64,000 nt of DNA from positions 201,405-265,404 of the forward strand of contig NZ_KL407338.1 in the NCBI RefSeq assembly GCF_000706645.1, in the 5' to 3' direction. Of this stretch, positions 1 to 64,000 are shown piece by piece. This stretch comes from Bartonella rochalimae ATCC BAA-1498. GTDB lineage: Bacteria > Pseudomonadota > Alphaproteobacteria > Rhizobiales > Rhizobiaceae. Position 1 is the stretch's first letter; the number at the start of each line of letters is the position of its first letter. The translations under genes and the position numbers were made by a program. Under the pieces are notes generated by a model. It was given only the letters and a program-made list of their open reading frames with translations. It made no database searches and had not been told where the DNA came from.

Positions 1-372
1 TAAACAACGACGATATTCCATTCTTCCTATATTTTCATTATCAATTTTAATTCTAATTCCAGACTGCAATTCAACTCGGATCGGAACAAAAACACGCATC
101 AAAACCCCTTGGTTTTGAGGCAATTTTTGAAATGCTACACGAAAGGTAATATCGCGACGCTCTTGTGTACGAACCTCTTGGACAATTTCACATTGTACGT
201 TAGGCGTGCCTGGTGGCAAAGAACAAATTTTTGTCCATGCACCATAAGTTTGTGGAGCAGGAACACTTTGCGTATTGGGTGTTTGTGCAATAACGTGATT
301 GGCGAAGACATTGCAAAATGCGTAAATAAGAATGCTAAAAAAGTTTTTTTTGAGAAATTGATAAAGTGTCAT
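1..372 (-). CDS. IalB-family (invasion-associated locus B) protein, partial
   Basis: The reverse strand encodes an N-terminal signal peptide (MTLYQFLKKNFFSILIYAF) followed by mature sequence containing GAWTKICSLPPG, a late Cys in QCEIVQE, and beta-rich sequence ending at the window edge, as in IalB-family periplasmic/outer-membrane proteins. In Bartonella, IalB contributes to erythrocyte invasion; paralogues are common, so this may be an ialB-like paralogue rather than ialB itself. The start at 372 is preferred because AGGG lies 6 bases upstream; an in-frame ATG at 399 is also possible. The C-terminus lies outside the window. Family call is from sequence recognition; the role is inferred from the family. 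Confidence 0.75.
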   Translation of the reverse strand, partial: MTLYQFLKKNFFSILIYAFCNVFANHVIAQTPNTQSVPAPQTYGAWTKICSLPPGTPNVQCEIVQEVRTQERRDITFRVAFQKLPQNQGVLMRVFVPIRVELQSGIRIKIDNENIGRMEYRRCL

Positions 373-773
373 AAAAAGCCCTACCCGAATCGCTATCATA
401 TTATTGTGTATAGCTTTTCATGAAAAGTAAAATTTTGATTTTTTTGATAAAATAATTATAAAGTCAGGTTTTTTCGAAGATATGAGTTCGTAAGATATAC
501 AACAAAAATGGAAATTTAAAATGGTTAGTATTTGATGAAAACATAGTCTTTTAGTGTTTGATATATGATATTTGGTAGAGTGTTTTGTGGTACATTTCTT
601 TAATACAATTAAAAAGTATGCTCTTATTACAGTTATTTCTAATCTACATTAGGTATGTGTCAAATTAAGAGTATTGTACATTCTTTAAAAAACTGTAACA
701 CTAATTGGTTCTTCCTATATTTTAGACAATGTTTGTTTGTGGGTAATATAGATGAAAAAGGTTCTTTGACGGA
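373..773. other. AT-rich divergent spacer
   Basis: About 400 bases between the divergent IalB-like gene and ctaB. It must hold both promoters, but no convincing promoter, hairpin or coding remnant could be picked out in this AT-rich sequence. Confidence 0.4.
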
Positions 774-1709
774 ATGTCTGTTTCAAGAGAATTATTGGTT
801 AAAAATGGTAAATTAAGCTCGATAGTAGCTAAGATTTATAATTATATTACATTGATGAAGCCGCGAGTTATGTCGCTTGTTATATTTACAGCTCTGGTTG
901 GGTTAATATTATCACCTGGTGCTATGAGTCCGCTGCATGCTTTTTTAGCTATTTTGTGTATAGCTTTAGGTGGTGGTGGTGCGGGAACGCTTAATATGTG
1001 GTATGAATCTGATATTGATGCGATGATGAAACGTACCCAAAAGCGTCCTATTCCGACTGGTAAAATCAGCCGTAGGCAAGCATTTATTTTTGGTTTAGCT
1101 CTTTCTATATTCTCAGTTTTGATTATGGGAATTTTCATTAATTGGTTTACGGCGTTTTTTCTTACTTTTACAATTTTCTTCTATGTTGTTATTTACACAA
1201 TTTGGTTAAAGCCTATAACATCTCAAAATATTGTGATTGGTGGTGCAGCTGGAGCTTTTCCGCCAATGATTGGGTGGGCAGCTGCAACAGGTACAGTAAG
1301 TTTTGAGAGTTTCCTCTTATTTTTAATCATTTTTATGTGGACTCCGCCACATTTTTGGTCTCTTTCTCTCTTCTCATCTTTTGATTATGATGTAGCGGGT
1401 ATTCCTATGATGCCTAATATGCGAGGAGAGCAATCGACGAAAAACCAGATTTTGATTTATACGATTATTATGGCAATATGCGCTATTGGACCTTATATTA
1501 TAGGTTTTTCAGGTATTATCTATGGTATTTTTTCAACAATTTTAAGCACTATTTTTATCTATCTTTCTTATCGTTTATGGACAGCTAAAGGATATGATGA
1601 AACAGTTGTTATGGCAAAAAAAGTATTTTTCTTTTCGCTATTTTATTTATCTGCTATATTTGGGACCCTTTTAGTTGAATCCTTTCTTAAGCAATTTATC
1701 ATTTTTTAG
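774..1709 (+). CDS. ctaB: Protoheme IX farnesyltransferase (heme O synthase)
   Basis: Transfers a farnesyl group to protoheme IX to make heme O, the precursor of heme A for cytochrome c oxidase; an integral inner-membrane UbiA-family enzyme. The 311-residue length is typical. The N-terminal ITLMKPRVMSLVIFTALVGL and the Asp-rich motif NMWYESDIDAMMKRT at about residues 74-88 (allylic pyrophosphate/Mg binding) are diagnostic, as is WTPPHFWSLSLF in the second half. About eight to nine hydrophobic segments are visible. It stands alone: the left neighbour is divergent and no cox or cta gene follows, although ctaB often sits with coxA/coxB or ctaG in alphaproteobacteria. Confidence 0.96.
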   Translation: MSVSRELLVKNGKLSSIVAKIYNYITLMKPRVMSLVIFTALVGLILSPGAMSPLHAFLAILCIALGGGGAGTLNMWYESDIDAMMKRTQKRPIPTGKISRRQAFIFGLALSIFSVLIMGIFINWFTAFFLTFTIFFYVVIYTIWLKPITSQNIVIGGAAGAFPPMIGWAAATGTVSFESFLLFLIIFMWTPPHFWSLSLFSSFDYDVAGIPMMPNMRGEQSTKNQILIYTIIMAICAIGPYIIGFSGIIYGIFSTILSTIFIYLSYRLWTAKGYDETVVMAKKVFFFSLFYLSAIFGTLLVESFLKQFIIF

Positions 1710-2294
1710 TGTTTTTTAATTTATCAAAAAGTTATACATTAATATAATAATTATATATCGTAGGTGCAGCATTTCTTTTGAGAGATCTAAAGTTATCTGA
1801 AGATAAGAGATCTTATTAATAGGTAGATATTTAGTTTACATCCTCTGAAAAGTTCAGAAATATTAATAACTCTTATCCTTGATGATCTGCAGAAAAAGTG
1901 CGTTTTAAAATCAGTATTAATGGAACTCAGATAATACTTTTAGATTGTTATCTGTTTAGCTATGAACAATGTTTTCCTACTGTTGAAAAGGCCCAAAATA
2001 CCAAAATCAAAGTTGTAAGATCACATGATAACTCGTTCTTTGTATATAAAGCTTAAAAATTATAGACAGTTAAATGAGCAAAGCAATATTATACTTTAAA
2101 AATAGATGTATCTTATGAGCCGTTCATCTTTTTTAATTTCCAATTTTTTAAAAAATATCAGCGATTTTCATTGTTTGCATTTATGAAATATTTTTTACAA
2201 TCTTTTTTATAAAGTGCAATGTTTGTGATTTAGGATACATTAAATCATATTATAAATTTGCTATTTAGTTCCAAATTTTTTAGTGAATATTCTT
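1710..2294. other. AT-rich spacer with one short ORF
   Basis: About 585 bases between the convergent ctaB and NifU-like genes. No clear terminator hairpin was seen. The only coding-like stretch is the 52-codon ORF at 1898-2056, listed separately. Confidence 0.4.
1898..2056 (+). CDS. Possible small ORF or gene remnant (52 codons)
   Basis: A GTG-started frame encodes VRFKISINGTQIILLDCYLF and continues to FFVYKA then stop. Its amino-acid composition is more protein-like than the surrounding AT-rich spacer, but there is no good ribosome binding site and tandem stops lie just upstream in frame. It may be the tail of a decayed gene. No family is recognised. Confidence 0.2.
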   Translation: MRFKISINGTQIILLDCYLFSYEQCFPTVEKAQNTKIKVVRSHDNSFFVYKA

Positions 2295-2867
2295 TTACAG
2301 TACAGTATTTTGCGGCATAGCTTCAACACCTAATACCTCTGGAATAAAATGCCGTAAAAGATTTTCAATACCATGTTTAAGGGTTGCTGTTGAAGAAGGG
2401 CATCCAGCACAAGCACCTCTCATGTTGAGGTAAACAATCCCGTTTTCAAAGCCGCAGAAGGTGATATCACCCCCATCATTGGCTACAGCTGGACGTACAC
2501 GCGTTTCAAGCAATTCTTTGATGACAACAACAATATCAGTATCTTTTTCATCAAAAAATTCTTTATTAGGCAGATTGGCTTCTGTAGTGATAACAGGATC
2601 ATTGGAGAGAAAATATTCCATAATTGTACCTAAAATCGCTGGTTTAAGATGTTGCCACTCTCCATCATTTTTAGTTATAGTAATAAAATCATATCCCAGA
2701 AAAACGCTTTTTATATTTGGAATATTGAATAATTTTGCCGCAAGAGGAGAATTTTTAGCAGCTTCTTCGCGATTGTGAAACTCCAGGGTTCCTTGAGGAA
2801 GGACAATACGACCTGGTAAAAATTTAAGTGTCGTAGGGTTCGGTGTGCTTTCAGTTTGAATAAACAT
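2295..2867 (-). CDS. NifU-family Fe-S scaffold protein (Nfu type)
   Basis: Carries Fe-S clusters to apo-proteins. Two domains are visible: an N-terminal Nfu_N domain (residues 1 to about 90, starting MFIQTESTPNPTTLKFLPGR) and a C-terminal NifU-like domain with the cluster-binding CxxC at C153/C156 within GACAGCPSSTATLKHGIENL. The 190-residue length fits alphaproteobacterial Nfu proteins. Last gene of a leftward run with the universal stress gene (57 bases upstream), trpS and murJ, an arrangement common in Rhizobiales. Confidence 0.93.
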   Translation of the reverse strand: MFIQTESTPNPTTLKFLPGRIVLPQGTLEFHNREEAAKNSPLAAKLFNIPNIKSVFLGYDFITITKNDGEWQHLKPAILGTIMEYFLSNDPVITTEANLPNKEFFDEKDTDIVVVIKELLETRVRPAVANDGGDITFCGFENGIVYLNMRGACAGCPSSTATLKHGIENLLRHFIPEVLGVEAMPQNTVL

Positions 2868-2924
2868 ATATTACTCTTTCATTACTTACAGTTGCAGAAG
2901 AGAATTCATATAGAAGTATTGTTT

Positions 2925-3416
2925 CTAGGCAACAACTTTAATTTCTTCCTCAGGGAGATCACTTGGAATAATAGTAACGGGGACAGGAAAAGTACTTCCC
3001 CGATAAGCAATGGATTGGATAAGCGGTCCTGGTCGTTCTGTATGACAACTTGCAGCTAAAACAATGAGGGCGATATCCTGATCTTCATTAATTAGTTTAA
3101 AAATTTCATTAATTTTTTCTCCTTCACGCATAATTGTTTCTGCTTCAAGAGCTTGAGTAGTGCGCACATCATCAGCTATTTTTTCTAGGATTACACAGGC
3201 GTGTGCTGCTGATTCCATCCGCATAACTTTGTCGACACCCAGGAAAGGCTGAAATCTTGAGTTGTCAATAATAGAGAGCAAAATTAAGGTACCGTTCGTG
3301 TTTTTAGCATGTTGTGCAGCAAAAATCACAGCACGCCGACATTCAGGTGTTTCATCAATGATCACCAAAATTTTTCGTTTATGATTTATTTCTTGACTTT
3401 TTCGCTTAGAGAGCAT
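2925..3416 (-). CDS. Universal stress protein (UspA family)
   Basis: 163 residues with the Usp fold: beta-1 KILVIIDETPECRRAVIFAA, a variable middle, and a C-terminal segment VLAASCHTERPGPLIQSIAY then PVPVTIIP. The canonical ATP-binding G-2x-G-9x-G(S/T) motif is degenerate here: the usual glycines after VLAAS are replaced by CHTERPG, so ATP binding is doubtful. Sits between trpS (47 bases upstream) and the NifU-like gene, probably cotranscribed. The function is generic stress tolerance and cannot be specified. Confidence 0.88.
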   Translation of the reverse strand: MLSKRKSQEINHKRKILVIIDETPECRRAVIFAAQHAKNTNGTLILLSIIDNSRFQPFLGVDKVMRMESAAHACVILEKIADDVRTTQALEAETIMREGEKINEIFKLINEDQDIALIVLAASCHTERPGPLIQSIAYRGSTFPVPVTIIPSDLPEEEIKVVA

Positions 3417-3462
3417 GTCATTTTATTTCTAATTTTAAAGGTTAAAGTTTAGCTATTTTCTT

Positions 3463-4533
3463 TTATATATTGTGTACAAAACCGACAATTTCACGAACTT
3501 TTTTCATATTTTTTTCTGCTAAAAGACTTGCACGTTGTGCACCATCAAACAGGACAGAATTAATATAGGTTTTTTCTTGATATAGACGGCGCAATTCTTG
3601 TGTTATTGGTGCTAGCTTATGGACGATGAGGTCAGCTAAAGCTGATTTAAAAAGTGAAAATTGTTTTCCTGAAAACTCTAATAGTGCTTTTTCTTTGCTG
3701 ATTTCAGCAAAAGAAGCATAGATGCCCAATAAATTATTAACTTCTGGACGTTCTTGTAAATCATTTAGCGTATCAGGAAGAGAAGTGGAGTCGGTTTTTG
3801 CTTTGCGTATTTTTTGTACGATAAGATCAGTATCATCGATCAAATTAATTCGTGAAAAGTCGGAAGGATCTGATTTTGACATTTTTTTTGTGCCGTCACG
3901 TAAAGACATAATACGCATGGCTGTTTTGTTAATAATAGCCTCTGGCATTGGAAAAAAATTTTGTTCATTTTTTTCACCATTTGGCATAGAAATACCAAAA
4001 TTTAAATTTGCAATACGATCAGCATAAATACTGTTGAATTTTTGTGCAATATCGCGTGTTAATTCAATATGTTGTGTTTGATCCTCTCCCACTGGCACAT
4101 GTGTTGCGTGGTAGATTAAAATATCAGCAGCCATTAAACTTGGATAGGCAAAAAGTCCAAGGGATGTTTGTTCACGGTTTTTTCCTGCTTTATCTTTGAA
4201 CTGTGTCATGCGTTGGAGCCAGCCGATACGTGCAATACAATTAAAGATCCACGCCAATTCCGCATGTTGAAAAACACGTGATTGGTTGAAAATAATTTGT
4301 TTTTGAGGATCTATGCCGGCAGCTAAAAAGGCCGCTGTCATCATATAAGTAGACTCTGCCAAACTAAGTGGATCTGGATTAATGGTCAGGGCATGCATAT
4401 CGACAATACAATAGAGACACTTATAGGATGTTTGCAGATCTACCCACTGTTTGATGGCTCCAAGATAATTGCCAAGATGCAGATGACCACTCGGTTGTAC
4501 ACCAGAAAAAACAAGAGGTGTAAAGGTATCCAT
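3463..4533 (-). CDS. trpS: Tryptophanyl-tRNA synthetase
   Basis: Class I aminoacyl-tRNA synthetase charging tRNA-Trp in the cytoplasm. The HIGH-type signature is HLHLGN at residues 17-22 (in [18 protein letters not shown]) and KMSKS is at residues 217-221. [18 protein letters not shown] in the middle is the typical tryptophan/ATP site region. Length 356 is slightly longer than the common 330-350. It follows murJ by 85 bases in the leftward run. Confidence 0.97.
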
Positions 4534-4618
4534 AGAAAAGGCCTTTCTCTTTCTTATGATATTATATTATATGCTAAATATATTGTGATAAAATATATTT
4601 CTGAAAATAATAGAAATA

Positions 4619-6181
4619 TTAGAGGTGCTGTTTCACATTTTTACGTAAGAATGACAAATAATTTGTTCCAAATAAAAGACAAATAATAAAATAAACTGAT
4701 GTTGCGATAATAAGTAATCCTGCTAAGGAGCTTGCACGCAAGAAAAATGATGCTTGTGGTGATAAAGGCGCGGAAAAGAAGCTGATGGAGTAATACAAAG
4801 TGAGAGCCATGAAGAAAGAGGCGATTATGAGAGATGCTATTCGCTTTATTAGTTGTGCATCGTATTTCCAATAGCCTCGTTTAAGGAGAGTGCCACACAG
4901 CAATAAGATGTTAACCCAGCCGGCAGTAATTTCAGCAATGACAATACCTCGTGCTGACAAACATGAGAATAATGTTAAGGCTAGGCTGATATTGATAAAA
5001 ACACAAATGCCTGCAAAAATCATGGGTGTTTTTGTATCTTCGCGAGCAAAAAAATTAGGAATAAAAACTTTTATGAGTACAAAAGCTGGAAGACCAATTC
5101 CATAAAGCTGAACCAATTGAGCAACATTATTTGTTGAGGCACTGGTAAATTGACCTCGTTCAAAGAGAAGGCTGATAATGGGATTAGAGATAAGCAGAAA
5201 AGCAACCGATGCAGGGAAAGTTAAAAATAAAGAGAACTCAATTGCGCGATTTTGTAATTCATCAGAATCTGTGTGTTTTTTGTTGCGTAGCGCTTTTGTT
5301 AATTCGGGGAGAAGAACCGTAGCAATAGCGATACCGACTACTCCAAGGGGCAATTGATAGAGACGATCAGCATAAACAAGAGAAGAAACCGCACCTGATT
5401 GGCTAGAAGCGATATTAGTATTGATCAATAGATTAATTTGTGTAATTCCTCCTGTGATAGCAGCAGGGAAGGCTAAAATTAACAGTTGACGGACATTGGG
5501 GCTAAAATGAGGTAGGCGGAGGGAAAGCTTCATTCCGCTTTTCCGTAAGGCTATTGTTATAAGAGCTAATTGTACGAGACCTGATACTGTTACCCCCCAG
5601 GACAGATTTAATCCAATATGCCAAGTATCAAGTTGATAGATCCAAGCATAGGTGAGTACGCATATCAAGATAATATTTAGAAAAACAGGGGCAATAGCTG
5701 CAACAAAATAATGTTGGAGTGCATTCAACATTCCTCCCATCATTGCTGCTAAAGACATACATGCTAAATAGGGGAACATGATAGCAGTAAAACGGATTGT
5801 AGCGTTAAATTTTGTAGCATCTTCTGCAAAGCCTGGTGCAATCAGTGTGCGAACCAAAAAAGGCATACTCAATTCCATAACAATAGTGAGAAGTAAGAGT
5901 AATGAAAATAAAACACCAAACACTTCTTCTGCGAATTTGCATGCGTTTTCTGATCCATTTTCTGTGATTTTTTTAGAAAAAAGAGGAACAAACGCTGTTT
6001 GAAAGGCTCCTTCAGCAAAAAAACGACGGAAGGTATTAGGAAAGCGAAAGGCAGCGTTAAACGCATCAGATACAGGACCTGTTCCAAGAGCTGCTGCCAT
6101 GAGCATTTCACGGACAAAGCCAAAACAACGGCTTGTGAGAGTTCCAGAAGCTACTGTTATAAATTTTTTAATCAGGTTCAT
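4619..6181 (-). CDS. murJ: Lipid II flippase MurJ (MviN)
   Basis: Flips lipid-linked peptidoglycan precursor across the inner membrane; MOP superfamily. 520 residues, about 14 hydrophobic segments. The N-terminus (TVASGTLTSRCFGFVREMLM) and the following GPVSDAFNAAFRFPNTFRRF and FAEGAFQTAFVPLFS are the classic MurJ signature with conserved Arg residues. Probably first gene of the leftward run ahead of trpS; murJ next to trpS is a conserved alphaproteobacterial linkage. No break or missing segment seen. Confidence 0.96.
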   Translation of the reverse strand: MNLIKKFITVASGTLTSRCFGFVREMLMAAALGTGPVSDAFNAAFRFPNTFRRFFAEGAFQTAFVPLFSKKITENGSENACKFAEEVFGVLFSLLLLLTIVMELSMPFLVRTLIAPGFAEDATKFNATIRFTAIMFPYLACMSLAAMMGGMLNALQHYFVAAIAPVFLNIILICVLTYAWIYQLDTWHIGLNLSWGVTVSGLVQLALITIALRKSGMKLSLRLPHFSPNVRQLLILAFPAAITGGITQINLLINTNIASSQSGAVSSLVYADRLYQLPLGVVGIAIATVLLPELTKALRNKKHTDSDELQNRAIEFSLFLTFPASVAFLLISNPIISLLFERGQFTSASTNNVAQLVQLYGIGLPAFVLIKVFIPNFFAREDTKTPMIFAGICVFINISLALTLFSCLSARGIVIAEITAGWVNILLLCGTLLKRGYWKYDAQLIKRIASLIIASFFMALTLYYSISFFSAPLSPQASFFLRASSLAGLLIIATSVYFIICLLFGTNYLSFLRKNVKQHL

Positions 6182-6915
6182 GAGGATATATCGGGTTTGT
6201 AATAAGGGAGAATATAATAGTTATTCTCAATAATAAAATATGGTAAATATATTATAGAGTATTTTATGATGATATTTGTTTTTCTGTCAATAAGAGCATA
6301 TCTGCATCATTGATGACATTTCTATGGCTTTTTTCTCATGGATAGAAAGCAACTAACTATTTTTATAGAGAGAATTGTATAATTTTATAAAAGGAATTTT
6401 ATTTATTTGTTAATTTAGTACTTTTTTATGAAGAAATTACCTCTTATAAGCTCTTCATTTAAAAGAGATGAAAGAATAGATGAAGTAAAATTCTATATAA
6501 AATCATACCATTTTACATTTTATTCTATAAAACATATTATAAAAATTTTTATAATATTTTAAATAAAAATATTTCTTATTATAAGATAAATTTATCTTAT
6601 ATAAATGACTTATTTTACTATATTAGGGAGTTAACTTGTTCTTTGATTTTTTTAATATTCAAAACAATTTCTGGTCGTCTTGCACAAAGGACATAGAAGA
6701 ATTCCAAAAATGAATAGAAATCTTTTCAAGAAAAAGGAACATTGTATAGAGTTTTATAAGAGAGAGTTTGAAAATCCTCTTCTTTAGGCTTATGATACTG
6801 TTTGTAATTTTTAAAATATAGAGAGATCAATATATTTAAAATAAAAGAATTGGCATATTGATATACAAACATAAGAGATAGCCTAAAAAAATCGAACACA
6901 TCAACAGGTGTATTT
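6182..6915. other. AT-rich divergent spacer
   Basis: About 730 bases between murJ and the HAD gene, transcribed away from each other. Extremely AT-rich with many A/T runs. Both promoters should be here, but no individual element, RNA gene or coding remnant could be supported. Confidence 0.4.
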
Positions 6916-7761
6916 ATGAAAGAACTCACACATATCGATCCTCTCATAAGGCAATATGATGCTGTTTTTTGTGACGTTTGGGGTGTTGTACACAATGGTG
7001 TGCAGGTTTTTGAATCGGCAGTGCAAGCATTGCAAAAAATTCGACAAATGGGGAAAAGTGTTGTTTTATTGACAAATTCTCCTCGACCAAAAGAAGATGT
7101 GGTGGTCCAATTACAAATGATGCAAGTGGATACAGAGTGTTATGATGAAATCGTCACTTCAGGTGATGTAACACGTGATCTTATTTGCTCTGTGCCACGT
7201 AAAGTTTTTTTCATTGGTCCACAACGTGATTTGGTTTTATTAGAAGGATTATCTTGCGAATTGGTTGAAGAAGGAGAAGCTTCTGCAATTATTTGTAGTG
7301 GTTTTCTTGAAGATTTAGAGGCGATACCAGAAGCTTATGAAGAGATGTTTCGTCGTTTGCGAGAAAGGAATTTACCTTTTATTTGTGCGAATCCTGATAT
7401 TATTGTTCATTGTGGAGATCAAGAAATTTGGTGCGCTGGTGCTTTAGCGCGTTTGTACCAACAATTAGGAGGTGAAGTGCGTATTGCTGGAAAGCCTCAT
7501 GCTCCAATTTATGAGTGTGCTTTTAAAAAATTACAGAAAATTCGTGGAATAGTGGATAAAAACCGAGTTTTGGCTATTGGTGATGGGCTTTTAACCGATG
7601 TTAAAGGAGCGATTCGTTTTGGTCTTGATTCCCTTTATATTATGGGGGGCATTCATCATCATGATTATAGTCACAATGGTATTGTGAATAAAGAAGCTTT
7701 GCATGCCTTTTTCGATCGTTATGGTTACCAGCCACACGCAATGATGTGGATGCTTCAGTAA
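6916..7761 (+). CDS. HAD-superfamily class IIA protein (TIGR01459-type)
   Basis: 281 residues with haloacid dehalogenase motifs: motif I CDVWGVVHNG with nucleophile Asp20, motif II VLLTNSPRP, and motif IV AIGDGLLTDVKGA, with a class IIA cap between. The second Asp of the usual DxD is Trp22, as is typical of this alphaproteobacterial subfamily; since that Asp normally acts as acid/base, catalytic activity is uncertain. The stop overlaps the ribF ATG by one base, a coupling that suggests a link to flavin metabolism, but no substrate is known from sequence. Confidence 0.85.
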   Translation: MKELTHIDPLIRQYDAVFCDVWGVVHNGVQVFESAVQALQKIRQMGKSVVLLTNSPRPKEDVVVQLQMMQVDTECYDEIVTSGDVTRDLICSVPRKVFFIGPQRDLVLLEGLSCELVEEGEASAIICSGFLEDLEAIPEAYEEMFRRLRERNLPFICANPDIIVHCGDQEIWCAGALARLYQQLGGEVRIAGKPHAPIYECAFKKLQKIRGIVDKNRVLAIGDGLLTDVKGAIRFGLDSLYIMGGIHHHDYSHNGIVNKEALHAFFDRYGYQPHAMMWMLQ

Positions 7762-8753
7762 TGTTTGATTTTTTGCGTCTACAGGAATGTAATCTTCTTC
7801 CTTTAGCATGGCGTGGTGCGGTGCTCGCGATTGGTAATTTTGATGGTGTTCATCTTGGTCATCAAGTAGTTTTACAAAAAGCTCTTGATTTATCACGTGA
7901 AAAAAAGAGACCGGCCCTTGTTTTAACATTTGAACCGCATCCAAAAAGTTTTTTTCAAGGTTCAACTTCTGTTGATCGTTTAACGCAAGCTGCTGAAAAA
8001 GCTGAAATTTTTAAAATTCTTGGTTTTCATGGAGTAATAGAGCAACCTTTTGATGCACAATTTTCTGCTCTTTCATCCGATGAATTCATCACTGTAATTT
8101 TAAAAAAAACTTTTGATGTTTCTGCTGTGGTAACAGGAGAAAATTTTCGTTTTGGTTGTCAAAAGAGTGGAAATATTCGTTTTCTTTGTCAAAGAGGTGA
8201 AGAATATGGTTTTGAAGTGGTGCAAATTCCTTGTTTATGTACTGCAGAACAACAAACGATTTCTTCAAGTTTTATTAGGAAGCTCTTATTAAAAGGACAA
8301 GTATCACAAGCAGCTCATTTGCTAGGTTATCACTATCGGGTGCGCTCAAATGTTATACAAGGTGAAAAACTTGGGCGGCGATTAGGGTTTCCTACAGCCA
8401 ATCAGCTTTTGCTTCCTCAGACGGGTTTAGCACACGGTGTTTATGCGGTCAGATTCCGTCGTGCTAATGGTACTTTATATGATGGTATTGCAAGTTTTGG
8501 ATGTCGGCCAACTGTTGTTAGTAATGGAGTACCAGTACTAGAAACTTATTTATTTGATTTTGATGGTGATCTTTATGGTGAAAATTGTACGGTTTCTTTT
8601 TTGCAGTTTTTACGAAGACAAGAAAAATTTTATGGGTTGGAAGCTTTGGTGGCACAAATGCAACACGATGAAAAAGAAGCACAAGCAGTTTTGAGGACAA
8701 AACAACCACTTTCATTGTTAGATGAAGCATTAACTTTCAAAAATATACCTTAA
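7761..8753 (+). CDS. ribF: Bifunctional riboflavin kinase / FMN adenylyltransferase
   Basis: Converts riboflavin to FMN and then FAD. The N-terminal adenylyltransferase domain shows AIGNFDGVHLGHQ (HxGH nucleotidyltransferase motif) and ISSSFIRKLL; the C-terminal flavokinase domain shows GRRLGFPTANQLL, GVYAVRF and ETYLFDFDGDLYGE. About 330 residues, usual length. The ATG at 7761 is chosen because it overlaps the preceding stop (TAATG); a GTG at 7746 would add five residues. Its end meets the start of flagellar territory. Confidence 0.96.
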   Translation: MFDFLRLQECNLLPLAWRGAVLAIGNFDGVHLGHQVVLQKALDLSREKKRPALVLTFEPHPKSFFQGSTSVDRLTQAAEKAEIFKILGFHGVIEQPFDAQFSALSSDEFITVILKKTFDVSAVVTGENFRFGCQKSGNIRFLCQRGEEYGFEVVQIPCLCTAEQQTISSSFIRKLLLKGQVSQAAHLLGYHYRVRSNVIQGEKLGRRLGFPTANQLLLPQTGLAHGVYAVRFRRANGTLYDGIASFGCRPTVVSNGVPVLETYLFDFDGDLYGENCTVSFLQFLRRQEKFYGLEALVAQMQHDEKEAQAVLRTKQPLSLLDEALTFKNIP

Positions 8754-8899
8754 AAATGATTTAAAAAGGAAAAGAAAGCAGAAAAAACAGCGCTTAAACT
8801 CACTATGAGCACAAGGCTATATTCCAAAATATCATGGACAATATGGAGTTTCCGTTTATAGGTGGGTGAAACAAATATTTTAAGATCTGAGTTAATCAT
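8750..8899 (-). CDS. Possible small membrane protein (49 aa)
   Basis: The reverse strand encodes MINSDLKIFVSPTYKRKLHI followed by an amphipathic stretch and a hydrophobic helix SLVLIVSLSAVFSAFFSFL, ending NHF-stop. An AGGGAAG lies about 10 bases before the ATG. The basic N-half and single C-terminal membrane helix look like a small inner-membrane protein. It overlaps the 3' end of ribF by 4 bases tail to tail. No family recognised; the evidence is composition, a plausible ribosome binding site and an open frame. Confidence 0.4.
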   Translation of the reverse strand: MINSDLKIFVSPTYKRKLHIVHDILEYSLVLIVSLSAVFSAFFSFLNHF

Positions 8900-9388
8900 T
8901 GTGTGTTTCTTCCCTATTTGTATAAGATATATTGTACAATGTTTAGAGCTTCTTTCTTTTTAGTTAATAAAAAAGTTAAAATATGTTTAATAATCACAAT
9001 ACATCATATGCATTCTTATTCTTGTGGTAATTTGTTTAAGGAAGAAAAAACATAATTTTCAAAATAACTGCTTGCCTTAATGTTTCTTTGTTCTGTGTTA
9101 TAGAGTGATAGGAGTATAATGATCTTTACTTTGGGGTTATGAGTTGCTGATTAAAAAACAGAATGAAGTAAAAAAACTTTTTATATAGACTTAATTGCAA
9201 ACTATGCTTTAAGAAATTACTTTCATTTATGCCTGAATATTTTCAACTCCAATCTATACATTGATACAAAATAATTTCCAATTTGCTATCAGCTTTTTCA
9301 GTACACTAGATACTTATCTTGTTATTAAAGCTCTTTAAAAATGGAGTATAAAAACAAGGAAAATATCAAAAGAGTCTATAGCTATTTA
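8900..9388. other. AT-rich spacer
   Basis: About 490 bases between two small leftward ORFs. Nothing beyond generic AT-rich sequence could be supported. Confidence 0.35.
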
Positions 9389-9481
9389 TTATGCTCCCAT
9401 AATTAAGGCAATTACAATAGCAATGTTAATACCAACAATTAGCGTTGAATAGAGCATAGTAGTCTTAATAATATCAATCAC
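9389..9481 (-). CDS. Possible 30-residue hydrophobic peptide
   Basis: A GTG-started frame reads VIDIIKTTMLYSTLIVGINI then AIVIALIMGA and stop. A perfect AAGGAG lies 6 bases upstream of the start (rc of 9488-9493), unusual in such AT-rich sequence. The peptide is nearly all one membrane helix with a single Lys near the start, like small membrane peptides or type I toxins. It sits 330 bases upstream of flhA on the opposite strand. No homology is claimed; it could be chance. Confidence 0.38.
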   Translation of the reverse strand: MIDIIKTTMLYSTLIVGINIAIVIALIMGA

Positions 9482-9811
9482 TAAATTCTCCTTTTCGACT
9501 TGTATTATTCATGATTCACATAATGTTACATGATGTAATATATGTTGATATGACCTGCTCAGCAAGCTTAAAATAATCCTTTATTTATTATGGTTTGATA
9601 TATTTTATATTTATGCATTTGTTTTGATACAGAGAGATTGCATGGTACAGCACAATTTTCACGCAAGCTTTATTATTTATTTTATACAATGAGATAATGG
9701 ATTAGAGAGCAAAGATAACTCAAAGGAAAATGAACTGGATATGCTTTGAAAATAAGTTAAAGAAAGCTTTTTATAAAAGGTACCCAGTTGTGATTATATA
9801 AGGAGAAAAGC
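9482..9811. other. flhA upstream region
   Basis: About 330 bases between the divergent small ORF and flhA. It holds the candidate flagellar element at 9657-9680, listed separately; otherwise AT-rich. Confidence 0.4.
9657..9680 (+). promoter_or_regulatory. Candidate flagellar promoter/regulator element before flhA
   Basis: TTTCACGCAAGCTTTATTAT starts about 155 bases before flhA and closely matches the sequence upstream of fliF at 40361 (TTTCACGCAAG then T-rich). Looser relatives precede flgB, motA, DUF1217 and flgE. Inferred from by-eye comparison only. Confidence 0.35.
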
Positions 9812-11905
9812 GTGCAGCAGCATAGTTCAACGGTCAATATCATTCCCCAGGATAAGTTTTCTGGTCGAGATATTGCGTTTGCGGCAGGAATTATTATTAT
9901 TCTTATGGTTCTCTTTTTACCAGTTCCTGCTTTTGTTTTGGATTTAGGGCTTTCTTTTTCTATTGCATTTTCTGTTTTGATTTTGATGGTTTCATTATGG
10001 ATCCAAAGGCCCCTTGATTTTTCAGCCTTTCCAACAGTTTTGTTGATTGCAACTTTATTGCGTTTATCGCTTAATATTGCAACCACCCGTGTAATTTTAA
10101 CCCATGGTGATGAAGGCTATAAAGCTGCAGGGTATGTGATTCAAGGTTTTTCACAATTTGTTATGGGTGGGGATTTTGTTATTGGTCTTGTTGTTTTTGC
10201 TATTTTAATTATCGTCAATTTTTTGGTGATAACTAAAGGTGCGACGCGTATTGCTGAAGTGGGAGCACGTTTTACACTGGATGCTATTCCAGGAAAGCAA
10301 ATGGCTATTGATGCTGATCTTTCATCGGGTCTTATTGATGAAAAAGAGGCACAGCATCGTCGTCAAGAGCTTGAGGAAGAAAGTTCATTTTTCGGGGCAA
10401 TGGATGGTGCGTCAAAGTTTGTGCGTGGTGATGCTATTGCTGGTCTTATTATTACGGCTGTTAATATTTTTGGTGGTATTGTTATTGGCGTAACGCGGCA
10501 TGGAATGTCATTGTCTGGTGCAGCGGATGTTTTTACTAAGCTTTCTGTAGGAGATGGTCTTGTTACGCAGATACCTGCATTGATTGTTTCTTTGGCAGCC
10601 GGTCTTTTGGTTTCAAAAGGGGGAACACGCGGTTCTGCTGAAAAAGCTGTTTTGGGGCAGCTTGGAGGATATCCTAAAGCTCTTTTTGTATCCTCACTAC
10701 TGTTATTAATGTTGGGGTTGATGCCGGGTTTACCCTTTTTTCCTTTTTTCCTTTTTTCTGTTCTGATGGCTTCGATTGGTTATTCTATTCCACGTCGTTT
10801 AAAAAGAGAAGCGCTTGCACAAGAAGCTTTGCGTAAACAAGAAAATCAGATAGCTCGCCAGGAAGAGAGCCAATCAGTAAAAGCATCTCTTGAAATAGTA
10901 CAAATTGAAATTGCTATGGGTAAGCAATTATCTCAACGTTTATTGCCGCAAAAAGTTGAATTAGCTAATCGTGTCGCAAAAATGCGCCGTAAGTTTGCAC
11001 AGGAGTATGGTTTTGTTATTCCTGAAATTCAAATATCCGATGATTATACAGTTCCCGGAAAAAGCTATTGGATCAAATTATACGGTACGGTTATTGCTTC
11101 TTATGAAATGCGTATTGGTGATGTTCTTATTATGCCAGGCAATAAGCCTATTCCCAATATTCCAGGTGAATATGTATCTGAGCCAGCTTTTGGGATGCGT
11201 GCTTTTTCGACTTCAGAGACATTTCGTTCTGAATTAATTCGTGAAGGCTATATGGCAGTTGATAATCTTTCCGTATTATTAACGCACTTGAGTGAGGTTT
11301 TGCGCAATAACTTAGCACAATTATTTTCTTATAAAGATATGCGCATTCTTCTTGAGCGTTTGGGTAGCGAATATCGTAAATTATTGGAAGAGATTTGTCC
11401 TACACATCTTTCCTATTCGGGCTTACAATCGATTTTAAAACTTTTATTATCAGAACGTGTTTCTATCCGTAATCTTAATCTTATTCTCGAAGCAGTGGCT
11501 GAAATAGCACCTCATGTGCGGCGTTGTGAACTGATTGCTGAGCATGTACGGTTGCGTATGTCACAACAAATTTGTGGTGATTTATCTGAAAATGGCATTT
11601 TGAATGTTTTGCGGATGGGAAGCCATTGGGATCTCGTTTTTCATAAGGCGTTAAAGCGTGATGCAAAGGGTGATATTATTGAATTTGATATTAATCCAGT
11701 TGAACTTGAAAAGTTTGGGACAGATGCGACGGCACTTATTCGACAACATATGGAAAAAGCAACGCGTTTTGCACTTATTACATCTCCTGAAGCGCGGCCT
11801 TATGTCCGCATGATTATCGAACGTCTTTTTCCAACTTTGCCTGTACTTTCCCATGCAGAAATTGCTCGTGGAATTGAAGTTAAAACATTGGGAACCATCT
11901 CTTAA
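9812..11905 (+). CDS. flhA: Flagellar biosynthesis protein FlhA
   Basis: Export-gate protein of the flagellar type III secretion system; forms the nonameric ring that receives substrates. 697 residues, typical. The N-terminal half has about eight membrane segments, with the FHIPEP-family signature region [20 protein letters not shown] and a cytoplasmic loop ([17 protein letters not shown]). The C-terminal half is the soluble substrate-docking domain. Starts at GTG 9812, preceded by AAGGAG 8 bases upstream. First gene of the rightward block with fliR 14 bases downstream. Confidence 0.98.
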
Positions 11906-11919
11906 AAGGTAAGGGGTTT

Positions 11920-12705
11920 ATGTCATTAACATCTGTTCTTCCCCTAACATCTTTTTCAATTGAGCAATTGGTAACCATTGCTTTGTTAATTTTTGCACGG
12001 GTTGGGGCTTGTTTAATGTTAATGCCAGGAATGTCTAGTGTACGCATTCCTATGAGTTTGCGTTTATTTATTGGCATTTCTTTTTCACTTGCTATTCTTC
12101 CTTTGGTTACAGAATCCTTTAAGGTTCTCGGTGATAAACCCAATCTTGCACTGCTTGTTCGTGCTTTGTTTGCTGAGATGTTAATTGGGAGTACTTTTGG
12201 GGTAATTGCTCACGCTTATTTATGGGCTTTGCAATTTATGGCCTCAATTATTGGGATGTCGATAGGATTTTCTGGCCAACCTGGTCATAGTATCATTGAG
12301 TCAACGCCAGAATCACATGTTGCGAATATCTTAGTTTTTGCAGCTGTCATACTCTTTTTTGCAAGCGATTTGCATATTATCACTATTCAGGGCCTTCTAA
12401 CATCTTATGATATTGTGCCTCTAGCTTTTATTCCAAATCCAGAAGCTGCTTTGACAGACTATCATGAAGCTTTATCGCGTGCGTTTTTAACTACATTGTC
12501 GATAGCAGCGCCTTTTATTATTTATGCAATTTTGATTAATATTACGATAGGATTGCTCAATAAATTAACGCCTACCATTCCGGTTTATTTTATTTCATTA
12601 CCTTTTGTTATGTGTGGAGGCTTATTTTTACTTTATATTTTAATGCCAGAACTTTTACACTTGTTTAATTCTGAATTGCGTGATTGGCTTAAGAAAGGAT
12701 CTTAA
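11920..12705 (+). CDS. fliR: Flagellar biosynthesis protein FliR
   Basis: Inner-membrane component of the flagellar export gate, assembling with FliP and FliQ. 261 residues, six or so hydrophobic helices; MLMPGMSSVRIPMSLRLFIG near the N-terminus and IIGMSIGFSGQPGHS in the middle match FliR. The stop overlaps the ATG of the next gene (TAATG), implying translational coupling. FliQ and FliP are encoded 20-40 kb away, as in other Rhizobiales. Confidence 0.96.
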   Translation: MSLTSVLPLTSFSIEQLVTIALLIFARVGACLMLMPGMSSVRIPMSLRLFIGISFSLAILPLVTESFKVLGDKPNLALLVRALFAEMLIGSTFGVIAHAYLWALQFMASIIGMSIGFSGQPGHSIIESTPESHVANILVFAAVILFFASDLHIITIQGLLTSYDIVPLAFIPNPEAALTDYHEALSRAFLTTLSIAAPFIIYAILINITIGLLNKLTPTIPVYFISLPFVMCGGLFLLYILMPELLHLFNSELRDWLKKGS

Positions 12706-13094
12706 TGGCGCAGAAAAGTAAACGTTATGGAAGACTTTTAAAAGTGCAAAGTCTTGTTGAAGCACATCATAAAGCTGAATTGGAATATATGAAGGGTCAA
12801 CTTTTTTCTTGTCAGGAAGAGACGCGTGAACTCTTCTCATTGATGGAAAAAGATTCGGCTTTCAATTTTTGGAATGCTTCTTTTTTAGCAAAACGTTTGC
12901 ATCATAATGCTAAGTTTGAAAAGAACCTTCAAGGAAAAATTGCACAACAAAAGCAAGTTGTGTGTGAAGCTTCTAGTCGTTCGAAAAGATTAGAAGACAA
13001 GTATAAAGAAATTCAATCAATAGAAAAACAGAAACAATTTAGTAATATGCTAGAGGAGTATATTATAAATAAAATCGGTAAGACATCAGCTTGA
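12705..13094 (+). CDS. FliJ-like coiled-coil protein (tentative)
   Basis: 129 residues, no membrane segment, almost entirely charged helix with long coiled-coil tendency (KVQSLVEAHHKAELEYMKGQ to the end). Size, basic start (MAQKSKRYGRLLKVQ), coiled-coil content and coupling to fliR suggest a flagellar export chaperone or stalk protein of the FliJ type. FliJ is poorly conserved and no diagnostic motif is visible, so the name is inference from shape and context. Confidence 0.6.
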   Translation: MAQKSKRYGRLLKVQSLVEAHHKAELEYMKGQLFSCQEETRELFSLMEKDSAFNFWNASFLAKRLHHNAKFEKNLQGKIAQQKQVVCEASSRSKRLEDKYKEIQSIEKQKQFSNMLEEYIINKIGKTSA

Positions 13095-13243
13095 CATAAG
13101 TTTGGATGTTTATATCTATTACTATAGTTATAAATTATGAAGATTTTTCTTTTTATAAAGAGCTATTAAAAGGAAGAAAAAGTTTTATAAGATAGAAATT
13201 TAATTGCAAAGAAAAGCGAGAGTTAGGTAAAAAGGGGAAATCT

Positions 13244-13834
13244 ATGGCTATTCAGCCTCCTTCTGATATTGTGCTTGATGTTGCCCGTGCGGCAGATCCG
13301 CTTGAATATCGTGCTTCTGTCGAAAGATTGTATTCTTTACAAAAATTTGCTCGCGTACAGACGACTGAACGAGAGGAGAGTAGTTTTGCAGATTTGGCAC
13401 AGACTACTTCGGCTTCAGAAGTACGAGATAATTTAGTTTCTGATGGGCTTATTCAACAGGTTCATATCAGGCCGCAATCTGTACAAAGTAAAGAAGCTGC
13501 AGTTTTTAGAAATTTTGAAGCTTTTGTGTTGCAAACTTTTGTTGAGAGTATGTTTGCAACCGATATACAATCGATTTTTGGAAAAGGACAAGCAGGACAA
13601 ATTTGGAAATCAATGATGGCTGAACAATTGGCTAAAGAATTTGCAGTATCTGGTGGAATTGGCATTGCACAGATGTTAGTTTCTGATCACATGAGAAAAG
13701 AAACGGGCACATCATTATCTACGTTAGAAACAGATCAAGAATTAGGTGCTAAAGATCATCGTATATTAGCAGATGAAGTTACTTACAAAAATGAACTAGA
13801 TTTGGTGAGTGAGGATCAAATAAAAACGAAATGA
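13244..13834 (+). CDS. Rod-binding protein, FlgJ N-terminal/CheL type
   Basis: 196 residues. The central segment FRNFEAFVLQTFVESMF followed by GQAGQIWKSMMAEQLAKEFA and GGIGIAQMLV is the rod-binding domain found at the N-terminus of FlgJ and in alphaproteobacterial CheL. No muramidase domain is attached, so wall cutting must be done by a separate enzyme; the transglycosylase at 46.6 kb is a candidate. An extended N-terminal leader and a polar C-terminal tail flank the domain. Lies 150 bases after the FliJ-like gene. Confidence 0.85.
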   Translation: MAIQPPSDIVLDVARAADPLEYRASVERLYSLQKFARVQTTEREESSFADLAQTTSASEVRDNLVSDGLIQQVHIRPQSVQSKEAAVFRNFEAFVLQTFVESMFATDIQSIFGKGQAGQIWKSMMAEQLAKEFAVSGGIGIAQMLVSDHMRKETGTSLSTLETDQELGAKDHRILADEVTYKNELDLVSEDQIKTK

Positions 13835-13882
13835 ACATCTTGTTAAGATGAGAATTAATAAATATTTTAGAGGGGAATGGAA

Positions 13883-14326
13883 ATGTCTGTAGTACAATAT
13901 GATGATGAAAATGTTGCGTTAAAAACAAAAATTCTTAATAATAATCTCATTGGCCGTGATTGGGCGATGACTAAATTTAATGCTGCCATTAAAGGGTTAG
14001 CAGAAGTTGTTGATTATGAAAGCAATATGCTGGAAAATCACGGTGCTCCAGATTATGAAGAAATTAATTTGCGTAAAACGCGTGGTTTGCGTGATCTTAA
14101 TAAATCAATGAATGATGTAAAACGTTATATGGATCAGGATATTGAAATTGAGATACAGAGTTTGTTAACGGATTTACAAGAAAAATTAAACCGTAATAGT
14201 GAACTTCTTCGTATTCATTTGGAAGCAGTGAGAGATTTATCTCAAATTATGCAGGTTGCTGTTCGTGCTGAAGAAACAGATGGAACTTATGATCCAGTTT
14301 TGGTTAATGCTGGGCGTTCTAGATGA
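13883..14326 (+). CDS. FlgN-like flagellar protein (tentative)
   Basis: 147 residues of mainly helical charged sequence (LAEVVDYESNMLENHGAPDY, NSELLRIHLEAVRDLSQIMQ) without membrane segments. This resembles FlgN-type chaperones, which guard the hook-filament proteins FlgK and FlgL, and similar genes are found next to cheL/flgJ in Rhizobiales flagellar clusters. The ATG at 13883 is preferred over 13877 because the AGGGG then has normal spacing. Its stop overlaps the next start (ATGA). Confidence 0.6.
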   Translation: MSVVQYDDENVALKTKILNNNLIGRDWAMTKFNAAIKGLAEVVDYESNMLENHGAPDYEEINLRKTRGLRDLNKSMNDVKRYMDQDIEIEIQSLLTDLQEKLNRNSELLRIHLEAVRDLSQIMQVAVRAEETDGTYDPVLVNAGRSR

Positions 14327-14790
14327 TTAGAATGATTGCAATGGGTTTGTGGGTTTGTTTGGTGGCTTTGGGTGCTTTAGTCCTTAGCCTTAGGGTCAAT
14401 GCGGTTGATCCTAACACGTCAGAAAAGTCCGCTCCTGTTGCTGTAGAGATTGGTTCTAATAATACGGAAGTCATGAGTGTTCCGATTTTGGTTGATGGTG
14501 ATGTACAGGGGTATATCATTGCGCAGTTTGCTTATGTAGTAGATAAAACAGCTGAAAAAGAGATATCTATTCCTGTAGGGGTTTTGATTAATGATACTAT
14601 TTTTCAATATTTTTGGGGGAGTTATTCTGATGTGCGTGCAATTGAAAAAGTAAAATTTGAGATGATCAAAGAACGGATTATTGATGATGTCAATAAACGC
14701 TTTTCAAAAGCTGTCCTGAAAGATTTGCTTGTCAAACAGTTTAACTATCTTTCAGTTGATCAAATACGTGGAATGAAAAATAAACGATAA
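14323..14790 (+). CDS. Membrane-anchored flagellar-cluster protein, unknown function
   Basis: 155 residues: one N-terminal hydrophobic segment (MIAMGLWVCLVALGALVLSL) that is a membrane anchor or signal peptide, then a periplasmic domain of about 120 residues ending EKVKFEMIKERIIDDVNKRF and LLVKQFNYLSVDQIRG. The topology and the late helix-strand arrangement resemble FliL in outline, but a true fliL is present at 30311. Translationally coupled to the FlgN-like gene, so a flagellar role is likely; the exact function is unknown. Confidence 0.7.
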   Translation: MIRMIAMGLWVCLVALGALVLSLRVNAVDPNTSEKSAPVAVEIGSNNTEVMSVPILVDGDVQGYIIAQFAYVVDKTAEKEISIPVGVLINDTIFQYFWGSYSDVRAIEKVKFEMIKERIIDDVNKRFSKAVLKDLLVKQFNYLSVDQIRGMKNKR

Positions 14791-15456
14791 GGGTGTTTAT
14801 CAGCTTTTAAAAGGCAATAAAGTATAAAAACAAATTCTAAATTTGTTAATTAGTTTTATTAGTTTGTGTATCATTCTTAATGCTTCACCTAAGCTTAAAA
14901 TTTGATATCTCTAAACTAAAAATTGATAAGATTCATAAAAAAGGTTTACTCTCATTGGAGAGCTTATAATAAAACCAGCACTTATAACAAGTATATTTGG
15001 CATTCTTGTTTCTATTATGTTTATGAATATTTATTTCTAAATCTTATAATAAATACCATAAAAATTAGCAGTTACTATCTAATGTAGTGATATAATACAT
15101 TGTAAATAAAGTTTATATCTATAAAAGATTGACCACATACCTATTGTCGAAGGAATTTAAGAATTCTTCGATTTTTTGTTCTTATTGCATTCTTTTACAT
15201 TAATTTGATTTGAAAGAAAAATAACAATTGATAAAAGTGTTATGTGAAGATTTCTTTTCTAAAGACATATGAGATTAGATCATAAAAAGCAGAGAGAATC
15301 AAAAGCGCTTCAACTTACCTTATTAGTTTACATACAGGTTTATTTCTAAAGTGCTGAGTATTTTAAGCTTCTACTTATTTGCGAAGAAAAGAACATTTTT
15401 TATGCATAATTTTTTCACTTTATGAGTCAATATTTTTAGATCAATATAGCTTTATC
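14791..15456. other. AT-rich convergent spacer
   Basis: About 665 bases between the end of the rightward flhA block and a leftward gene. Contains the hairpin/T-run at 15147-15177, listed separately. No coding remnant was recognised. Confidence 0.4.
15147..15177 (+). terminator. Candidate Rho-independent terminator
   Basis: TCGAAGGAATT, a short loop, then AATTCTTCGA forms an imperfect hairpin with one bulged base, followed at once by TTTTTT. It lies 357 bases after the flhA block, so it may end that transcript or a small RNA in between. Confidence 0.5.
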
Positions 15457-15882
15457 TTAATGCGTAAGTGGTTTTTGTATTCGTGCATTATTAAGCGCAT
15501 TCATGAAAGTGCTGGTATTGGTTTCTTCATCAGAAGGATTATCAAAAATACAATTATCCAGCTCAACTCCAAATTCTTTAGCAGACATAAAGATACGGAA
15601 AAAAGCATTGACCCCTTCATTAGAAAACTCCATGTGAAGTGATATATTGGGTGTGGTATTCCAATCCAGTTCATAACTGGCATTTCCGGCAAAGCGCATT
15701 GTATGAGGATAAAAACGCAATTCTGTTGCACTCTCAATGAGATCAGAAAGATAATTAAAGCGTCCAGTATGGATGTATGCAATAAAATCACCTACGTCAA
15801 TTAATCGTAGTTCTGGAATAAATTGCGCAACCTGTTTCGCCAGGACCATTTCACGAATTTCAGTTATATAATCTTTTTTCAT
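15457..15882 (-). CDS. Conserved hypothetical protein beside flhB
   Basis: 141 residues, soluble, no signal peptide. The sequence (EIREMVLAKQVAQFIPELRL, GDFIAYIHTGRFNYLSDLIE, FRIFMSAKEFGVELDNCIFD) looks like a genuine globular alpha/beta protein, but no family is recognised. It follows flhB by 36 bases in the same direction, so it is likely cotranscribed with the flhB-fliG-fliN-fliM-motA block. Function unknown. Confidence 0.7.
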   Translation of the reverse strand: MKKDYITEIREMVLAKQVAQFIPELRLIDVGDFIAYIHTGRFNYLSDLIESATELRFYPHTMRFAGNASYELDWNTTPNISLHMEFSNEGVNAFFRIFMSAKEFGVELDNCIFDNPSDEETNTSTFMNALNNARIQKPLTH

Positions 15883-15918
15883 TTTATGACTTTATATCAT
15901 TATTTAAGCATTATTGTT

Positions 15919-16989
15919 TTAGTGATTTTTTTGATTGTTGATAAAACGAATTAAGGCAGCAACACTTTCATATAATTCTGTTGGAATTGTTTGGTCGATT
16001 TCAACCTGTTTGTACAACGTTCGTGCTAAAGTGACATTTTCAAAAATGGGGATCTCATGTTCGATGGCAATTTCACGAATATGTAGTGCTAGGATATCTA
16101 GTCCTTTTGCAATTACAACTGGTGCATAATCAAGCGGTGGTTTATAGCGTAAAGCAACAGAGAAGTGAGTAGGGTTTGTTACAATAAGAGTTGCTGTAGG
16201 GACATTTGCGATCATTCGGCGGCGGATACGGTCTCGTGATAAAGAACGCATTCGTGCTTTAACCATAGGGTTTCCTTCAAGGTTTTTATGTTCTTCTTTA
16301 ATTTCTTGTTTCGTCATGCGTAATTGTTGACGCCAGTGAAAACGGGACCATGCGATGTCTAAACCTACAAGAGCAATAACTGCTGTAATAAAAGAGAGGG
16401 ACAGGTTAATCAATTCTTTATGAATATATTTTGGTAAAGCTGATGCATCTGTTAAAAGCGCATTAATGAAAATTGTGTTGCTTTTGAAAAATATTATATA
16501 AATAATTAAACTAACAGCGATAAGCTTGGTGAGTGATTTTAAAAATTCAACTAATCCTGCTTTACTATAGATTCGCTTAAATCCATTGGCAGGAGAGATA
16601 CGCGACCATTGTGGACGAATACGCTCTATGACAAATCTTGGTACATTCTGTACTGCTGATGCGGTAATGCTAAGCAAAGGGATAAGAATTAAGATAGGAG
16701 CTAAGGCTAAGCCTACACTTCCACCTAGTAAATAAATCAAGTGTTTGACATCTTCTGCAGTATTAATACGCCAGGATTCTGGACGTTCAAGCCATTGGAT
16801 CAAAAAATAGGTAAGTTTTGAAATAGCTGGAAAGGAGATAAAAACGCAAATAAGACTAAAGCTTACAAGTGAAGCAAAGACAGGCAATTCACGAGAAAAA
16901 GGAAGATTTCCTTTTTCCTCTTCTTTACGAATTTTATATTCGGTTGGTTCTTCTGTTTGACTTTCTTTATCTGGTTTTTCATCTGACAT
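15919..16989 (-). CDS. flhB: Flagellar biosynthesis protein FlhB
   Basis: Export-gate switch protein that changes substrate specificity from rod/hook to filament after self-cleavage. 356 residues: hydrophilic N-terminus (EEPTEYKIRKEEEKGNLPFS), four membrane segments and a cytoplasmic domain. The autocleavage motif NPTH is at residues 272-275 (TLIVTNPTHFSVALRY). All key residues are present. It follows fliG by 18 bases. Confidence 0.97.
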   Translation of the reverse strand: MSDEKPDKESQTEEPTEYKIRKEEEKGNLPFSRELPVFASLVSFSLICVFISFPAISKLTYFLIQWLERPESWRINTAEDVKHLIYLLGGSVGLALAPILILIPLLSITASAVQNVPRFVIERIRPQWSRISPANGFKRIYSKAGLVEFLKSLTKLIAVSLIIYIIFFKSNTIFINALLTDASALPKYIHKELINLSLSFITAVIALVGLDIAWSRFHWRQQLRMTKQEIKEEHKNLEGNPMVKARMRSLSRDRIRRRMIANVPTATLIVTNPTHFSVALRYKPPLDYAPVVIAKGLDILALHIREIAIEHEIPIFENVTLARTLYKQVEIDQTIPTELYESVAALIRFINNQKNH

Positions 16990-17007
16990 ATTGGTTCAGT
17001 GCGCCCT

Positions 17008-18090
17008 TTAGGACGTTCCTTCTTCTCCTAAAAGATTGATTGTTCCTTGTTCTGATAGTTGAATAGCTGTTTGAGCAATGCTACGGCGTGCATTGATAAT
17101 CGCTTCTTGTTGAATAGTGTCATTCTCTGTAGCAAGCTCTGTTTCTACCATGCGGCGTGTCCGTTGTGAAAGAGAATTAAGAATAAGTTCTTTCATAAGA
17201 TCTTCCGCATTACGCAAAGCTGTAATTATAGTATCAGCTGCAATTCCATCAAAAAGAAGCAATCGTGCTCTTTCTGTCAAACGTGGAATATCTTCAAAAA
17301 CAAAAAGTTTTGCTTTGATTTTTTCTACATCTTCTGGATTTAGATTGTCGAGATTTGCTAACATTTCATCAATGTCTGTTTTATCAAGCTCATTTAAAAT
17401 TACAGCTACTTGACTGTGATGTGCTTTGTCTCCTTCATCATTGTTCTTTAGAAGCGCAGGTCGTAGGGCTTGATCGAGAAGCGTTTCCATTTCTGGCGAA
17501 ACTGTTCGTAGGTGTAATCTTCTGCGTGTAAGATCACTTCGTGTAGACATTGTTTGCGCCATAAAGATTTTTGCTGCTATTTCAGAAGGAAGACGAGAAA
17601 TGATATAACTGACCACTTGCGGATGTTCTTGTGCAAGATGTTTTTGTAAAGTATCAACGTTTAATTTTTTAATGATATCCCAAATACTTTCTTGAGGTAG
17701 TGTTGGTGCTTTTGAAGGATCAAAAATTAACGCAGCTTCGTCTTCTGGCAATGTTTCTTGTATTAAATTATCGAATTTTGCACCGGCTTCTGAAAATGAA
17801 ACGCCTTCTGCAAAAGCATCTTCGAATTGACGAACCAAAATTTCAAAATCAGCAAGAGAAATATTGGGTAAAGTATGTGCATGCCCACTAAGATGGCGTA
17901 AATCATCTGGTGTAAAGTGTTTTAAAAGACGTGCAGCAGCAGGTTTCCCTAAAGCAACAAGCAGAGCTGCAACCTTTTGTTGTCCAGAAAGCGTATCAAT
18001 AATTGTAGAAGAGCTCTCTTTATCAGAGGGTATATTCTCTGATATAGTATGAAGTTCTTCCGTAGTTTTTGTTTCCTTTGCCTGCGTCAT
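17008..18090 (-). CDS. fliG: Flagellar motor switch protein FliG
   Basis: C-ring component that contacts both FliF and the MotA stator to generate torque. 360 residues. The N-terminal domain begins about residue 34 (QQKVAALLVALGKPAAARLL); the middle domain contains HPQVVSYIISRLPSEIAAKI, the EHPQ(T)-type motif; the C-terminal torque helix region has NAEDLMKELILNSLSQRTRR with conserved charges. An acidic Ser/Thr-rich leader of about 30 residues precedes the domain. Between flhB and fliN. Confidence 0.97.
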   Translation of the reverse strand: MTQAKETKTTEELHTISENIPSDKESSSTIIDTLSGQQKVAALLVALGKPAAARLLKHFTPDDLRHLSGHAHTLPNISLADFEILVRQFEDAFAEGVSFSEAGAKFDNLIQETLPEDEAALIFDPSKAPTLPQESIWDIIKKLNVDTLQKHLAQEHPQVVSYIISRLPSEIAAKIFMAQTMSTRSDLTRRRLHLRTVSPEMETLLDQALRPALLKNNDEGDKAHHSQVAVILNELDKTDIDEMLANLDNLNPEDVEKIKAKLFVFEDIPRLTERARLLLFDGIAADTIITALRNAEDLMKELILNSLSQRTRRMVETELATENDTIQQEAIINARRSIAQTAIQLSEQGTINLLGEEGTS

Positions 18091-18118
18091 ATTTATCTTT
18101 CATAAGATTTGAAATCAG

Positions 18119-18631
18119 TTATTTATCAATAATTTCGGTAAGACTAACCCCAAAACGAGAAGGATCATCCTCTAGAACAATGACTTCGCCGCGGGCGATA
18201 ATACGGCCATTGACCACGATATCAATAGGATCTCCAATTTGTTTGTCAAGTGTAATAACTGCACCTCTTCCTAAATCCATTAAGGTTGCGACTGGCATAG
18301 TTGTTGAACCAAGTACGACTTGAACTTCAACAGGAATACTCATAATGAGTTCTGTATTACTGGATGTATCACCTGGGCTTTTGGGCGCATTTGAAGCACC
18401 TGTACCTCCAATAGTTGTTTTTCCTGCTGCTTCACCTCCAAAAGAAGGAGTGCCTGGATTTGTTCTAAGGTTAGGTGTTGCTGTTCCTGGTCGTGGTGCT
18501 CCAGCACCAAAACCTCCTGGCATTCCGGGTTTTGGCGCTATACCTTCTCCAACTTTTGGTGTTGTGGGGTTGGGTGCTGTTGCAGGATTGATTCCTTTAG
18601 GAATTCCGGGGTTTTTTATGTCATTAGTCAT
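18119..18631 (-). CDS. fliN: Flagellar motor switch protein FliN
   Basis: C-ring base protein; the C-terminal SpoA domain (about residues 90-170: LIMSIPVEVQVVLGSTTMPV, LDKQIGDPIDIVVNGRIIA, RGEVIVLEDDPSRFGVSL) is canonical. The first 80 or so residues are low-complexity, rich in Gly, Pro and Ala (PATAPNPTTPKVGEGIAPKP), an extension of variable length in rhizobial FliN. Leftward block, 28 bases upstream of fliG. Confidence 0.96.
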   Translation of the reverse strand: MTNDIKNPGIPKGINPATAPNPTTPKVGEGIAPKPGMPGGFGAGAPRPGTATPNLRTNPGTPSFGGEAAGKTTIGGTGASNAPKSPGDTSSNTELIMSIPVEVQVVLGSTTMPVATLMDLGRGAVITLDKQIGDPIDIVVNGRIIARGEVIVLEDDPSRFGVSLTEIIDK

Positions 18632-18667
18632 TCTGTCACCGTACTATTTTTTCTACCTTTAAAGGTT

Positions 18668-19150
18668 TTAAAATTTTGTTTTTAAAAGTTGTATTTTGTC
18701 ATTAAGAGGTGTTTTATGCGCTTTGCGTTGCACAAAGACAGGAAGGCTTTTAGGAACGATAGGTTGCCGGCGAAGAGTATGTATTGCACCAGATGCTGCA
18801 GATGGACCATGAGCTTGTGTAGCTAAAATACTACGGAACTGATTAAAATCACTTTTCAATTGATCACGGACATTTTCCATATGGGAGATTGAACGATCAA
18901 TATCACGTCGAATACGTGTGGATTCAATCATCCGTGCATCCATTTTTCTATTTTCATCTCGGAATTCTTGATGTTCTTCACGCAGAGTTGAAAGGGCTTG
19001 ATCAAGACAGGCTGTCCCCATTTGAACTTGTTTTGCAAGCTCACGTCCCATTTGGATAGTGGCAGCTAGTTTGCGTATTGTAATAATCAAAACACTCAAT
19101 GAGACGAGAGCCAAAAATGCACTTATAAAATTAAACATGAACCAACTCAT
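18668..19150 (-). CDS. Membrane-anchored coiled-coil protein in the motor-switch operon
   Basis: About 160 residues. An N-terminal membrane helix (FISAFLALVSLSVLIITIRK) is followed by a charged coiled coil (LREEHQEFRDENRKMDARMI, RRDIDRSISHMENVRDQLKS) and a basic tail. It resembles the DUF6468-type flagellar-associated proteins of alphaproteobacteria in architecture, but that assignment is tentative. The ATG at 19150 is used because GAGGAA lies 8 bases upstream; the gene overlaps the end of fliM by 20 bases. Likely a motor-associated accessory protein. Confidence 0.75.
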   Translation of the reverse strand: MSWFMFNFISAFLALVSLSVLIITIRKLAATIQMGRELAKQVQMGTACLDQALSTLREEHQEFRDENRKMDARMIESTRIRRDIDRSISHMENVRDQLKSDFNQFRSILATQAHGPSAASGAIHTLRRQPIVPKSLPVFVQRKAHKTPLNDKIQLLKTKF

Positions 19151-20099
19151 CAATCATTTCCTCTTCTTCATCAATAGGATTTGTAACTCGGATAGAAAAA
19201 CTTGTCCCAATTTTACCAAGGGAGCATTTATAAAGTGATTTATTGCCACTGCGTAACCTGATTTGTTTCGCAGCATTGGCAGGAAGGGGTAAAATCTGCC
19301 CTACTTTGAGGGTAGATAATTCATTTAAAGTCATTGACCCCTGTTGAATAAAAGCTTCAATGCGTACACGTGAACGACTGACTTCTTGTTTTAAACGTTT
19401 GGCCCAAAGGGGATCCGTTCGTTTTGCAGGAGCGCGGAGTGCACGTGTAACGGCTTCTTGGATAGGGCGATGGCAAGTGCGTGGCATTAAAATATTCACG
19501 TAGGTTTCCACTTCACCGCATTTCACTCCGAGAGTGCAGGAAAACATTTGTGATTGGTTAAATGTTTCCGCATTAAATTCTTGTGCTTTACATGTTTGTT
19601 TGAAGATTAAAAGTGATCCATCACCGATACCAAAAACACCATCTAACGCATAGGCTAACAATTTTCCAAAAGTTGCACCGACTTTGCTTTCTATCGGACT
19701 AAAAGGGCGTCCATTGCGATTTGTTACCATGGGTTCTGAAGCCCCAAAAAATACTTCTGTTGCTAGTTCTACGAGTGTTGCATCAAGAACAAAAATAACG
19801 TCATTTCCCCAACGATCGGAGTTGAAATAAACCAGAAGTGCTTCTGTTCCAATTGCTTGAGTAATCTGATCCGCTTTCAGTGTGTCAAGTGATTGTACAT
19901 CTGTCGTAAATTTTAAAGAGGTATAATTGCTTAAGCGCATACACAGATTACTTGCTGCATCACGGAAGACATATTGAAATGACATGAGGTCATCACTTGA
20001 TAGGCCAGCTGCACGTAAAATATGTTGGGTCAGCGCATCTTGTTTTTTATCTTCTTGCGCTTTTTCTTCGTTTTCTTGTTTTTCGATCGGTTCAGTCAT
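19131..20099 (-). CDS. fliM: Flagellar motor switch protein FliM
   Basis: C-ring protein; in other bacteria its N-terminal EIDALL-type peptide binds CheY-P, but no clear match is seen here. The N-terminus is instead an acidic, Gln/Lys-rich leader (MTEPIEKQENEEKAQEDKKQ), so direction control may differ. The middle domain (GRPFSPIESKVGATFGKLLA) and C-terminal SpoA domain (MTLNELSTLKVGQILPLPAN) support the call. 322 residues. Ends overlapping the next gene; begins 2 bases after motA stops. Confidence 0.93.
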   Translation of the reverse strand: MTEPIEKQENEEKAQEDKKQDALTQHILRAAGLSSDDLMSFQYVFRDAASNLCMRLSNYTSLKFTTDVQSLDTLKADQITQAIGTEALLVYFNSDRWGNDVIFVLDATLVELATEVFFGASEPMVTNRNGRPFSPIESKVGATFGKLLAYALDGVFGIGDGSLLIFKQTCKAQEFNAETFNQSQMFSCTLGVKCGEVETYVNILMPRTCHRPIQEAVTRALRAPAKRTDPLWAKRLKQEVSRSRVRIEAFIQQGSMTLNELSTLKVGQILPLPANAAKQIRLRSGNKSLYKCSLGKIGTSFSIRVTNPIDEEEEMIDELVHV

Positions 20100-20101
20100 A
20101 T

Positions 20102-20977
20102 TTAGGCGGCCTCTTTTTCACTACCTTGACTAGCGATTGCGTGTTGTTCCATAATATCAATTGTTGGACGGTCTTTTGCTGAGATGGTTTTACGACCGTA
20201 CTCGAGTGCTATTTGTGGCATTGCGCCGTTCATGTAAGCCAACAGTGTTTGTTTAACAACAATGTAAATGCGCACTTTTTTATTGCGTACCGTTTTTATT
20301 TTTGAGGCAAGAGGGCCAAAGATACCATAAGCGAAAAAAATACCAGCAAAGGTCCCTACAAGAGCAGCTCCAATTAAGTGTCCTAATACTTCTGGCGGTT
20401 CACTTATGGCTCCCATAGCTTTAACTACACCTAAAACAGCTGCAACAATTCCAAGAGCTGGAAGAGCATCAGCCATATTTTGCATTGCTTGATAGGGTTT
20501 TTGAGAATCGTATGAAATTGTATGAATTTCTTCATCCATTAAAGCTTCAATTTCAAAAGGGCGTGTATTTCCCATGACAATAAGACGGCAATAGTCACAA
20601 ATAAAATTGGTTAAAGATTCATCTTTTAAGATCAGAGGATATTGCTGGAAAAGCGCAGATTCTTTTGGATTGTCAACATGAGCTTCCATTTCAGATTTTG
20701 ATTTTGAACGCATTTCCCGCATAAGAACATAGAGTAAACCCAATAGTGATAAAAAATCTTTTTGTTTTGGAACAGCATCTTTCATTGCTTCTATCGTTGC
20801 TTGCAATGTGTCTTTAATAGCGGGAATAGGGTTGGAAACAATAAATGTTCCAATAGCTGAGCCTAAAATGATAACAAATTCCCATGGTTGTACTAAAACA
20901 TCAAGATGACCTCCCATAGCGACATAACCGCCAAGTATGCATCCAAAAATAATTATTAATCCTATAATAACACCCAA
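20102..20977 (-). CDS. motA: Flagellar stator protein MotA
   Basis: Inner-membrane proton-channel subunit that drives rotation with MotB. 291 residues with four membrane helices: helix 1 at the start ([20 protein letters not shown]), helix 2 [16 protein letters not shown], a large cytoplasmic loop with conserved charges ([20 protein letters not shown]), then [20 protein letters not shown] and [20 protein letters not shown]. First gene of the leftward block. Its partner motB lies 22 kb away in the fliF block, a separation usual in Rhizobiales. Confidence 0.97.
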
Positions 20978-21131
20978 GGCTGTGAGCTCCTTATTTTTAA
21001 TTTTTGTGGAGAAATAAATGTCTATGCTTGTGTAAAACTTACCATTTATTTTCTTAATATTGTATAAAAGTATTACAATATTTTATAAAAGTGTTAAGAG
21101 ATATAATAATTTAAAAATAAAAAGCATTTTA

Positions 21132-21160
21132 TCTATTAATAAAGACTTGTGAAATATTTC
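21132..21160 (-). promoter_or_regulatory. Candidate flagellar element before motA
   Basis: On the reverse strand TTTCACAAGTCTTTATTAAT lies about 160-180 bases before motA and partly matches the flhA and fliF upstream sequences. The match is weaker than that pair, so confidence is low. Confidence 0.2.
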
Positions 21161-21245
21161 TTACGTTAATAATAAAGTGGTTTTATCATAAGCTTTAGGC
21201 AAGTTTTATGCTTTAAATTGGGGCTTGTGTAGAGAGGGGTTTCCT

Positions 21246-22046
21246 GTGATTAGCACATATACGAGTTATAGAAGTACAATTGATAATATGAAGCAAACGT
21301 TTGATAGGCTTTTTCAAAAGCCACAAGTCAAACGTGAGACAGACTATTATGTTAAGCATATTATTGGTGTGAAGTCGGTTGATGATTTTTTGGCAAATGA
21401 TAAAATCTATAATTATGCTATGAAAGCTTATGGATTGGAAGATATGATTTTTGCTAAAGGCATGATTCGTAAGGTTCTTTCAGATCCTGAGTATGCATCT
21501 CAATTAGTAGATAAGCGTTATCAGCAATTTGCAGAGGCATTTAATTTTAGCAAATATGGTGAGAAAGCGACACAAAGAGAGAGTGCAAAAACGGTCACCG
21601 TGAATAAATATATGCAACAAACATTAGAAGTTGAAGTAGGCGAAGTTAATGAGGGGACACGTCTTGCTTTGTATTTCACTCGGACTATCGGAGGAATGGT
21701 GCAGAATAATGTTCTGACAGAAAAAAATTGGGCTTATCAGATTTTGAGCGATAAGGCTTTATCGGCTGTTATTTTTAAGGCCTTCAATATTTCTGAGAAT
21801 GTGCTTACGTCGCCAATTGAAGTGCAAAAATCTTTGTTAGAGTCGCGTATGTCACTTAAGGATTTACAAGATCCAAAGAAGTTAGAACACCTCATTGCAA
21901 AATTTTCTGCTATGTATGATGTACAAAATCAAACAGTTGTTAATCCTGCTTTAATGATTTTGCAAGGATCAAATGTAGGTAGAGGTTTAGCTTTTTCAAA
22001 TGAAACAATAATGGCTTTACAATCTTTCAAACAGGGTGGTCTGTAA
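21246..22046 (+). CDS. DUF1217 flagellar protein
   Basis: 266 residues of helical soluble sequence: STYTSYRSTIDNMKQTFDRL, SVDDFLANDKIYNYAMKAYG, MIRKVLSDPEYASQLVDKRY and FSKYGEKATQ. This matches DUF1217, a family confined largely to alphaproteobacterial flagellar loci and of unknown mechanism. The GTG at 21246 is chosen because AGAGGGG sits about 6 bases before it; a TTG at 21225 would include the ribosome binding site in the coding region. Begins the flgF-fliI block, divergent from motA. Confidence 0.88.
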   Translation: MISTYTSYRSTIDNMKQTFDRLFQKPQVKRETDYYVKHIIGVKSVDDFLANDKIYNYAMKAYGLEDMIFAKGMIRKVLSDPEYASQLVDKRYQQFAEAFNFSKYGEKATQRESAKTVTVNKYMQQTLEVEVGEVNEGTRLALYFTRTIGGMVQNNVLTEKNWAYQILSDKALSAVIFKAFNISENVLTSPIEVQKSLLESRMSLKDLQDPKKLEHLIAKFSAMYDVQNQTVVNPALMILQGSNVGRGLAFSNETIMALQSFKQGGL

Positions 22047-22081
22047 GTAAGTATTGATAAGATTCAGAAGGGACTAGGTAT

Positions 22082-22816
22082 ATGCAAAATCCGATTTATG
22101 TGGGTGTTTCAGGCCAAATTGGCTTGGAACGGCGGATGGAGACTATTGCGCAAAATATGGCAAATGTGAATACACCAGGTTTTCAAGCGGGTGGTATGAA
22201 GTTTGATACATTATTGTCTTCCGTTGCACATGAACAGGGTGATCGTGTGTTTTTCACAAGTGCTGGCAAGGGATATATTTCCACTGATCGTGGTTCTTTG
22301 GTAGAGACGGGTAATGCGCTTGATATTGCTGTAGTAGGCGATTCCTATTTTTCTATGCAAGCATCTTTCGGACAAGTGTATACTCGTGATGGACGAATGA
22401 TTATGACTCCGGAAGGGGGATTGGTTTCTGTAACAGGGTTACCTTTTTTAGATGAGGGAGGGGCACCAATTCAGCTTAATCCAGCAGGGGGGACACCACG
22501 TATTGTAGCTGATGGAAGTATCTATCAAGATAATGCATTCGTTGGGAAAATTGGTTTATTTCAATTTCAGCCAGGTACCCAGTTGCGTTATGGACCGAAT
22601 TCTTCTGTGATACCTGATAAAGCAGCTTTTCAATCAGAAGGGGGAAGCGGTGATACTGTTGTGCAAGGGTATATTGAAAGTTCGAATGTGAATGGTGTGA
22701 TAGAGATGACTCGCCTTATTGAAGTAAGCCGTGCTTTTGAACGTGTTGAATCAATGCTTCGTCAGCAAGAAGAAATGCGTTCTAAATCTATTCAAATTTT
22801 GAGTGGAAAAGTATAA
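22082..22816 (+). CDS. flgF: Flagellar basal-body rod protein FlgF
   Basis: Proximal rod subunit. 244 residues. N-terminal rod signature RMETIAQNMANVNTPGFQAG, internal GNALDIAVVGDSYFSM, and the C-terminal helix GVIEMTRLIEVSRAFERVES shared by rod/hook axial proteins. No signal peptide, as expected for a type III substrate. Called FlgF rather than FlgG because flgG is clear at 26219 and this gene precedes fliI as in Rhizobiales. Confidence 0.94.
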   Translation: MQNPIYVGVSGQIGLERRMETIAQNMANVNTPGFQAGGMKFDTLLSSVAHEQGDRVFFTSAGKGYISTDRGSLVETGNALDIAVVGDSYFSMQASFGQVYTRDGRMIMTPEGGLVSVTGLPFLDEGGAPIQLNPAGGTPRIVADGSIYQDNAFVGKIGLFQFQPGTQLRYGPNSSVIPDKAAFQSEGGSGDTVVQGYIESSNVNGVIEMTRLIEVSRAFERVESMLRQQEEMRSKSIQILSGKV

Positions 22817-22853
22817 ATATTTGATCATAGAGGCTTTGTATTGAAGAGTATGT

Positions 22854-24386
22854 ATGATGCTAGAGAGTGAAAATAATTTTATGCCAGAAGTTGTTTTAGT
22901 TAATGCTACGCCAACAACTGATTCAGTTATAAATTCTTCTCTTGCTGATGCAAAAGATACTGATATTCATGCTGAGGAATCAGATGATACGGTAAATCTT
23001 CTCAAAGATGTAACAAATGCTGATTCAAATACTGACATAATTGAGACACCTCCTTCTCCTACTGCTTTAAATCGATTGCTTGATTTTGCAAAACACAAAA
23101 ACGATCATTATTCTCACCTTGTGAGTCAAGGTGGTGTTATTAGCGATGTAGCACGAGGGACATTAGTTGCACGTGGTTTATCACAGTCTGTCTTATTAGG
23201 TGATACAGTATCCGTTGAGTGTGAGTCACAGTTTCTACGAGGTGAAATTATTCGTGTTAATGAAGAAAGCGTTTTAATTAAACCTTATGATGAAACTGTC
23301 GTTCCTATGCTTTCTGCTTCTGTTTTTCCAAAAGGTCCTCTTTTTGTTGCTCCAGATCGTTCTTGGTGTGGACGAATTGTTAATGCTTTTGGAGAGGCTA
23401 TTGATGGCAAGGGAGGATTATCTTCTGGGCCACGAAATATGGCAATTGAGACCTATGCACCTCCAGCACTGAAACGTGCGCGTGTGGGTGCAGGATTACG
23501 CACGGGCATTAAGGTTATTGATATTTTCACGCCCCTTTGCTTTGGGCAGCGCATTGGGGTTTTTTCTGGTTCTGGGGTAGGGAAATCGACTCTTTTGTCT
23601 ATGATGATGCAAGCTGATCATTTTGATACGGTTGTTTTAGCGCTTACAGGAGAGCGTGGCCGTGAAGTGCGTGATATGCTTGATGATGTATTACACGATA
23701 AATTACACAAATTGATTGGAGTGATCGCAACGGGTGATGAAAGTCCGATGATGCGCCGTTTAGCCCCAATTATGGCGACAACAATTGCTGAATATTTTTC
23801 TTCTTTAGGAGATAATGTTTTGCTTGTTGTCGATTCTGTTACGCGCTATGCGTTAGCAACTCGAGAAATTGCTATTACTGCTCATGAGCCACCTGTTTCA
23901 CGTGGATTTCCTCCACGCGTTTTTAGTGAATTGCCTCGTTTATTGGAACGTGCAGGTCCCGGCAGGGAAGGAAAAGGATCTATTACGGGTGTTTATGCAG
24001 TATTGGTTGATGGTGATGACCATAATGATCCCATTGCTGATACTATTCGTGGGATTTTGGATGGTCATATTGTTCTTGATCGTGCCATTGCTGCACAGGG
24101 AAGATTTCCTGCCGTTGATATCCTTTCTTCTATTTCACGTTTGGCATCTCATAACTGGACCCCTGAACAATGTACATTGGTTAAAAATTTGAAAGAGATG
24201 ATTTTTCGCTACGAAGAAACACGTGATTTACGCGCTATGGGTGCTTATCGTCCAGGGACAGACCATGTTCTTGATCAAGCAGTTTTTTTAGTCCCATCTA
24301 TTTATGCTGCAATGAAGCAAAGTCCCGATATGGCACTTATCAGTGATCCCTATGAAGAATTAGCTAAGTTATTGAAAAGTCAGTAA
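22854..24386 (+). CDS. fliI: Flagellum-specific ATPase FliI
   Basis: ATPase of the flagellar type III export apparatus. Walker A IGVFSGSGVGKSTLL, GERGREVRDMLDD, Walker B NVLLVVDSVTRYALATREIA and the family signature RGFPPRVFSELPRLLERAGP are intact. At 510 residues it is longer than the usual 440-470: the first 65 or so residues are an acidic, Asp/Ser-rich leader (ADAKDTDIHAEESDDTVNLL) before the conserved N-terminal barrel. Starts at ATG 22854; 22857 is also possible. Confidence 0.97.
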   Translation: MMLESENNFMPEVVLVNATPTTDSVINSSLADAKDTDIHAEESDDTVNLLKDVTNADSNTDIIETPPSPTALNRLLDFAKHKNDHYSHLVSQGGVISDVARGTLVARGLSQSVLLGDTVSVECESQFLRGEIIRVNEESVLIKPYDETVVPMLSASVFPKGPLFVAPDRSWCGRIVNAFGEAIDGKGGLSSGPRNMAIETYAPPALKRARVGAGLRTGIKVIDIFTPLCFGQRIGVFSGSGVGKSTLLSMMMQADHFDTVVLALTGERGREVRDMLDDVLHDKLHKLIGVIATGDESPMMRRLAPIMATTIAEYFSSLGDNVLLVVDSVTRYALATREIAITAHEPPVSRGFPPRVFSELPRLLERAGPGREGKGSITGVYAVLVDGDDHNDPIADTIRGILDGHIVLDRAIAAQGRFPAVDILSSISRLASHNWTPEQCTLVKNLKEMIFRYEETRDLRAMGAYRPGTDHVLDQAVFLVPSIYAAMKQSPDMALISDPYEELAKLLKSQ

Positions 24387-24659
24387 TAGTTGCTAGCGGT
24401 AAAAGGGAGAATTATTTTTCAAGAGATTACATTTTGTTGTGTACAGGCTTGTGTTTGGTTAGTATTTTTTCTTTTCATGGTTTATGATGTATTTAGAGAA
24501 GTTTGAAAGAGGCAACATAGGGTGTTTAGAAAGCTTGATCGGTTTTCTATAAATCTAATAAATTAAGAGTATGTTTGCAAAGTTCTATGTGAATCTGTTG
24601 ATAGAAAAAGGAATACTGTTTGAAAAGATTTCTCTCCCATTGCTGATAAACCGTATAGA
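24387..24659. other. Spacer after fliI
   Basis: No gene recognised. A 30-codon open frame from ATG 24572 is judged to be chance. The decayed leftward ORF starts right after this stretch. Confidence 0.35.
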
Positions 24660-24955
24660 TTAATTTTGAGTTAAGCCTTCATAAACAAGATAAGTTTTTT
24701 CTTGGTTGAGTTGTGAAAATTTCTTCTTATCAAAGAAATGAAGGGTAGCATCGCGATGATTAAGTGTGATGCGTATATTGTTTATCAAATCAGGAAGTTA
24801 ATTCATTCATGGCAGTTAATATTTTGTTATTATGATTGATAAAAGTAAGGTGTTGTAAAGACATCTATAGTGCGGGGCTGGGTATGATTTCATTTTCTTG
24901 TAGATTTAAAATGCGAAAGCAAGTCTCGCACAAGTTTTCTTTATTATGATGATTT
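24660..24955 (-). pseudogene. Decayed or frameshifted leftward ORF between fliI and flgB
   Basis: Reading leftward: LCETCFRILNLQENEIIPSP then a stop, MSLQHLTFINHNNKILTAMN, a stop with an apparent frameshift at about 24792-24806, then LINNIRITLNHRDATLHFFD and KKKFSQLNQEKTYLVYEGLT before a final stop at 24660. The segments have good amino-acid composition but are broken by two interruptions, so a degraded gene is more likely than a functional one. No family is recognised. The opposite orientation to the flanking flagellar genes is odd. Confidence 0.35.
24924..24950 (+). promoter_or_regulatory. Candidate flagellar element before flgB
   Basis: GCACAAGTTTTCTTTATTAT, 27-50 bases before flgB, resembles the fliF upstream sequence (CGCAAGTTTTGTTTTTTATG). 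By-eye match; position relative to the start differs from that at fliF. Confidence 0.3.
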
Positions 24956-24976
24956 GAAGTAAAAAGGGTAAGAATT

Positions 24977-25363
24977 ATGGATTCGGTTAATTTTTTTGAG
25001 ATGGCAAATAAACAAGCAAATTGGTTATCTGTTCGCCAAAAGGCAATTGCGAGTAATGTCGCGAATGCAAATACACCGGGGTATAAAGCCCGTGATGTAG
25101 AGGACTTTACAGCCGTTTTACAAAATAAAACGATTTCTATGGCTGTGACGAATGTTCATCATATGGATATAACCGAAAATGGTATGGAAACGCATATTAT
25201 CCGCCCTGAAAATGTTATGGAAGTTACGCATTCAGGTAATGATGTCAATTTAGAAGAAGAAATGCGTAAAGGAGGGGATGTTAGTCGCGAAATATCTCTT
25301 AATACTGCTATTGTAAAAGCTTTTCATCGAATGACAATGGCAACAGTTAGAGGAGGAGCTTAA
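24977..25363 (+). CDS. flgB: Flagellar basal-body rod protein FlgB
   Basis: Proximal rod subunit, 128 residues. The rod-family motif RQKAIASNVANANTPGYKAR is near the N-terminus, GNDVNLEEEMRKGG in the C-terminal part, and the final helix SLNTAIVKAFHRMTMATVRG is typical. First gene of the rod-ring operon flgB-flgC-fliE-flgG-flgA-flgI-motE-flgH-fliL-fliP. flgC starts 2 bases after the stop. Confidence 0.96.
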   Translation: MDSVNFFEMANKQANWLSVRQKAIASNVANANTPGYKARDVEDFTAVLQNKTISMAVTNVHHMDITENGMETHIIRPENVMEVTHSGNDVNLEEEMRKGGDVSREISLNTAIVKAFHRMTMATVRGGA

Positions 25364-25365
25364 AG

Positions 25366-25782
25366 ATGTCTGATCGTCTTATTGCAGCAGAACAAATTGC
25401 TACAACCGGTTTGAGTGCTCAGTCAACACGTTTGCGTGTTATTGCTGAAAATTTAGCCAATGCGAATTCAACGGGAAAATCTCCAGGTGCTCGACCTTAT
25501 CAGCGCAAAACAGTGAGCTTTGAAGCGACGCTTAATCCTTACCTTGATGCACAAGGTGTACATGTAACACGGATTAGCACTGATAAAGCGCCTTTTATTA
25601 TGCGTTATGAACCAGGTCATTTGGCTGCTGATAGTAATGGTTATGTGAAATATCCTAATGTGAATTCGATTATAGAAATGGCAGATATGCGTGAAGCAAA
25701 TCGCTCATATGAAGCAAATTTACAAGTAATTCGCCAAGCACGCGATTTAATCTCACAAACGATTGATTTATTAAAAGGATAA
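25366..25782 (+). CDS. flgC: Flagellar basal-body rod protein FlgC
   Basis: Rod subunit of 138 residues with RLRVIAENLANANSTGKSPG at the N-terminus, VKYPNVNSIIEMADMREANR in the C-terminal half and the closing helix ANLQVIRQARDLISQTIDLL. AGAGGAGGA within the end of flgB serves as ribosome binding site, so the two are tightly coupled. Confidence 0.97.
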   Translation: MSDRLIAAEQIATTGLSAQSTRLRVIAENLANANSTGKSPGARPYQRKTVSFEATLNPYLDAQGVHVTRISTDKAPFIMRYEPGHLAADSNGYVKYPNVNSIIEMADMREANRSYEANLQVIRQARDLISQTIDLLKG

Positions 25783-25839
25783 GCTGTTTTATCACCTTAA
25801 TTAATAGGTTTTATTTTGAATTTTGTAGGAGCATATAAA

Positions 25840-26178
25840 ATGATTGAAGCATTTACTTCTGTTGTATCACACAATACCCTTGATTCTTTGGGGCAAGCCA
25901 GCAAACAAATGAGTAGTCTTAATGGGCAGCAAATCTTGTCTGGTGTAGTAGGAAACAATGTCAGTTTTGATCAGGTTTTATCTGAGGTTGTAGAAGTTGT
26001 TGGTACAAAATTACAAACAGCAGAAAGTCTTTCCATAGATAGAATCTCTGGAAGTGATGTTGGTGTGCGCGAAGTTGTAAATTCGGTAATGGAAGCTGAA
26101 CGGTCTTTAAGTACAGCTATTGCTCTCCGTGACAAGCTTGTACAAGCATATCTTGAAGTAAGTCGGATGCAAATTTAG
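25840..26178 (+). CDS. fliE: Flagellar hook-basal body complex protein FliE
   Basis: Links the MS ring to the rod. 112 residues; VSFDQVLSEVVEVVGTKLQT and the conserved C-terminus AVALRDKLVQAYLEVSRMQI-like segment (read here as TAIALRDKLVQAYLEVSRMQ) match FliE. The ATG at 25840 is preferred since TAGGAG lies 8 bases upstream; a TTG at 25816 would swallow that site. Confidence 0.95.
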   Translation: MIEAFTSVVSHNTLDSLGQASKQMSSLNGQQILSGVVGNNVSFDQVLSEVVEVVGTKLQTAESLSIDRISGSDVGVREVVNSVMEAERSLSTAIALRDKLVQAYLEVSRMQI

Positions 26179-26218
26179 CATGAGCACGATAGTGTTTAGA
26201 AAAGTATAGGAAAAAATT

Positions 26219-27013
26219 ATGGTCATGAAATCACTGTCAATTGCGGCAACAGGTATGGCTGCCCAGCAAACTAATCTTGATGTTATTGCTAATAATATGG
26301 CGAATATTAACACGACGGGTTTCAAGCGTGGGCGTGCAGAATTTGCAGATTTGATGTATGTTGCAGATCGTGCAGTTGGTGTTCCTAATATGCTTAATCA
26401 AGCTGTTATACCTGAAGGAGCAATGATTGGGATGGGTGTGCGTACTGCTGCTGTTCGTACGATTAATACCCAGGGGGCTTTTGTGCAAACTGGTAATGCC
26501 TTAGATCTCGCTATTAATGGAAATGGTTGGTTTGAAATACAAGATCCCAATGGCAATGTTTTTTATACTCGTTCAGGTGCTTTTAATTTAAGTGAAACAG
26601 GGCAGATAGTAACATTGGAGGGCAATTTAGTGCAGCCTGTTATTACTATTCCTATAGGGAGCAAAAATGTCACAGTCAGCCCTGATGGGACAGTTTATTA
26701 TCAAACGGATACAGATCCTAATGCTGTGGAAGCGGGACGGTTTCGTTTAGTTAATTTTGTCAATGAGGTTGGTCTAGAGCCAATAGGGGATAATCTTTTC
26801 CGTGAGACGCAAGCTTCTGGTGCACCGGTTCCAGGAGATCCAAAGGAGGATGGATATGGCAGCATTATGCAAGCAATGCTTGAAGCTTCTAATGTTGATC
26901 CAGTCAAAGAAATGACAGAGCTTATTGCAGCACAGCGTTCTTATGAAATGAATTCTAAAGTAATTCAAGCATCAGATGAAATGGCAGCAGTTGTTTCTAA
27001 AAATCTGAGGTAA
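26219..27013 (+). CDS. flgG: Flagellar distal rod protein FlgG
   Basis: Distal rod subunit, 264 residues, the usual FlgG length. MKSLSIAATGMAAQQTNLDV then IANNMANINTTGFKRGRAEF at the N-terminus, GNALDLAINGNGWFEIQDPN in the middle, and the C-terminal SNVDPVKEMTELIAAQRSYE. A second in-frame ATG at 26225 may be the real start. FlgA follows 5 bases downstream. Confidence 0.97.
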   Translation: MVMKSLSIAATGMAAQQTNLDVIANNMANINTTGFKRGRAEFADLMYVADRAVGVPNMLNQAVIPEGAMIGMGVRTAAVRTINTQGAFVQTGNALDLAINGNGWFEIQDPNGNVFYTRSGAFNLSETGQIVTLEGNLVQPVITIPIGSKNVTVSPDGTVYYQTDTDPNAVEAGRFRLVNFVNEVGLEPIGDNLFRETQASGAPVPGDPKEDGYGSIMQAMLEASNVDPVKEMTELIAAQRSYEMNSKVIQASDEMAAVVSKNLR

Positions 27014-27018
27014 ATGGT

Positions 27019-27477
27019 ATGAAAAATTTTTCGCTTTTTCTCATAAGTTTTTTTCTCTCGTTTTTTTTATTAACAGCAGCTTATGCTGATCGGATTGGTT
27101 TTCTGGTTCCTGATAAGTCTATTTATGCTGGTCAACGTGTAAGTGATATGGGTTTAAGCGAAAAGCATTTTTTTATTAAATCTGATGCAGCCTCCTTGTA
27201 TGTGACGGATATGAAACAAATTCTTCACAAAGTAGCAAAACGTACCTTAACAGCAGGTCGGCCTATTCCTCTTTCTTCTTTAGGAGATCCAGTTTTGGTC
27301 GAGCGTGGTCAGGCAACAAAGTTGATTTTCCAAACACATAATTTGCAAATTACAGCTCTAGGAGTTGTTTTACAGTCGGGATCTTCTGGTGATGTCATTC
27401 GTGTTCGCAATTCCGATTCAGGGCGTGTGGTTACGGGAACCGTTTTGCAAAATGGTGATGTAAGAGTAGGTTTTTAA
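27019..27477 (+). CDS. flgA: Flagellar P-ring chaperone FlgA
   Basis: Periplasmic chaperone for P-ring assembly by FlgI. 152 residues with an N-terminal signal peptide (FSLFLISFFLSFFLLTAAYA), then the SAF-type domain: TLTAGRPIPLSSLGDPVLVE, and the C-terminal LGVVLQSGSSGDVIRVRNSD. Shorter than enterobacterial FlgA (about 220) but normal for Rhizobiales. The stop overlaps the flgI ATG by one base. Confidence 0.94.
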   Translation: MKNFSLFLISFFLSFFLLTAAYADRIGFLVPDKSIYAGQRVSDMGLSEKHFFIKSDAASLYVTDMKQILHKVAKRTLTAGRPIPLSSLGDPVLVERGQATKLIFQTHNLQITALGVVLQSGSSGDVIRVRNSDSGRVVTGTVLQNGDVRVGF

Positions 27478-28703
27478 TGATTATGCGTTTTTTTGCTTGT
27501 TTCTTGTCTTTTTGGATTCTCTTTATTCCAGCATTTGCAGATGAAGGCGGGAAAAATGTTGAACAATATAACTCTACAGTGGAAGCTGATGCTGCCTGGT
27601 TGGGGTCGGGCGGTCATCCTGCACAAATGCATTATTCAGATTTAGCGCGTTCGAGTGCAGTAGCTCGTTTAAAAGATATTGCGATTATCCAAGGTGTTCG
27701 TTCTAATCAATTAGTGGGTTATGGTTTGGTGATTGGTTTAAATGGTACTGGTGACTCTTTACGAAACGCACCTTTTACAGAACAATCTATGCGAGCTATG
27801 CTGGATAATTTAGGAATTAGCCCTCCTGCGGGTGCATCGCGTGTTAATAATATAGCTGCTGTTATTGTAACTGCTGAAATGATGCCTTTTGCAACTCCAG
27901 GATCACGGATTGATGTAACGGTTTCTTCTTTGGGGGATGCAACATCTTTACAAGGGGGCACATTAGTGATGACACCGCTCCTTGGAGCAGATGGTAAAAC
28001 TTATGCGGTGGCACAAGGCAATATGGTTATTTCCGGTTTTGGGGCTAAGGGAGCTGCAGAAAGTGTAACTCAAGGTGTGCCTACATCGGGTCGTATTCCA
28101 AATGGTGCACTTGTAGAACGCAAGATTGATGGAAATTTCAACCATAGTAACGAGATTATTATAGAGTTACGGAATTCGGATTTTTCGACAGCAGTCCGTA
28201 TGTCTGATCTCATTAATATTTTTGCTAATAAGCGTTATAAACAAAGTGTTGCTAGAGAGCGTGATGCGAAAACTATTGTTTTAAACAAACCGCGTAATAT
28301 TTCAATCGCACGCTTTATTGCTGACATTGAAGGATTACCTATTCCTACTGATGAGGTGGCGCGTGTAGTTGTTGATGAACGTACAGGAACTGTTGTTATT
28401 GGTGAAAAAGTACGTGTTTCACGTGTTGCTATTTCACATGGTAGCTTAACAGTACGTGTGACGGAGGAACCGAGTGTTTCACAGCCTAATCCTTTTAGTG
28501 AAACAGGTGATACAATTGTGGTTCCGAGAACATCAATTGATGTTGATCAGCCACTCTCTAATATTGGTATTTTGAATGGCGTCGATTTAGATAGTCTTGT
28601 TAAAGGGTTAAATCAAATTGGTGTCAAACCAACAGCAATTATAGCAGTTCTGCAGGCAATTAAAACCTCAGGTGCTCTTCATGCGGAGCTTGTTGTCCAA
28701 TGA
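27477..28703 (+). CDS. flgI: Flagellar P-ring protein FlgI
   Basis: Forms the periplasmic P ring around the rod. 408 residues with signal peptide MRFFACFLSFWILFIPAFAD, then ARLKDIAIIQGVRSNQLVGY, GLVIGLNGTGDSLRNAPFTE and the rest of the conserved family, ending IAVLQAIKTSGALHAELVVQ. Translationally coupled on both sides: the start overlaps flgA and the stop overlaps motE (ATGA). Confidence 0.97.
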   Translation: MIMRFFACFLSFWILFIPAFADEGGKNVEQYNSTVEADAAWLGSGGHPAQMHYSDLARSSAVARLKDIAIIQGVRSNQLVGYGLVIGLNGTGDSLRNAPFTEQSMRAMLDNLGISPPAGASRVNNIAAVIVTAEMMPFATPGSRIDVTVSSLGDATSLQGGTLVMTPLLGADGKTYAVAQGNMVISGFGAKGAAESVTQGVPTSGRIPNGALVERKIDGNFNHSNEIIIELRNSDFSTAVRMSDLINIFANKRYKQSVARERDAKTIVLNKPRNISIARFIADIEGLPIPTDEVARVVVDERTGTVVIGEKVRVSRVAISHGSLTVRVTEEPSVSQPNPFSETGDTIVVPRTSIDVDQPLSNIGILNGVDLDSLVKGLNQIGVKPTAIIAVLQAIKTSGALHAELVVQ

Positions 28704-29425
28704 TAAAATTACGTTTTTATGTTTTTTCTTTATTTATAGTAATATTTATGGCTTTTCCGGTTGGGAGGGGATATGTGAAAAATGCACCTGTGCCAATTCC
28801 TGCACCAAATAAGATTGCTTCATCTATAGAAAATGTAGAATCTATAGAAAATGTAGAACAGTCACCAGTTTCTACTGAAGTGCCTAAACAAAAAATTGAA
28901 ACTGTATCCCATCAGTCAGTTCAGCCGAAGGAGGCAATAGAGACTGAGGTAGATACGAAAGCTCCTATTGTTTCATTGATACAAGAGAAGTCTGGAGGAA
29001 GATCTGAGGGGATATCTGGAGTAAGTACAGAAGAAATAGAGCGTTTTTGTAGCAATATTGGGAGTCAGGCTGCAGATGCGCGTTTTCAGTTACAACGCAA
29101 ACAATTACAAGAATTACGTGATCAAATTAGTGAACGTGTGAAAATTTTAGAAGAAAAGCAGAACGAATATCAAATTTGGCTTAATAAACGCAATGAGTTT
29201 TTATCAATGGCAGAGAGTTCTTTAGTTGAAATTATTACGAAAATGCGTCCTGACGCTGCAGCTGCTCAATTGGCTTTGATGAATGATCTTGTTGCAGCTT
29301 CGCTTGTACTTAAGCTGAGTCCTAAAGTGTCGAGTGCTATTATGAATGAATTACCGCCTGAAAAATCAGCGGAATTAACTCAAATATTAGTGAGTGCACA
29401 ACAAGCATCAACAAAAAAGAAATAA
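28700..29425 (+). CDS. motE: MotE family flagellar motor protein
   Basis: 241 residues with an N-terminal signal (LRFYVFSLFIVIFMAFPVGR), a Pro/Glu/Val-rich low-complexity region, a coiled coil (ARFQLQRKQLQELRDQISER) and a C-terminal MgtE-N/MotE-like domain (MRPDAAAAQLALMNDLVAAS, KVSSAIMNELPPEKSAELTQ). In S. meliloti MotE is a periplasmic chaperone for MotC. The gene lies between flgI and flgH, the rhizobial position. An 18-base tandem duplication at 28823-28858 repeats SIENVE in the low-complexity part. Confidence 0.9.
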   Translation: MIKLRFYVFSLFIVIFMAFPVGRGYVKNAPVPIPAPNKIASSIENVESIENVEQSPVSTEVPKQKIETVSHQSVQPKEAIETEVDTKAPIVSLIQEKSGGRSEGISGVSTEEIERFCSNIGSQAADARFQLQRKQLQELRDQISERVKILEEKQNEYQIWLNKRNEFLSMAESSLVEIITKMRPDAAAAQLALMNDLVAASLVLKLSPKVSSAIMNELPPEKSAELTQILVSAQQASTKKK

Positions 29426-29460
29426 ATGCAATATGCGATAGAAGTAAAGATAGTATAATT

Positions 29461-30198
29461 ATGCAAGTAAAACAGATAAAAAGTACAAATAAATACTCTT
29501 CTTTCTTATATTTAATAATTGGTTTGACTACCATGTCTATAATATTAGCCAGTTGTTCTTATAATGTAAAAGATTTTAATTCAGCACCAAATTTTTCACC
29601 GGTTCGTGCTGATTTAGGATATGCTTCTTCGCATGCAGCAAGTATTTATCCACCAGCACCGAGTGAAAGTCGATATTCGCTTTATCGTTCAAGCGCTAGT
29701 AGCTTTTATCGGGATCCGCGTGCAATGAAGCCAGGTGATGTATTGACCGTGCAAATTTTCATTAATGATCGTGCTAGTTTAAACAATAAAAGTGATTTAA
29801 AGCGTGATTCTAATTCCAAATATACAATTGGAGCCGGATATTCATTTATGGACAAGTTAGCTGGTAGTATTGAAGGTGGCTCATCGAGTCAGTCTAAAGG
29901 GGATACTAAGGTAGAACGACAAGAAAATATTCGTTTGTCTATTGCAGCTATTGTAACAGATGTTTTGCCAAATGGTAATTTGGTCATTAATGGTTCACAG
30001 GAAGTTCGGGTTAATAATGAATTGCGTATTCTCAATATTGTAGGATTAGTTCGTCCACGTGATATTTCAGGCAATAATATGATTGATTATGATAAAATTG
30101 CTGAAGCGCGCATTTCATATGGAGGCCGTGGACGTATGAGTGAAATACAACAACCTCCTTATGGTCAGCAATTACTCAATCAGATTGCGCCTTTTTAG
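29461..30198 (+). CDS. flgH: Flagellar L-ring lipoprotein FlgH
   Basis: Outer-membrane L ring. 245 residues: a leader with lipobox IILASC (acylated Cys at about residue 32) and the FlgH core RDPRAMKPGDVLTVQIFIND, IRLSIAAIVTDVLPNGNLVI, NGSQEVRVNNELRILNIVGL, VRPRDISGNNMIDYDKIAEA, ending GQQLLNQIAPF. Complete and canonical. Confidence 0.97.
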   Translation: MQVKQIKSTNKYSSFLYLIIGLTTMSIILASCSYNVKDFNSAPNFSPVRADLGYASSHAASIYPPAPSESRYSLYRSSASSFYRDPRAMKPGDVLTVQIFINDRASLNNKSDLKRDSNSKYTIGAGYSFMDKLAGSIEGGSSSQSKGDTKVERQENIRLSIAAIVTDVLPNGNLVINGSQEVRVNNELRILNIVGLVRPRDISGNNMIDYDKIAEARISYGGRGRMSEIQQPPYGQQLLNQIAPF

Positions 30199-30275
30199 AG
30201 AATGAATATATAATTAATTTTATTGTTCATTATCAAAAAATAGAAACTTATCAAAAGTAACTTTTAATTACATTG

Positions 30276-30300
30276 TTTATGTGACAAGATTTATGTGACA
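30276..30300 (+). repeat. Direct repeat just before fliL
   Basis: TTTATGTGACA occurs twice (30276-30286 and 30290-30300), 14 bases apart, ending 10 bases before the fliL ATG. It might be a recent slippage duplication or a regulator site; the second copy abuts the ribosome binding site. Confidence 0.5.
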
Positions 30301-30310
30301 GGGAATTTTT

Positions 30311-30811
30311 ATGGCAGAAGAGTCGAAAAAAGAAGAAAACATTGTGCAACGGGAAAGTAGCATAAAAGTTTTTCTGATTGTTGGATTTGTTTTGACATTG
30401 GTTGCTGCTGTTTCTGGGTGGTTTTTAGGAGCATGGGTGAGTCGGGAGATGGCGCCAACTTCTAGTAATTTAAAAGAGTTACCAATGACTAAAACTCCAG
30501 AGAATCTTATTGCTGCTGATTCCCATATTGTTACTTTGCCCCCTATTTTAACTAATATTGCAGTACCAGAAAATGCTTGGATTCGAATGGAAGTCTCTTT
30601 AGTTATTAAGCCTGATGAGAATATTGAAGCTACACTGACAGCTGATATATCAAATGATTTTTTAGCATTTTTGCGACAAGTTACAATCGATCAGGTTAAA
30701 GGGCCGTCAGGGTTAATGAATTTGCGTGCTGATCTTTTAGATCGTGCCAGAGTTCGTTCCGGTAATAAAGTAAGTAATATTTTGATTTCAAGTTTGGTAG
30801 TAGAATCATGA
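30311..30811 (+). CDS. fliL: Flagellar basal body-associated protein FliL
   Basis: Single-span membrane protein that surrounds and stabilises the stator. 166 residues: short cytoplasmic part, membrane helix (FLIVGFVLTLVAAVSGWFLG), then a periplasmic stomatin-like domain (SHIVTLPPILTNIAVPENAW, ADISNDFLAFLRQVTIDQVK, SGLMNLRADLLDRARVRSGN). Stop overlaps fliP start (ATGA). Confidence 0.95.
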   Translation: MAEESKKEENIVQRESSIKVFLIVGFVLTLVAAVSGWFLGAWVSREMAPTSSNLKELPMTKTPENLIAADSHIVTLPPILTNIAVPENAWIRMEVSLVIKPDENIEATLTADISNDFLAFLRQVTIDQVKGPSGLMNLRADLLDRARVRSGNKVSNILISSLVVES

Positions 30812-31560
30812 AGCGGCTTGGCGGTTTTGTATTGATGATATTTTTGTTAGCAACAACAGTTGCTTTTGCGCAAAAAACAGGTGCTGAGAATGCTAGTGGT
30901 ATTGCTGGATTATTTTCTTATCCTGAAGGTTCAATTAGTGGACGGATAGTCCAACTTTTCGGCCTATTGACTATTTTATCAGTAGCTCCTGGTTTATTGA
31001 TCATGGTTACCAGTTTTACTCGTTTTGCCATTGCTTTTTCACTGTTGCGAACAGGTTTAGGATTACAAACAACGCCTTCCAATCTTGTGATGATCTCATT
31101 AGCTTTGTTTATGTCCTTTTATGTAATGGCTCCGACATTTAATACGGCATGGGAGGAGGGGGTCCAGCCTTTAGTAAATAATAAAATCAGTGAACAACAA
31201 GCGATAGAAAAAATTAGTCAGCCCTTTCGAGAATTTATGATATCGCAGGTCCGTGAGAAAGATCTTGACTTGTTTGTTAATCTCTCTGATTCTTCTCTTC
31301 AAGTTAAAACAGGTTCTGATATTGATTTTCGAGTTTTAGTTCCTGCTTTTATGATTTCTGAATTACGTCGTGGGTTTGAAATAGGCTTCCTTATTGTTCT
31401 TCCTTTTTTAGTGATAGATCTTGTCGTGGCTACGTTGACAATGTCAATGGGAATGATGATGTTGCCACCAACGGTTATTTCTCTACCATTTAAAATTCTA
31501 TTTTTTGTATTAGTTGATGGATGGAATTTATTAGTTGGAAGCTTAATAAGATCTTTTTAA
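30808..31560 (+). CDS. fliP: Flagellar biosynthesis protein FliP
   Basis: Export-gate pore protein. 250 residues with a cleavable signal (VLMIFLLATTVAFAQ), then SVAPGLLIMVTSFTRFAIAF, LRTGLGLQTTPSNLVMISLA, the periplasmic segment, LRRGFEIGFLIVLPFLVIDL and the end MGMMMLPPTVISLPFKILFF. Last gene of the flgB operon. In S. meliloti flagellin genes follow here; in this window an autotransporter island does. Confidence 0.97.
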   Translation: MKRLGGFVLMIFLLATTVAFAQKTGAENASGIAGLFSYPEGSISGRIVQLFGLLTILSVAPGLLIMVTSFTRFAIAFSLLRTGLGLQTTPSNLVMISLALFMSFYVMAPTFNTAWEEGVQPLVNNKISEQQAIEKISQPFREFMISQVREKDLDLFVNLSDSSLQVKTGSDIDFRVLVPAFMISELRRGFEIGFLIVLPFLVIDLVVATLTMSMGMMMLPPTVISLPFKILFFVLVDGWNLLVGSLIRSF

Positions 31561-32257
31561 AGTTATATTTAAGCTTATAAATTAGTTTTATTGTATTAAT
31601 TATTTTTAATAAAATTAATAGAATTATAATTTATTCCTACTAGATATGATATTAGTTTCTTTTATAAGATACTATATATATTTTAATAGGATATATTTGA
31701 AAAAAATATTATAATTTATAAATTCTTGTTGAATATTTAGCGTTTGAAATTATAAGACTAATTAAGAACACATTGTAAGCTATTAAATAGGCCGTACTCA
31801 TTATTAGTTAACTTTATACTATATCGCTAACAGTATAAACTTTGTTTAAGTTTTCCATTTATTATAACTAAGTATAAATATAGACTATATTCATCTTATA
31901 ATAATTTTGCTTGTAAATATTATATTCAAATAAAATAGTTGGGATAGAAACAATCGCACCTAAATTTTCAGTAGAAGATTACCAGCATTGTTCTCTGTGA
32001 ATTCAGGTCCAGAAAAATCTGATGCACATAAACAACAGTCTCCGTTAATAAAAATTCATTATGATGCTAAAATCAAAATAAATCAATAGTCAATAATGAT
32101 TTAAATACTTGAATTTATTTGTGATTTATTAAGAACATTATCAATATCTCTCATGCTTCAGTGAAAATGATAACCAAGATTGATAACTTTACATATAATA
32201 TTTTTTGTTGCATATAAAATCCGTTTTAAATTTTATAGTTTAATGGTAGGGTAGATT
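31561..32257. other. AT-rich spacer after fliP with a possible coding fragment
   Basis: About 700 very AT-rich bases before the first autotransporter. A 41-codon open stretch at 31964-32089 (PALFSVNSGPEKSDAHKQQS, then LIKIHYDAKIKINQ and stop) lacks a start codon and could be the tail of a decayed gene. No recognisable flagellin sequence remains. No terminator was seen after fliP. Confidence 0.35.
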
Positions 32258-34456
32258 ATGCACAAAATGCTACATATAATCTTTACGTTTTTGAGTTTTT
32301 TCTTATTGAATGTGTTTTACGTTTTGGCTGAAGTTAATAGCAATCCCAGTGTAGTAAATGATAGATTTTCAGGGGTACCTATTATTGCAATCAAACCAAA
32401 GGATGCGCCTGTTGTTATTAATGGAGGAACATTTAAGGCAGTTTCTGTAGGGATTTTGGCTAATGATATTAGAGCATTTAGTGCTACAGGAATTGATATA
32501 CAGGCAGGTATTGCAGGTATAATACCTGGAGGTGCAACTGAAGTGCATTTAAAAGATTCAGTTATAAATATTAAGAATCCTGATGGACAAATAAGTAAGG
32601 GGTATGGTATTTTTTTTGGATATGATAAGACGTCCTCTAATAGTAACAAGAGTTTCGTTGCTCCAAGTCTTGTAGATCTTACCAATACAAAAATTTTATT
32701 TAGCGAAGTAGGTATTATAGCATTTCAATCAGGTATTGTGTCACTTAAAAATTCAGAAATTCGTTCTAATATTTTATTAGGAAGTTATGCTAGTGATAAA
32801 GAGGTTTTACCTTCCGTTAACATGTTGAGAGTTTCTGCAAGTCATTCTATTCTAGAAGGTTCAGCACAAGCTGAAGGAGTGCAATATTCATTTTTAACTC
32901 TTAAAGACGATTCAAAATGGATCATACCAGTTAATTTTAATATTAGTGAAGAAAAACTGAGTGCAAAGGAGCAACAAGAATCTGTTCTGCATATGCTTAC
33001 ACTTAATAATAGTGCTATTATATTTGATCAAAAAGGTAGTGGTATTTACCAAACTTTACGCATAGAAGATCTCAAACAAAGTGAGATGGGACATTATATA
33101 GCAGTTGGTAATGTTAATATTCATTTTAATATGGGGGTGAGCAGTTCTGATGAAAACGGTTCTAATAAATACGGTTCTGATAAACTTATAATCACCGGAA
33201 CTGATGTATTCGGTACTACTAAAGTTCATATTAATTACGTTGAAGATCAGAATGTAGAGGAAAACCGTAGTGCAACACGTGTTACTAAAAATGCAGTTAT
33301 TTTGCCAAAGGAAGGAGTTACGATTATTGAGGTTCGTGGTGGATCTGCAAATAAAAAGTCCTTCCAATTAGTTCATGGTTATACTGTATTTAATAGCTTG
33401 CCTTATAGGTATGTTCTTAATAGTAAAAGAGAAACTTCTGGTATTTGGAAATTCAATTTGTCAAATGGATATGTTGATGCCCAATCACAAGTGAAAGCCC
33501 TTGTACCACAAATGGCTAGTTATGTGGTTATGCCGAATGCTTTATTTTCTGCTGGTTTCTCTGATATCAGTAATCAGAATGGTATATTAGCTGATGTGCA
33601 GGAAACGTTAAATGTTGCAGGTAAAAAGACGAGTTCTGTCTTTTTATCTTCTTATGGTAATGCAAAAACTTTTTCATCTATTCGTAATCCGTTGCAATAT
33701 GGTTATGGTGCGGATATACGTTATGCTGCTCTACAAACTGGTGCTGTGTTAGGTTCTTTTGAAAATGCAAATACGGTTACCTGTGTCGGTATGTTAGGAA
33801 CTTATGGTCAATTATCTTTTACGCCAAAAGATATGGAAGATTCTGCTAAAAGTACTCTTGATAAGTGGTCCATTTCAGTTTTCGGTAATATGCAGCATGA
33901 TAACAATTCGTATATGAATGCGCTCTTTTCTTATGGTATCTTGAAAGGGCATATTAAGACTGCTGTTGTCGATAATGTAGCAAAACTTGATGATAAAAAG
34001 ATATTAAGTGTATCTGCAACTGTCGGTCACAAATTAGCAACTGGTAATAAAAGTGTATCTTTTGAACCGCAGGCGCAAATTGTTTATCAACGTTTGATGT
34101 TTGATACTATTTTAGATAGCGATAATCTTGAAGTTAATATGAAGGATCCTCATCAATGGTTAATGCGTGTAGGTGGTCGTTTAACCAAAACGCTTCCTGT
34201 TGTTGAAAAGAATAGTTTCATTGCTTTCTATGGAAAAATGAATGTTATAAAGACTCTTAGTTTTAGCGATACCATAGAAGTTGGTGATACTTTTTATCTT
34301 GATTCTATGGGCTCTGCTATTGAGGGTGGTTTAGGTGTTAATGTGCAGTTAACTAACAATATTTTTGTACATGGTGATGCTAGTTATCAGCAAAGGTTAT
34401 CAAAAACTGGTATGTCTGGGGCATCTTTTTCCGGAAAGCTGCAGTATCGTTTTTGA
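32258..34456 (+). CDS. Autotransporter (type Va), 732 aa
   Basis: Surface protein: signal peptide (MLHIIFTFLSFFLLNVFYVL), a passenger of about 400 residues with beta-helix-like sequence (FKAVSVGILANDIRAFSATG, SPSLVDLTNTKILFSEVGI-type strands), and a C-terminal autotransporter barrel beginning around YVDAQSQVKALVPQMASYVV and ending in the outer-membrane signature GKLQYRF. It resembles the inducible Bartonella autotransporter group. The barrel is paralogous to the two leftward genes (shared KALVPQMASY, LFSAGFSDI, FTPKDME, STLDKWSIS) but clearly diverged. Function (adhesion or host interaction) is inferred from the family. Confidence 0.9.
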   Translation: MHKMLHIIFTFLSFFLLNVFYVLAEVNSNPSVVNDRFSGVPIIAIKPKDAPVVINGGTFKAVSVGILANDIRAFSATGIDIQAGIAGIIPGGATEVHLKDSVINIKNPDGQISKGYGIFFGYDKTSSNSNKSFVAPSLVDLTNTKILFSEVGIIAFQSGIVSLKNSEIRSNILLGSYASDKEVLPSVNMLRVSASHSILEGSAQAEGVQYSFLTLKDDSKWIIPVNFNISEEKLSAKEQQESVLHMLTLNNSAIIFDQKGSGIYQTLRIEDLKQSEMGHYIAVGNVNIHFNMGVSSSDENGSNKYGSDKLIITGTDVFGTTKVHINYVEDQNVEENRSATRVTKNAVILPKEGVTIIEVRGGSANKKSFQLVHGYTVFNSLPYRYVLNSKRETSGIWKFNLSNGYVDAQSQVKALVPQMASYVVMPNALFSAGFSDISNQNGILADVQETLNVAGKKTSSVFLSSYGNAKTFSSIRNPLQYGYGADIRYAALQTGAVLGSFENANTVTCVGMLGTYGQLSFTPKDMEDSAKSTLDKWSISVFGNMQHDNNSYMNALFSYGILKGHIKTAVVDNVAKLDDKKILSVSATVGHKLATGNKSVSFEPQAQIVYQRLMFDTILDSDNLEVNMKDPHQWLMRVGGRLTKTLPVVEKNSFIAFYGKMNVIKTLSFSDTIEVGDTFYLDSMGSAIEGGLGVNVQLTNNIFVHGDASYQQRLSKTGMSGASFSGKLQYRF

Positions 34457-34766
34457 TAGGTTAATGCGACTTTAGTAAAGAGGTAATGTACTTTATTTTC
34501 TTCTTTATGTATAAATCTTTATTCTTCTTAGAGCTTTGTGGCCTTCAGAAGCGTCCCAAAAGGTAGACTTTGATAATAAAGATCATTTATGATTTCATAC
34601 TCTTTCTTTCCGCATTCATTTAATAGTGCTTTTATCTCTTGATGAAAAAGCGGATAGAAAGAGAGCTTTCGGGGATGAAGAGAATATAGGTTTCGTGAAT
34701 AGAATTATTATAAAAAAGGGCAGTATTTATACTGCCCTTTTTGTTGAAGTTAATATCAGTATTGTT
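34457..34766. other. Convergent spacer between autotransporters
   Basis: About 310 bases. Contains the bidirectional terminator at 34712-34742, listed separately; otherwise nothing supported. Confidence 0.45.
34712..34742. terminator. Bidirectional Rho-independent terminator
   Basis: An A-run, stem GGGCAGTA, loop TTTA, stem TACTGCCC and a T-run form a hairpin usable from either strand, between two convergent autotransporter genes. A near copy lies at 38266-38296 after the paralogue, so the terminator was duplicated with the gene. Confidence 0.88.
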
Positions 34767-37700
34767 TTAGAAACGGTAACGTATTCCACCTGAGAAAGAG
34801 GTTGCTGATATACCTGCTTTTTGAAGTTTGTGTTGGTGACTGACGTCACCATGCAATCCCAATTTTTTATTTAATTGTGCATTAATTCCTACACCACCTT
34901 CAACAGAAGTTCCCATAGGGTCAAGATGGAAATTATCCGCAACCTGTATTGTATCACCATCACCAAAAGCGTTGATCATGTTCAGTTTTCCATAAAGGGA
35001 AATGATATGACCGTTTTCTGCTGCAGTGACAGTTTTGGTTAAACGTCCACCAATACGAACCAACCATTGGTTAGGATTATTCATATCGATTTCAAGATCA
35101 TTACCATCTGAAATATTATCAAACATCAAGCGCTGATAAGCAAGTTGTGCTTGTGGTTCAAAGACTAACCCTTCAACACCAGTTGCAAATTGTTGACCAA
35201 TAGTTGCAGAGGCGCTCAATGTGTTGACGTCATCCAATTTTGCAATGTTACCAATATCAGCAACTTTAATGTTTCCTTTCACAACGCCATAGGAAAAGAG
35301 TGTATCAAGGTACAAGCCATTCCGATGATGTATACTACCGAAAGCTGAAATTGACCACTTATCAAGTGTACTCTTGGCAGCGCCTTCCATGTCTTTTGGA
35401 GTGAAAGATACTTGTCCATAAGAGCCTAACAAGCCGAAATTTGTTGTGGTATTTTGATTTTCCAGAACACCTAACGCGACCCCTAATTGTAGAGCACTGT
35501 AGCGAAGATCAGCTCCATAACCATATTCCATAGCAGTATGTTTGGATGATAAAGTTGCTGTATTGCCATAAGAAGATAAGAAGAAAGCATTTTTCTTATT
35601 GTTATCATTTTCCAATGACATAGCCCGGAGATTGGATAAGGATGCATTTTGCTGATTGATATCAGAGAAACCAGCAGAGAATAAAACATTTGGCATCACC
35701 AAATAACTGGCCATTTGTGGGACCAGAGCTTTCACCTTTGATTTAGGGTCAAGATAGGCATTTTGCAAACGGAAATCCCAATATGATTGGCCATCACCAA
35801 ACAGACTTTGATTTTCACTTTTACTAGAATTCTCAGGACCGTAGGCATTAAGAGTGTATTTATAAGGAGAATTATTTATTGTGGTATAGCCATTTGCCAA
35901 TTTAAAGGAGTCTTTATTTGCTTCTCCAGAAACTTGGACGAGTGAGAGACCATTTTCATTTGCAGGAACAGAAGCATTTTCTTCTGGTTTCTTCTTTCCC
36001 TTGATACTGTTGACATAGATTGTCGTTGTTCCTGAAGCATCACCATTAATTACAAGTCGATCTGTTTTTTGATCTTTTGTTTTAAGTCCGCTACTCCATT
36101 CAGTGTTGAAGTAAATTTTTGCATCGCCTTTCGCATTATAGACTTTTTTCGCATCGTTTGGAAGAGCAGGTTGTGCTGGATCAACTTCTGGTATTGCTGG
36201 TCCTACATGTAATATCTGATATTGACCATCTGTTGGTTTGTCAAAAACAATGGCACTGTTATCGAGATTAAGCGTAGAAACAGTAGAGTGTGATCTTTGA
36301 GAAATATCAAGCAATGCTCCATCTTCATCTGCACCTTCTTCTTTTTCTTCTTTACTGATTTTAAGCGTCCATACTGTACCATTGGTCAGATTAAAGACTG
36401 TTTTAGCCTTATCTTCAGTTCTAACACCACCTTCTAAGATTGAATGATCTGCATCGAGTGTAAGAGATGCTTCCTTGTCATCTTTAGAAGTGTATTTTAA
36501 TAAAAGATCAGCACGTATTTCTGAATTTTTGAGTTTGATAGCATCTTTTCCAGATTTGTCTCCAAGAATACCTACACCTTTTTCAACGGTAAGTTTTGTA
36601 TTCGTGAAATTAACATTATTTTGTTGATCACCATTCTCATCTTTAAGTTCTAGGCCATTTTTAGCAGCTGTTGCAGAAACATTGGAAATATCAATTTTTG
36701 CACCGTTTTCTACAACGAATGCAACCTCGTGCGCATCAATTGTACCACCTGTCATTTTAACAACTGCTTCTTTCCCAGATACAGAAAGACCAGTGCCTTC
36801 TTTAGATTGAATGGAAACATTTTCTAAAGAAACTGTGCTTCCTTTGGCTTTAAATCCAGACCCTTTGACAACGCTAATTTTTGTATCTTTTAGTTTGTTT
36901 TTATTATTTTTACTGTCTACAAAAGTAACACCGTCTTTTTCTGCTTTAATAGAACCGCCGGTCATATTTAATATTGCTTTATCCTCTATTTCAATACCAA
37001 TGTTATCTGAAGAGATTTCTACATCATTTAATGTAACGCTAGTCCCTTTTCCAGAAGCAACAACTGCTTTCCCAGGAGCATTCTCATAAACGCCATCCTT
37101 TTTTATTGTAATAGAACCACCATTTGCTACAATTGCGGCACCTTCTTCTATTCTAAGGCCTTCTTTTTTTGAAGTAATGTCCACATCGCTTAATGTAACG
37201 GTTGTACCTTTATCCTTAGCTTGTACAGCAGTTTCATCGGCCTCAATAGAGCCACCTTTCATCGTGAATTTAGCTCCATCTGTTAAATCAATACCTGTCG
37301 TTTTTGAAGTAATCTTTACATCGCCTAGTGTAATAGTTGTATCTTTACCTTTAACTCTTACGGCAGTGTCACTGACATCAATGGTACCACTTTCCATTGT
37401 GATTGTACCACCATCACCCGCAGAAAGACCAAAATCAAGATCTTTAATAGTTGTTGTGCCTTTTAGAATAATTTTACTGTTCGACCCTCTAGCTGTTGCG
37501 CCGGTTCCTCGTTTCTTAGCATTGCCAATTAGTGTTAAATCTTCACCTGTGATTGTACCACCTGTTTTTCCATCATTTCTATCTTTATCGCCAGTACCTT
37601 CAGCTCCGTCAATTTCTTCTTTTTTATCACCTACGTAAAGAGCACTTTTTTCTAATTCCGAAGCTTCATAAGTTTTGCCTTTACCGGCATCCCTAAAGGC

Positions 37701-37817
37701 GCCATTAATTATAGAGATGCTTTTCTCATCATCAGCTGCAGCAGCAACATTAAAATGAGCACCAAACAAAATTATAGCAGCCGCAGCTGTACATGATAGA
37801 AGATAATTTTTACACAT
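34767..37817 (-). CDS. Autotransporter (type Va), 1016 aa, beta-helix passenger
   Basis: Signal peptide residues 1 to about 27 (LLSCTAAAAIILFGAHFNVA), then a passenger with imperfect repeats of about 45-50 residues between about 110 and 400: KGTTVTLSDVDITSKKEGL, KGTSVTLNDVEISSDNIGI and KGSTVSLENVSIQSKEGTG each followed by a GGSI/GGTI turn. These are typical right-handed beta-helix rungs. A linker domain (NLTNGTVWTLKI, SAIVFDKPTDGQYQILHVGP) leads to the barrel of about 290 residues ending GGIRYRF. Paralogous to the inducible Bartonella autotransporters. A 639-base stretch of the barrel is identical to the neighbour at 38321. Confidence 0.93.
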   Translation of the reverse strand: MCKNYLLSCTAAAAIILFGAHFNVAAAADDEKSISIINGAFRDAGKGKTYEASELEKSALYVGDKKEEIDGAEGTGDKDRNDGKTGGTITGEDLTLIGNAKKRGTGATARGSNSKIILKGTTTIKDLDFGLSAGDGGTITMESGTIDVSDTAVRVKGKDTTITLGDVKITSKTTGIDLTDGAKFTMKGGSIEADETAVQAKDKGTTVTLSDVDITSKKEGLRIEEGAAIVANGGSITIKKDGVYENAPGKAVVASGKGTSVTLNDVEISSDNIGIEIEDKAILNMTGGSIKAEKDGVTFVDSKNNKNKLKDTKISVVKGSGFKAKGSTVSLENVSIQSKEGTGLSVSGKEAVVKMTGGTIDAHEVAFVVENGAKIDISNVSATAAKNGLELKDENGDQQNNVNFTNTKLTVEKGVGILGDKSGKDAIKLKNSEIRADLLLKYTSKDDKEASLTLDADHSILEGGVRTEDKAKTVFNLTNGTVWTLKISKEEKEEGADEDGALLDISQRSHSTVSTLNLDNSAIVFDKPTDGQYQILHVGPAIPEVDPAQPALPNDAKKVYNAKGDAKIYFNTEWSSGLKTKDQKTDRLVINGDASGTTTIYVNSIKGKKKPEENASVPANENGLSLVQVSGEANKDSFKLANGYTTINNSPYKYTLNAYGPENSSKSENQSLFGDGQSYWDFRLQNAYLDPKSKVKALVPQMASYLVMPNVLFSAGFSDINQQNASLSNLRAMSLENDNNKKNAFFLSSYGNTATLSSKHTAMEYGYGADLRYSALQLGVALGVLENQNTTTNFGLLGSYGQVSFTPKDMEGAAKSTLDKWSISAFGSIHHRNGLYLDTLFSYGVVKGNIKVADIGNIAKLDDVNTLSASATIGQQFATGVEGLVFEPQAQLAYQRLMFDNISDGNDLEIDMNNPNQWLVRIGGRLTKTVTAAENGHIISLYGKLNMINAFGDGDTIQVADNFHLDPMGTSVEGGVGINAQLNKKLGLHGDVSHQHKLQKAGISATSFSGGIRYRF
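35125..35763 (-). repeat. Identical duplicated tract, copy A
   Basis: 639 bases with no difference from 38679-39317 (offset 3554). The first mismatches on each side are at 35124 (C versus T) and 35764 (T versus C). It covers the end of the linker and first two thirds of the barrel. Confidence 0.92.
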
Positions 37818-37972
37818 AAAGATTGTCCTAACTTATAAAACCCAAAATATCCCCCCCGCTTATAAGAAGGATATTGAATCGATAATTCCTATTGGATGAA
37901 GTAAATTATTTTTCCTTATATGTAAAGATAAAAATTATTTTATATTAAAGATAAATAATATTTATTATTTAT

Positions 37973-38018
37973 ATACATAATGTATTATATATTATTATTA
38001 ACAATACATAATGTATTA
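37973..38018. repeat. 15-bp direct repeat, operator-like
   Basis: ATACATAATGTATTA occurs at 37973-37987 and 38004-38018, 31 bases apart (about three helical turns), roughly 155-200 bases upstream of the leftward 1016-aa autotransporter. The core AATGTATTA also occurs upstream of the next autotransporter at 40212. Confidence 0.55.
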
Positions 38019-38265
38019 AATTATTCTTTTAATAAAGAGCTCATTTTTCATATTTATATTTAAAATGAATGCTAAAACAATAACATAATATTATCTTTAA
38101 TCTTTCTAGTATAGAGGATTATTATAAGCTCAATTTAAAATACTGATAAGTTTTCTATTTTTATAAAAATGATGGATATAGTTAAGAATAACTAATCAAA
38201 GAAATAAAATATAATGGAGACTTAATATTTGGGCCTCTTTTAAAAAGAGGGAAGCGAAATAAAAT

Positions 38266-38296
38266 AAAAAGGGCAGTATTTTATACTGCCCTTTTT
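38266..38296. terminator. Bidirectional terminator, second copy
   Basis: AAAAAGGGCAGTA, loop TTTTA, TACTGCCCTTTTT: a 13-bp perfect stem with A/T runs, 25 bases after the 595-aa autotransporter stop. Near-identical to 34712-34742. Confidence 0.88.
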
Positions 38297-38320
38297 ATTG
38301 AAACTAATATCAGTATTGTT

Positions 38321-40108
38321 TTAGAAACGGTAACGTATTCCACCTGAGAGAGAGGTTGCTGATATACCTGCTTTTTGAAGTTTGTGTTGGTGGCTGACAT
38401 CGCCATACAGTCCAATCTTTTTACTCAATTGCGCATTAATTCCTACCCCACCTTCAACAGAAGCTCCCATAGAATCAAGATTGAAATTATCGATAACTTG
38501 TATTGTATTTCTATCAGCAAAAGTTTTGATCACATTTAGTTTTCCATAAAAAGAAATAATATGAGCGTTTTCTGCTGCGGTGACAGTTTTGTTTAAACGT
38601 CCACCAATACGAACCAACCATCGGTTAGGATCATTCATATCGATTTCAAGATTATTACCATCTGAAATATTATCAAATATCAAGCGCTGATAAGCAAGTT
38701 GTGCTTGTGGTTCAAAGACTAACCCTTCAACACCAGTTGCAAATTGTTGACCAATAGTTGCAGAGGCGCTCAATGTGTTGACGTCATCCAATTTTGCAAT
38801 GTTACCAATATCAGCAACTTTAATGTTTCCTTTCACAACGCCATAGGAAAAGAGTGTATCAAGGTACAAGCCATTCCGATGATGTATACTACCGAAAGCT
38901 GAAATTGACCACTTATCAAGTGTACTCTTGGCAGCGCCTTCCATGTCTTTTGGAGTGAAAGATACTTGTCCATAAGAGCCTAACAAGCCGAAATTTGTTG
39001 TGGTATTTTGATTTTCCAGAACACCTAACGCGACCCCTAATTGTAGAGCACTGTAGCGAAGATCAGCTCCATAACCATATTCCATAGCAGTATGTTTGGA
39101 TGATAAAGTTGCTGTATTGCCATAAGAAGATAAGAAGAAAGCATTTTTCTTATTGTTATCATTTTCCAATGACATAGCCCGGAGATTGGATAAGGATGCA
39201 TTTTGCTGATTGATATCAGAGAAACCAGCAGAGAATAAAACATTTGGCATCACCAAATAACTGGCCATTTGTGGGACCAGAGCTTTCACCTTTGATTTAG
39301 GGTCAAGATAGGCATTTCGCAAACGGAAATCCCAATATGGCTGATATAGAGCAAACATACTTTGATTATGGTTATGACGAGAATGCTCAGGAGCATAGGC
39401 AATAAGAATATATTTATAAGGATAATTATTTATTGTGGTATAGCCATTTGCCAATTTAAAGGAGTCTTTATTTGCTATTCCAGAAACTTGGATGAGTGAG
39501 ATACCACTTTTATTATAGATAAGTGGGGTACCACTTCTATCAGGAATAGGAGCACTTTTTGGTTTCTTCTTTCCCTTGATACTGTTGACATAAATTGTCG
39601 TTGTTCCTGAAACATTACCATTAATTACAAGTTGGTCTGTTTCTTGATCTCTTATTGCAAGCGCGCTACTATATTTTGTATTGAAGTGAATTTTTGCATT
39701 GCCTGTTGCATTATAGACTTTTGATAAGGAAGGCGTACTTTGTTGAGATACACTTCTCTCTTCATTTCGCTCTGTAGCTGGTAAGGGGCCTACATATAAT
39801 ATCTGATATTGATCATCTGTTGGTTTGTCAAAAATAATGGTACTGTCATTGAGATTAATGGTAGAAAAAGTGGAGCGTAGTTGATCAGTAACAGGTAAAT
39901 CCTGATTTGCATTTTGCTCTTCTCCCTCTGTTTCCCTTTTATTAATTTTGAGTGTCCATACTGTACCATTATTCAGATTAAGGGCTGTGTTCTCATTTTC
40001 TGTAGGTATGGAACCACTCTGTGAAGCAGCATATAAAGAATTACCACTTAAAAAATGAAAGAATACAGTACTTATGAGTGTATACCGCAATAGGTAATTT
40101 TTGTACAT
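38321..40108 (-). CDS. Autotransporter with minimal passenger, 595 aa
   Basis: Signal peptide (LRYTLISTVFFHFLSGNSLY) joins almost directly to the linker domain (ALNLNNGTVWTLKINKRETE, STIIFDKPTDDQYQILYVGP) that in the 1016-aa paralogue follows the beta-helix. The whole repeat passenger, about 400 residues, is missing. The barrel is complete, ending GGIRYRF, and its central part is identical to the neighbour's at DNA level. The frame is open throughout, so it is a derivative rather than a simple pseudogene. It may display only the linker domain or serve as a recombination donor. Confidence 0.9.
   Translation of the reverse strand: MYKNYLLRYTLISTVFFHFLSGNSLYAASQSGSIPTENENTALNLNNGTVWTLKINKRETEGEEQNANQDLPVTDQLRSTFSTINLNDSTIIFDKPTDDQYQILYVGPLPATERNEERSVSQQSTPSLSKVYNATGNAKIHFNTKYSSALAIRDQETDQLVINGNVSGTTTIYVNSIKGKKKPKSAPIPDRSGTPLIYNKSGISLIQVSGIANKDSFKLANGYTTINNYPYKYILIAYAPEHSRHNHNQSMFALYQPYWDFRLRNAYLDPKSKVKALVPQMASYLVMPNVLFSAGFSDINQQNASLSNLRAMSLENDNNKKNAFFLSSYGNTATLSSKHTAMEYGYGADLRYSALQLGVALGVLENQNTTTNFGLLGSYGQVSFTPKDMEGAAKSTLDKWSISAFGSIHHRNGLYLDTLFSYGVVKGNIKVADIGNIAKLDDVNTLSASATIGQQFATGVEGLVFEPQAQLAYQRLIFDNISDGNNLEIDMNDPNRWLVRIGGRLNKTVTAAENAHIISFYGKLNVIKTFADRNTIQVIDNFNLDSMGASVEGGVGINAQLSKKIGLYGDVSHQHKLQKAGISATSLSGGIRYRF
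38679..39317 (-). repeat. Identical duplicated tract, copy B
   Basis: 639 bases identical to 35125-35763. The sequence outside the tract is 80-95 percent alike by eye, with many scattered substitutions, so the tract looks recently homogenised. Confidence 0.92.
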
Positions 40109-40150
40109 TCTGAAGGACCTCTAAAAAAGTTTACGATTTTCAATAAAATT

Positions 40151-40180
40151 ACCAGCGATTACCGGCGATTACCAGCGATT
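40151..40180. repeat. Three 10-bp tandem repeats
   Basis: ACCAGCGATT, ACCGGCGATT, ACCAGCGATT in tandem, 43-72 bases upstream of the leftward 595-aa autotransporter. A one-helical-turn period puts all units on the same face of the DNA, or on a repeated leader RNA. Confidence 0.75.
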
Positions 40181-40213
40181 ATATGGCAAGAATATGTCTA
40201 CATGATGGCGCAA

Positions 40214-40253
40214 TGTATTATGCACAGTATTATTGTATTATGCACAGTATTAT
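40214..40253. repeat. 20-bp perfect tandem repeat
   Basis: Two perfect copies of the unit TGTATTATGCACAGTATTAT at 40214-40233 and 40234-40253. It shares the AATGTATTA core with the operator-like repeat upstream of the 1016-aa autotransporter. Confidence 0.8.
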
Positions 40254-40360
40254 TATGTGTTATTTAGAATAGATAAAGATGGCATGATAGCGAAATATTA
40301 CCTTTAAATAAATCTATGATATAAGCATATCATGGGTTTTCTATCAAAAACAGGCATCAT

Positions 40361-40387
40361 TTTCACGCAAGTTTTGTTTTTTATGAT
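40361..40387 (+). promoter_or_regulatory. Candidate flagellar promoter/regulator element before fliF
   Basis: TTTCACGCAAGTTTTGTTTT, about 90-115 bases before fliF, is the best match to the flhA upstream element at 9657. In Brucella FtcR binds the fliF promoter region, so this is a candidate site. That is inference: no FtcR consensus was used. Confidence 0.35.
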
Positions 40388-40404
40388 TTAAGCAGTAGGA
40401 GTAG

Positions 40405-40431
40405 GAAAACAGTTGTTTAACAGCTGTTTTC
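40405..40431. other. Strong hairpin before fliF
   Basis: GAAAACAGTTGT, loop TTA, ACAGCTGTTTTC: a 12-bp stem with one G-T wobble, 47 bases before fliF and followed by TTTGTTTT. It could be a terminator insulating fliF from upstream transcription, an attenuator or an operator. Confidence 0.6.
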
Positions 40432-40477
40432 TTTGTTTTACGCGAGATTGTCTTTTCAATAATAATGGTGCAAATCT

Positions 40478-42142
40478 ATGCTTGATAAATTTTTGGCTTT
40501 TCTTTCTTCTTCTGGAAATGCGCTTCATAAACTAGGAGTAAAGCGCCTTATTGCGCTTGGTATGGTTGGATTAACTTTGTTTGGAACAATTTTGTTTTCT
40601 AGCTTTTATTTAACGCGTCCTATTTATGAAATACTTTATGTTGGTCTTTCACGTGATGATGTGAATCGAATGGGAATGGCGTTGGGTGAAGCAGGGATTG
40701 CTTTTGATGTTTCTTCTGATGGTAGTACTGTTCAGGTTCCTGTGGGGCAAGCAGAGCAAGCACGAATGTTCCTTGCCGAAAAAGGACTACCAACATCAAA
40801 TAATGCTGGATATGAATTGTTCGATAATATGGGATCTTTAGGGCTTACGTCTTTTATGCAAGAAATTACACGCCAACGTGCTTTAGAAGGTGAAATCGCA
40901 CGGACGATTCAAGCTGTACAAGGTGTAAAGGCAGCACGTGTCCATATTGTTTTACCAGATAAAGGATCATTTCGTAAGGCTAACCAGAAGCCTACTGCTT
41001 CTGTTGTAATTCGCACTAATAGTGGTTTTGCAGTTGAATTTGCTCAGTCTATTCGTCAATTAGTAGCGGCAGCTGTTCCTTCACTTGAAGCAAGCTCAGT
41101 GACAGTAATGGACACACGTGGACAGTTGCTTGCATCTGGAGTGGATGCAATGAATGGAGCTTCGATGATGATGGCATCTCTTGAGCAACAGGTTGCTTCG
41201 CAAATTGATGCGAATATTCGTAAACAATTGGTTCCTTATCTTGGTCTTGATCATTTTCAAACTAGTGTACAAGTTGTTTTAGATACAGATCGTCGTCAGA
41301 CAAATGAGACCGTTTTTGATCCAGAGTCACAGGTTGTGCGTTCCGTGCGTTCCGTGCGTGATCAAGCTGATAGCCAAAATAACCGTAATAGTGATGCTGT
41401 CGGCGTAGAACAAAATATTCCGCAAGAAGAAATTGCTAATGGTGGTGGAGAAAGATCAACCGATAAAAAAGATCGCCGTGAAGAGATTACTAATTATGAA
41501 ATTAACTCTAAGACTATTTCTACAGTTAGTGATGGTTATAGTGTGAAGAAATTAGCTGTTGCTATCGTGGTAGATCGTGCGCGTTTGGTTCTTCCAGATG
41601 GTACAAAACCAACCTCTGAAAATGCTCTTAATGATGAAGTAAATCGTATTCAGCAGATGGTGGCAACGGCGGCGGGACTTGATCCAAAACGCGGAGATAT
41701 CATTAATGTTACAGCCGTCGATTTCGTTGGTAATTCTGAGGCTGATATGGCACCTGTTCAAGAGCCTCTTTGGAAATCATTGTCACGTTATACATCTGGT
41801 TTGATCAATGGAGTTGCTTTAGTAATTGCTGTTTTCTTGATTTTATTCTTAGGGGTACGTCCTTTGATGCGGGAAATGCGGGAAGGAAAAAAGGCACTTG
41901 AAAATAGTGAAAATGCTGTAGCTGGTCTTGGAAATATACCTGCTTTAGAACACCAATATCAAGATAATGCAGAATTTGGTGGCGTTACAGGCACAAATAA
42001 TGATACACTTCACAATTTACGCAATCGTATGCGTGTTCCACCACAGAATCGTCTTGAGCAAATGATTGCAATGGATGAAGAACGTTTTGCTGGAGTTTTG
42101 CGTGAATGGGTCCATGATACTGACACAACTGTGGCTGTATAG
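40478..42142 (+). CDS. fliF: Flagellar MS-ring protein FliF
   Basis: Inner-membrane ring on which the flagellum is built. 554 residues: N-terminal membrane helix (LIALGMVGLTLFGTILFSSF), secretin-like ring-building domain (YEILYVGLSRDDVNRMGMAL, YELFDNMGSLGLTSFMQEIT, RARVHIVLP-type segment AARVHIVLPDKGSFRKANQK), a second ring domain, C-terminal membrane helix (INGVALVIAVFLILFLGVRP) and a short tail that binds FliG. A 9-base tandem repeat gives VRSVRS at about 41337-41360. First gene of the fliF-motB-motC-fliK block. Confidence 0.97.
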   Translation: MLDKFLAFLSSSGNALHKLGVKRLIALGMVGLTLFGTILFSSFYLTRPIYEILYVGLSRDDVNRMGMALGEAGIAFDVSSDGSTVQVPVGQAEQARMFLAEKGLPTSNNAGYELFDNMGSLGLTSFMQEITRQRALEGEIARTIQAVQGVKAARVHIVLPDKGSFRKANQKPTASVVIRTNSGFAVEFAQSIRQLVAAAVPSLEASSVTVMDTRGQLLASGVDAMNGASMMMASLEQQVASQIDANIRKQLVPYLGLDHFQTSVQVVLDTDRRQTNETVFDPESQVVRSVRSVRDQADSQNNRNSDAVGVEQNIPQEEIANGGGERSTDKKDRREEITNYEINSKTISTVSDGYSVKKLAVAIVVDRARLVLPDGTKPTSENALNDEVNRIQQMVATAAGLDPKRGDIINVTAVDFVGNSEADMAPVQEPLWKSLSRYTSGLINGVALVIAVFLILFLGVRPLMREMREGKKALENSENAVAGLGNIPALEHQYQDNAEFGGVTGTNNDTLHNLRNRMRVPPQNRLEQMIAMDEERFAGVLREWVHDTDTTVAV

Positions 42143-42163
42143 ATTTGTAAAGTGAAACGTTAA

Positions 42164-42919
42164 ATGGAAGTGATAAATAGAATGGAACAAACAGGTGGAA
42201 AATTTGAAAAACAGGTAAGTCTTCCCTTATCTTCTTTTCTGAGTGATTTTTCATCCCGCTACATTTCTGCTGAAGATATAGAGGTTTTGCCTTCTGATGA
42301 TGAAAGCGAACTCATGTATAATAATGAGAAGCAGAAAGACTGTTCATTATCTGATACTAAACCTTCAGAAGAATATATGGAAGAAATATTATCTTTCCCT
42401 TCTGAAGGGGTTGTTGATGTTGAAGTAGCTCGAAAGGAAGCTTTTGATCAAGCTGTGCAAGAGGTAACAGAAAAATTGCAAAAACAGTTTGAAGAAGAAA
42501 AGAAATGTTTGGAAGAAGAGCATGCAAAAGCTATTGAAGCGGCTAAACAAAGTATGGTTGAATCGCTAGGAGCCAATGTACAGCGTCAATTAACAAAAGA
42601 ATTTTCTGATTTGCGTCAAGAAATTTCTCGAGAGATTGCACAGGTTCTTTCCGTATTTATTGGTGAAAAAATTACAGAAGAAGCACTTCAGGAATTTGCT
42701 ACAAAAATATTAGATCAGGCTCTTTCTGCAGGGAAACCTTTAGTTCTTGAGGGGAATGAAAAATTATTTGAACAGCTCAAAAAACAGCGTGATTTTGATT
42801 CATCTCAATTTGAATTTCAACCGACCAAAAGTACAGAGTTACGTTTACATCGTGGTGAAATGGTTATTGCTACACAGCTTACTCCATTGCTGACGACGTT
42901 GAAGGAGTTGATACAATGA
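42164..42919 (+). CDS. fliH: FliH-like flagellar export regulator
   Basis: 251 residues: a variable acidic N-terminal third, a long coiled coil (VTEKLQKQFEEEKKCLEEEH, KAIEAAKQSMVESLGANVQR) and a C-terminal domain (FIGEKITEEALQEFATKILD), the layout of FliH/YscL proteins that hold the FliI ATPase in check. Sequence conservation of FliH is low, so the call rests on architecture and position after fliF. The start could be 42164 or ATG 42182. Overlaps motB by 4 bases. Confidence 0.75.
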   Translation: MEVINRMEQTGGKFEKQVSLPLSSFLSDFSSRYISAEDIEVLPSDDESELMYNNEKQKDCSLSDTKPSEEYMEEILSFPSEGVVDVEVARKEAFDQAVQEVTEKLQKQFEEEKKCLEEEHAKAIEAAKQSMVESLGANVQRQLTKEFSDLRQEISREIAQVLSVFIGEKITEEALQEFATKILDQALSAGKPLVLEGNEKLFEQLKKQRDFDSSQFEFQPTKSTELRLHRGEMVIATQLTPLLTTLKELIQ

Positions 42920-44070
42920 AATCTGAAGACCAACAATCTTCTTCTGAAATTATTATTGTTCGTCGTGGGCAACATGGAGATCATGATGATCATCATGGTG
43001 GTGTTTGGAAAATTGCTTATGCTGATTTTATGACAGCAATGATGGCGCTTTTTCTCGTCTTGTGGCTTGTTAACGTCCAGGATGATGAGACAAAGGAAGC
43101 CATCGCAAACTATTTTAATCCAATCAAACTTGTAGATCCCCAAACAAGTAATCGGGGTATTCAACACAAAGATATTGAACAAGATAAAAAAAGTTCTCTT
43201 GATCAAGAGCGTAGAGATGATGATCAGTCAGAAAAGTCAAATGCTATGGAGGAAGCAGAGTTAATGCATAATCCTTATCCTGGATTGGAAAAAATTGTTC
43301 AATCAGAACACCACGCAAAAAATCCTTCCGAGCAGCAGTTTGAAAAAGGGGATCTTGTAGGGCAGGGAGTTGGTGATTCTCAAGAAAATTTACAACTAGG
43401 AACAGAGCATCATGATCCTTTTTCTCCGCATTATTGGAGAGAAAATATTGATTTTTCTCAAAAAAGAAAAGACCAAAAGCAAAAAACGTTGGTAAAAGAA
43501 TCTATACAAGAAAATAATTCTTCTGAGAATTCTCGTGCTCTTGCACAAGAATTAACGGATTTTATAGAGGGGGAAAACAGCAATATATTGGCTCATGTGA
43601 AGCCGATTAAAGAAGGCGTTATGATTGAATTAATGGATCAGCCAAAATATGAAATGTTTAAAGTTGGCTTATCTGTTCCAACAGCGCGGACTATTGATTT
43701 AATTAGTAGTATGGCAGGAATTATTGCGAAATATCAAGGAGATGTCGTGATTAGTGGGCATACTGATGCACGTGCTTATCGTAGTGCTGTTTATGATAAT
43801 TGGCAACTTTCAACAGCACGTGCACAGATGGCTTATTATATGTTGGTGCGTGGTGGCTTTGATGAGAAACGAATTTTGCGTGTTGAAGGTTATGCAGATC
43901 GGGATTTGAAAAATAAAAAGGATCCATATGCCGCTGAAAACCGGCGTATATCTATTTTTATACGAGATCCAAAGACTGAAGAAGTACAGGAAAAATCGAC
44001 AGTAGAGAAGTCTTCTTCGCAAAAGATTATACAAGACAAGTCAGTTCTTGAAAAGGAAAAAACACCATGA
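42916..44070 (+). CDS. motB: Flagellar stator protein MotB
   Basis: Peptidoglycan-anchored stator subunit. 384 residues: cytoplasmic start with a His/Asp-rich stretch (GQHGDHDDHHGG), membrane helix with the proton-carrying Asp (KIAYADFMTAMMALFLVLWL), a long charged linker, and a C-terminal OmpA-like domain (VVISGHTDARAYRSAVYDNW, LSTARAQMAYYMLVRGGFDE, ENRRISIFI). Longer than enterobacterial MotB because of the linker, as in rhizobia where MotC binds it. Stop overlaps motC (ATGA). Confidence 0.96.
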   Translation: MKSEDQQSSSEIIIVRRGQHGDHDDHHGGVWKIAYADFMTAMMALFLVLWLVNVQDDETKEAIANYFNPIKLVDPQTSNRGIQHKDIEQDKKSSLDQERRDDDQSEKSNAMEEAELMHNPYPGLEKIVQSEHHAKNPSEQQFEKGDLVGQGVGDSQENLQLGTEHHDPFSPHYWRENIDFSQKRKDQKQKTLVKESIQENNSSENSRALAQELTDFIEGENSNILAHVKPIKEGVMIELMDQPKYEMFKVGLSVPTARTIDLISSMAGIIAKYQGDVVISGHTDARAYRSAVYDNWQLSTARAQMAYYMLVRGGFDEKRILRVEGYADRDLKNKKDPYAAENRRISIFIRDPKTEEVQEKSTVEKSSSQKIIQDKSVLEKEKTP

Positions 44071-45413
44071 TTATGAAAAAGGCATACTCTGTCTATTTTT
44101 TATCTTTTGTGGTCTTTATTCAAGGAATTTTTATACAAGAGGGTAGAGCTTTTTTACAAAAGATAGAAAGAGATTCTCAGGACATTTTTGTCGCACAGGT
44201 AGAGCGTGAAATTAAAGAGCCCTCTATGTTATCAAAAACTATTGTCTCTGAGCCAGTACATCTTGTGCGTTCTTTACAAAATTTACAAGATAAAATTATA
44301 TCAGGACAAGAGGAAGAACTGCAAAAACAACTGCAACTTTTGGGAGAAATTGGCGATAAATTTTTAACTTTTGATGCTAGTGTTTGGAAAGATAAGAACA
44401 ATCTTTATGCTTTATTGATTTATCTTTTTAATGGTGGAAATCCTCGAGTAGTGCAAAGCATTTTAGAGAAATATGGAAAGGGAGTGATTTCAGAGAATGT
44501 AATGGATGGTGCTTTGGCTTATGCATCTCATAAAAAAACTACTTTTTTAAAGACATATACACAATTAACTGAAGAAGATATTCGATCTATTCCTCCTGCT
44601 TTATTTGCGTCTGTTGTACTTTCTACGGTTGTTAATATCATAGAAAAAGATCCTGCTTTAGCTTTGAAACAATTAGATCAAGTAAGGCTTTTTGCTCCGG
44701 GAACTTTATTTGAAGAGGGTGCTATTCGTCGAGAATTAAAAGTTGCATCAATGCTTGGTGAGATAGATCTTTTGGCTTTATTAATTCGTCATTATGTGCA
44801 TCGTTTTTGGAAATCACCTTATGCTTATGACTTTTGGCATGAGTTTATTCCTGCTGTATTGCGGCTTGATGAAAAATTAAGTATTGATCAATTGGAAGCA
44901 TTGCTTGCTTATGCACCGACAAAGGTGCAGTTTATGGCATATATGGCAGTGAGCCGTGCTGCGTTAATTGATGCACGTATGGAAAAAGCAAAACTCAGTG
45001 CTCAGAAAGCTTTGACATTAGCACATGAAATCGGTGTAGATGATACATCTGTGCGTTTGTATTACGCTATGAGTCTTTCTGGTTCAATCGCTGCACAAGA
45101 AGCTCTACAGATGATACAAAATATCATCTACAAAGATTTATCAGAGAAAGATCGTTTTTTATTTATTGCTGCACAAGCTGTTGCGCAAAGAGTCGTTTCT
45201 TTTCCATTGGATGTTCTGAAAGAGAAAAACACACAAATTGCATCACAACCGCAAAGTCATAAAGAATTGAAGTTAACCTTAGAAAAAGATGATAAACAAA
45301 AAAATACAGCATCTCTTATAGAAGCAGAAATGAAGCAATTTATTCAACATACACAAGAAAAGATAAATGAAATCGACCAATTATTAGGATACAAAAATGA
45401 TGATAAGCGCTGA
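44067..45413 (+). CDS. motC: Flagellar motor protein MotC
   Basis: Periplasmic protein that controls MotB in rhizobial motors. 448 residues: signal peptide (AYSVYFLSFVVFIQGIFIQE), then a helical repeat-like body (YALLIYLFNGGNPRVVQSIL, EGAIRRELKVASMLGEIDLL, AKLSAQKALTLAHEIGVDDT) and a charged C-terminal tail. Its position after motB and before fliK is diagnostic. ATG at 44073 is an alternative start. Overlaps fliK start by 17 bases. Confidence 0.93.
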   Translation: MIMKKAYSVYFLSFVVFIQGIFIQEGRAFLQKIERDSQDIFVAQVEREIKEPSMLSKTIVSEPVHLVRSLQNLQDKIISGQEEELQKQLQLLGEIGDKFLTFDASVWKDKNNLYALLIYLFNGGNPRVVQSILEKYGKGVISENVMDGALAYASHKKTTFLKTYTQLTEEDIRSIPPALFASVVLSTVVNIIEKDPALALKQLDQVRLFAPGTLFEEGAIRRELKVASMLGEIDLLALLIRHYVHRFWKSPYAYDFWHEFIPAVLRLDEKLSIDQLEALLAYAPTKVQFMAYMAVSRAALIDARMEKAKLSAQKALTLAHEIGVDDTSVRLYYAMSLSGSIAAQEALQMIQNIIYKDLSEKDRFLFIAAQAVAQRVVSFPLDVLKEKNTQIASQPQSHKELKLTLEKDDKQKNTASLIEAEMKQFIQHTQEKINEIDQLLGYKNDDKR

Positions 45414-46659
45414 TGGATTGTGCGGTTTTCTTTCTGTACAAATGGCTACAATAAATAAAACTACAGCAGATAAAGTTGCAGTTCAATCAGAAGATTGTGC
45501 GGATAATCAATTACCTAAAACATTTGATACGTTACTTAAACAAAGTAAATTTGAGCAAGATAAAAATTTTCATGAAGATTCTTCGCTTATACATAGGGTG
45601 AAAGAAGCTTTAGAAGAATCCGTAAAACAGACAATTCTAGATGAGGGTGCAGAGTATTTAAATAAAGGACAGGATCCTTTAGCTAAAGTTATAGAGTCGG
45701 AAATATCAGAAGAAATTGTGGAACAAAATGTAATTAAAGCTTTTGAGAAAAAATTGCAAAAAGCCAAGCATGGTTATCTTGGTAATAAAGAAAATATGTC
45801 TTTTCAAAATTTTTTGAATCCACTTTATTTGGCACAGAGGTTTGTAAAGCAAGAAAAAATTGGAGAAAAAATTAGTGAACATGTAAAACATGGGAGCATT
45901 ACAGCTTCTATAAATGGTGATGTACAAAATCAGTGGGTTGCAGATATTCAAAAAGAATGTGCTATTGAAGACAAGGTTCAAATTAAAGCAGTTGACAAAC
46001 ATTTTCTCACACACCCAAAAATGCCACAGTATAGTATACAAAATTTTGCACATGAAAGTGAATCCTTGACACTACGTGTGGGGATGGAGATAGAAAGAAC
46101 TCAATCTCTCAAGAATTTAGAAATAGGCAATAGGCTTATTCTTCAAGAAGAAAAACCTGATTTTATGATGCAGTTAAGTGGTGTTGATATTACGTGTAAT
46201 AAAAAAGTTGGGGATGTAAGGATTTTGCATTTAAAACTTACACCTGTGGAGCTTGGGACAGTTGATGCTAAAGTGAGAATGACTGCGCAAGGGCTTCATA
46301 TTGAATTATGTACTCAACATCGCGAAACAGCGCGCCTTTTAATCAGCAATCAGCAGATGTTATCATATGTTTTAGAAAAGGCACATGTTCATGATAGTGG
46401 TCATTTATTAATTAGTATTGTAGATAAAAGTTCTCAAGTTATTCAACAAAATCAATCTTTGCAAATGGAGCAAAGATTAGAGCAAGATAATAGTGGACAG
46501 CATTTTAATGGTCAACGTCAAGCGTTTGGTGATAATGAACAGAATGGAAAAAATGAATCAAAGCAATTTTTCAAGCAATTTCCGTTATCAGATGCAACAT
46601 TTTTGGATATTCCTTTTGAAGATATTTCTTCACGCATTTCTTATCGGTTGGTCGTCTAG
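45397..46659 (+). CDS. fliK: Flagellar hook-length control protein FliK (MotD)
   Basis: Secreted ruler that sets hook length. 420 residues, with a poorly conserved, Gln/Lys-rich N-terminal two thirds and a C-terminal Flg_hook domain (about residues 285-345: LHLKLTPVELGTVDAKVRMT, AQGLHIELCTQHRETARLLI, SNQQMLSYVLEKAHVHD). In S. meliloti this gene, once named motD, was shown to be fliK. Its last 107 bases also code for the start of the next gene in another frame. Confidence 0.9.
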   Translation: MMISADGLCGFLSVQMATINKTTADKVAVQSEDCADNQLPKTFDTLLKQSKFEQDKNFHEDSSLIHRVKEALEESVKQTILDEGAEYLNKGQDPLAKVIESEISEEIVEQNVIKAFEKKLQKAKHGYLGNKENMSFQNFLNPLYLAQRFVKQEKIGEKISEHVKHGSITASINGDVQNQWVADIQKECAIEDKVQIKAVDKHFLTHPKMPQYSIQNFAHESESLTLRVGMEIERTQSLKNLEIGNRLILQEEKPDFMMQLSGVDITCNKKVGDVRILHLKLTPVELGTVDAKVRMTAQGLHIELCTQHRETARLLISNQQMLSYVLEKAHVHDSGHLLISIVDKSSQVIQQNQSLQMEQRLEQDNSGQHFNGQRQAFGDNEQNGKNESKQFFKQFPLSDATFLDIPFEDISSRISYRLVV

Positions 46660-47185
46660 CATTATAGTATTGAATTACGCGGTAGCTGAGAATGTTTGTG
46701 AAGCAGAAATGATTACGGCTTCTAAGCGCTATAATGTACCATTAGGTATCTTATATGCAGTTGGGCTAACAGAAACAGGCCATAAAGAATCGCTCCAACC
46801 TTATGCATTAAATATTGATGGCAAGGCTGTTTTTGCAAAAAACCAAGCGGAAGCTTTACATATCTTTAAAAATGCTAAACGCTCTGGAGCTAAATTCATT
46901 GATGTAGGTTGTATGCAAATTAATCATTATTACCACGGTAAGAATTTTTTTTCTGTTGTAGAAATGTTAAAACCTCGTCTTAATGTTGATTATGCTGCGC
47001 GTTTTTTAAAAAAATTATACGAAAAAGAAGGCAGCTGGACTATGGCAGTTGCACGCTACCATGCAGGGCCTAATAATGATCCAGCTCAAAAGGGCTATGT
47101 GTGTCGTGTTATGCGTAACATGATTGCTAGCGGTTTTGGTCGATGGACTCCTAATTCTCAAGCTTTTTGTAAAGGAGCCTTATGA
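46553..47185 (+). CDS. Lytic transglycosylase-like protein
   Basis: Probably cuts peptidoglycan to let the rod or hook through. 210 residues from ATG 46553: signal or anchor (HFWIFLLKIFLHAFLIGWSS), then an SLT domain: SKRYNVPLGILYAVGLTETG with the likely catalytic Glu in LTETG, GCMQINHYYHGKNFFSVVEM, and AVARYHAGPNN. The equivalent gene follows fliK in rhizobia. Starts at 46493 or 46538 are possible but would lengthen the overlap with fliK; GGAA before 46553 favours that start. Confidence 0.85.
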   Translation: MNQSNFSSNFRYQMQHFWIFLLKIFLHAFLIGWSSSIIVLNYAVAENVCEAEMITASKRYNVPLGILYAVGLTETGHKESLQPYALNIDGKAVFAKNQAEALHIFKNAKRSGAKFIDVGCMQINHYYHGKNFFSVVEMLKPRLNVDYAARFLKKLYEKEGSWTMAVARYHAGPNNDPAQKGYVCRVMRNMIASGFGRWTPNSQAFCKGAL

Positions 47186-47448
47186 ATCATTATGACAAAA
47201 ATAGTAAATTATTTTGATAAAAAAATGAAAATTTGTTTCATTTTGAGATGATATTAATTTTTGTAACAATCTATAGTTGTTTTTTTGTGTCAAAAAACAC
47301 AACCAAAAATAGTAATCGCGTCTTTATAGATAATAAATCGTAAAAATAACTTGTGTTTTTAAAAATTAAAGTTGTATAAATTTAGCAATATGTAGATTTC
47401 CTGCGTATACATTTTAAATTTTAGTTCTAAATTGCTGAGTGAGTGCTT

Positions 47449-48144
47449 ATGATTGTTGTAGTAGATGACCGTAAATTGGTAACAGATGGCTATGCTACCT
47501 TATTTTCTCGCGAAGGAGTTGCTGCAACAGGCTTAGCCCCTTCAGATTTTAGTCAGTGGATTTCAACAGCTTCACATAATGAGATATCTTCACTTGAAGC
47601 AGTTCTTTTAGGAAAATGTGAAAACCAAATCGAATTACCAAAAAAAATTCGAAATTACAGCTCGACTCCAATTTTAGCTCTAACAGAAACAAACATTTTG
47701 GATCATACAATAGAACTTTTTCAATCAGGTATCGATGATGTAATCCGCAAACCAATCCACGTCCGCGAAATTCTAGCGCGAATCGCTGCTATCCGCAGAC
47801 GAATTGGAAATGATATACGAGGAGCAAATACCGCAGTCGAAGTTGGCCCTATTAGCGTCTTCAATGATGGACGTGACCCACAAATCAATGGAGTAAATCT
47901 ACCTCTTCCACGCAGGGAACGCCGTATTCTCGAATACTTAATAGCAAACGCAGGAAAACGTGTTAATAAAACACAAATATTCAATGCGGTATACGGAATC
48001 TTTGATGAAACAATAGAAGAGAACGTTGTAGAAAGCCACATTAGTAAACTTCGCAAGAAACTAAAAGCAAAACTCAACTACGACATTATAGATTCGAAAA
48101 GATTCCTTGGTTACAGCTTACAAATTAAAAATCAATTAGATTAA
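47449..48144 (+). CDS. ftcR: Flagellar transcriptional regulator FtcR (Rem-like)
   Basis: OmpR-type regulator: receiver domain residues 1 to about 115 and a C-terminal winged helix (LPLPRRERRILEYLIANAGK, RVNKTQIFNAVYGIFDETIE, VVESHISKLRKKLKAKLNYD). In Brucella FtcR activates flagellar genes including fliF; Rem is its S. meliloti counterpart. The receiver looks atypical: where a phosphoacceptor Asp is expected (beta-3) the sequence reads LEAVLLGKCEN, with Gly at that place. ATG 47449 is the conserved start (MIVVVDDRKLVTDGY); a GTG at 47443 is also open. Between the transglycosylase and flgE, the rhizobial position. Confidence 0.93.
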   Translation: MIVVVDDRKLVTDGYATLFSREGVAATGLAPSDFSQWISTASHNEISSLEAVLLGKCENQIELPKKIRNYSSTPILALTETNILDHTIELFQSGIDDVIRKPIHVREILARIAAIRRRIGNDIRGANTAVEVGPISVFNDGRDPQINGVNLPLPRRERRILEYLIANAGKRVNKTQIFNAVYGIFDETIEENVVESHISKLRKKLKAKLNYDIIDSKRFLGYSLQIKNQLD

Positions 48145-48287
48145 ATTTGTATATAATTCCTCCACTTTTAAAATAAAACACCTAATATTAACACTCTAAT
48201 TCAAAACCAATACAAACCCACTAAAAACAAATTATGTTTTTTTTATGATCATATAATTTATTTTTGTAAAAACATTTAAGCAAAAGC

Positions 48288-48315
48288 TTCACACAAGGAA
48301 GTTTATTTATAGTAG
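48288..48315 (+). promoter_or_regulatory. Candidate flagellar element before flgE
   Basis: TTCACACAAGGAAGTTTATT, 30-57 bases before flgE, is a loose relative of the element before fliF and flhA. Weak. Confidence 0.2.
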
Positions 48316-48345
48316 TGTTATAAGCTAAAGATCATAGGAGATGAT

Positions 48346-49554
48346 ATGGGTATTTACGGAATGATGCGTACTGGTGTTTCTGGTATGAACGCTCAAGGAA
48401 CGCGGCTTTCTGGTGTAGCTGACAATGTCGCTAATGCTGGTACAATTGGATATAAACGTACGAATGTCCAGTTTTCTAATTATGTAACGCCTTCAGGACA
48501 ATATGCTTACGTTTCTGGCGGAGTGAAGAGTCATATTGGTCATGATATTTCGATTGGTGGTCCAGCGCGTGCAACAGGTCGTTCTGGTGATACAATGATT
48601 CACGGAAATGGTTTTTTTCGTGTAGCAGATGAAAATGGAAAAGAATTTTTAACGCGTGCAGGGTCTTTTGTACGCGATAAAGATGGGTATCTTCGCAATA
48701 CTGCAGGATATTATCTTTTAAATGAAGATGGAGAAAAGATTCAAATTAAAGGCGGTCCAACTGATTTATTCGGCCCTGAAGCGACGACGAAAATTGATTT
48801 TAAAGTAAACTTTAATCCGAGTGCAAAGGTTGTTGAGCCGAAGGATGGTAAAATTGATCCTGAGAAACCTGAAACTTATAGTCAGAAAAAATCAATGACG
48901 ACTTATGACAGTCAAGGTAAAAAGGTTCAGGTTGATTTCTATATGAGAAAAACTGCTGAAAATAAGTGGGTTGTTGATGCTTATTCTGACGGGAAAAAAG
49001 TTGGTTCTACAGAGTTTAACTTTGATAAAGAAGGAAATCTTATAGCGCCTACAAAAGAATTTAAGTTAACATTGCCAGATAGTGAGGGGAATACTTTTGA
49101 GGTCAATGTTAATTTTGGCGGGGTGGGGGCAGATTCCCTGGTGACCCAAAAGGGCAATTTATTTGCTTTTGAAGGGGAAGCAGATGGTATGGAGTCGGGT
49201 GCCTTTGATGGTTTCACCTTTGGTAAAAATGGTGAAATTGAGGTTATGTATTCCAATCAAAAAACGCGGACAATTGGGTATATAGGTGTTACGACTGTGG
49301 CTTCACCAGACAGTTTGACTTTTTTAGGTGGGACTGTTTTTGAAACTAATAGTCAGACGGGGCCTCAAATGATGGGGCGTCCTGGTGATGGTGTCTTTGG
49401 TACTCTATCTTCTGGTTATTTGGAGGATTCAAACGTTGATATGGGCGATGAACTGACAGATATGATTGAGGCGCAACGGAATTATACAGCGAATTCCAAA
49501 GTATTTCAGACGGGTTCGGAGTTGATGGATGTTATTGTTAATTTGAAACGATAA
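48346..49554 (+). CDS. flgE: Flagellar hook protein FlgE
   Basis: Main hook subunit, 402 residues. N-terminal MRTGVSGMNAQGTRLSGVAD and VANAGTIGYKRTNVQFSNYV, GNGFFRVADENGKEFLTRAG, a variable middle, and the C-terminal SGYLEDSNVDMGDELTDMIE plus AQRNYTANSKVFQTGSELMD. Starts the flgE-flgK-flgL-flaF-flbT-flgD-fliQ operon, 200 bases after ftcR. Confidence 0.97.
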   Translation: MGIYGMMRTGVSGMNAQGTRLSGVADNVANAGTIGYKRTNVQFSNYVTPSGQYAYVSGGVKSHIGHDISIGGPARATGRSGDTMIHGNGFFRVADENGKEFLTRAGSFVRDKDGYLRNTAGYYLLNEDGEKIQIKGGPTDLFGPEATTKIDFKVNFNPSAKVVEPKDGKIDPEKPETYSQKKSMTTYDSQGKKVQVDFYMRKTAENKWVVDAYSDGKKVGSTEFNFDKEGNLIAPTKEFKLTLPDSEGNTFEVNVNFGGVGADSLVTQKGNLFAFEGEADGMESGAFDGFTFGKNGEIEVMYSNQKTRTIGYIGVTTVASPDSLTFLGGTVFETNSQTGPQMMGRPGDGVFGTLSSGYLEDSNVDMGDELTDMIEAQRNYTANSKVFQTGSELMDVIVNLKR

Positions 49555-49584
49555 TGTAAACACAATCAAAAAGGGGATAAGATT

Positions 49585-50955
49585 ATGTCGCTTAACTTAG
49601 CACTTAATTCAGCCCGAAACTCGTTAAAAGCGACTACAGGTCGACTTGATACTGTTTCGCGTAATGTTGTAAAAGCAGGAGATCCGAATTATACGCGTCG
49701 CACTTCATATTTAGAATCGGGGCCGGGGGGAGCGGTTCATGTTGTTGTACGTCGTGATGGTGATATCCATTTATTGAATAATTATTTGGTTAAAGCAAGC
49801 GAGGCTGCTGCTGCTGGCAGTCTTTCTAATGGGCTGAATCGTTTATCTGATATTTATGGATCGGATCGATTTTCAAATTCACCTTCTAAATTGCTTGGTG
49901 AATTTCAAAAAGCACTTCAATTGTATGCGAATGATCCACAACAGCGTTCTAATGGAGATGCAGCAGTCGATCGTGCTCGTGATTTAGCCAAAGGGTTGAA
50001 TGCAGGAAGTCGTGAAATTGAAAAGTCATATAATGATGTGAATAGTGATATTCAAGATTCTGTTGATTACATTAATGATTTATTGCAAAAATTTCATGAG
50101 CTTGATCAGTTGGTAGCGCGGGAGAGAAATGCAAATCGGGATGATAGTGTTTATATGGATCAAAGAGATGCTATTTTAAAAGAGTTGTCTCAAGAAATCG
50201 GTATCAATACAGTTAATCATTCTGATGGAACAATGTCCATTTATGGTATGGATGGCAGTACTTTATACGATAAAATGCCACGGACAGTATCATTTCAATT
50301 CAGCACTTCTTTGCCATCTGGTATTTCTGGAAAACAGATTTTCATTGATGGTGTCCCTTTAGGTCATTCATCCTTTATTGATCCTAATGGAGGTGGTAAT
50401 CTCGGTGGTTTATTGAAGCTACGTGATGATATTATACCACAATATCAAAAGCAGTTAGACGAAATAGCAAATGCTTTGATGCAGATGTTTCCTGGTCCTC
50501 CTTCTTTATTTTTAGATGGAGAGCAGCCTAGTGGTCAGATCGGTGCTCTTGAGGGTTTAGCAGGAAGGATACAACTTAATCCTATATTTGACAGCAAAAC
50601 AGAAGGTGGTGGTCCAGAACATTTTGGTGATAAACTTCAAGAATTAGTAGATTCTTTTAATGAGAAACAAAAATTTGGAACGGGTACAGGTTTGGATCTA
50701 GAGCAGTCAATTATGGATTTTGGTAAAAACTCAGTAGGCTGGCTTCAAGGTTTGCGGTCAAACGCAGATAAAGAAGCTAGATATAAAGGCACAATGTTTT
50801 TGCATGCTGCTGAGGCATTATCCAATGCAACGGGTGTCAATACAGATGATGAATTAGCCTTGATGTTGCAATTAGAGCAGACATATGGAGCAACCTCTCG
50901 TATTATTAGTACGGTTGGTAAAATGCTAGATGATCTTCTAGCAGCAGTTAGGTAG
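49585..50955 (+). CDS. flgK: Flagellar hook-associated protein FlgK (HAP1)
   Basis: Hook-filament junction protein. 456 residues with SLNLALNSARNSLKATTGRL, TVSRNVVKAGDPNYTRRTSY at the N-terminus, LSQEIGINTVNHSDGTMSIY internally and the C-terminal helix VNTDDELALMLQLEQTYGAT. The usual N-V-A-N in the N-terminal motif is altered to NVVKAGDPNYTRR here. Slightly short for FlgK. flgL starts 7 bases after it. Confidence 0.94.
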   Translation: MSLNLALNSARNSLKATTGRLDTVSRNVVKAGDPNYTRRTSYLESGPGGAVHVVVRRDGDIHLLNNYLVKASEAAAAGSLSNGLNRLSDIYGSDRFSNSPSKLLGEFQKALQLYANDPQQRSNGDAAVDRARDLAKGLNAGSREIEKSYNDVNSDIQDSVDYINDLLQKFHELDQLVARERNANRDDSVYMDQRDAILKELSQEIGINTVNHSDGTMSIYGMDGSTLYDKMPRTVSFQFSTSLPSGISGKQIFIDGVPLGHSSFIDPNGGGNLGGLLKLRDDIIPQYQKQLDEIANALMQMFPGPPSLFLDGEQPSGQIGALEGLAGRIQLNPIFDSKTEGGGPEHFGDKLQELVDSFNEKQKFGTGTGLDLEQSIMDFGKNSVGWLQGLRSNADKEARYKGTMFLHAAEALSNATGVNTDDELALMLQLEQTYGATSRIISTVGKMLDDLLAAVR

Positions 50956-50962
50956 GTGTAAA

Positions 50963-52045
50963 GTGAGAGTTCCTTCAATTTCGACATATGTTTTAAACAA
51001 TGCAAGGCGTAATCTAATTTCTGAGGGGAAGTCTGATTTGATGAAGGCTGGCTATGAAATGGCTACTGGACAGGTGTATGATCCAGGTCTTACATTGGGG
51101 CGTAAAACAGGACGCTTAATGGATATTGAGAATCAGATGAGTTATCTCGAAGGTTATAGTACAAGCAATAAACTTCTTTCATTGAGATTATCTTCTGTGC
51201 AGGCTGCGATTCAAAGTTTAATTGCGTCAGGTGATAAAGAATCAACGCCAGGGTCATTGGTTGTTTTTAATAATATGCTTGTCGGTGATGCAGGAAATGC
51301 GGCACCATCTGCAGCGCAAGCTGTTGCCCAAAATGCTTTGAGTGCATTTATTTCAGCTTTAAATACTAATTTTAATGGTGAATATATATTTGGTGGGACA
51401 AATACGAGTGAACCACCGTTAAAGTTTTATAAAGTATGTGGTGAAACGGGTCCCAGTAAAATTGTGCACGAAGCGTTTGAGAATTTTCTAAATGGCAGAA
51501 AACCAGAAGATCTCACCAGTGAAGAGATGGAAGAATTTATTGATGGGCCTTTTAGTGATTTATTTAATGAAGAGAATTTTAAGGAATTTTTTTCAAATGC
51601 TAAGGATGGTTCTACTGAGAAGCATATTGCACCCAATGGTGATAAGGTAGATGTTGCAGTAAGTGCTAATGATAAAGGTTTTCGCGATGCTATGAAAAAT
51701 CTGATTTTAGTCGCAGAATTTGGTGATATCGGTTTATCAAAAGAAGCACAAGAAAGTCTTTTTTCAAGAGCGCGAGTGTCTGCTGACAATACATCTACAA
51801 GTAGTGTTGTGGATGAAATTACTGCAACAGCTTCTAGAGTAGGAAGTACAGAAACAAGGGTTAAAGCGGCTACGCACCAAATTGAAACTCAAGTAGGCCT
51901 TCTTAAAGGAGCACAAATTGATATGATTGGTGTCGATGCGGCAGAGGTCGCTCAAAAAGTCAAAGCTTTGGAGGCTATGTTAGAGGCTTCTTATACTTTG
52001 ACAGATATGATAAGGCGATTAAGTCTTATTAATTATTTAAAATAA
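50963..52045 (+). CDS. flgL: Flagellar hook-associated protein FlgL (HAP3)
   Basis: Second hook-filament junction protein; flagellin-like fold. 360 residues from GTG 50963. N-terminal VPSISTYVLNNARRNLISEG and LGRKTGRLMDIENQMSYLEG, NFNGEYIFGGTNTSEPPLKF in the middle, and the C-terminal flagellin-type helix VAQKVKALEAMLEASYTLTD. The only flagellin-superfamily gene in the window besides flgK. Strongly linked to flgK. Confidence 0.94.
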   Translation: MRVPSISTYVLNNARRNLISEGKSDLMKAGYEMATGQVYDPGLTLGRKTGRLMDIENQMSYLEGYSTSNKLLSLRLSSVQAAIQSLIASGDKESTPGSLVVFNNMLVGDAGNAAPSAAQAVAQNALSAFISALNTNFNGEYIFGGTNTSEPPLKFYKVCGETGPSKIVHEAFENFLNGRKPEDLTSEEMEEFIDGPFSDLFNEENFKEFFSNAKDGSTEKHIAPNGDKVDVAVSANDKGFRDAMKNLILVAEFGDIGLSKEAQESLFSRARVSADNTSTSSVVDEITATASRVGSTETRVKAATHQIETQVGLLKGAQIDMIGVDAAEVAQKVKALEAMLEASYTLTDMIRRLSLINYLK

Positions 52046-52062
52046 AGAGGTTTAGCTGTTTA

Positions 52063-52431
52063 ATGTATCAAATGCGATATGAAGATGTCATGGAAGATGA
52101 TGCAATGAGCGCACGTGAGCGCGAACGATTTTTATTTGATCGTTGTATCAAGCTGCTTTTAGCTGCAAAAGCCAAAGGTCCTGGTTCTTGTGAAGCTAAG
52201 GATGCAGTTCAGTTTGCCCGAAAGCTTTGGGTTATTCTTATTGAAGATCTTGGGCAAGCAGCAAATGCTTTACCACAGGCATTGAAAGCTTCTCTTATTT
52301 CTATTGGTTTTTTTATTTTAAAAGAAATTCAGAAATTAGATGAAGGAGAGATTACTGATTTTGATGTTCTTGTTGAGATCTCTGAATCTATTCGTGATGG
52401 TTTGGCAGAAAATGCGGAGATATATGAATGA
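52063..52431 (+). CDS. flaF: Flagellin biosynthesis regulator FlaF
   Basis: 122 residues, helical and soluble: ARERERFLFDRCIKLLLAAK, VQFARKLWVILIEDLGQAAN and EIQKLDEGEITDFDVLVEIS match FlaF, which in Caulobacter and Brucella relatives is required for flagellin production. The stop overlaps flbT by 4 bases (ATGA), pairing the two opposing flagellin regulators. Confidence 0.94.
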   Translation: MYQMRYEDVMEDDAMSARERERFLFDRCIKLLLAAKAKGPGSCEAKDAVQFARKLWVILIEDLGQAANALPQALKASLISIGFFILKEIQKLDEGEITDFDVLVEISESIRDGLAENAEIYE

Positions 52432-52871
52432 GCAAAAAAACAATCCGTTTGACACTCAAACCAAATGAAAGAATCTTTCTTAATGGTGCTGTATTACGGG
52501 TGGATCGTAAAGTAACTTTTGAATTATTAAATGATGCAACTTTTCTTTTAGAAGGGCATGTTTTACAAGTTGAAGATACTGATACTCCTCTTAAACAGCT
52601 TTATTTTTCTGCTCAGCTTGTGTTGATTAATCCAAGCGAAGCGGAGAAAGCATTAACTGTGTTTGTTAATCTGTTAAAAAAGTTACTTCAAACCTTTACT
52701 GATTGTGACCTTTTGAAAGGCTTAAAGGAGTGTATTTATTTAACTGAGCAAAATAAAATTTTTGAGGTATTAAAAGTTCTTCGTAGTTTGTTTCAGAAAG
52801 AAGCACAGATTATGGGTAAAATATCCTCACCAAATACGACAAGTATAAGTGTAAGACAAGTTGGAATGTAA
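52428..52871 (+). CDS. flbT: Flagellin mRNA repressor FlbT
   Basis: 147 residues: RLTLKPNERIFLNGAVLRVD, RKVTFELLNDATFLLEGHVL, QLYFSAQLVLINPSEAEKAL are the conserved N-terminal domain of FlbT, which binds the flagellin mRNA leader and limits translation in Caulobacter. Its presence implies a flagellin target gene outside the window. Followed 17 bases later by flgD. Confidence 0.95.
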   Translation: MSKKTIRLTLKPNERIFLNGAVLRVDRKVTFELLNDATFLLEGHVLQVEDTDTPLKQLYFSAQLVLINPSEAEKALTVFVNLLKKLLQTFTDCDLLKGLKECIYLTEQNKIFEVLKVLRSLFQKEAQIMGKISSPNTTSISVRQVGM

Positions 52872-52888
52872 CGTTAACGAGGTGTGAT

Positions 52889-53398
52889 ATGGCATTGGAC
52901 GCGGTTAGTGCTCCTAGAAGTTATTCTCAAGATGATGGTGGACAGCCGGAGATGGCTGGAGCAAAGAAGAATGCAGATTATGATATGTTTATAAAGTTGT
53001 TGGTAGCACAGATGAAAAATCAAGATCCAACAAAACCTATGGATTCAACAGAATTTGTATCGCAATTAGCAAGTTTTTCATCTGTTGAACAAGCTATAAA
53101 AATGAATGAAACACTTTCCCAGATGCTTTCTAATGGATTAATCAACGGAGCAGAGGGGTATGTCGGTAAATATATACAATTTACAGATGAAAAAGATAAA
53201 GTTATTGAAGGATATGTGGTTTCTATTGATATTTATAGTGATGGGATAGTTGCGACATTGGACAATGGTGAAAAAGTTGTTATTGGCCCAGGTGTTAAGG
53301 TTATGACTGAAAAACCTGATGTAGAGGGTGAGAAACCTGGCGAAAATGGTGAGAAACCTGAAGCTGATGGTCATAAATCTTATGTTGGTAGGTTCTAG
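52889..53398 (+). CDS. flgD: Flagellar hook capping protein FlgD
   Basis: Scaffold for hook assembly. 169 residues. The conserved core is YDMFIKLLVAQMKNQDPTKP, MDSTEFVSQLASFSSVEQAI and INGAEGYVGKYIQFTDEKDK; a short barrel-like part follows. The C-terminus ends in a degenerate repeat of about 8-9 residues (MTEKPDVEGEKPGENGEKPE, about 53305-53365) in place of longer tails. fliQ begins 3 bases downstream. Confidence 0.93.
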   Translation: MALDAVSAPRSYSQDDGGQPEMAGAKKNADYDMFIKLLVAQMKNQDPTKPMDSTEFVSQLASFSSVEQAIKMNETLSQMLSNGLINGAEGYVGKYIQFTDEKDKVIEGYVVSIDIYSDGIVATLDNGEKVVIGPGVKVMTEKPDVEGEKPGENGEKPEADGHKSYVGRF

Positions 53399-53401
53399 AG
53401 T

Positions 53402-53668
53402 ATGAATGAAGCTGATGCTATTGATATGGTAACAGCAGCTATATGGACTATTTTAACTGCTAGTGGTCCAGCAGTTTTTGCTGCAATGTCTGCAGGTATT
53501 ATTATTGCTTTATTTCAAGCTTTAACACAAATTCAGGAAATGACGCTGACATTTATTCCAAAAATTATTATTATTTTTTTAGTGTTAGCATTTACAGCTC
53601 CGTTTGTTGGAGGGCAGATTTATGCTTTCACACAATTAGTTTATAATCGAATAGAAACGGGATTTTAG
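53402..53668 (+). CDS. fliQ: Flagellar biosynthesis protein FliQ
   Basis: Export-gate protein with two membrane helices. 88 residues: AVFAAMSAGIIIALFQALTQ, IQEMTLTFIPKIIIIFLVLA is the FliQ signature. Last gene of the flgE operon and of the flagellar region. Confidence 0.96.
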   Translation: MNEADAIDMVTAAIWTILTASGPAVFAAMSAGIIIALFQALTQIQEMTLTFIPKIIIIFLVLAFTAPFVGGQIYAFTQLVYNRIETGF

Positions 53669-53936
53669 AAGTTTTTGTTAACAGTATATCACAAGATACT
53701 AGAATATTTTTATATTTGCATACGTAAAACTATTAACTGATAAGCTTTCTTATATAAGCTAAATTATTATATTTAATGCATAAATAAATGTAATATCATT
53801 GAAATTTTTGGGAAAATTCCCTGTAAAATGCACATTAAATTTTAAGAAAAGCCCTTTTTGCTTTTATAAATAATAATTATTTACTTCACACTAATTGTTT
53901 TAGTTCAATTATCATTCTGCAAATTTCATATCTATT

Positions 53937-54299
53937 TTATGCAGCACTTTCTTTCTCTACCGCAATTAATTTCCCATCTGCTTTTTGTGCTGTAGGCAGC
54001 TCTTCTTTCTTTACCATTTCACGTTGTTGCATCGGTTGATACTTATATTCTTCTTCAGCATTTAAAAAGAAAAAGTTATCATTGTCTGTGACTGGTTTCA
54101 TTATTTCCTGACGGATAAGCTCATTAATATGTGCAAGCATATCAGAAATATTTGCTGAAAGAGGATAATGAGGCATGGGTTCAACAATAGGAGCCATTTT
54201 TGTAAGTTTTTGAGTTTGTTGCACTTCATTTTTAGAAAAGGCTATTTGTGGCATTAATGCTGCAAAGTGCATTGTTGAAGCAACTCCCCTCGGTTTCAT
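53937..54299 (-). CDS. Hypothetical protein
   Basis: 120 residues from ATG 54299 (GAGGGG lies 8 bases upstream; a GTG at 54305 is too close). Composition is Met/Gln/Glu-rich: MKPRGVASTMHFAALMPQIA, LSANISDMLAHINELIRQEI, EEYKYQPMQQREMVKKEELP. No signal peptide or membrane helix is clear. No family recognised. Convergent with fliQ. The good ribosome binding site favours a real gene. Confidence 0.6.
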   Translation of the reverse strand: MKPRGVASTMHFAALMPQIAFSKNEVQQTQKLTKMAPIVEPMPHYPLSANISDMLAHINELIRQEIMKPVTDNDNFFFLNAEEEYKYQPMQQREMVKKEELPTAQKADGKLIAVEKESAA

Positions 54300-55086
54300 A
54301 ATCACTACCCCTCGTTACATTAACTACTCAATGATTCACAAGAATAATCGACTTTTTTTATAAAATCAAGCTGCTAATAGGTATTCCTTATATTTAATTC
54401 AAGAGCTTAATTTGTAGACAGCTTTTTAGAAAAGCGAGTGTTAATAATTGATCGTACTTATATATAGGAAAAATATATATAAATAAGATGCTTAGATAAA
54501 GAAAAACTGAATTTTCATTTTATATAATTTTTTTCTGAATATTTCTCATTTATAGAATAGGATTATTCAAATCTGTTTTATAGACTTATCAAAATTATTT
54601 TGAAATGTTTTTTTGAAAGCTATTCTTTGTAAGACACTAAAATAAATAAAATTTTCTTTATTAAAATCCAGTATATTAAGAGCTCCTTTTTTCATTTTAT
54701 AAATATTTAAGGTTATGTAGCATTAGTTTCTTTTTATAAAAAATGACTGAATTAGAATTGTCTTACGTACACTTGTTTTGTTTTTTGTAACACTATCTTC
54801 TGTTTTTGAAATAATAATTAGCAGACTCTTTGAAATTGTGTTGCTACTTTCTTGTCATTAGAGTTGATATTTTAATGATTAGCAATCAGGATCGAGGCAA
54901 AATTAGTTAGATAAAGAAAAAAGGATCAAGTTTTGAATGTAGAGTATAAATCACTAAATTTTATTAATTTTTTCAGAACTTAGATTATACCAAGATTGAT
55001 GGTATCAGAGTCTACTATTATTCAATATTCAAATTTTACTTTTTGTAGAAAATTTTGAAGAGTATGCAAGTGCTAAAGACGAGTTT
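54300..55086. other. AT-rich spacer
   Basis: About 790 bases between the hypothetical gene and the iron ABC operon end. No open frame, hairpin or RNA gene could be supported. Confidence 0.4.
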
Positions 55087-55845
55087 TTATTGGTAATAAA
55101 GAGCAATAGGTACATCATTGATGGTTGTTACTTGAATATCCATATCATAAATGTCTTTAAGAATTTTAGGCTGGATAATTTCTTTTGGACTCCCACAATA
55201 AATAGCTTTACCATTTTTGATTGCTACAATCAAATCTGAATAATATGAGGCAAAATTAATATCATGCATAACAAGAAGAATGGTTTTTTTTAATTCATTG
55301 GCTGTGCGGCGCAGTTGCTTCATTATTGAAACGGAATGTTTCATGTCGAGGTTGTTCAATGGTTCATCTAATAAAAAATAGTCAGTATTTTGACAAATGA
55401 CCATTGCAATAAAAGCACGTTGACGTTGTCCTCCAGAAAGTTCATCTAAAAAGCGCATTTCTAAGTTTTCTAAACCAAGATATTTAATAGCACTGTCAAT
55501 AAACTGTTTATCTTCATTGTTATACCGACCTTTAGAATAAGGATAGCGCCCAAAGCTTACTAAATCACGAACTGTTAGACGGACAGGTAAAGAATTATCT
55601 TGACGTAAAAGTGAAAGTTTTTTAGCTAAAATATCGTGTGGTGTCGTTTGAATATCAAAGCCATCGACATTAATTGTACCTTTAGTAATTGGCAGAAGGC
55701 GTCTAATCATCATCAAAAGAGTTGATTTTCCTGAACCATTAGGGCCAATAAGAGAAATAATTCCTCCCTCTGGTAAATGAAGGCATAAATTATCAATAAC
55801 CTTCCTAGCTCCATAGGTTTTGGAAAGATGATTGATTTCAATCAT
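55087..55845 (-). CDS. Iron/siderophore ABC transporter ATP-binding protein
   Basis: 252 residues of the FecCD/FepC-type importer ATPase. Walker A IGPNGSGKSTLLM, Q-loop region LSLLRQDNSLPVRLTVRDLV, signature LDELSGGQRQRAFIAMVICQ, Walker B YFLLDEPLNNLDM, and H-loop LLVMHDINFASYY are intact. Its closest recognised relatives in outline are CeuD/VctC/YclP, ATPases of catecholate siderophore uptake. Last gene of the operon, overlapping the upstream permease by 4 bases. Confidence 0.92.
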   Translation of the reverse strand: MIEINHLSKTYGARKVIDNLCLHLPEGGIISLIGPNGSGKSTLLMMIRRLLPITKGTINVDGFDIQTTPHDILAKKLSLLRQDNSLPVRLTVRDLVSFGRYPYSKGRYNNEDKQFIDSAIKYLGLENLEMRFLDELSGGQRQRAFIAMVICQNTDYFLLDEPLNNLDMKHSVSIMKQLRRTANELKKTILLVMHDINFASYYSDLIVAIKNGKAIYCGSPKEIIQPKILKDIYDMDIQVTTINDVPIALYYQ

Positions 55846-56768
55846 TTTAATTGTCCCTTCATCAATAGAGTTAAGAAGACGATACCACCAAAAAATTCAA
55901 TAATAAAACTTAGTCGTCCTCCCATATTCAAGATTTGTTCTAAAATAAATTGTCCGCTTACTAAAGAAATTATAGCTAGTAATATGGCAATGGGGACAAC
56001 AACATGGTGTTTTTTTTGAGGTGAGAGTTCATAAGAAAGATTAGCGACTAATAGTCCAAAAAAAGTGACTGGCCCAACAAGTGCTGTAGAAATCGATACA
56101 AGAATAGAGATGAAAATAAGGATAGTTGTAGCACTTTTGTGATAATCAACACCAAGATTAACAGCAGTTTCGCGTCCAAGAGAAAGAACATCAAGTAAGT
56201 GGCATAAACGCCAACCGAGCAAGCTTACGATAAAAACAATGATTGTAGCAAAGCCAATTAATGATGTATTGAATTTATTAAAATTTGCAAACATAATATC
56301 TGTTAAATTCATCATTTGATCTGGATTCAGTTGTAATTGCATAAACATGCGTAAGCTGAAAAAAAATCCACCAAAAACAACACCGATCAATAAAGTAAGA
56401 TGAAGACCTTGAATGTTTCCTGAAAATAACCAGCGAAAGAGGCTTGTTGAAAAAATAATAAGAATAATAGCTTCAAGAATTAATTGCCCTTCCTCACTGA
56501 GGAATGGTAAAGAAAGAGAGTCGAGAAAATAAAGAATAACGGTTTTGATTAAAATATAAAGCTGATCAAATCCCATGATTGAAGGTGTCAAAAGACGATT
56601 ATTAACGACTGTTTGAAATAAAACAGTAGAAACAGCAATTGTATAAGCAATGAGAAGAAGAGAAACAAGTTTTGCGAAACGAAATTTCCAAGTAAAAGTA
56701 GTTATATTCCATAGCATATAAAGACTAATCATGATACACGCTATTATGGTCAGCCTTGTCAATATCAT
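55842..56768 (-). CDS. Iron/siderophore ABC transporter permease 2
   Basis: About 308 residues from ATG 56768, ten or so hydrophobic segments; FecCD family. The TVVNNRLLTPSIMGFDQLYI segment and LGRETAVNLGVDYHK (the ATPase-coupling loop) are characteristic of the CeuC/VctG/YclO type. An in-frame start at 56846 would overlap permease 1 by 62 bases; the later start lies just after the permease 1 stop and matches relatives better, though its ribosome binding site is poor. Confidence 0.9.
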   Translation of the reverse strand: MILTRLTIIACIMISLYMLWNITTFTWKFRFAKLVSLLLIAYTIAVSTVLFQTVVNNRLLTPSIMGFDQLYILIKTVILYFLDSLSLPFLSEEGQLILEAIILIIFSTSLFRWLFSGNIQGLHLTLLIGVVFGGFFFSLRMFMQLQLNPDQMMNLTDIMFANFNKFNTSLIGFATIIVFIVSLLGWRLCHLLDVLSLGRETAVNLGVDYHKSATTILIFISILVSISTALVGPVTFFGLLVANLSYELSPQKKHHVVVPIAILLAIISLVSGQFILEQILNMGGRLSFIIEFFGGIVFLTLLMKGQLK

Positions 56769-56784
56769 TATAGTCGCTTTTTTT

Positions 56785-57741
56785 CTATCCAAGACGCTGT
56801 CTCCAGTGTAAAAGCAGTATGATAAAAATAAAGCTACCAATAACACCCATTACAGTACTGATAGGAATTTCAAAATCGTGATGAAGGACCCGTCCTAAAA
56901 GATCACAGATTAATACTAATCCAGCTCCACTAATCATCACCCAAGGAGCACTATGACGCATATTGTCCCCCATGAAATTTGAGATGAGATTTGGAATAAT
57001 CAATCCGATAAAAGGAATACGGCCAACTGTACAAGTGGTCAAAGCGGTAATTGATGCAACGATAAAGAGCCCAAAAAACATAACAGTACGGTAATTAAGG
57101 CCAAGATTATTGGTTAAATCTTCTCCAAGGCCAGCTACGGTGAAGCGATGAGCAGCAAAATAAGCAAGAACGCATAAGGGAAAAGACAGCCATAAAAGTT
57201 CATATTTCCCATCAATAATCATTGAAAAACTACCAAATAAATGAGCTTGAAGGGATGGAAGAAGCATTTCATGGTCAGCAATAGCATTTGTTAGGGAATT
57301 AATAACATATCCCAGCATAATTCCTATGAGTGGTACAATGAGAACAGATTTTAAAGGAATCTTGTATAACAAAAACATAAAAATCAACGTACCAATCATT
57401 GCAAAAGCTGTGGAAACGGCCATTTTTCCAAGTACAGATATGTCAGGAATAAAAATCATGACGAAAAGAATGCCGAGTGACGCGGATTCAACTGTTCCAG
57501 CTGTTGAAGGTTCAACAAAACGGTTACGTGTTAACAATTGCATAATCATTCCTGAGAGAGCAAGTGACATACCCGTCAAGAGTACTGCAATTGTTCGGGG
57601 AAGACGCGTTTGCCAAAAAAGAAGCCACGCTTTTAAGTTGCCTGATAATAAATCAGCGAGTGTCATATCAGAATAGCCAACAAAAATACTACAAGCAGAA
57701 AGTACTGCAATGATCGCTATGGCTATCCAATAATTTGTCAC
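56785..57741 (-). CDS. Iron/siderophore ABC transporter permease 1
   Basis: 318 residues, FecCD family, similar to CeuB/VctD/YclN. FWQTRLPRTIAVLLTGMSLA near the N-terminus and LLTRNRFVEPSTAGTVESAS are the family signature; the coupling loop is FTVAGLGEDLTNNLGLNYRT. VGRIPFIGLIIPNLISNFMG in the C-terminal half. Forms a heterodimeric channel with permease 2. Confidence 0.92.
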   Translation of the reverse strand: MTNYWIAIAIIAVLSACSIFVGYSDMTLADLLSGNLKAWLLFWQTRLPRTIAVLLTGMSLALSGMIMQLLTRNRFVEPSTAGTVESASLGILFVMIFIPDISVLGKMAVSTAFAMIGTLIFMFLLYKIPLKSVLIVPLIGIMLGYVINSLTNAIADHEMLLPSLQAHLFGSFSMIIDGKYELLWLSFPLCVLAYFAAHRFTVAGLGEDLTNNLGLNYRTVMFFGLFIVASITALTTCTVGRIPFIGLIIPNLISNFMGDNMRHSAPWVMISGAGLVLICDLLGRVLHHDFEIPISTVMGVIGSFIFIILLLHWRQRLG

Positions 57742-57836
57742 ATCAAATTCTTTAAAAAAAATAACAGAAGCTCTTTGTATAACAGCTTCTGTTATTAAAT
57801 CTTATTTTTATAACGAGCAAGCTATTTTAACTGTTT

Positions 57837-58757
57837 TTATTTACTTTCTGCGAAAGCTTTGCTGATTTGCTTTGTTGCTTCGTTAAGTCCAGTTAAGCCG
57901 CCACTTGCACGATACCAGCTCCAAGAATCTAGGTAAATAATCTGATTTTTTTTCCCAGCAGTTGTGCGGTGAACAAGTTCATTGTTTAACAACTCTGCTG
58001 CAGATTTTCCTTCCCGTCCAATTGCTGCATCGCGATCAATAACTAGTAACCAATCAGGATTGGTTTCAAGAATGAACTCAGGAGAAATAGGTTGACCATG
58101 TTTGTGCACAACTATCTTATCAGTTGCAGCAGCAATTCCAAAGTCAGTATGAATAATATCTATACGTGACTTTGGACCCAAAGCATTTATTTTTCCACCT
58201 GAAGTCATTAGAACGAGTCCCGTTCCTTTTCCTTGCGTATTTTTACGAACCATTGCTAAATTTTCTTTGAACGTTGCAATTTCTTGTTCTGCTTCTTTTT
58301 CTTTACCAAAAATTTTTCCAAGAATGGTAACATTCCGTTCAATATTTTGGAGAGCATTTTCATACCCTACTGTCAGATCAATTGTTGGAGCGATTTTGGA
58401 TAAGTCTTGATATTTAGATTTCGTTCTTGAAGAAATAATAATAAGGTCAGGCTGGAAAGCAGCGATTTTCTCATAATTAGGTTCAAAGAAAGTACCTATT
58501 TTCTCATATTTTGCATCATCGAAATGTTGCAAATATATGGGTTTTTTTCCTTCAGGAACACCAACAACAGCATTAATGCCTAAACGATTTACATTATCGA
58601 GTGATGCAAGATCAAAAAATACAACCTTTTTGGGATTGTTAGGAACAGAAGTTGTGCCTGAAGCGTGCTCAACCGTTAGATTTGCGCACGCGGTAGTTAT
58701 AAAGCTCATTATTACAGTTAAAATAGAAACTGCCCGTATTAGACGTTTAACAATCAT
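57837..58757 (-). CDS. Iron/siderophore periplasmic binding protein
   Basis: 306 residues: signal peptide (IVKRLIRAVSILTVIMSFIT) then a class III binding-protein fold (KVVFFDLASLDNVNRLGINA, YEKIAAFQPDLIIISSRTKS, LILETNPDWLLVIDRDAAIG). Related to CeuE/VctP/YclQ, binders of ferric catecholate siderophores or their breakdown products. ATG 58757 is preferred (AAGGAC 8 bases upstream) over 58796. TTAC before the mature start is a poor lipobox, so lipidation is uncertain. First gene of the operon. Confidence 0.92.
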   Translation of the reverse strand: MIVKRLIRAVSILTVIMSFITTACANLTVEHASGTTSVPNNPKKVVFFDLASLDNVNRLGINAVVGVPEGKKPIYLQHFDDAKYEKIGTFFEPNYEKIAAFQPDLIIISSRTKSKYQDLSKIAPTIDLTVGYENALQNIERNVTILGKIFGKEKEAEQEIATFKENLAMVRKNTQGKGTGLVLMTSGGKINALGPKSRIDIIHTDFGIAAATDKIVVHKHGQPISPEFILETNPDWLLVIDRDAAIGREGKSAAELLNNELVHRTTAGKKNQIIYLDSWSWYRASGGLTGLNEATKQISKAFAESK

Positions 58758-58796
58758 TATTTTGTCCTTTTCTTTTAAAAACACTTTTAAGATCAA

Positions 58797-59333
58797 GATC
58801 CTTATATTGAATTTTTCTACATAATAAATATACAGTAAGAATACACTATGTTATCAAAATGATTTAAGATACGTACTGTTTAGTGTATAATGCAGTGCCA
58901 ATCAAGAATTAAATTTATTTTGTGTTTTTCGTATTATACACACTTTTTGGGGTAGTTTGCAAAAAATTATTAAGTGAGCTGATAAAGCATATTTATAATT
59001 TTTTATTTTTTCGCAAAAATTGTTCTTTTCCTTTTATCTCATATAATTTTGAGTGTGTTACGCAAAGCGAATTTGAAGCTTATTTGAAAAAAGAATGAAG
59101 GTTTATAAGATTATTTATAATTTTATTTCTTTTGTTGATTAAAGCTTATTAATATTTTCGTTCTTTTAAAAAAATGAGCGATTAAAAGAGTTTGCGATTA
59201 TTAAATGCTTTGGCTTAAAAAGATGAGCGCTGTTTTTCTTTTTTAACCTAAGAGGTGATTTCGTTTCTTTTTCTATTTATCTAGAGTGTTTTATGCAGTT
59301 TAGTGCAAAGTATGGTTTATGTGAGGAGGATAT
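58797..59333. other. Promoter region of the iron ABC operon
   Basis: About 540 bases between the iron operon and the leftward SAF oxidoreductase gene. Contains the spaced inverted repeat at 58883-58941; otherwise AT-rich with nothing supported. Confidence 0.4.
58883..58941. promoter_or_regulatory. Spaced inverted repeat upstream of the iron ABC operon
   Basis: GTGTATAAT at 58883-58891 and its exact reverse complement ATTATACAC at 58933-58941, about 125-185 bases before the binding-protein gene. Could be paired sites for an iron regulator (Fur, RirA or Irr types are known in this order), but the match to any known box was not established. Confidence 0.35.
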
Positions 59334-60647
59334 TCAACGCAGTAAGAGGTCTTGTTTATTGCGTAGACGTGCAATCCATTGATTTTCGCGAATAGTTGTA
59401 TTGTATATTGTAATGAGTTCATTCTTTTTAATTGTGGCTGTAACAGTTGCTTTTTCTAACAGTCCGCAAGGAATAGCTTGATGAGCACGTGCTTCTTCAA
59501 CGCTCATGATCCAAGCACGGTAGCTGTAAAGACCTATAAAATCTAATTGTTCACCAGGGTGTAAATCTTTTTTAGCAATGGCACAAACCTCTGCTACTGG
59601 GTAGTGAAGTGGTGCCATATCTGTTTTTCCATATAACATAATGCGCGCGCAGGTAAGCGGAATTTCCATTGCAGTTAAGTGATAGGGACGGTGAAAGGTA
59701 AAATAAGGTCCTTGACCGATTTTTAAATCTTCCATACGTTCACGCAAACGTGGATGCGTTATTTCTGCAATGACGAAAACACCAGGGGCAACTCCTTCAC
59801 CTATTGAATAATCTACAACACCGCATCTGTTTAAAATACCACCATCTTGTTTTGGAATAAGTACTTTATTTAAATCTTTGAGTGCAGCTTTAGGACCGTG
59901 CATTCCTGGGCAATCAGGAAGGAGTCCTGTTGCATTAGCAATTGCTGCCATTTCAACCATTGTTTTGGACCCATCGATAAATTCAACCAACATTCGAACA
60001 TTCATGTTGCGCCGTTTGGCTTCTTCTTCGTAAGCATCAGGGGTAGCATCTAAAATGAGTGGATTATTTTTTCCTTTACCTACTGCAACAATTTTATGAC
60101 CGAGTGCTGAAACAAATTCAATGAGTTCCATACAAGATGTCGGTTCATCACCGGCACCAAGTGTATAAATAAGACCTCGTTTATCTGCTTCATATTTGAG
60201 ATAAGCACCAATCGTAACATCCGCTTCCACATTCATCATGACAAGATGTTTATTGTTACTAAGTGCTTTGTAACCAATTTCTGCTCCTGCTTCAGGATGT
60301 CCTGTCGCATCGACAATAATGTCAATTTGTTCATGGCGTAAAACAAGGTCTAAATCATTTGTAGCAGCAATCAGGCCTTTTTCAATAGTTTTGGTTAAAG
60401 CAGTAGTGTTTTCAACTTCACGTACATGCCCTTCTTCTCCATAGGCTAATGCAGCAGCATCAAAAATACGCGATGGTGTGCGGGTTGCAACAGCTGCGAT
60501 TGTTATGCCATCTATCTGTGTAATACTCGATAATAAATCTGTTCCCATTTCACCACAACCAATTAATCCAATACGAATGGGGTTATGGGTCTCTGCATGC
60601 TGTTTTAAATCACGCGCTAAACCTGTTAGGTTTATGTTGCTGGTCAT
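59334..60647 (-). CDS. NAD(P)-dependent oxidoreductase with SAF domain
   Basis: 437 residues. N-terminal Rossmann fold (IRIGLIGCGEMGTDLLSSIT), a homoserine-dehydrogenase-like middle (IDIIVDATGHPEAGAEIGYK, YTLGAGDEPTSCMELIEFVS) and a C-terminal SAF domain (about residues 350-425: VCAIAKKDLHPGEQLDFIGL, CGLLEKATVTATIKKNELIT). Such proteins are sometimes mislabelled as FlgA because of the SAF domain; it is a metabolic enzyme, not flagellar. Substrate unknown, probably a sugar-acid or related compound. AGGAAA 6 bases before the ATG. Confidence 0.85.
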   Translation of the reverse strand: MTSNINLTGLARDLKQHAETHNPIRIGLIGCGEMGTDLLSSITQIDGITIAAVATRTPSRIFDAAALAYGEEGHVREVENTTALTKTIEKGLIAATNDLDLVLRHEQIDIIVDATGHPEAGAEIGYKALSNNKHLVMMNVEADVTIGAYLKYEADKRGLIYTLGAGDEPTSCMELIEFVSALGHKIVAVGKGKNNPLILDATPDAYEEEAKRRNMNVRMLVEFIDGSKTMVEMAAIANATGLLPDCPGMHGPKAALKDLNKVLIPKQDGGILNRCGVVDYSIGEGVAPGVFVIAEITHPRLRERMEDLKIGQGPYFTFHRPYHLTAMEIPLTCARIMLYGKTDMAPLHYPVAEVCAIAKKDLHPGEQLDFIGLYSYRAWIMSVEEARAHQAIPCGLLEKATVTATIKKNELITIYNTTIRENQWIARLRNKQDLLLR

Positions 60648-60814
60648 TGTTGTTTCCTATTTGAATTTTTCTTTAAGAAAACATTTTATTATTAATAAAT
60701 GCCCTTATCGATGAGATATTTAGGATTTATATTGTTGATGCTCTAAACAATAGCTTTTATAAAAGCAAGAGGGAAGGCATTTAGTTTTTTATCCAGCAAA
60801 ATAAGGATAGTGTT

Positions 60815-61303
60815 ATGCAACGAAAAATAGCAGTGCAAGATATAGCCAATTTCATTGGAAAAGAAATTGGCTTATCGCAGTGGCGTCTTGTTACTCAAGA
60901 TATGATTAATCAATTTGCATATGCAACCGATGACCATCAATGGATTCATGTAGATGAAGAAAAAGCGAAAAAAACGCCTTTTGGAGGCACTATTGCTCAT
61001 GGTTTTTTAACATTGTCACTTTTGTCTGTGTTAGCTTATGAGGCATTGCCAGAGTTGGAAGGTGCAACAATGGGGATTAATTATGGTTTTGATAAAGTTC
61101 GTTTTATGAATCCTGTAAAAACAGGAGCACGAGTCCGTGCTCGTTTTATTTTAAATAATGCTAAAGTTCGTCCTTCTGGTCGTGTTGTTTTTCATTATGA
61201 AGTAACGATGGAGATTGAACAGTTAAAAAATCCAGCTCTTATTGCCGACTGGCTTATTATTGCTATGATTGGGGAAAATAAGTCCGCATCTGAAACTGTT
61301 TAA
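60815..61303 (+). CDS. MaoC-family (R)-enoyl-CoA hydratase-like protein
   Basis: 162 residues, hot-dog fold. The hydratase motif is ATDDHQWIHVDEEKAKKTPF then GGTIAHGFLTLSLLSVLAYE, with the catalytic Asp and His in place. FDKVRFMNPVKTGARVRARF is typical of the NodN/MaoC subgroup. Likely acts on acyl-CoA; substrate unknown. AAGGAT lies 7 bases before the ATG. Convergent with the decayed metI. Confidence 0.9.
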   Translation: MQRKIAVQDIANFIGKEIGLSQWRLVTQDMINQFAYATDDHQWIHVDEEKAKKTPFGGTIAHGFLTLSLLSVLAYEALPELEGATMGINYGFDKVRFMNPVKTGARVRARFILNNAKVRPSGRVVFHYEVTMEIEQLKNPALIADWLIIAMIGENKSASETV

Positions 61304-61321
61304 TTTTGTTTTGTCCAATTT

Positions 61322-61965
61322 CTATGCAATTTGATCATCAATCTATTCGACAATTATATTGAGAATAATTAAAAAATAATCACTATCATCATTAGTGCGG
61401 TATTGTATAGCGTTGGTAGCCATAGCTAATTGCTAGAACACCTAGACTGCCACCATCAAGATATCCAGCGAGCAAAGTAGCACTGATTAAAGAAATGACT
61501 ATGATTGTAAAACCAGTAATGATACTAGTGAGTGGTACAGGGGGATAAGGATATTGTCTGATGATCTGAAAGTGGTTGGTTTCCATAGAATGGATGGCTT
61601 CAACTAAATTATGCTCGATTGTTTTAAAAGATAATTCTGCTATGCATGCATAAAAAGGAATAGCTGTAAGAGGAGAACAAAAATCACTGAAGAAATTCCT
61701 GTGTCCCTTCCTCTTACAACACGGGGAATAGGTAAAAGATAAAAGGCAGCTATAATAAAGGGAATAGCACGAATACTATCGATAATAGATAATCAAAAGG
61801 CAATGAATAAGGGATGATGGAAAAAGTCTTTCTGTGCAGTTGTATGAAGCAACAAACCAAGTTGCGGTCCTAAAATAATGGACATAAATAAGCACTGATT
61901 GTCATGAATAATGTAAAAATAGCAGTGGGAAGCTCAACATAAAGAATGTTAAATGTAGCCAAAAA
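61322..61965 (-). pseudogene. metI: Decayed methionine ABC transporter permease gene
   Basis: Leftward fragments in shifting frames reproduce MetI in order: IIDSIRAIPFIIAAFYLLPI, then PLTAIPFYACIAELSFKTIE, HNLVEAIHSMETNHFQIIRQ, ITGFTIIVISLISATLLAGY, LDGGSLGVLAISYGYQ and, after a further shift, DYFLIILNIIVE. The matching E. coli segments are IVNIFRSIPFIILLVWMIPF, PLTVGAAPFIARMVENALLE, ATPMQIVRKVLLP and GAGGLGQIGYQYGY. Several frameshifts and stops are present, so it is dead. metQ is not found next to it. Confidence 0.85.
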
Positions 61966-61967
61966 CC

Positions 61968-62345
61968 TCACAATATTGACTCTTTTCGGTCAACTATTAA
62001 ATGGCTTTTTAGAGCTACTTTATTGTGTTCAGGAAGACCTAAAAAGACGTACGATAGTTTTTCTTTGGACTGTATCAAGGTTACCTATGAAAAATACGCG
62101 CTCTTAAGCTTGTTTCATTTTCAAGGAGATTAAGAAAAGTTCTTTGAACAATGTCACTGGCAATGTTGTTTAGGTAACGGCTTCTTGACTTGTTGATTTA
62201 ATTTTTTGCAAATTACATAGGAAGCTGTGGCGTTACAGTTTTGGCATAGCAATAGTTGCATTTCTTTGAAGTGAGGTGAAATTTTTTGATATATTTTTCT
62301 TCTGCAATTTATCCTTGGTTAAGAACAACAGTATAGGAAGTGTGA
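61968..62345 (-). pseudogene. metN: Decayed methionine ABC transporter ATPase gene (C-terminal part)
   Basis: Directly upstream of metI on the same strand. Broken frames give YTVVLNQG-stop-IAEEKYIKKF (end of the ATPase core), DIVQRTFLNLLENETSLRA, GNLDTVQRKTIVRLF and GLPEHNKVALKSHLIVDRKE, matching the end of MetN and its NIL regulatory domain. A trace of the H-loop (TYEVE) may extend it to about 62425. The Walker A and signature parts were not found. Dead by several stops and shifts. Confidence 0.75.
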
Positions 62346-62934
62346 AAGATAAAGGGAGAGAGAAAAAGAAATAATCCAATGATTGTGCATTGGAGCAGTT
62401 ATTCAACTTCATACGTGTTTATCTTTCTTTTGTTTTTGTATAAAGGTTTTACAGGACAATTTTGTGTATTCGAATTATCTTGAAAAAAATTAAAAAGTAT
62501 AAAAGCTTTAGAGAGTACTCAATCATTTTTATTTTAAAAATGATATTATCTTTTTATCCTCTGTTACGAAGTGTTTATCTTTGAACAAACATATCCTATT
62601 AATGGAAGAGGTTTACTCTGACTTAGGTCAATATATTTTAAATTGTGATCTTTTTTGTGGAACCAATAGTATTTTCAAAACTTCTTTAAGAACTGATGAT
62701 CAGGTGATCAAATGATATTTTTGCATGCAATGATCGATAAGATCAGCATTGTTTGCAAGAGAAGAGCTCGTGTCTATAGGGTGGTGGGAGACACGTAAGA
62801 GAGCTTTTTCAATTTTCTTAAGATGTAGCAGTCTTTTGAGAAATCAAAAAATTTAACACCATTTTATTGAAACGAGACAAATTTTTGCACAGGCAAATTT
62901 GAGTTTCTAAATGCTATGGAATAGGAAAGAGAGA
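62346..62934. other. Spacer, possibly unrecognisable metN sequence
   Basis: About 590 bases upstream of the SH3-domain gene. It may include further decayed metN, but no ATPase motif could be read. Otherwise AT-rich with nothing supported. Confidence 0.35.
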
Positions 62935-63591
62935 ATGTTTAAAAAGAGTTTTTTATCAGCAACAATGATGTTGACATCTTTGATGGGAGCGGGGTTTATG
63001 TTGGCTACTTCTGATGTAGCTGCTGGAACAGTTGCTAAAATAGAAAAAGGTAAAGCAATTTTACGCGCAGGACCAGCTACAACTTATAAAGTTACGGCGG
63101 TAGTTCCTACTGGAGCGAAGGTACAAATTAATGGCTGTCTCGCTGATAAAGTATGGTGTTTACTTCAACATAATGAAACGGTTGGTTGGGCATCTGCAAA
63201 TTATTTTAATGTTGACAATATTCCCGTAATTTCTTTTATGCAGATTAAAAGAAAGCCACAACCTGTTATTCAAAAGCAAATAGTACAAGAAAAACAGGTT
63301 ATCTCTCATCCAAACAATACGCCTACTGCTACAGTAGCAGAGAAAAAGGTGCAAAAAAAAGATGAAACAAGTGCGACGATTAATAAGAAGCCTTTAGATA
63401 TTAAGGATATTGTACCCACGGGTGTGAAAAAAACTGATGATCGAATAATTTTAAAACCTTCTGAAAATACACGTGAAATATCTATAAAACGAGTAACAGC
63501 TTATAATCCTTTATTTCCAGATAATGTCAATTTTGAAAATGCTGAACGCAATGAAACACGCTATCGTGTTATAACATATCCTACTTTATAA
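62935..63591 (+). CDS. Exported SH3-domain protein
   Basis: 218 residues from ATG 62935: signal peptide (MFKKSFLSATMMLTSLMGAG), a bacterial SH3 domain (about residues 35-95: KIEKGKAILRAGPATTYKVT, VQINGCLADKVWCLLQHNET, VGWASANYF) and a Lys/Pro-rich disordered tail. Bacterial SH3 domains commonly bind the cell wall. A second ATG at 62911 would precede the signal with charged residues and is less likely. Function unknown. Confidence 0.82.
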   Translation: MFKKSFLSATMMLTSLMGAGFMLATSDVAAGTVAKIEKGKAILRAGPATTYKVTAVVPTGAKVQINGCLADKVWCLLQHNETVGWASANYFNVDNIPVISFMQIKRKPQPVIQKQIVQEKQVISHPNNTPTATVAEKKVQKKDETSATINKKPLDIKDIVPTGVKKTDDRIILKPSENTREISIKRVTAYNPLFPDNVNFENAERNETRYRVITYPTL

Positions 63592-63636
63592 AAATAAAGA
63601 AAACTTTTTGTATTTTTCTGAAGAAAAAATAAACAA

Positions 63637-63673
63637 AAATAGCAGCATAAAGAGAATTTTTATGCTGCTATTT
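63637..63673. terminator. Bidirectional Rho-independent terminator
   Basis: AAATAGCAGCATAAA, loop GAGAATT, TTTATGCTGCTATTT: a perfect 15-bp stem between the convergent SH3-domain gene and asd, with A/T runs at both ends. Confidence 0.92.
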
Positions 63674-63677
63674 CCGT

Positions 63678-64000
63678 TTAGATAGCTGATTTAGGTGTGA
63701 TTAAATTACGAGAGATGAGAAGTTCAGCAATCTGAACTGCATTCAATGCTGCTCCTTTCCTTAAATTATCAGCAACAACCCAAAAAGCTAAGCCATTTTC
63801 GACGGTAGCATCTTCGCGAATACGGCTAATAAAAATATCATCCTCTCCTGTGCATTCATAGGGAGAGATGTAACCACCATCTTCTTGTTTATCTATGATT
63901 TGGCAACCAGGTGTATTGCGTAGGAGCGCGCGCGCTTCATGGGCACTTAATGGTTTTGCAAATTCAACATTAACAGATTCAGCATGACCAATAAAGACAG
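63678..64000 (-). CDS. asd: Aspartate-semialdehyde dehydrogenase, C-terminal part
   Basis: Makes aspartate semialdehyde for lysine/diaminopimelate, threonine and methionine synthesis. The reverse strand, open from the window edge, reads VFIGHAESVNVEFAKPLSAH, ALLRNTPGC, DDIFISRIREDATVENGLAF and WVVADNLRKGAALNAVQIAE, the conserved C-terminal end of Asd, then stop at 63678. The catalytic Cys lies outside the window. Confidence 0.95.
   Translation of the reverse strand, partial: VFIGHAESVNVEFAKPLSAHEARALLRNTPGCQIIDKQEDGGYISPYECTGEDDIFISRIREDATVENGLAFWVVADNLRKGAALNAVQIAELLISRNLITPKSAI

Follow-up and report, generated by a model that had tools for sequence, protein, structure and literature searches.

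The window (the whole 64,000-nucleotide stretch analysed, from Bartonella rochalimae ATCC BAA-1498) carries a flagellar locus in which fliP is followed by three autotransporter genes and then by fliF (30808-42142). This order, which the sequence-only reading had described, is borne out by the Pfam matches, as are its statements that FlaF and FlbT are intact; that no flagellin gene lies within the 64-kb window also holds. One correction is needed: AT2 and AT3 are oriented against fliP and fliF, on the minus strand. AT1 has the orientation of the slot flagellin, the slot being the interval between fliP and fliF. The features are as follows.

30808..31560, + strand: fliP (Pfam FliP, E = 5.7e-77; NCBIfam TIGR01103), left border of the slot
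31561..32257: intergenic stretch of 697 bp, site of a flagellin-like gene in five relatives
32258..34456, + strand: AT1, classical autotransporter of the Iba family, 732 aa (Pfam Autotransporter, E = 2.2e-18; barrel tree)
34767..37817, - strand: AT2, autotransporter of the Iba family, 1016 aa (Pfam Autotransporter, E = 6.4e-27; AC_1)
35125..35763, - strand: 639-nt tract in AT2, identical to a tract in AT3 (window coordinates calculated by hand)
38321..40108, - strand: AT3, passenger-truncated paralogue of AT2, 595 aa (Pfam Autotransporter, E = 1.6e-26; alignment with AT2)
38679..39317, - strand: 639-nt tract in AT3, counterpart of the AT2 tract (window coordinates calculated by hand)
40363..40374, + strand: box TCRCGCAAGYTT, some 120 nt before fliF
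40478..42142, + strand: fliF (Pfam YscJ_FliF, E = 2e-54), right border of the slot
47443..48144: response regulator of the flagellar locus
52063..52871, + strand: flaF (52063-52431; Pfam FlaF, E = 7.9e-28) and flbT (52428-52871; Pfam FlbT, E = 2.8e-36), both intact

The autotransporters of the slot

AT1, AT2 and AT3 all possess the C-terminal β-barrel of type Va autotransporters (PF03797 above cut-off), and the open frames of AT1 and AT3 are intact. The N-termini are hydrophobic, as judged by eye only. The passenger of AT2 is predicted to be a β-helix, with most pLDDT values of residues ~110-480 exceeding 90 and pertactin (1dab, E = 1.1e-5) as the closest fold; this assignment refers to the AT2 model alone, the barrel part of which is of low confidence. 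Most of the passenger is absent from AT3, and alignment of the two genes gives the identical 639-nt tract, which suggests a recent gene conversion or duplication. A 300-nt perfect match between AT2 and AT3 was discarded as an overlap of the two extracts. Judging from family and fold, the slot autotransporters would be exported by Sec, with the C-terminal barrel displaying the β-helical passenger on the surface, and their most likely role in infection is that of an adhesin or a variable surface antigen.

The genes belong to the Iba family (a name taken from PMC3610622) because they lie within the flagellar cluster and are homologous to the tandem clusters that other Bartonella have at this site; no Iba model was returned by the family libraries searched. 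The presence of iba inside the flagellar cluster was already published in 2013 by Guy et al. (PMC3610622), who described classical autotransporters arranged in tandem in the middle of that cluster, found in every Bartonella of that study and absent from its outgroups, with rapid evolution and variable copy number. Induction of iba during endothelial cell infection was reported for the family in the same paper. The word flagellin does not appear in its main text, and its Figure 6, comparing the flagellar gene order with that of Ochrobactrum, may show the gene. What differs here is the identification of the site as a flagellin slot, the relict paralogue, the moved flagellin with its leader, and the B. 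apis-type state before the insertion; neither the slot identity nor the relict paralogue nor the leader was found described in the open-access literature searched. The ibaE gene of B. clarridgeiae (PMC10438800), in the same group as the window, follows fliP at a distance of two locus tags; that stretch has many strain variants, and the available portion of that account makes no statement on flagellin position or slot history. BafA (PMC7366657), an angiogenic classical autotransporter of the same genus, weakly resembles AT2 and AT3 in the barrel. The genes of the slot do not belong to the BafA family: its members sit at a separate locus of the window's genome (G000:C2:329945-337178), and the NF040482 scores of AT2 and AT3 are 29.5 and 34.1 bits against a cut-off of 700, with AT1 unlisted.

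Relatives of AT2 occur in 58/71 Bartonella genomes. None was found in 12 of the 13 B. apis-type genomes, the remaining one giving a weak match (E = 3.2e-5), and none at E ≤ 1e-20 among 99 genomes of other genera in the family sample. No foreign GC was seen at the island, no phage family was found in AT2, and the flgH-fliL-fliP stretch has no match in the plasmid collection; in these limited checks no donor, integrase or boundary repeat came to light.

Flagellin inside and outside the slot

Of the 56 non-Bartonella loci, 50 have flagellin in the interval from fliP to fliF; five of the other six have no fliP in the stretch and are unreadable, and one has another order. The same position is occupied by flagellin in 12/13 B. 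apis-type genomes, the thirteenth (G062) being unreadable: the ten with fliP and fliF on a single contig hold 1 to 6 slot flagellins, and G057 and G061 have flagellin at broken contig ends. In all 11 other Bartonella having both fliP and fliF, the slot is that of Iba-family autotransporters, which fill it in the 9/9 genomes that are contiguous there and are present at each of the two broken contig ends in G010 and G015. That the fliP-fliF interval is an ancestral flagellin slot, as the sequence-only reading proposed, is therefore supported by the gene order of the relatives. Of the pair of findings that would together tell against it, a flagellin elsewhere was found, but relatives ancestrally without slot flagellin were not.

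Five genomes contain a diverged flagellin-like gene beside fliP, alongside the autotransporters, and a sixth (G029) retains a flagellin remnant in the slot. In a flagellin tree of 49 rows, from which three duplicate start variants had been removed beforehand, the slot paralogue is one clade with support of 100/100, and the relocated flagellins form one group with support of 85/85. With this latter support and the long, oddly composed slot branches, any order of duplication and insertion would be tentative. The dN/dS of the slot copies is 0.30-0.54 versus 0.11-0.43 for the relocated flagellins, so that the slot copies are less constrained. Nevertheless, the slot gene is under purifying selection in the five genomes, its dN/dS being lower than in any of the 500 neutral simulations run for each of three pairs.

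No Pfam family, Flagellin_N and Flagellin_C included, was matched at E ≤ 0.001 by the four slot proteins scanned, of five. A phmmer search with one slot protein matched solved flagellins (E = 2.6e-16), and another gave a sub-threshold flagellin match in NCBIfam (65.3 bits versus 311). An AlphaFold model from the single sequence had a mean pLDDT of 35, and no reading was drawn from its fold. The slot protein may be likened to FlaC of Campylobacter jejuni (PMC4863622), a secreted non-motility flagellin kept though other genes build the filament; the likeness is an analogy, with homology claimed only at the level of the flagellin family. A selected flagellin-like protein in B. bacilliformis-type and ruminant-type genomes is an item open to experiment.

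In the window itself, tblastn with slot, relocated and bee flagellins gave no match at E ≤ 1 in the stretch 31561..32257, and the slot intergenic stretches of G000, G041, G042 and G002 likewise had no flagellin match at E ≤ 1. Candidate remnants in G010 and G015 were at chance level, the best (E = 0.001) lying inside an autotransporter gene of G015.

A genome-wide search located one intact flagellin ~173 kb before the window, at G000:C2:28307 (the window starts at C2:201405), with both Flagellin_N and Flagellin_C. The genome has two Flagellin_N matches; the second, at ~50978 in the window, takes the place of FlgL in the cluster and is named by that position. The relocated flagellin adjoins the same oxidoreductase gene in 10/10 genomes fetched, of 11, and certain ruminant-type genomes have the flagellin block inverted. 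In 26/28 flagellin leaders the hairpins are each 5/5 paired, with compensatory changes present, in a count that takes the best 5-mer from a short stretch without a shuffle control; hairpin 1 pairs 4/5 in the window's own genome. The count used 28 of the 29 distinct leaders listed, G057_3 being excluded as very divergent. RNAalifold on 30 leaders recovered the first hairpin and not the ribosome-site hairpin. FlaF and FlbT presumably act in trans on the relocated flagellin, and its retention of a structured mRNA leader would explain why both are intact. A second testable item is the conserved leader of the flagellin mRNA, predicted to pair with the ribosome site of that mRNA in a genus that has FlbT.

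History of the slot

The site was inspected in five of the 46 genomes without fliF. All five retain the autotransporters between flanks of the old flagellar locus, with HAD/RibF in 5/5 and Fec transporter genes in 4/5 (the Fec flank was not found in G027), and their etfQO gap has no flagellin match at E ≤ 0.1. Since these flagella-less genomes kept the autotransporters at the same site, the autotransporters do not need the flagellum.

Very probably, the Iba cluster entered the ancestral flagellin slot, the working flagellin moved, the slot copy diverged or was lost, and the autotransporters have outlasted the flagella. The entry would most simply be a single event in the common ancestor of the vertebrate-associated bartonellae. 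A flagellin copy, its leader included, does lie in another part of the chromosome, and would have been placed there before the entry or at about that time, taking over the supply of the filament. The copy left in the slot diverged into a flagellin-like protein in the five genomes and was lost in the lineage of the window. Within the slot, autotransporter genes duplicate and convert each other's barrels while their passengers diverge, as AT2 and AT3 show, and the cluster stayed at the same site after the flagellum was gone in the five genomes inspected.

Could the association with flagellin be a coincidence, the region being a hot spot for surface genes unlinked to the loss or movement of flagellin? 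At least eight secretion clusters are integrated in the same chromosomal region according to Guy et al. (PMC3610622), and the flagellin-like gene coexists with autotransporters in five genomes. However, all 11 genomes read have the insertion between the flagellin position and fliF, and each has either a diverged slot flagellin or no detected one, which makes coincidence unlikely.

A straight replacement, in which recombination swapped flagellin for autotransporters in the window's own lineage, is quite improbable. The window and its lineage-3 relatives show no flagellin remnant after fliP and have AT1 there in the orientation of flagellin, but the five genomes with both genes and the G029 remnant contradict replacement for the island as a whole. 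For the same reason, the insertion is older than the loss of flagellin in the window's lineage. Thus, of the replacement by recombination put forward in the sequence-only reading, the ancestral place of flagellin in the slot is supported and a single event is not.

Under the history of insertion and relocation preferred here, a readable series would lead from gut symbiont to blood-borne pathogen, in which the most exposed gene array is replaced by adhesin-type genes: a flagellin array; insertion beside flagellin; movement of the working flagellin and its leader; divergence or loss of the relict; and loss of the flagellum with the autotransporters remaining. A more speculative extension, which we consider doubtful, is that fliP-fliF is a long-lived cassette site for surface antigens, first home to a diversifying tandem flagellin array in insect-gut ancestors and later, with the move to mammalian blood, to a diversifying autotransporter array, the leftover flagellin becoming a secreted non-filament protein in some lineages. 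If so, one array of exposed proteins would have succeeded another in this interval ahead of the complete loss of flagella.

The fliF box and shared control

Co-regulation of the autotransporters with motility, also suggested from the sequence, is unsupported for AT1 and AT2, in front of which lies neither the box of fliF, flhA and flgB nor the flagellin leader; for AT3 the fliF box is present, but only across the shared divergent intergenic stretch. That the autotransporters adopted flagellin regulation and are expressed with the motility genes is highly unlikely: AT3 and fliF do start from a common 369-bp divergent stretch containing the conserved box, but the box scores upstream of AT1 and AT2 are 13/19 and 11/19 (13 is reached by 28/300 shuffles), the leader is absent from all three (best 21-22/45 versus 43/45 for flagellin), genomes that have no flagellar genes still carry the cluster, and Guy et al. 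(PMC3610622) cite upregulation in endothelial infection.

FtcR was considered as the reader of TCRCGCAAGYTT and rejected, since its published ChIP motif in Brucella, TGTGGGCA (PMC9456535), differs. When up to two mismatches are allowed, sites of the box are no commoner in the window than chance predicts (16 observed, 17.8 expected), and its significance would lie only in the exact and one-mismatch sites together with conservation across genera. The window has exact sites before fliF and flhA and a site with one mismatch before flgB. Among the nine non-Bartonella fliF genes checked, that of Tokpelaia is the sole one without the box, which is found upstream of fliF in the other eight and in 18/18 Bartonella, and it has been kept through the insertion.

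The fliP–fliF interval as a flagellin slot

Around the three autotransporter genes AT1, AT2 and AT3 (the Iba cluster, hereafter the island), the flagellar-locus proteins of the window are arranged as follows according to Pfam, with several of the names presumed from gene order.

5′ of the island: FlhA, FliR, FlgJ-type rod-binding protein, FlhB, FliG, FliN, FliM, MotA; then FlgF/G-type rod proteins, FliI, FlgB/C-type rod proteins, FliE, FlgA; then FlgI, FlgH, FliL, FliP
3′ of the island: FliF, MotB, FliK-type protein, FlgE, FlaF, FlbT, FlgD

All three genes between FliP and FliF encode classical autotransporters. The lack of a flagellin in the window, remarked on in the sequence-only reading, was confirmed, and the genome search places an intact flagellin with N- and C-terminal flagellin domains at C2:28307, on the same contig (C2) and outside the window (G000:C2:201405-265404). 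The FliF of the host genome (G000; genus Bartonella, 1.53 Mb) shares 96% identity with its Bartonella sp. AR 15-3 counterpart and 92-93% with the B. clarridgeiae protein, and by these identities the genome is therefore a member of the clarridgeiae group (lineage 3 in the naming of PMC6519360). Between fliN and fliM, window 18668-19153 matches NCBIfam NF046118 over its cut-off (E 9.5e-57), by name a BAB2_0123 family type IV secretion system effector, the gene nonetheless lying within the flagellar locus.

A single FliF scan gave 72 named loci. The order fliP-flagellin-fliF is found in 50 of the 56 non-Bartonella loci (Phyllobacterium, Brucella/Ochrobactrum, Falsochrobactrum, Mesorhizobium, Candidatus Tokpelaia, Hyphomicrobiaceae and others); of the remaining six, five lack fliP within the stretch retrieved and one is ordered differently. 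A fliF match is present in 25 of 71 Bartonella genomes (a short remnant only in one, G029) and fliP in 24, with both genes on the same contig in 19. The interval is filled by one to six flagellins in 10 of these 19 (B. apis-type, large genomes including B. apis, B. apihabitans and B. choladocola), and by autotransporters in the other 9 (vertebrate-type). Where contigs break (five genomes), autotransporters stand at both ends in G010 and G015, flagellins are seen in G057 and G061, and G062 is unreadable. Judged by this comparison of junctions, the fliP–fliF interval is the flagellin slot, and the earlier claim that the autotransporters occupy the flagellin position holds.

The bare observation of autotransporters within the flagellar cluster is already covered by Guy et al. 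2013 (PMC3610622), whose main text has the iba genes inserted at the centre of the cluster, infers that the common ancestor of Bartonella already had them, reports their upregulation in endothelial infection in vitro, and contains zero occurrences of the word flagellin. Searches of an open-access library (subscription journals being mostly outside this scope) turned up no report that identifies the site as the flagellin slot or that describes the slot paralogue under selection or the move of the leader.

Slot paralogue and relocated flagellin

Five vertebrate-type genomes (two B. bacilliformis-type, Bartonella sp. WD12.1, G012 and G037) have both gene types in the slot, with fliP followed directly by a flagellin-like gene of 350-387 residues (the slot paralogue) and then by the autotransporters. 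The slot paralogues of these B. bacilliformis-type and ruminant-type Bartonella are located, in the coordinates of each locus stretch, at:

L156:9740-10903
L157:9470-10522
L158:9740-10888
L159:9825-10973
L160:6701-7798

No Pfam family was found in the four scanned of the five, and the Flagellin_N genome search did not pick them up; one matches solved flagellins in sequence (E 2.6e-16). In the tree they form a single clade (support 100/100) adjoining the relocated flagellins, though long branches and composition call for caution here. They have lost the N-terminal motif conserved in flagellins, and B. bacilliformis also lacks about the first 35 residues. Pairwise dN/dS is 0.30-0.54; the relocated flagellins of these genomes give 0.11-0.43. 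Since in each of three pairs all 500 neutral simulations gave a higher dN/dS, and the open frame survived in just 0, 0 and 11 of 500 simulated neutral copies, the slot paralogue is by these measures a retained gene under purifying selection, with weaker constraint, and not a pseudogene. G029, with its flagellar genes in pieces, retains a short slot-flagellin remnant and autotransporter genes; no flagellin remnant is detectable in the slot of G002 or of the window's own group. Insertion of the autotransporters preceded the loss of the slot flagellin. Of the replacement proposed in the sequence-only reading, the insertion thus stands, given the slot position, but a single swap does not, because five genomes keep both.

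The site of the relocated flagellin (the typical flagellin outside the slot) was examined in 10 of the 11 vertebrate-type genomes, all but G010. In all 10 it adjoins the same oxidoreductase gene, near etfQO, rsmI and pyrF (Pfam); it lies between the oxidoreductase gene and etfQO in eight, and the site is rearranged in G012 and G037. The G042 flagellin (L175) is frame-shifted in its N-terminal part, through either a sequencing error or a broken gene. Five flagella-less genomes have the oxidoreductase-etfQO junction without flagellin. In three ruminant-type genomes (L176, L181, L183), the block that extends from around pyrF to the oxidoreductase gene is flanked by two inverted flagellin copies, and its orientation varies (G040 versus G012 and G029), as if inverted through recombination between them.

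The 70 bases 5′ of the relocated flagellin resemble the leader of bee slot flagellins:

L173:8221-8292, leader with two hairpins, together with the matching leaders of 28 flagellins; common to relocated and bee slot flagellins

A fold with two hairpins can be drawn for the leader, of which the second pairs with the GGGAC ribosome site. Complete pairing is seen for each hairpin in 26 of 28 leaders (raw count, best 5-mer within a short stretch), with compensatory changes, for example from GCUGG/CCAGC to GCUAU/AUAGC and from GUCCC/GGGAC to GUUCC/GGAAC. Hairpin 1 is 4/5 paired in the window's own genome, and of the two only hairpin 1 was recovered by RNAalifold on 30 rows. The leader is lost from the slot paralogues, as judged by eye, and stands in front of none of the autotransporters; the entire G000 genome has a single match to an 18-base piece of it (at most two mismatches), at the flagellin. 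By this distribution, the working flagellin moved together with its leader. According to a proposal covered in a review (PMC4347634), FlbT in Caulobacter and Brucella binds the 5′ leader of flagellin, and we infer that it reads this Bartonella leader. The intact FlaF and FlbT, a puzzle in the earlier reading, would be explained by this.

Regulation, structure and persistence of the island

A conserved box, TCRCGCAAGYTT, precedes fliF by 112-123 nt in all 18 Bartonella genomes examined and is also present in 8 of 9 genomes from outside the genus, at 58-103 nt upstream. It differs from the published Brucella FtcR motif. Its positions in the window are:

9659-9670, upstream of flhA
24926-24937, upstream of flgB
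40363-40374, upstream of fliF

The box score is 13/19 upstream of AT1 and 11/19 upstream of AT2, 13 being attained by 28 of 300 shuffles; for AT3 the box is found solely across the divergent stretch that this gene shares with fliF. The suggested co-regulation of the autotransporters with motility is unproven and was not borne out for AT1 and AT2, for which control through the box is unlikely.

AT2 and AT3 are identical over 639 bases of the barrel region and differ in the remainder, AT3 retaining only a short passenger beside the barrel. The tree of barrels pairs copies from one genome in the window's group and in several flagella-less genomes, as would be expected from gene conversion; in ruminant-type genomes grouping is rather by position. 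The AT2 passenger is confidently predicted as a beta-helix, with pertactin as its best solved match; the model of the AT2 barrel, built from just seven sequences, is poor.

AT2 relatives occur in 58 of 71 Bartonella genomes and are absent from G063 and 12 B. apis-type genomes; the thirteenth B. apis-type genome gives a weak match only (E 3.2e-5). At E ≤ 1e-20 none was found in the 99 other-genus genomes of the family sample. Of the 46 genomes in which fliF has no match, five were examined, picked for strong AT2 matches. The Iba cluster is bordered in all five by HAD and RibF genes, which flank the flagellar locus in the window, and in four by the Fec-type transporter genes of the other flank. 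Among flagellar-locus proteins of at least 120 residues (E ≤ 0.01), only the counterpart of window 13877-14326 remains beside the cluster, in 5/5, with a stop near its end in G033. In these five genomes the island, going by its neighbours, outlives the flagellum. The 149-residue product of 13877-14326, without a Pfam or trusted NCBIfam match, is one that we liken by eye to a FlgN-type chaperone. At a locus separate from the flagellar one, G000:C2:329945-337178 carries three BafA-family autotransporter genes in tandem, over the family cut-off.
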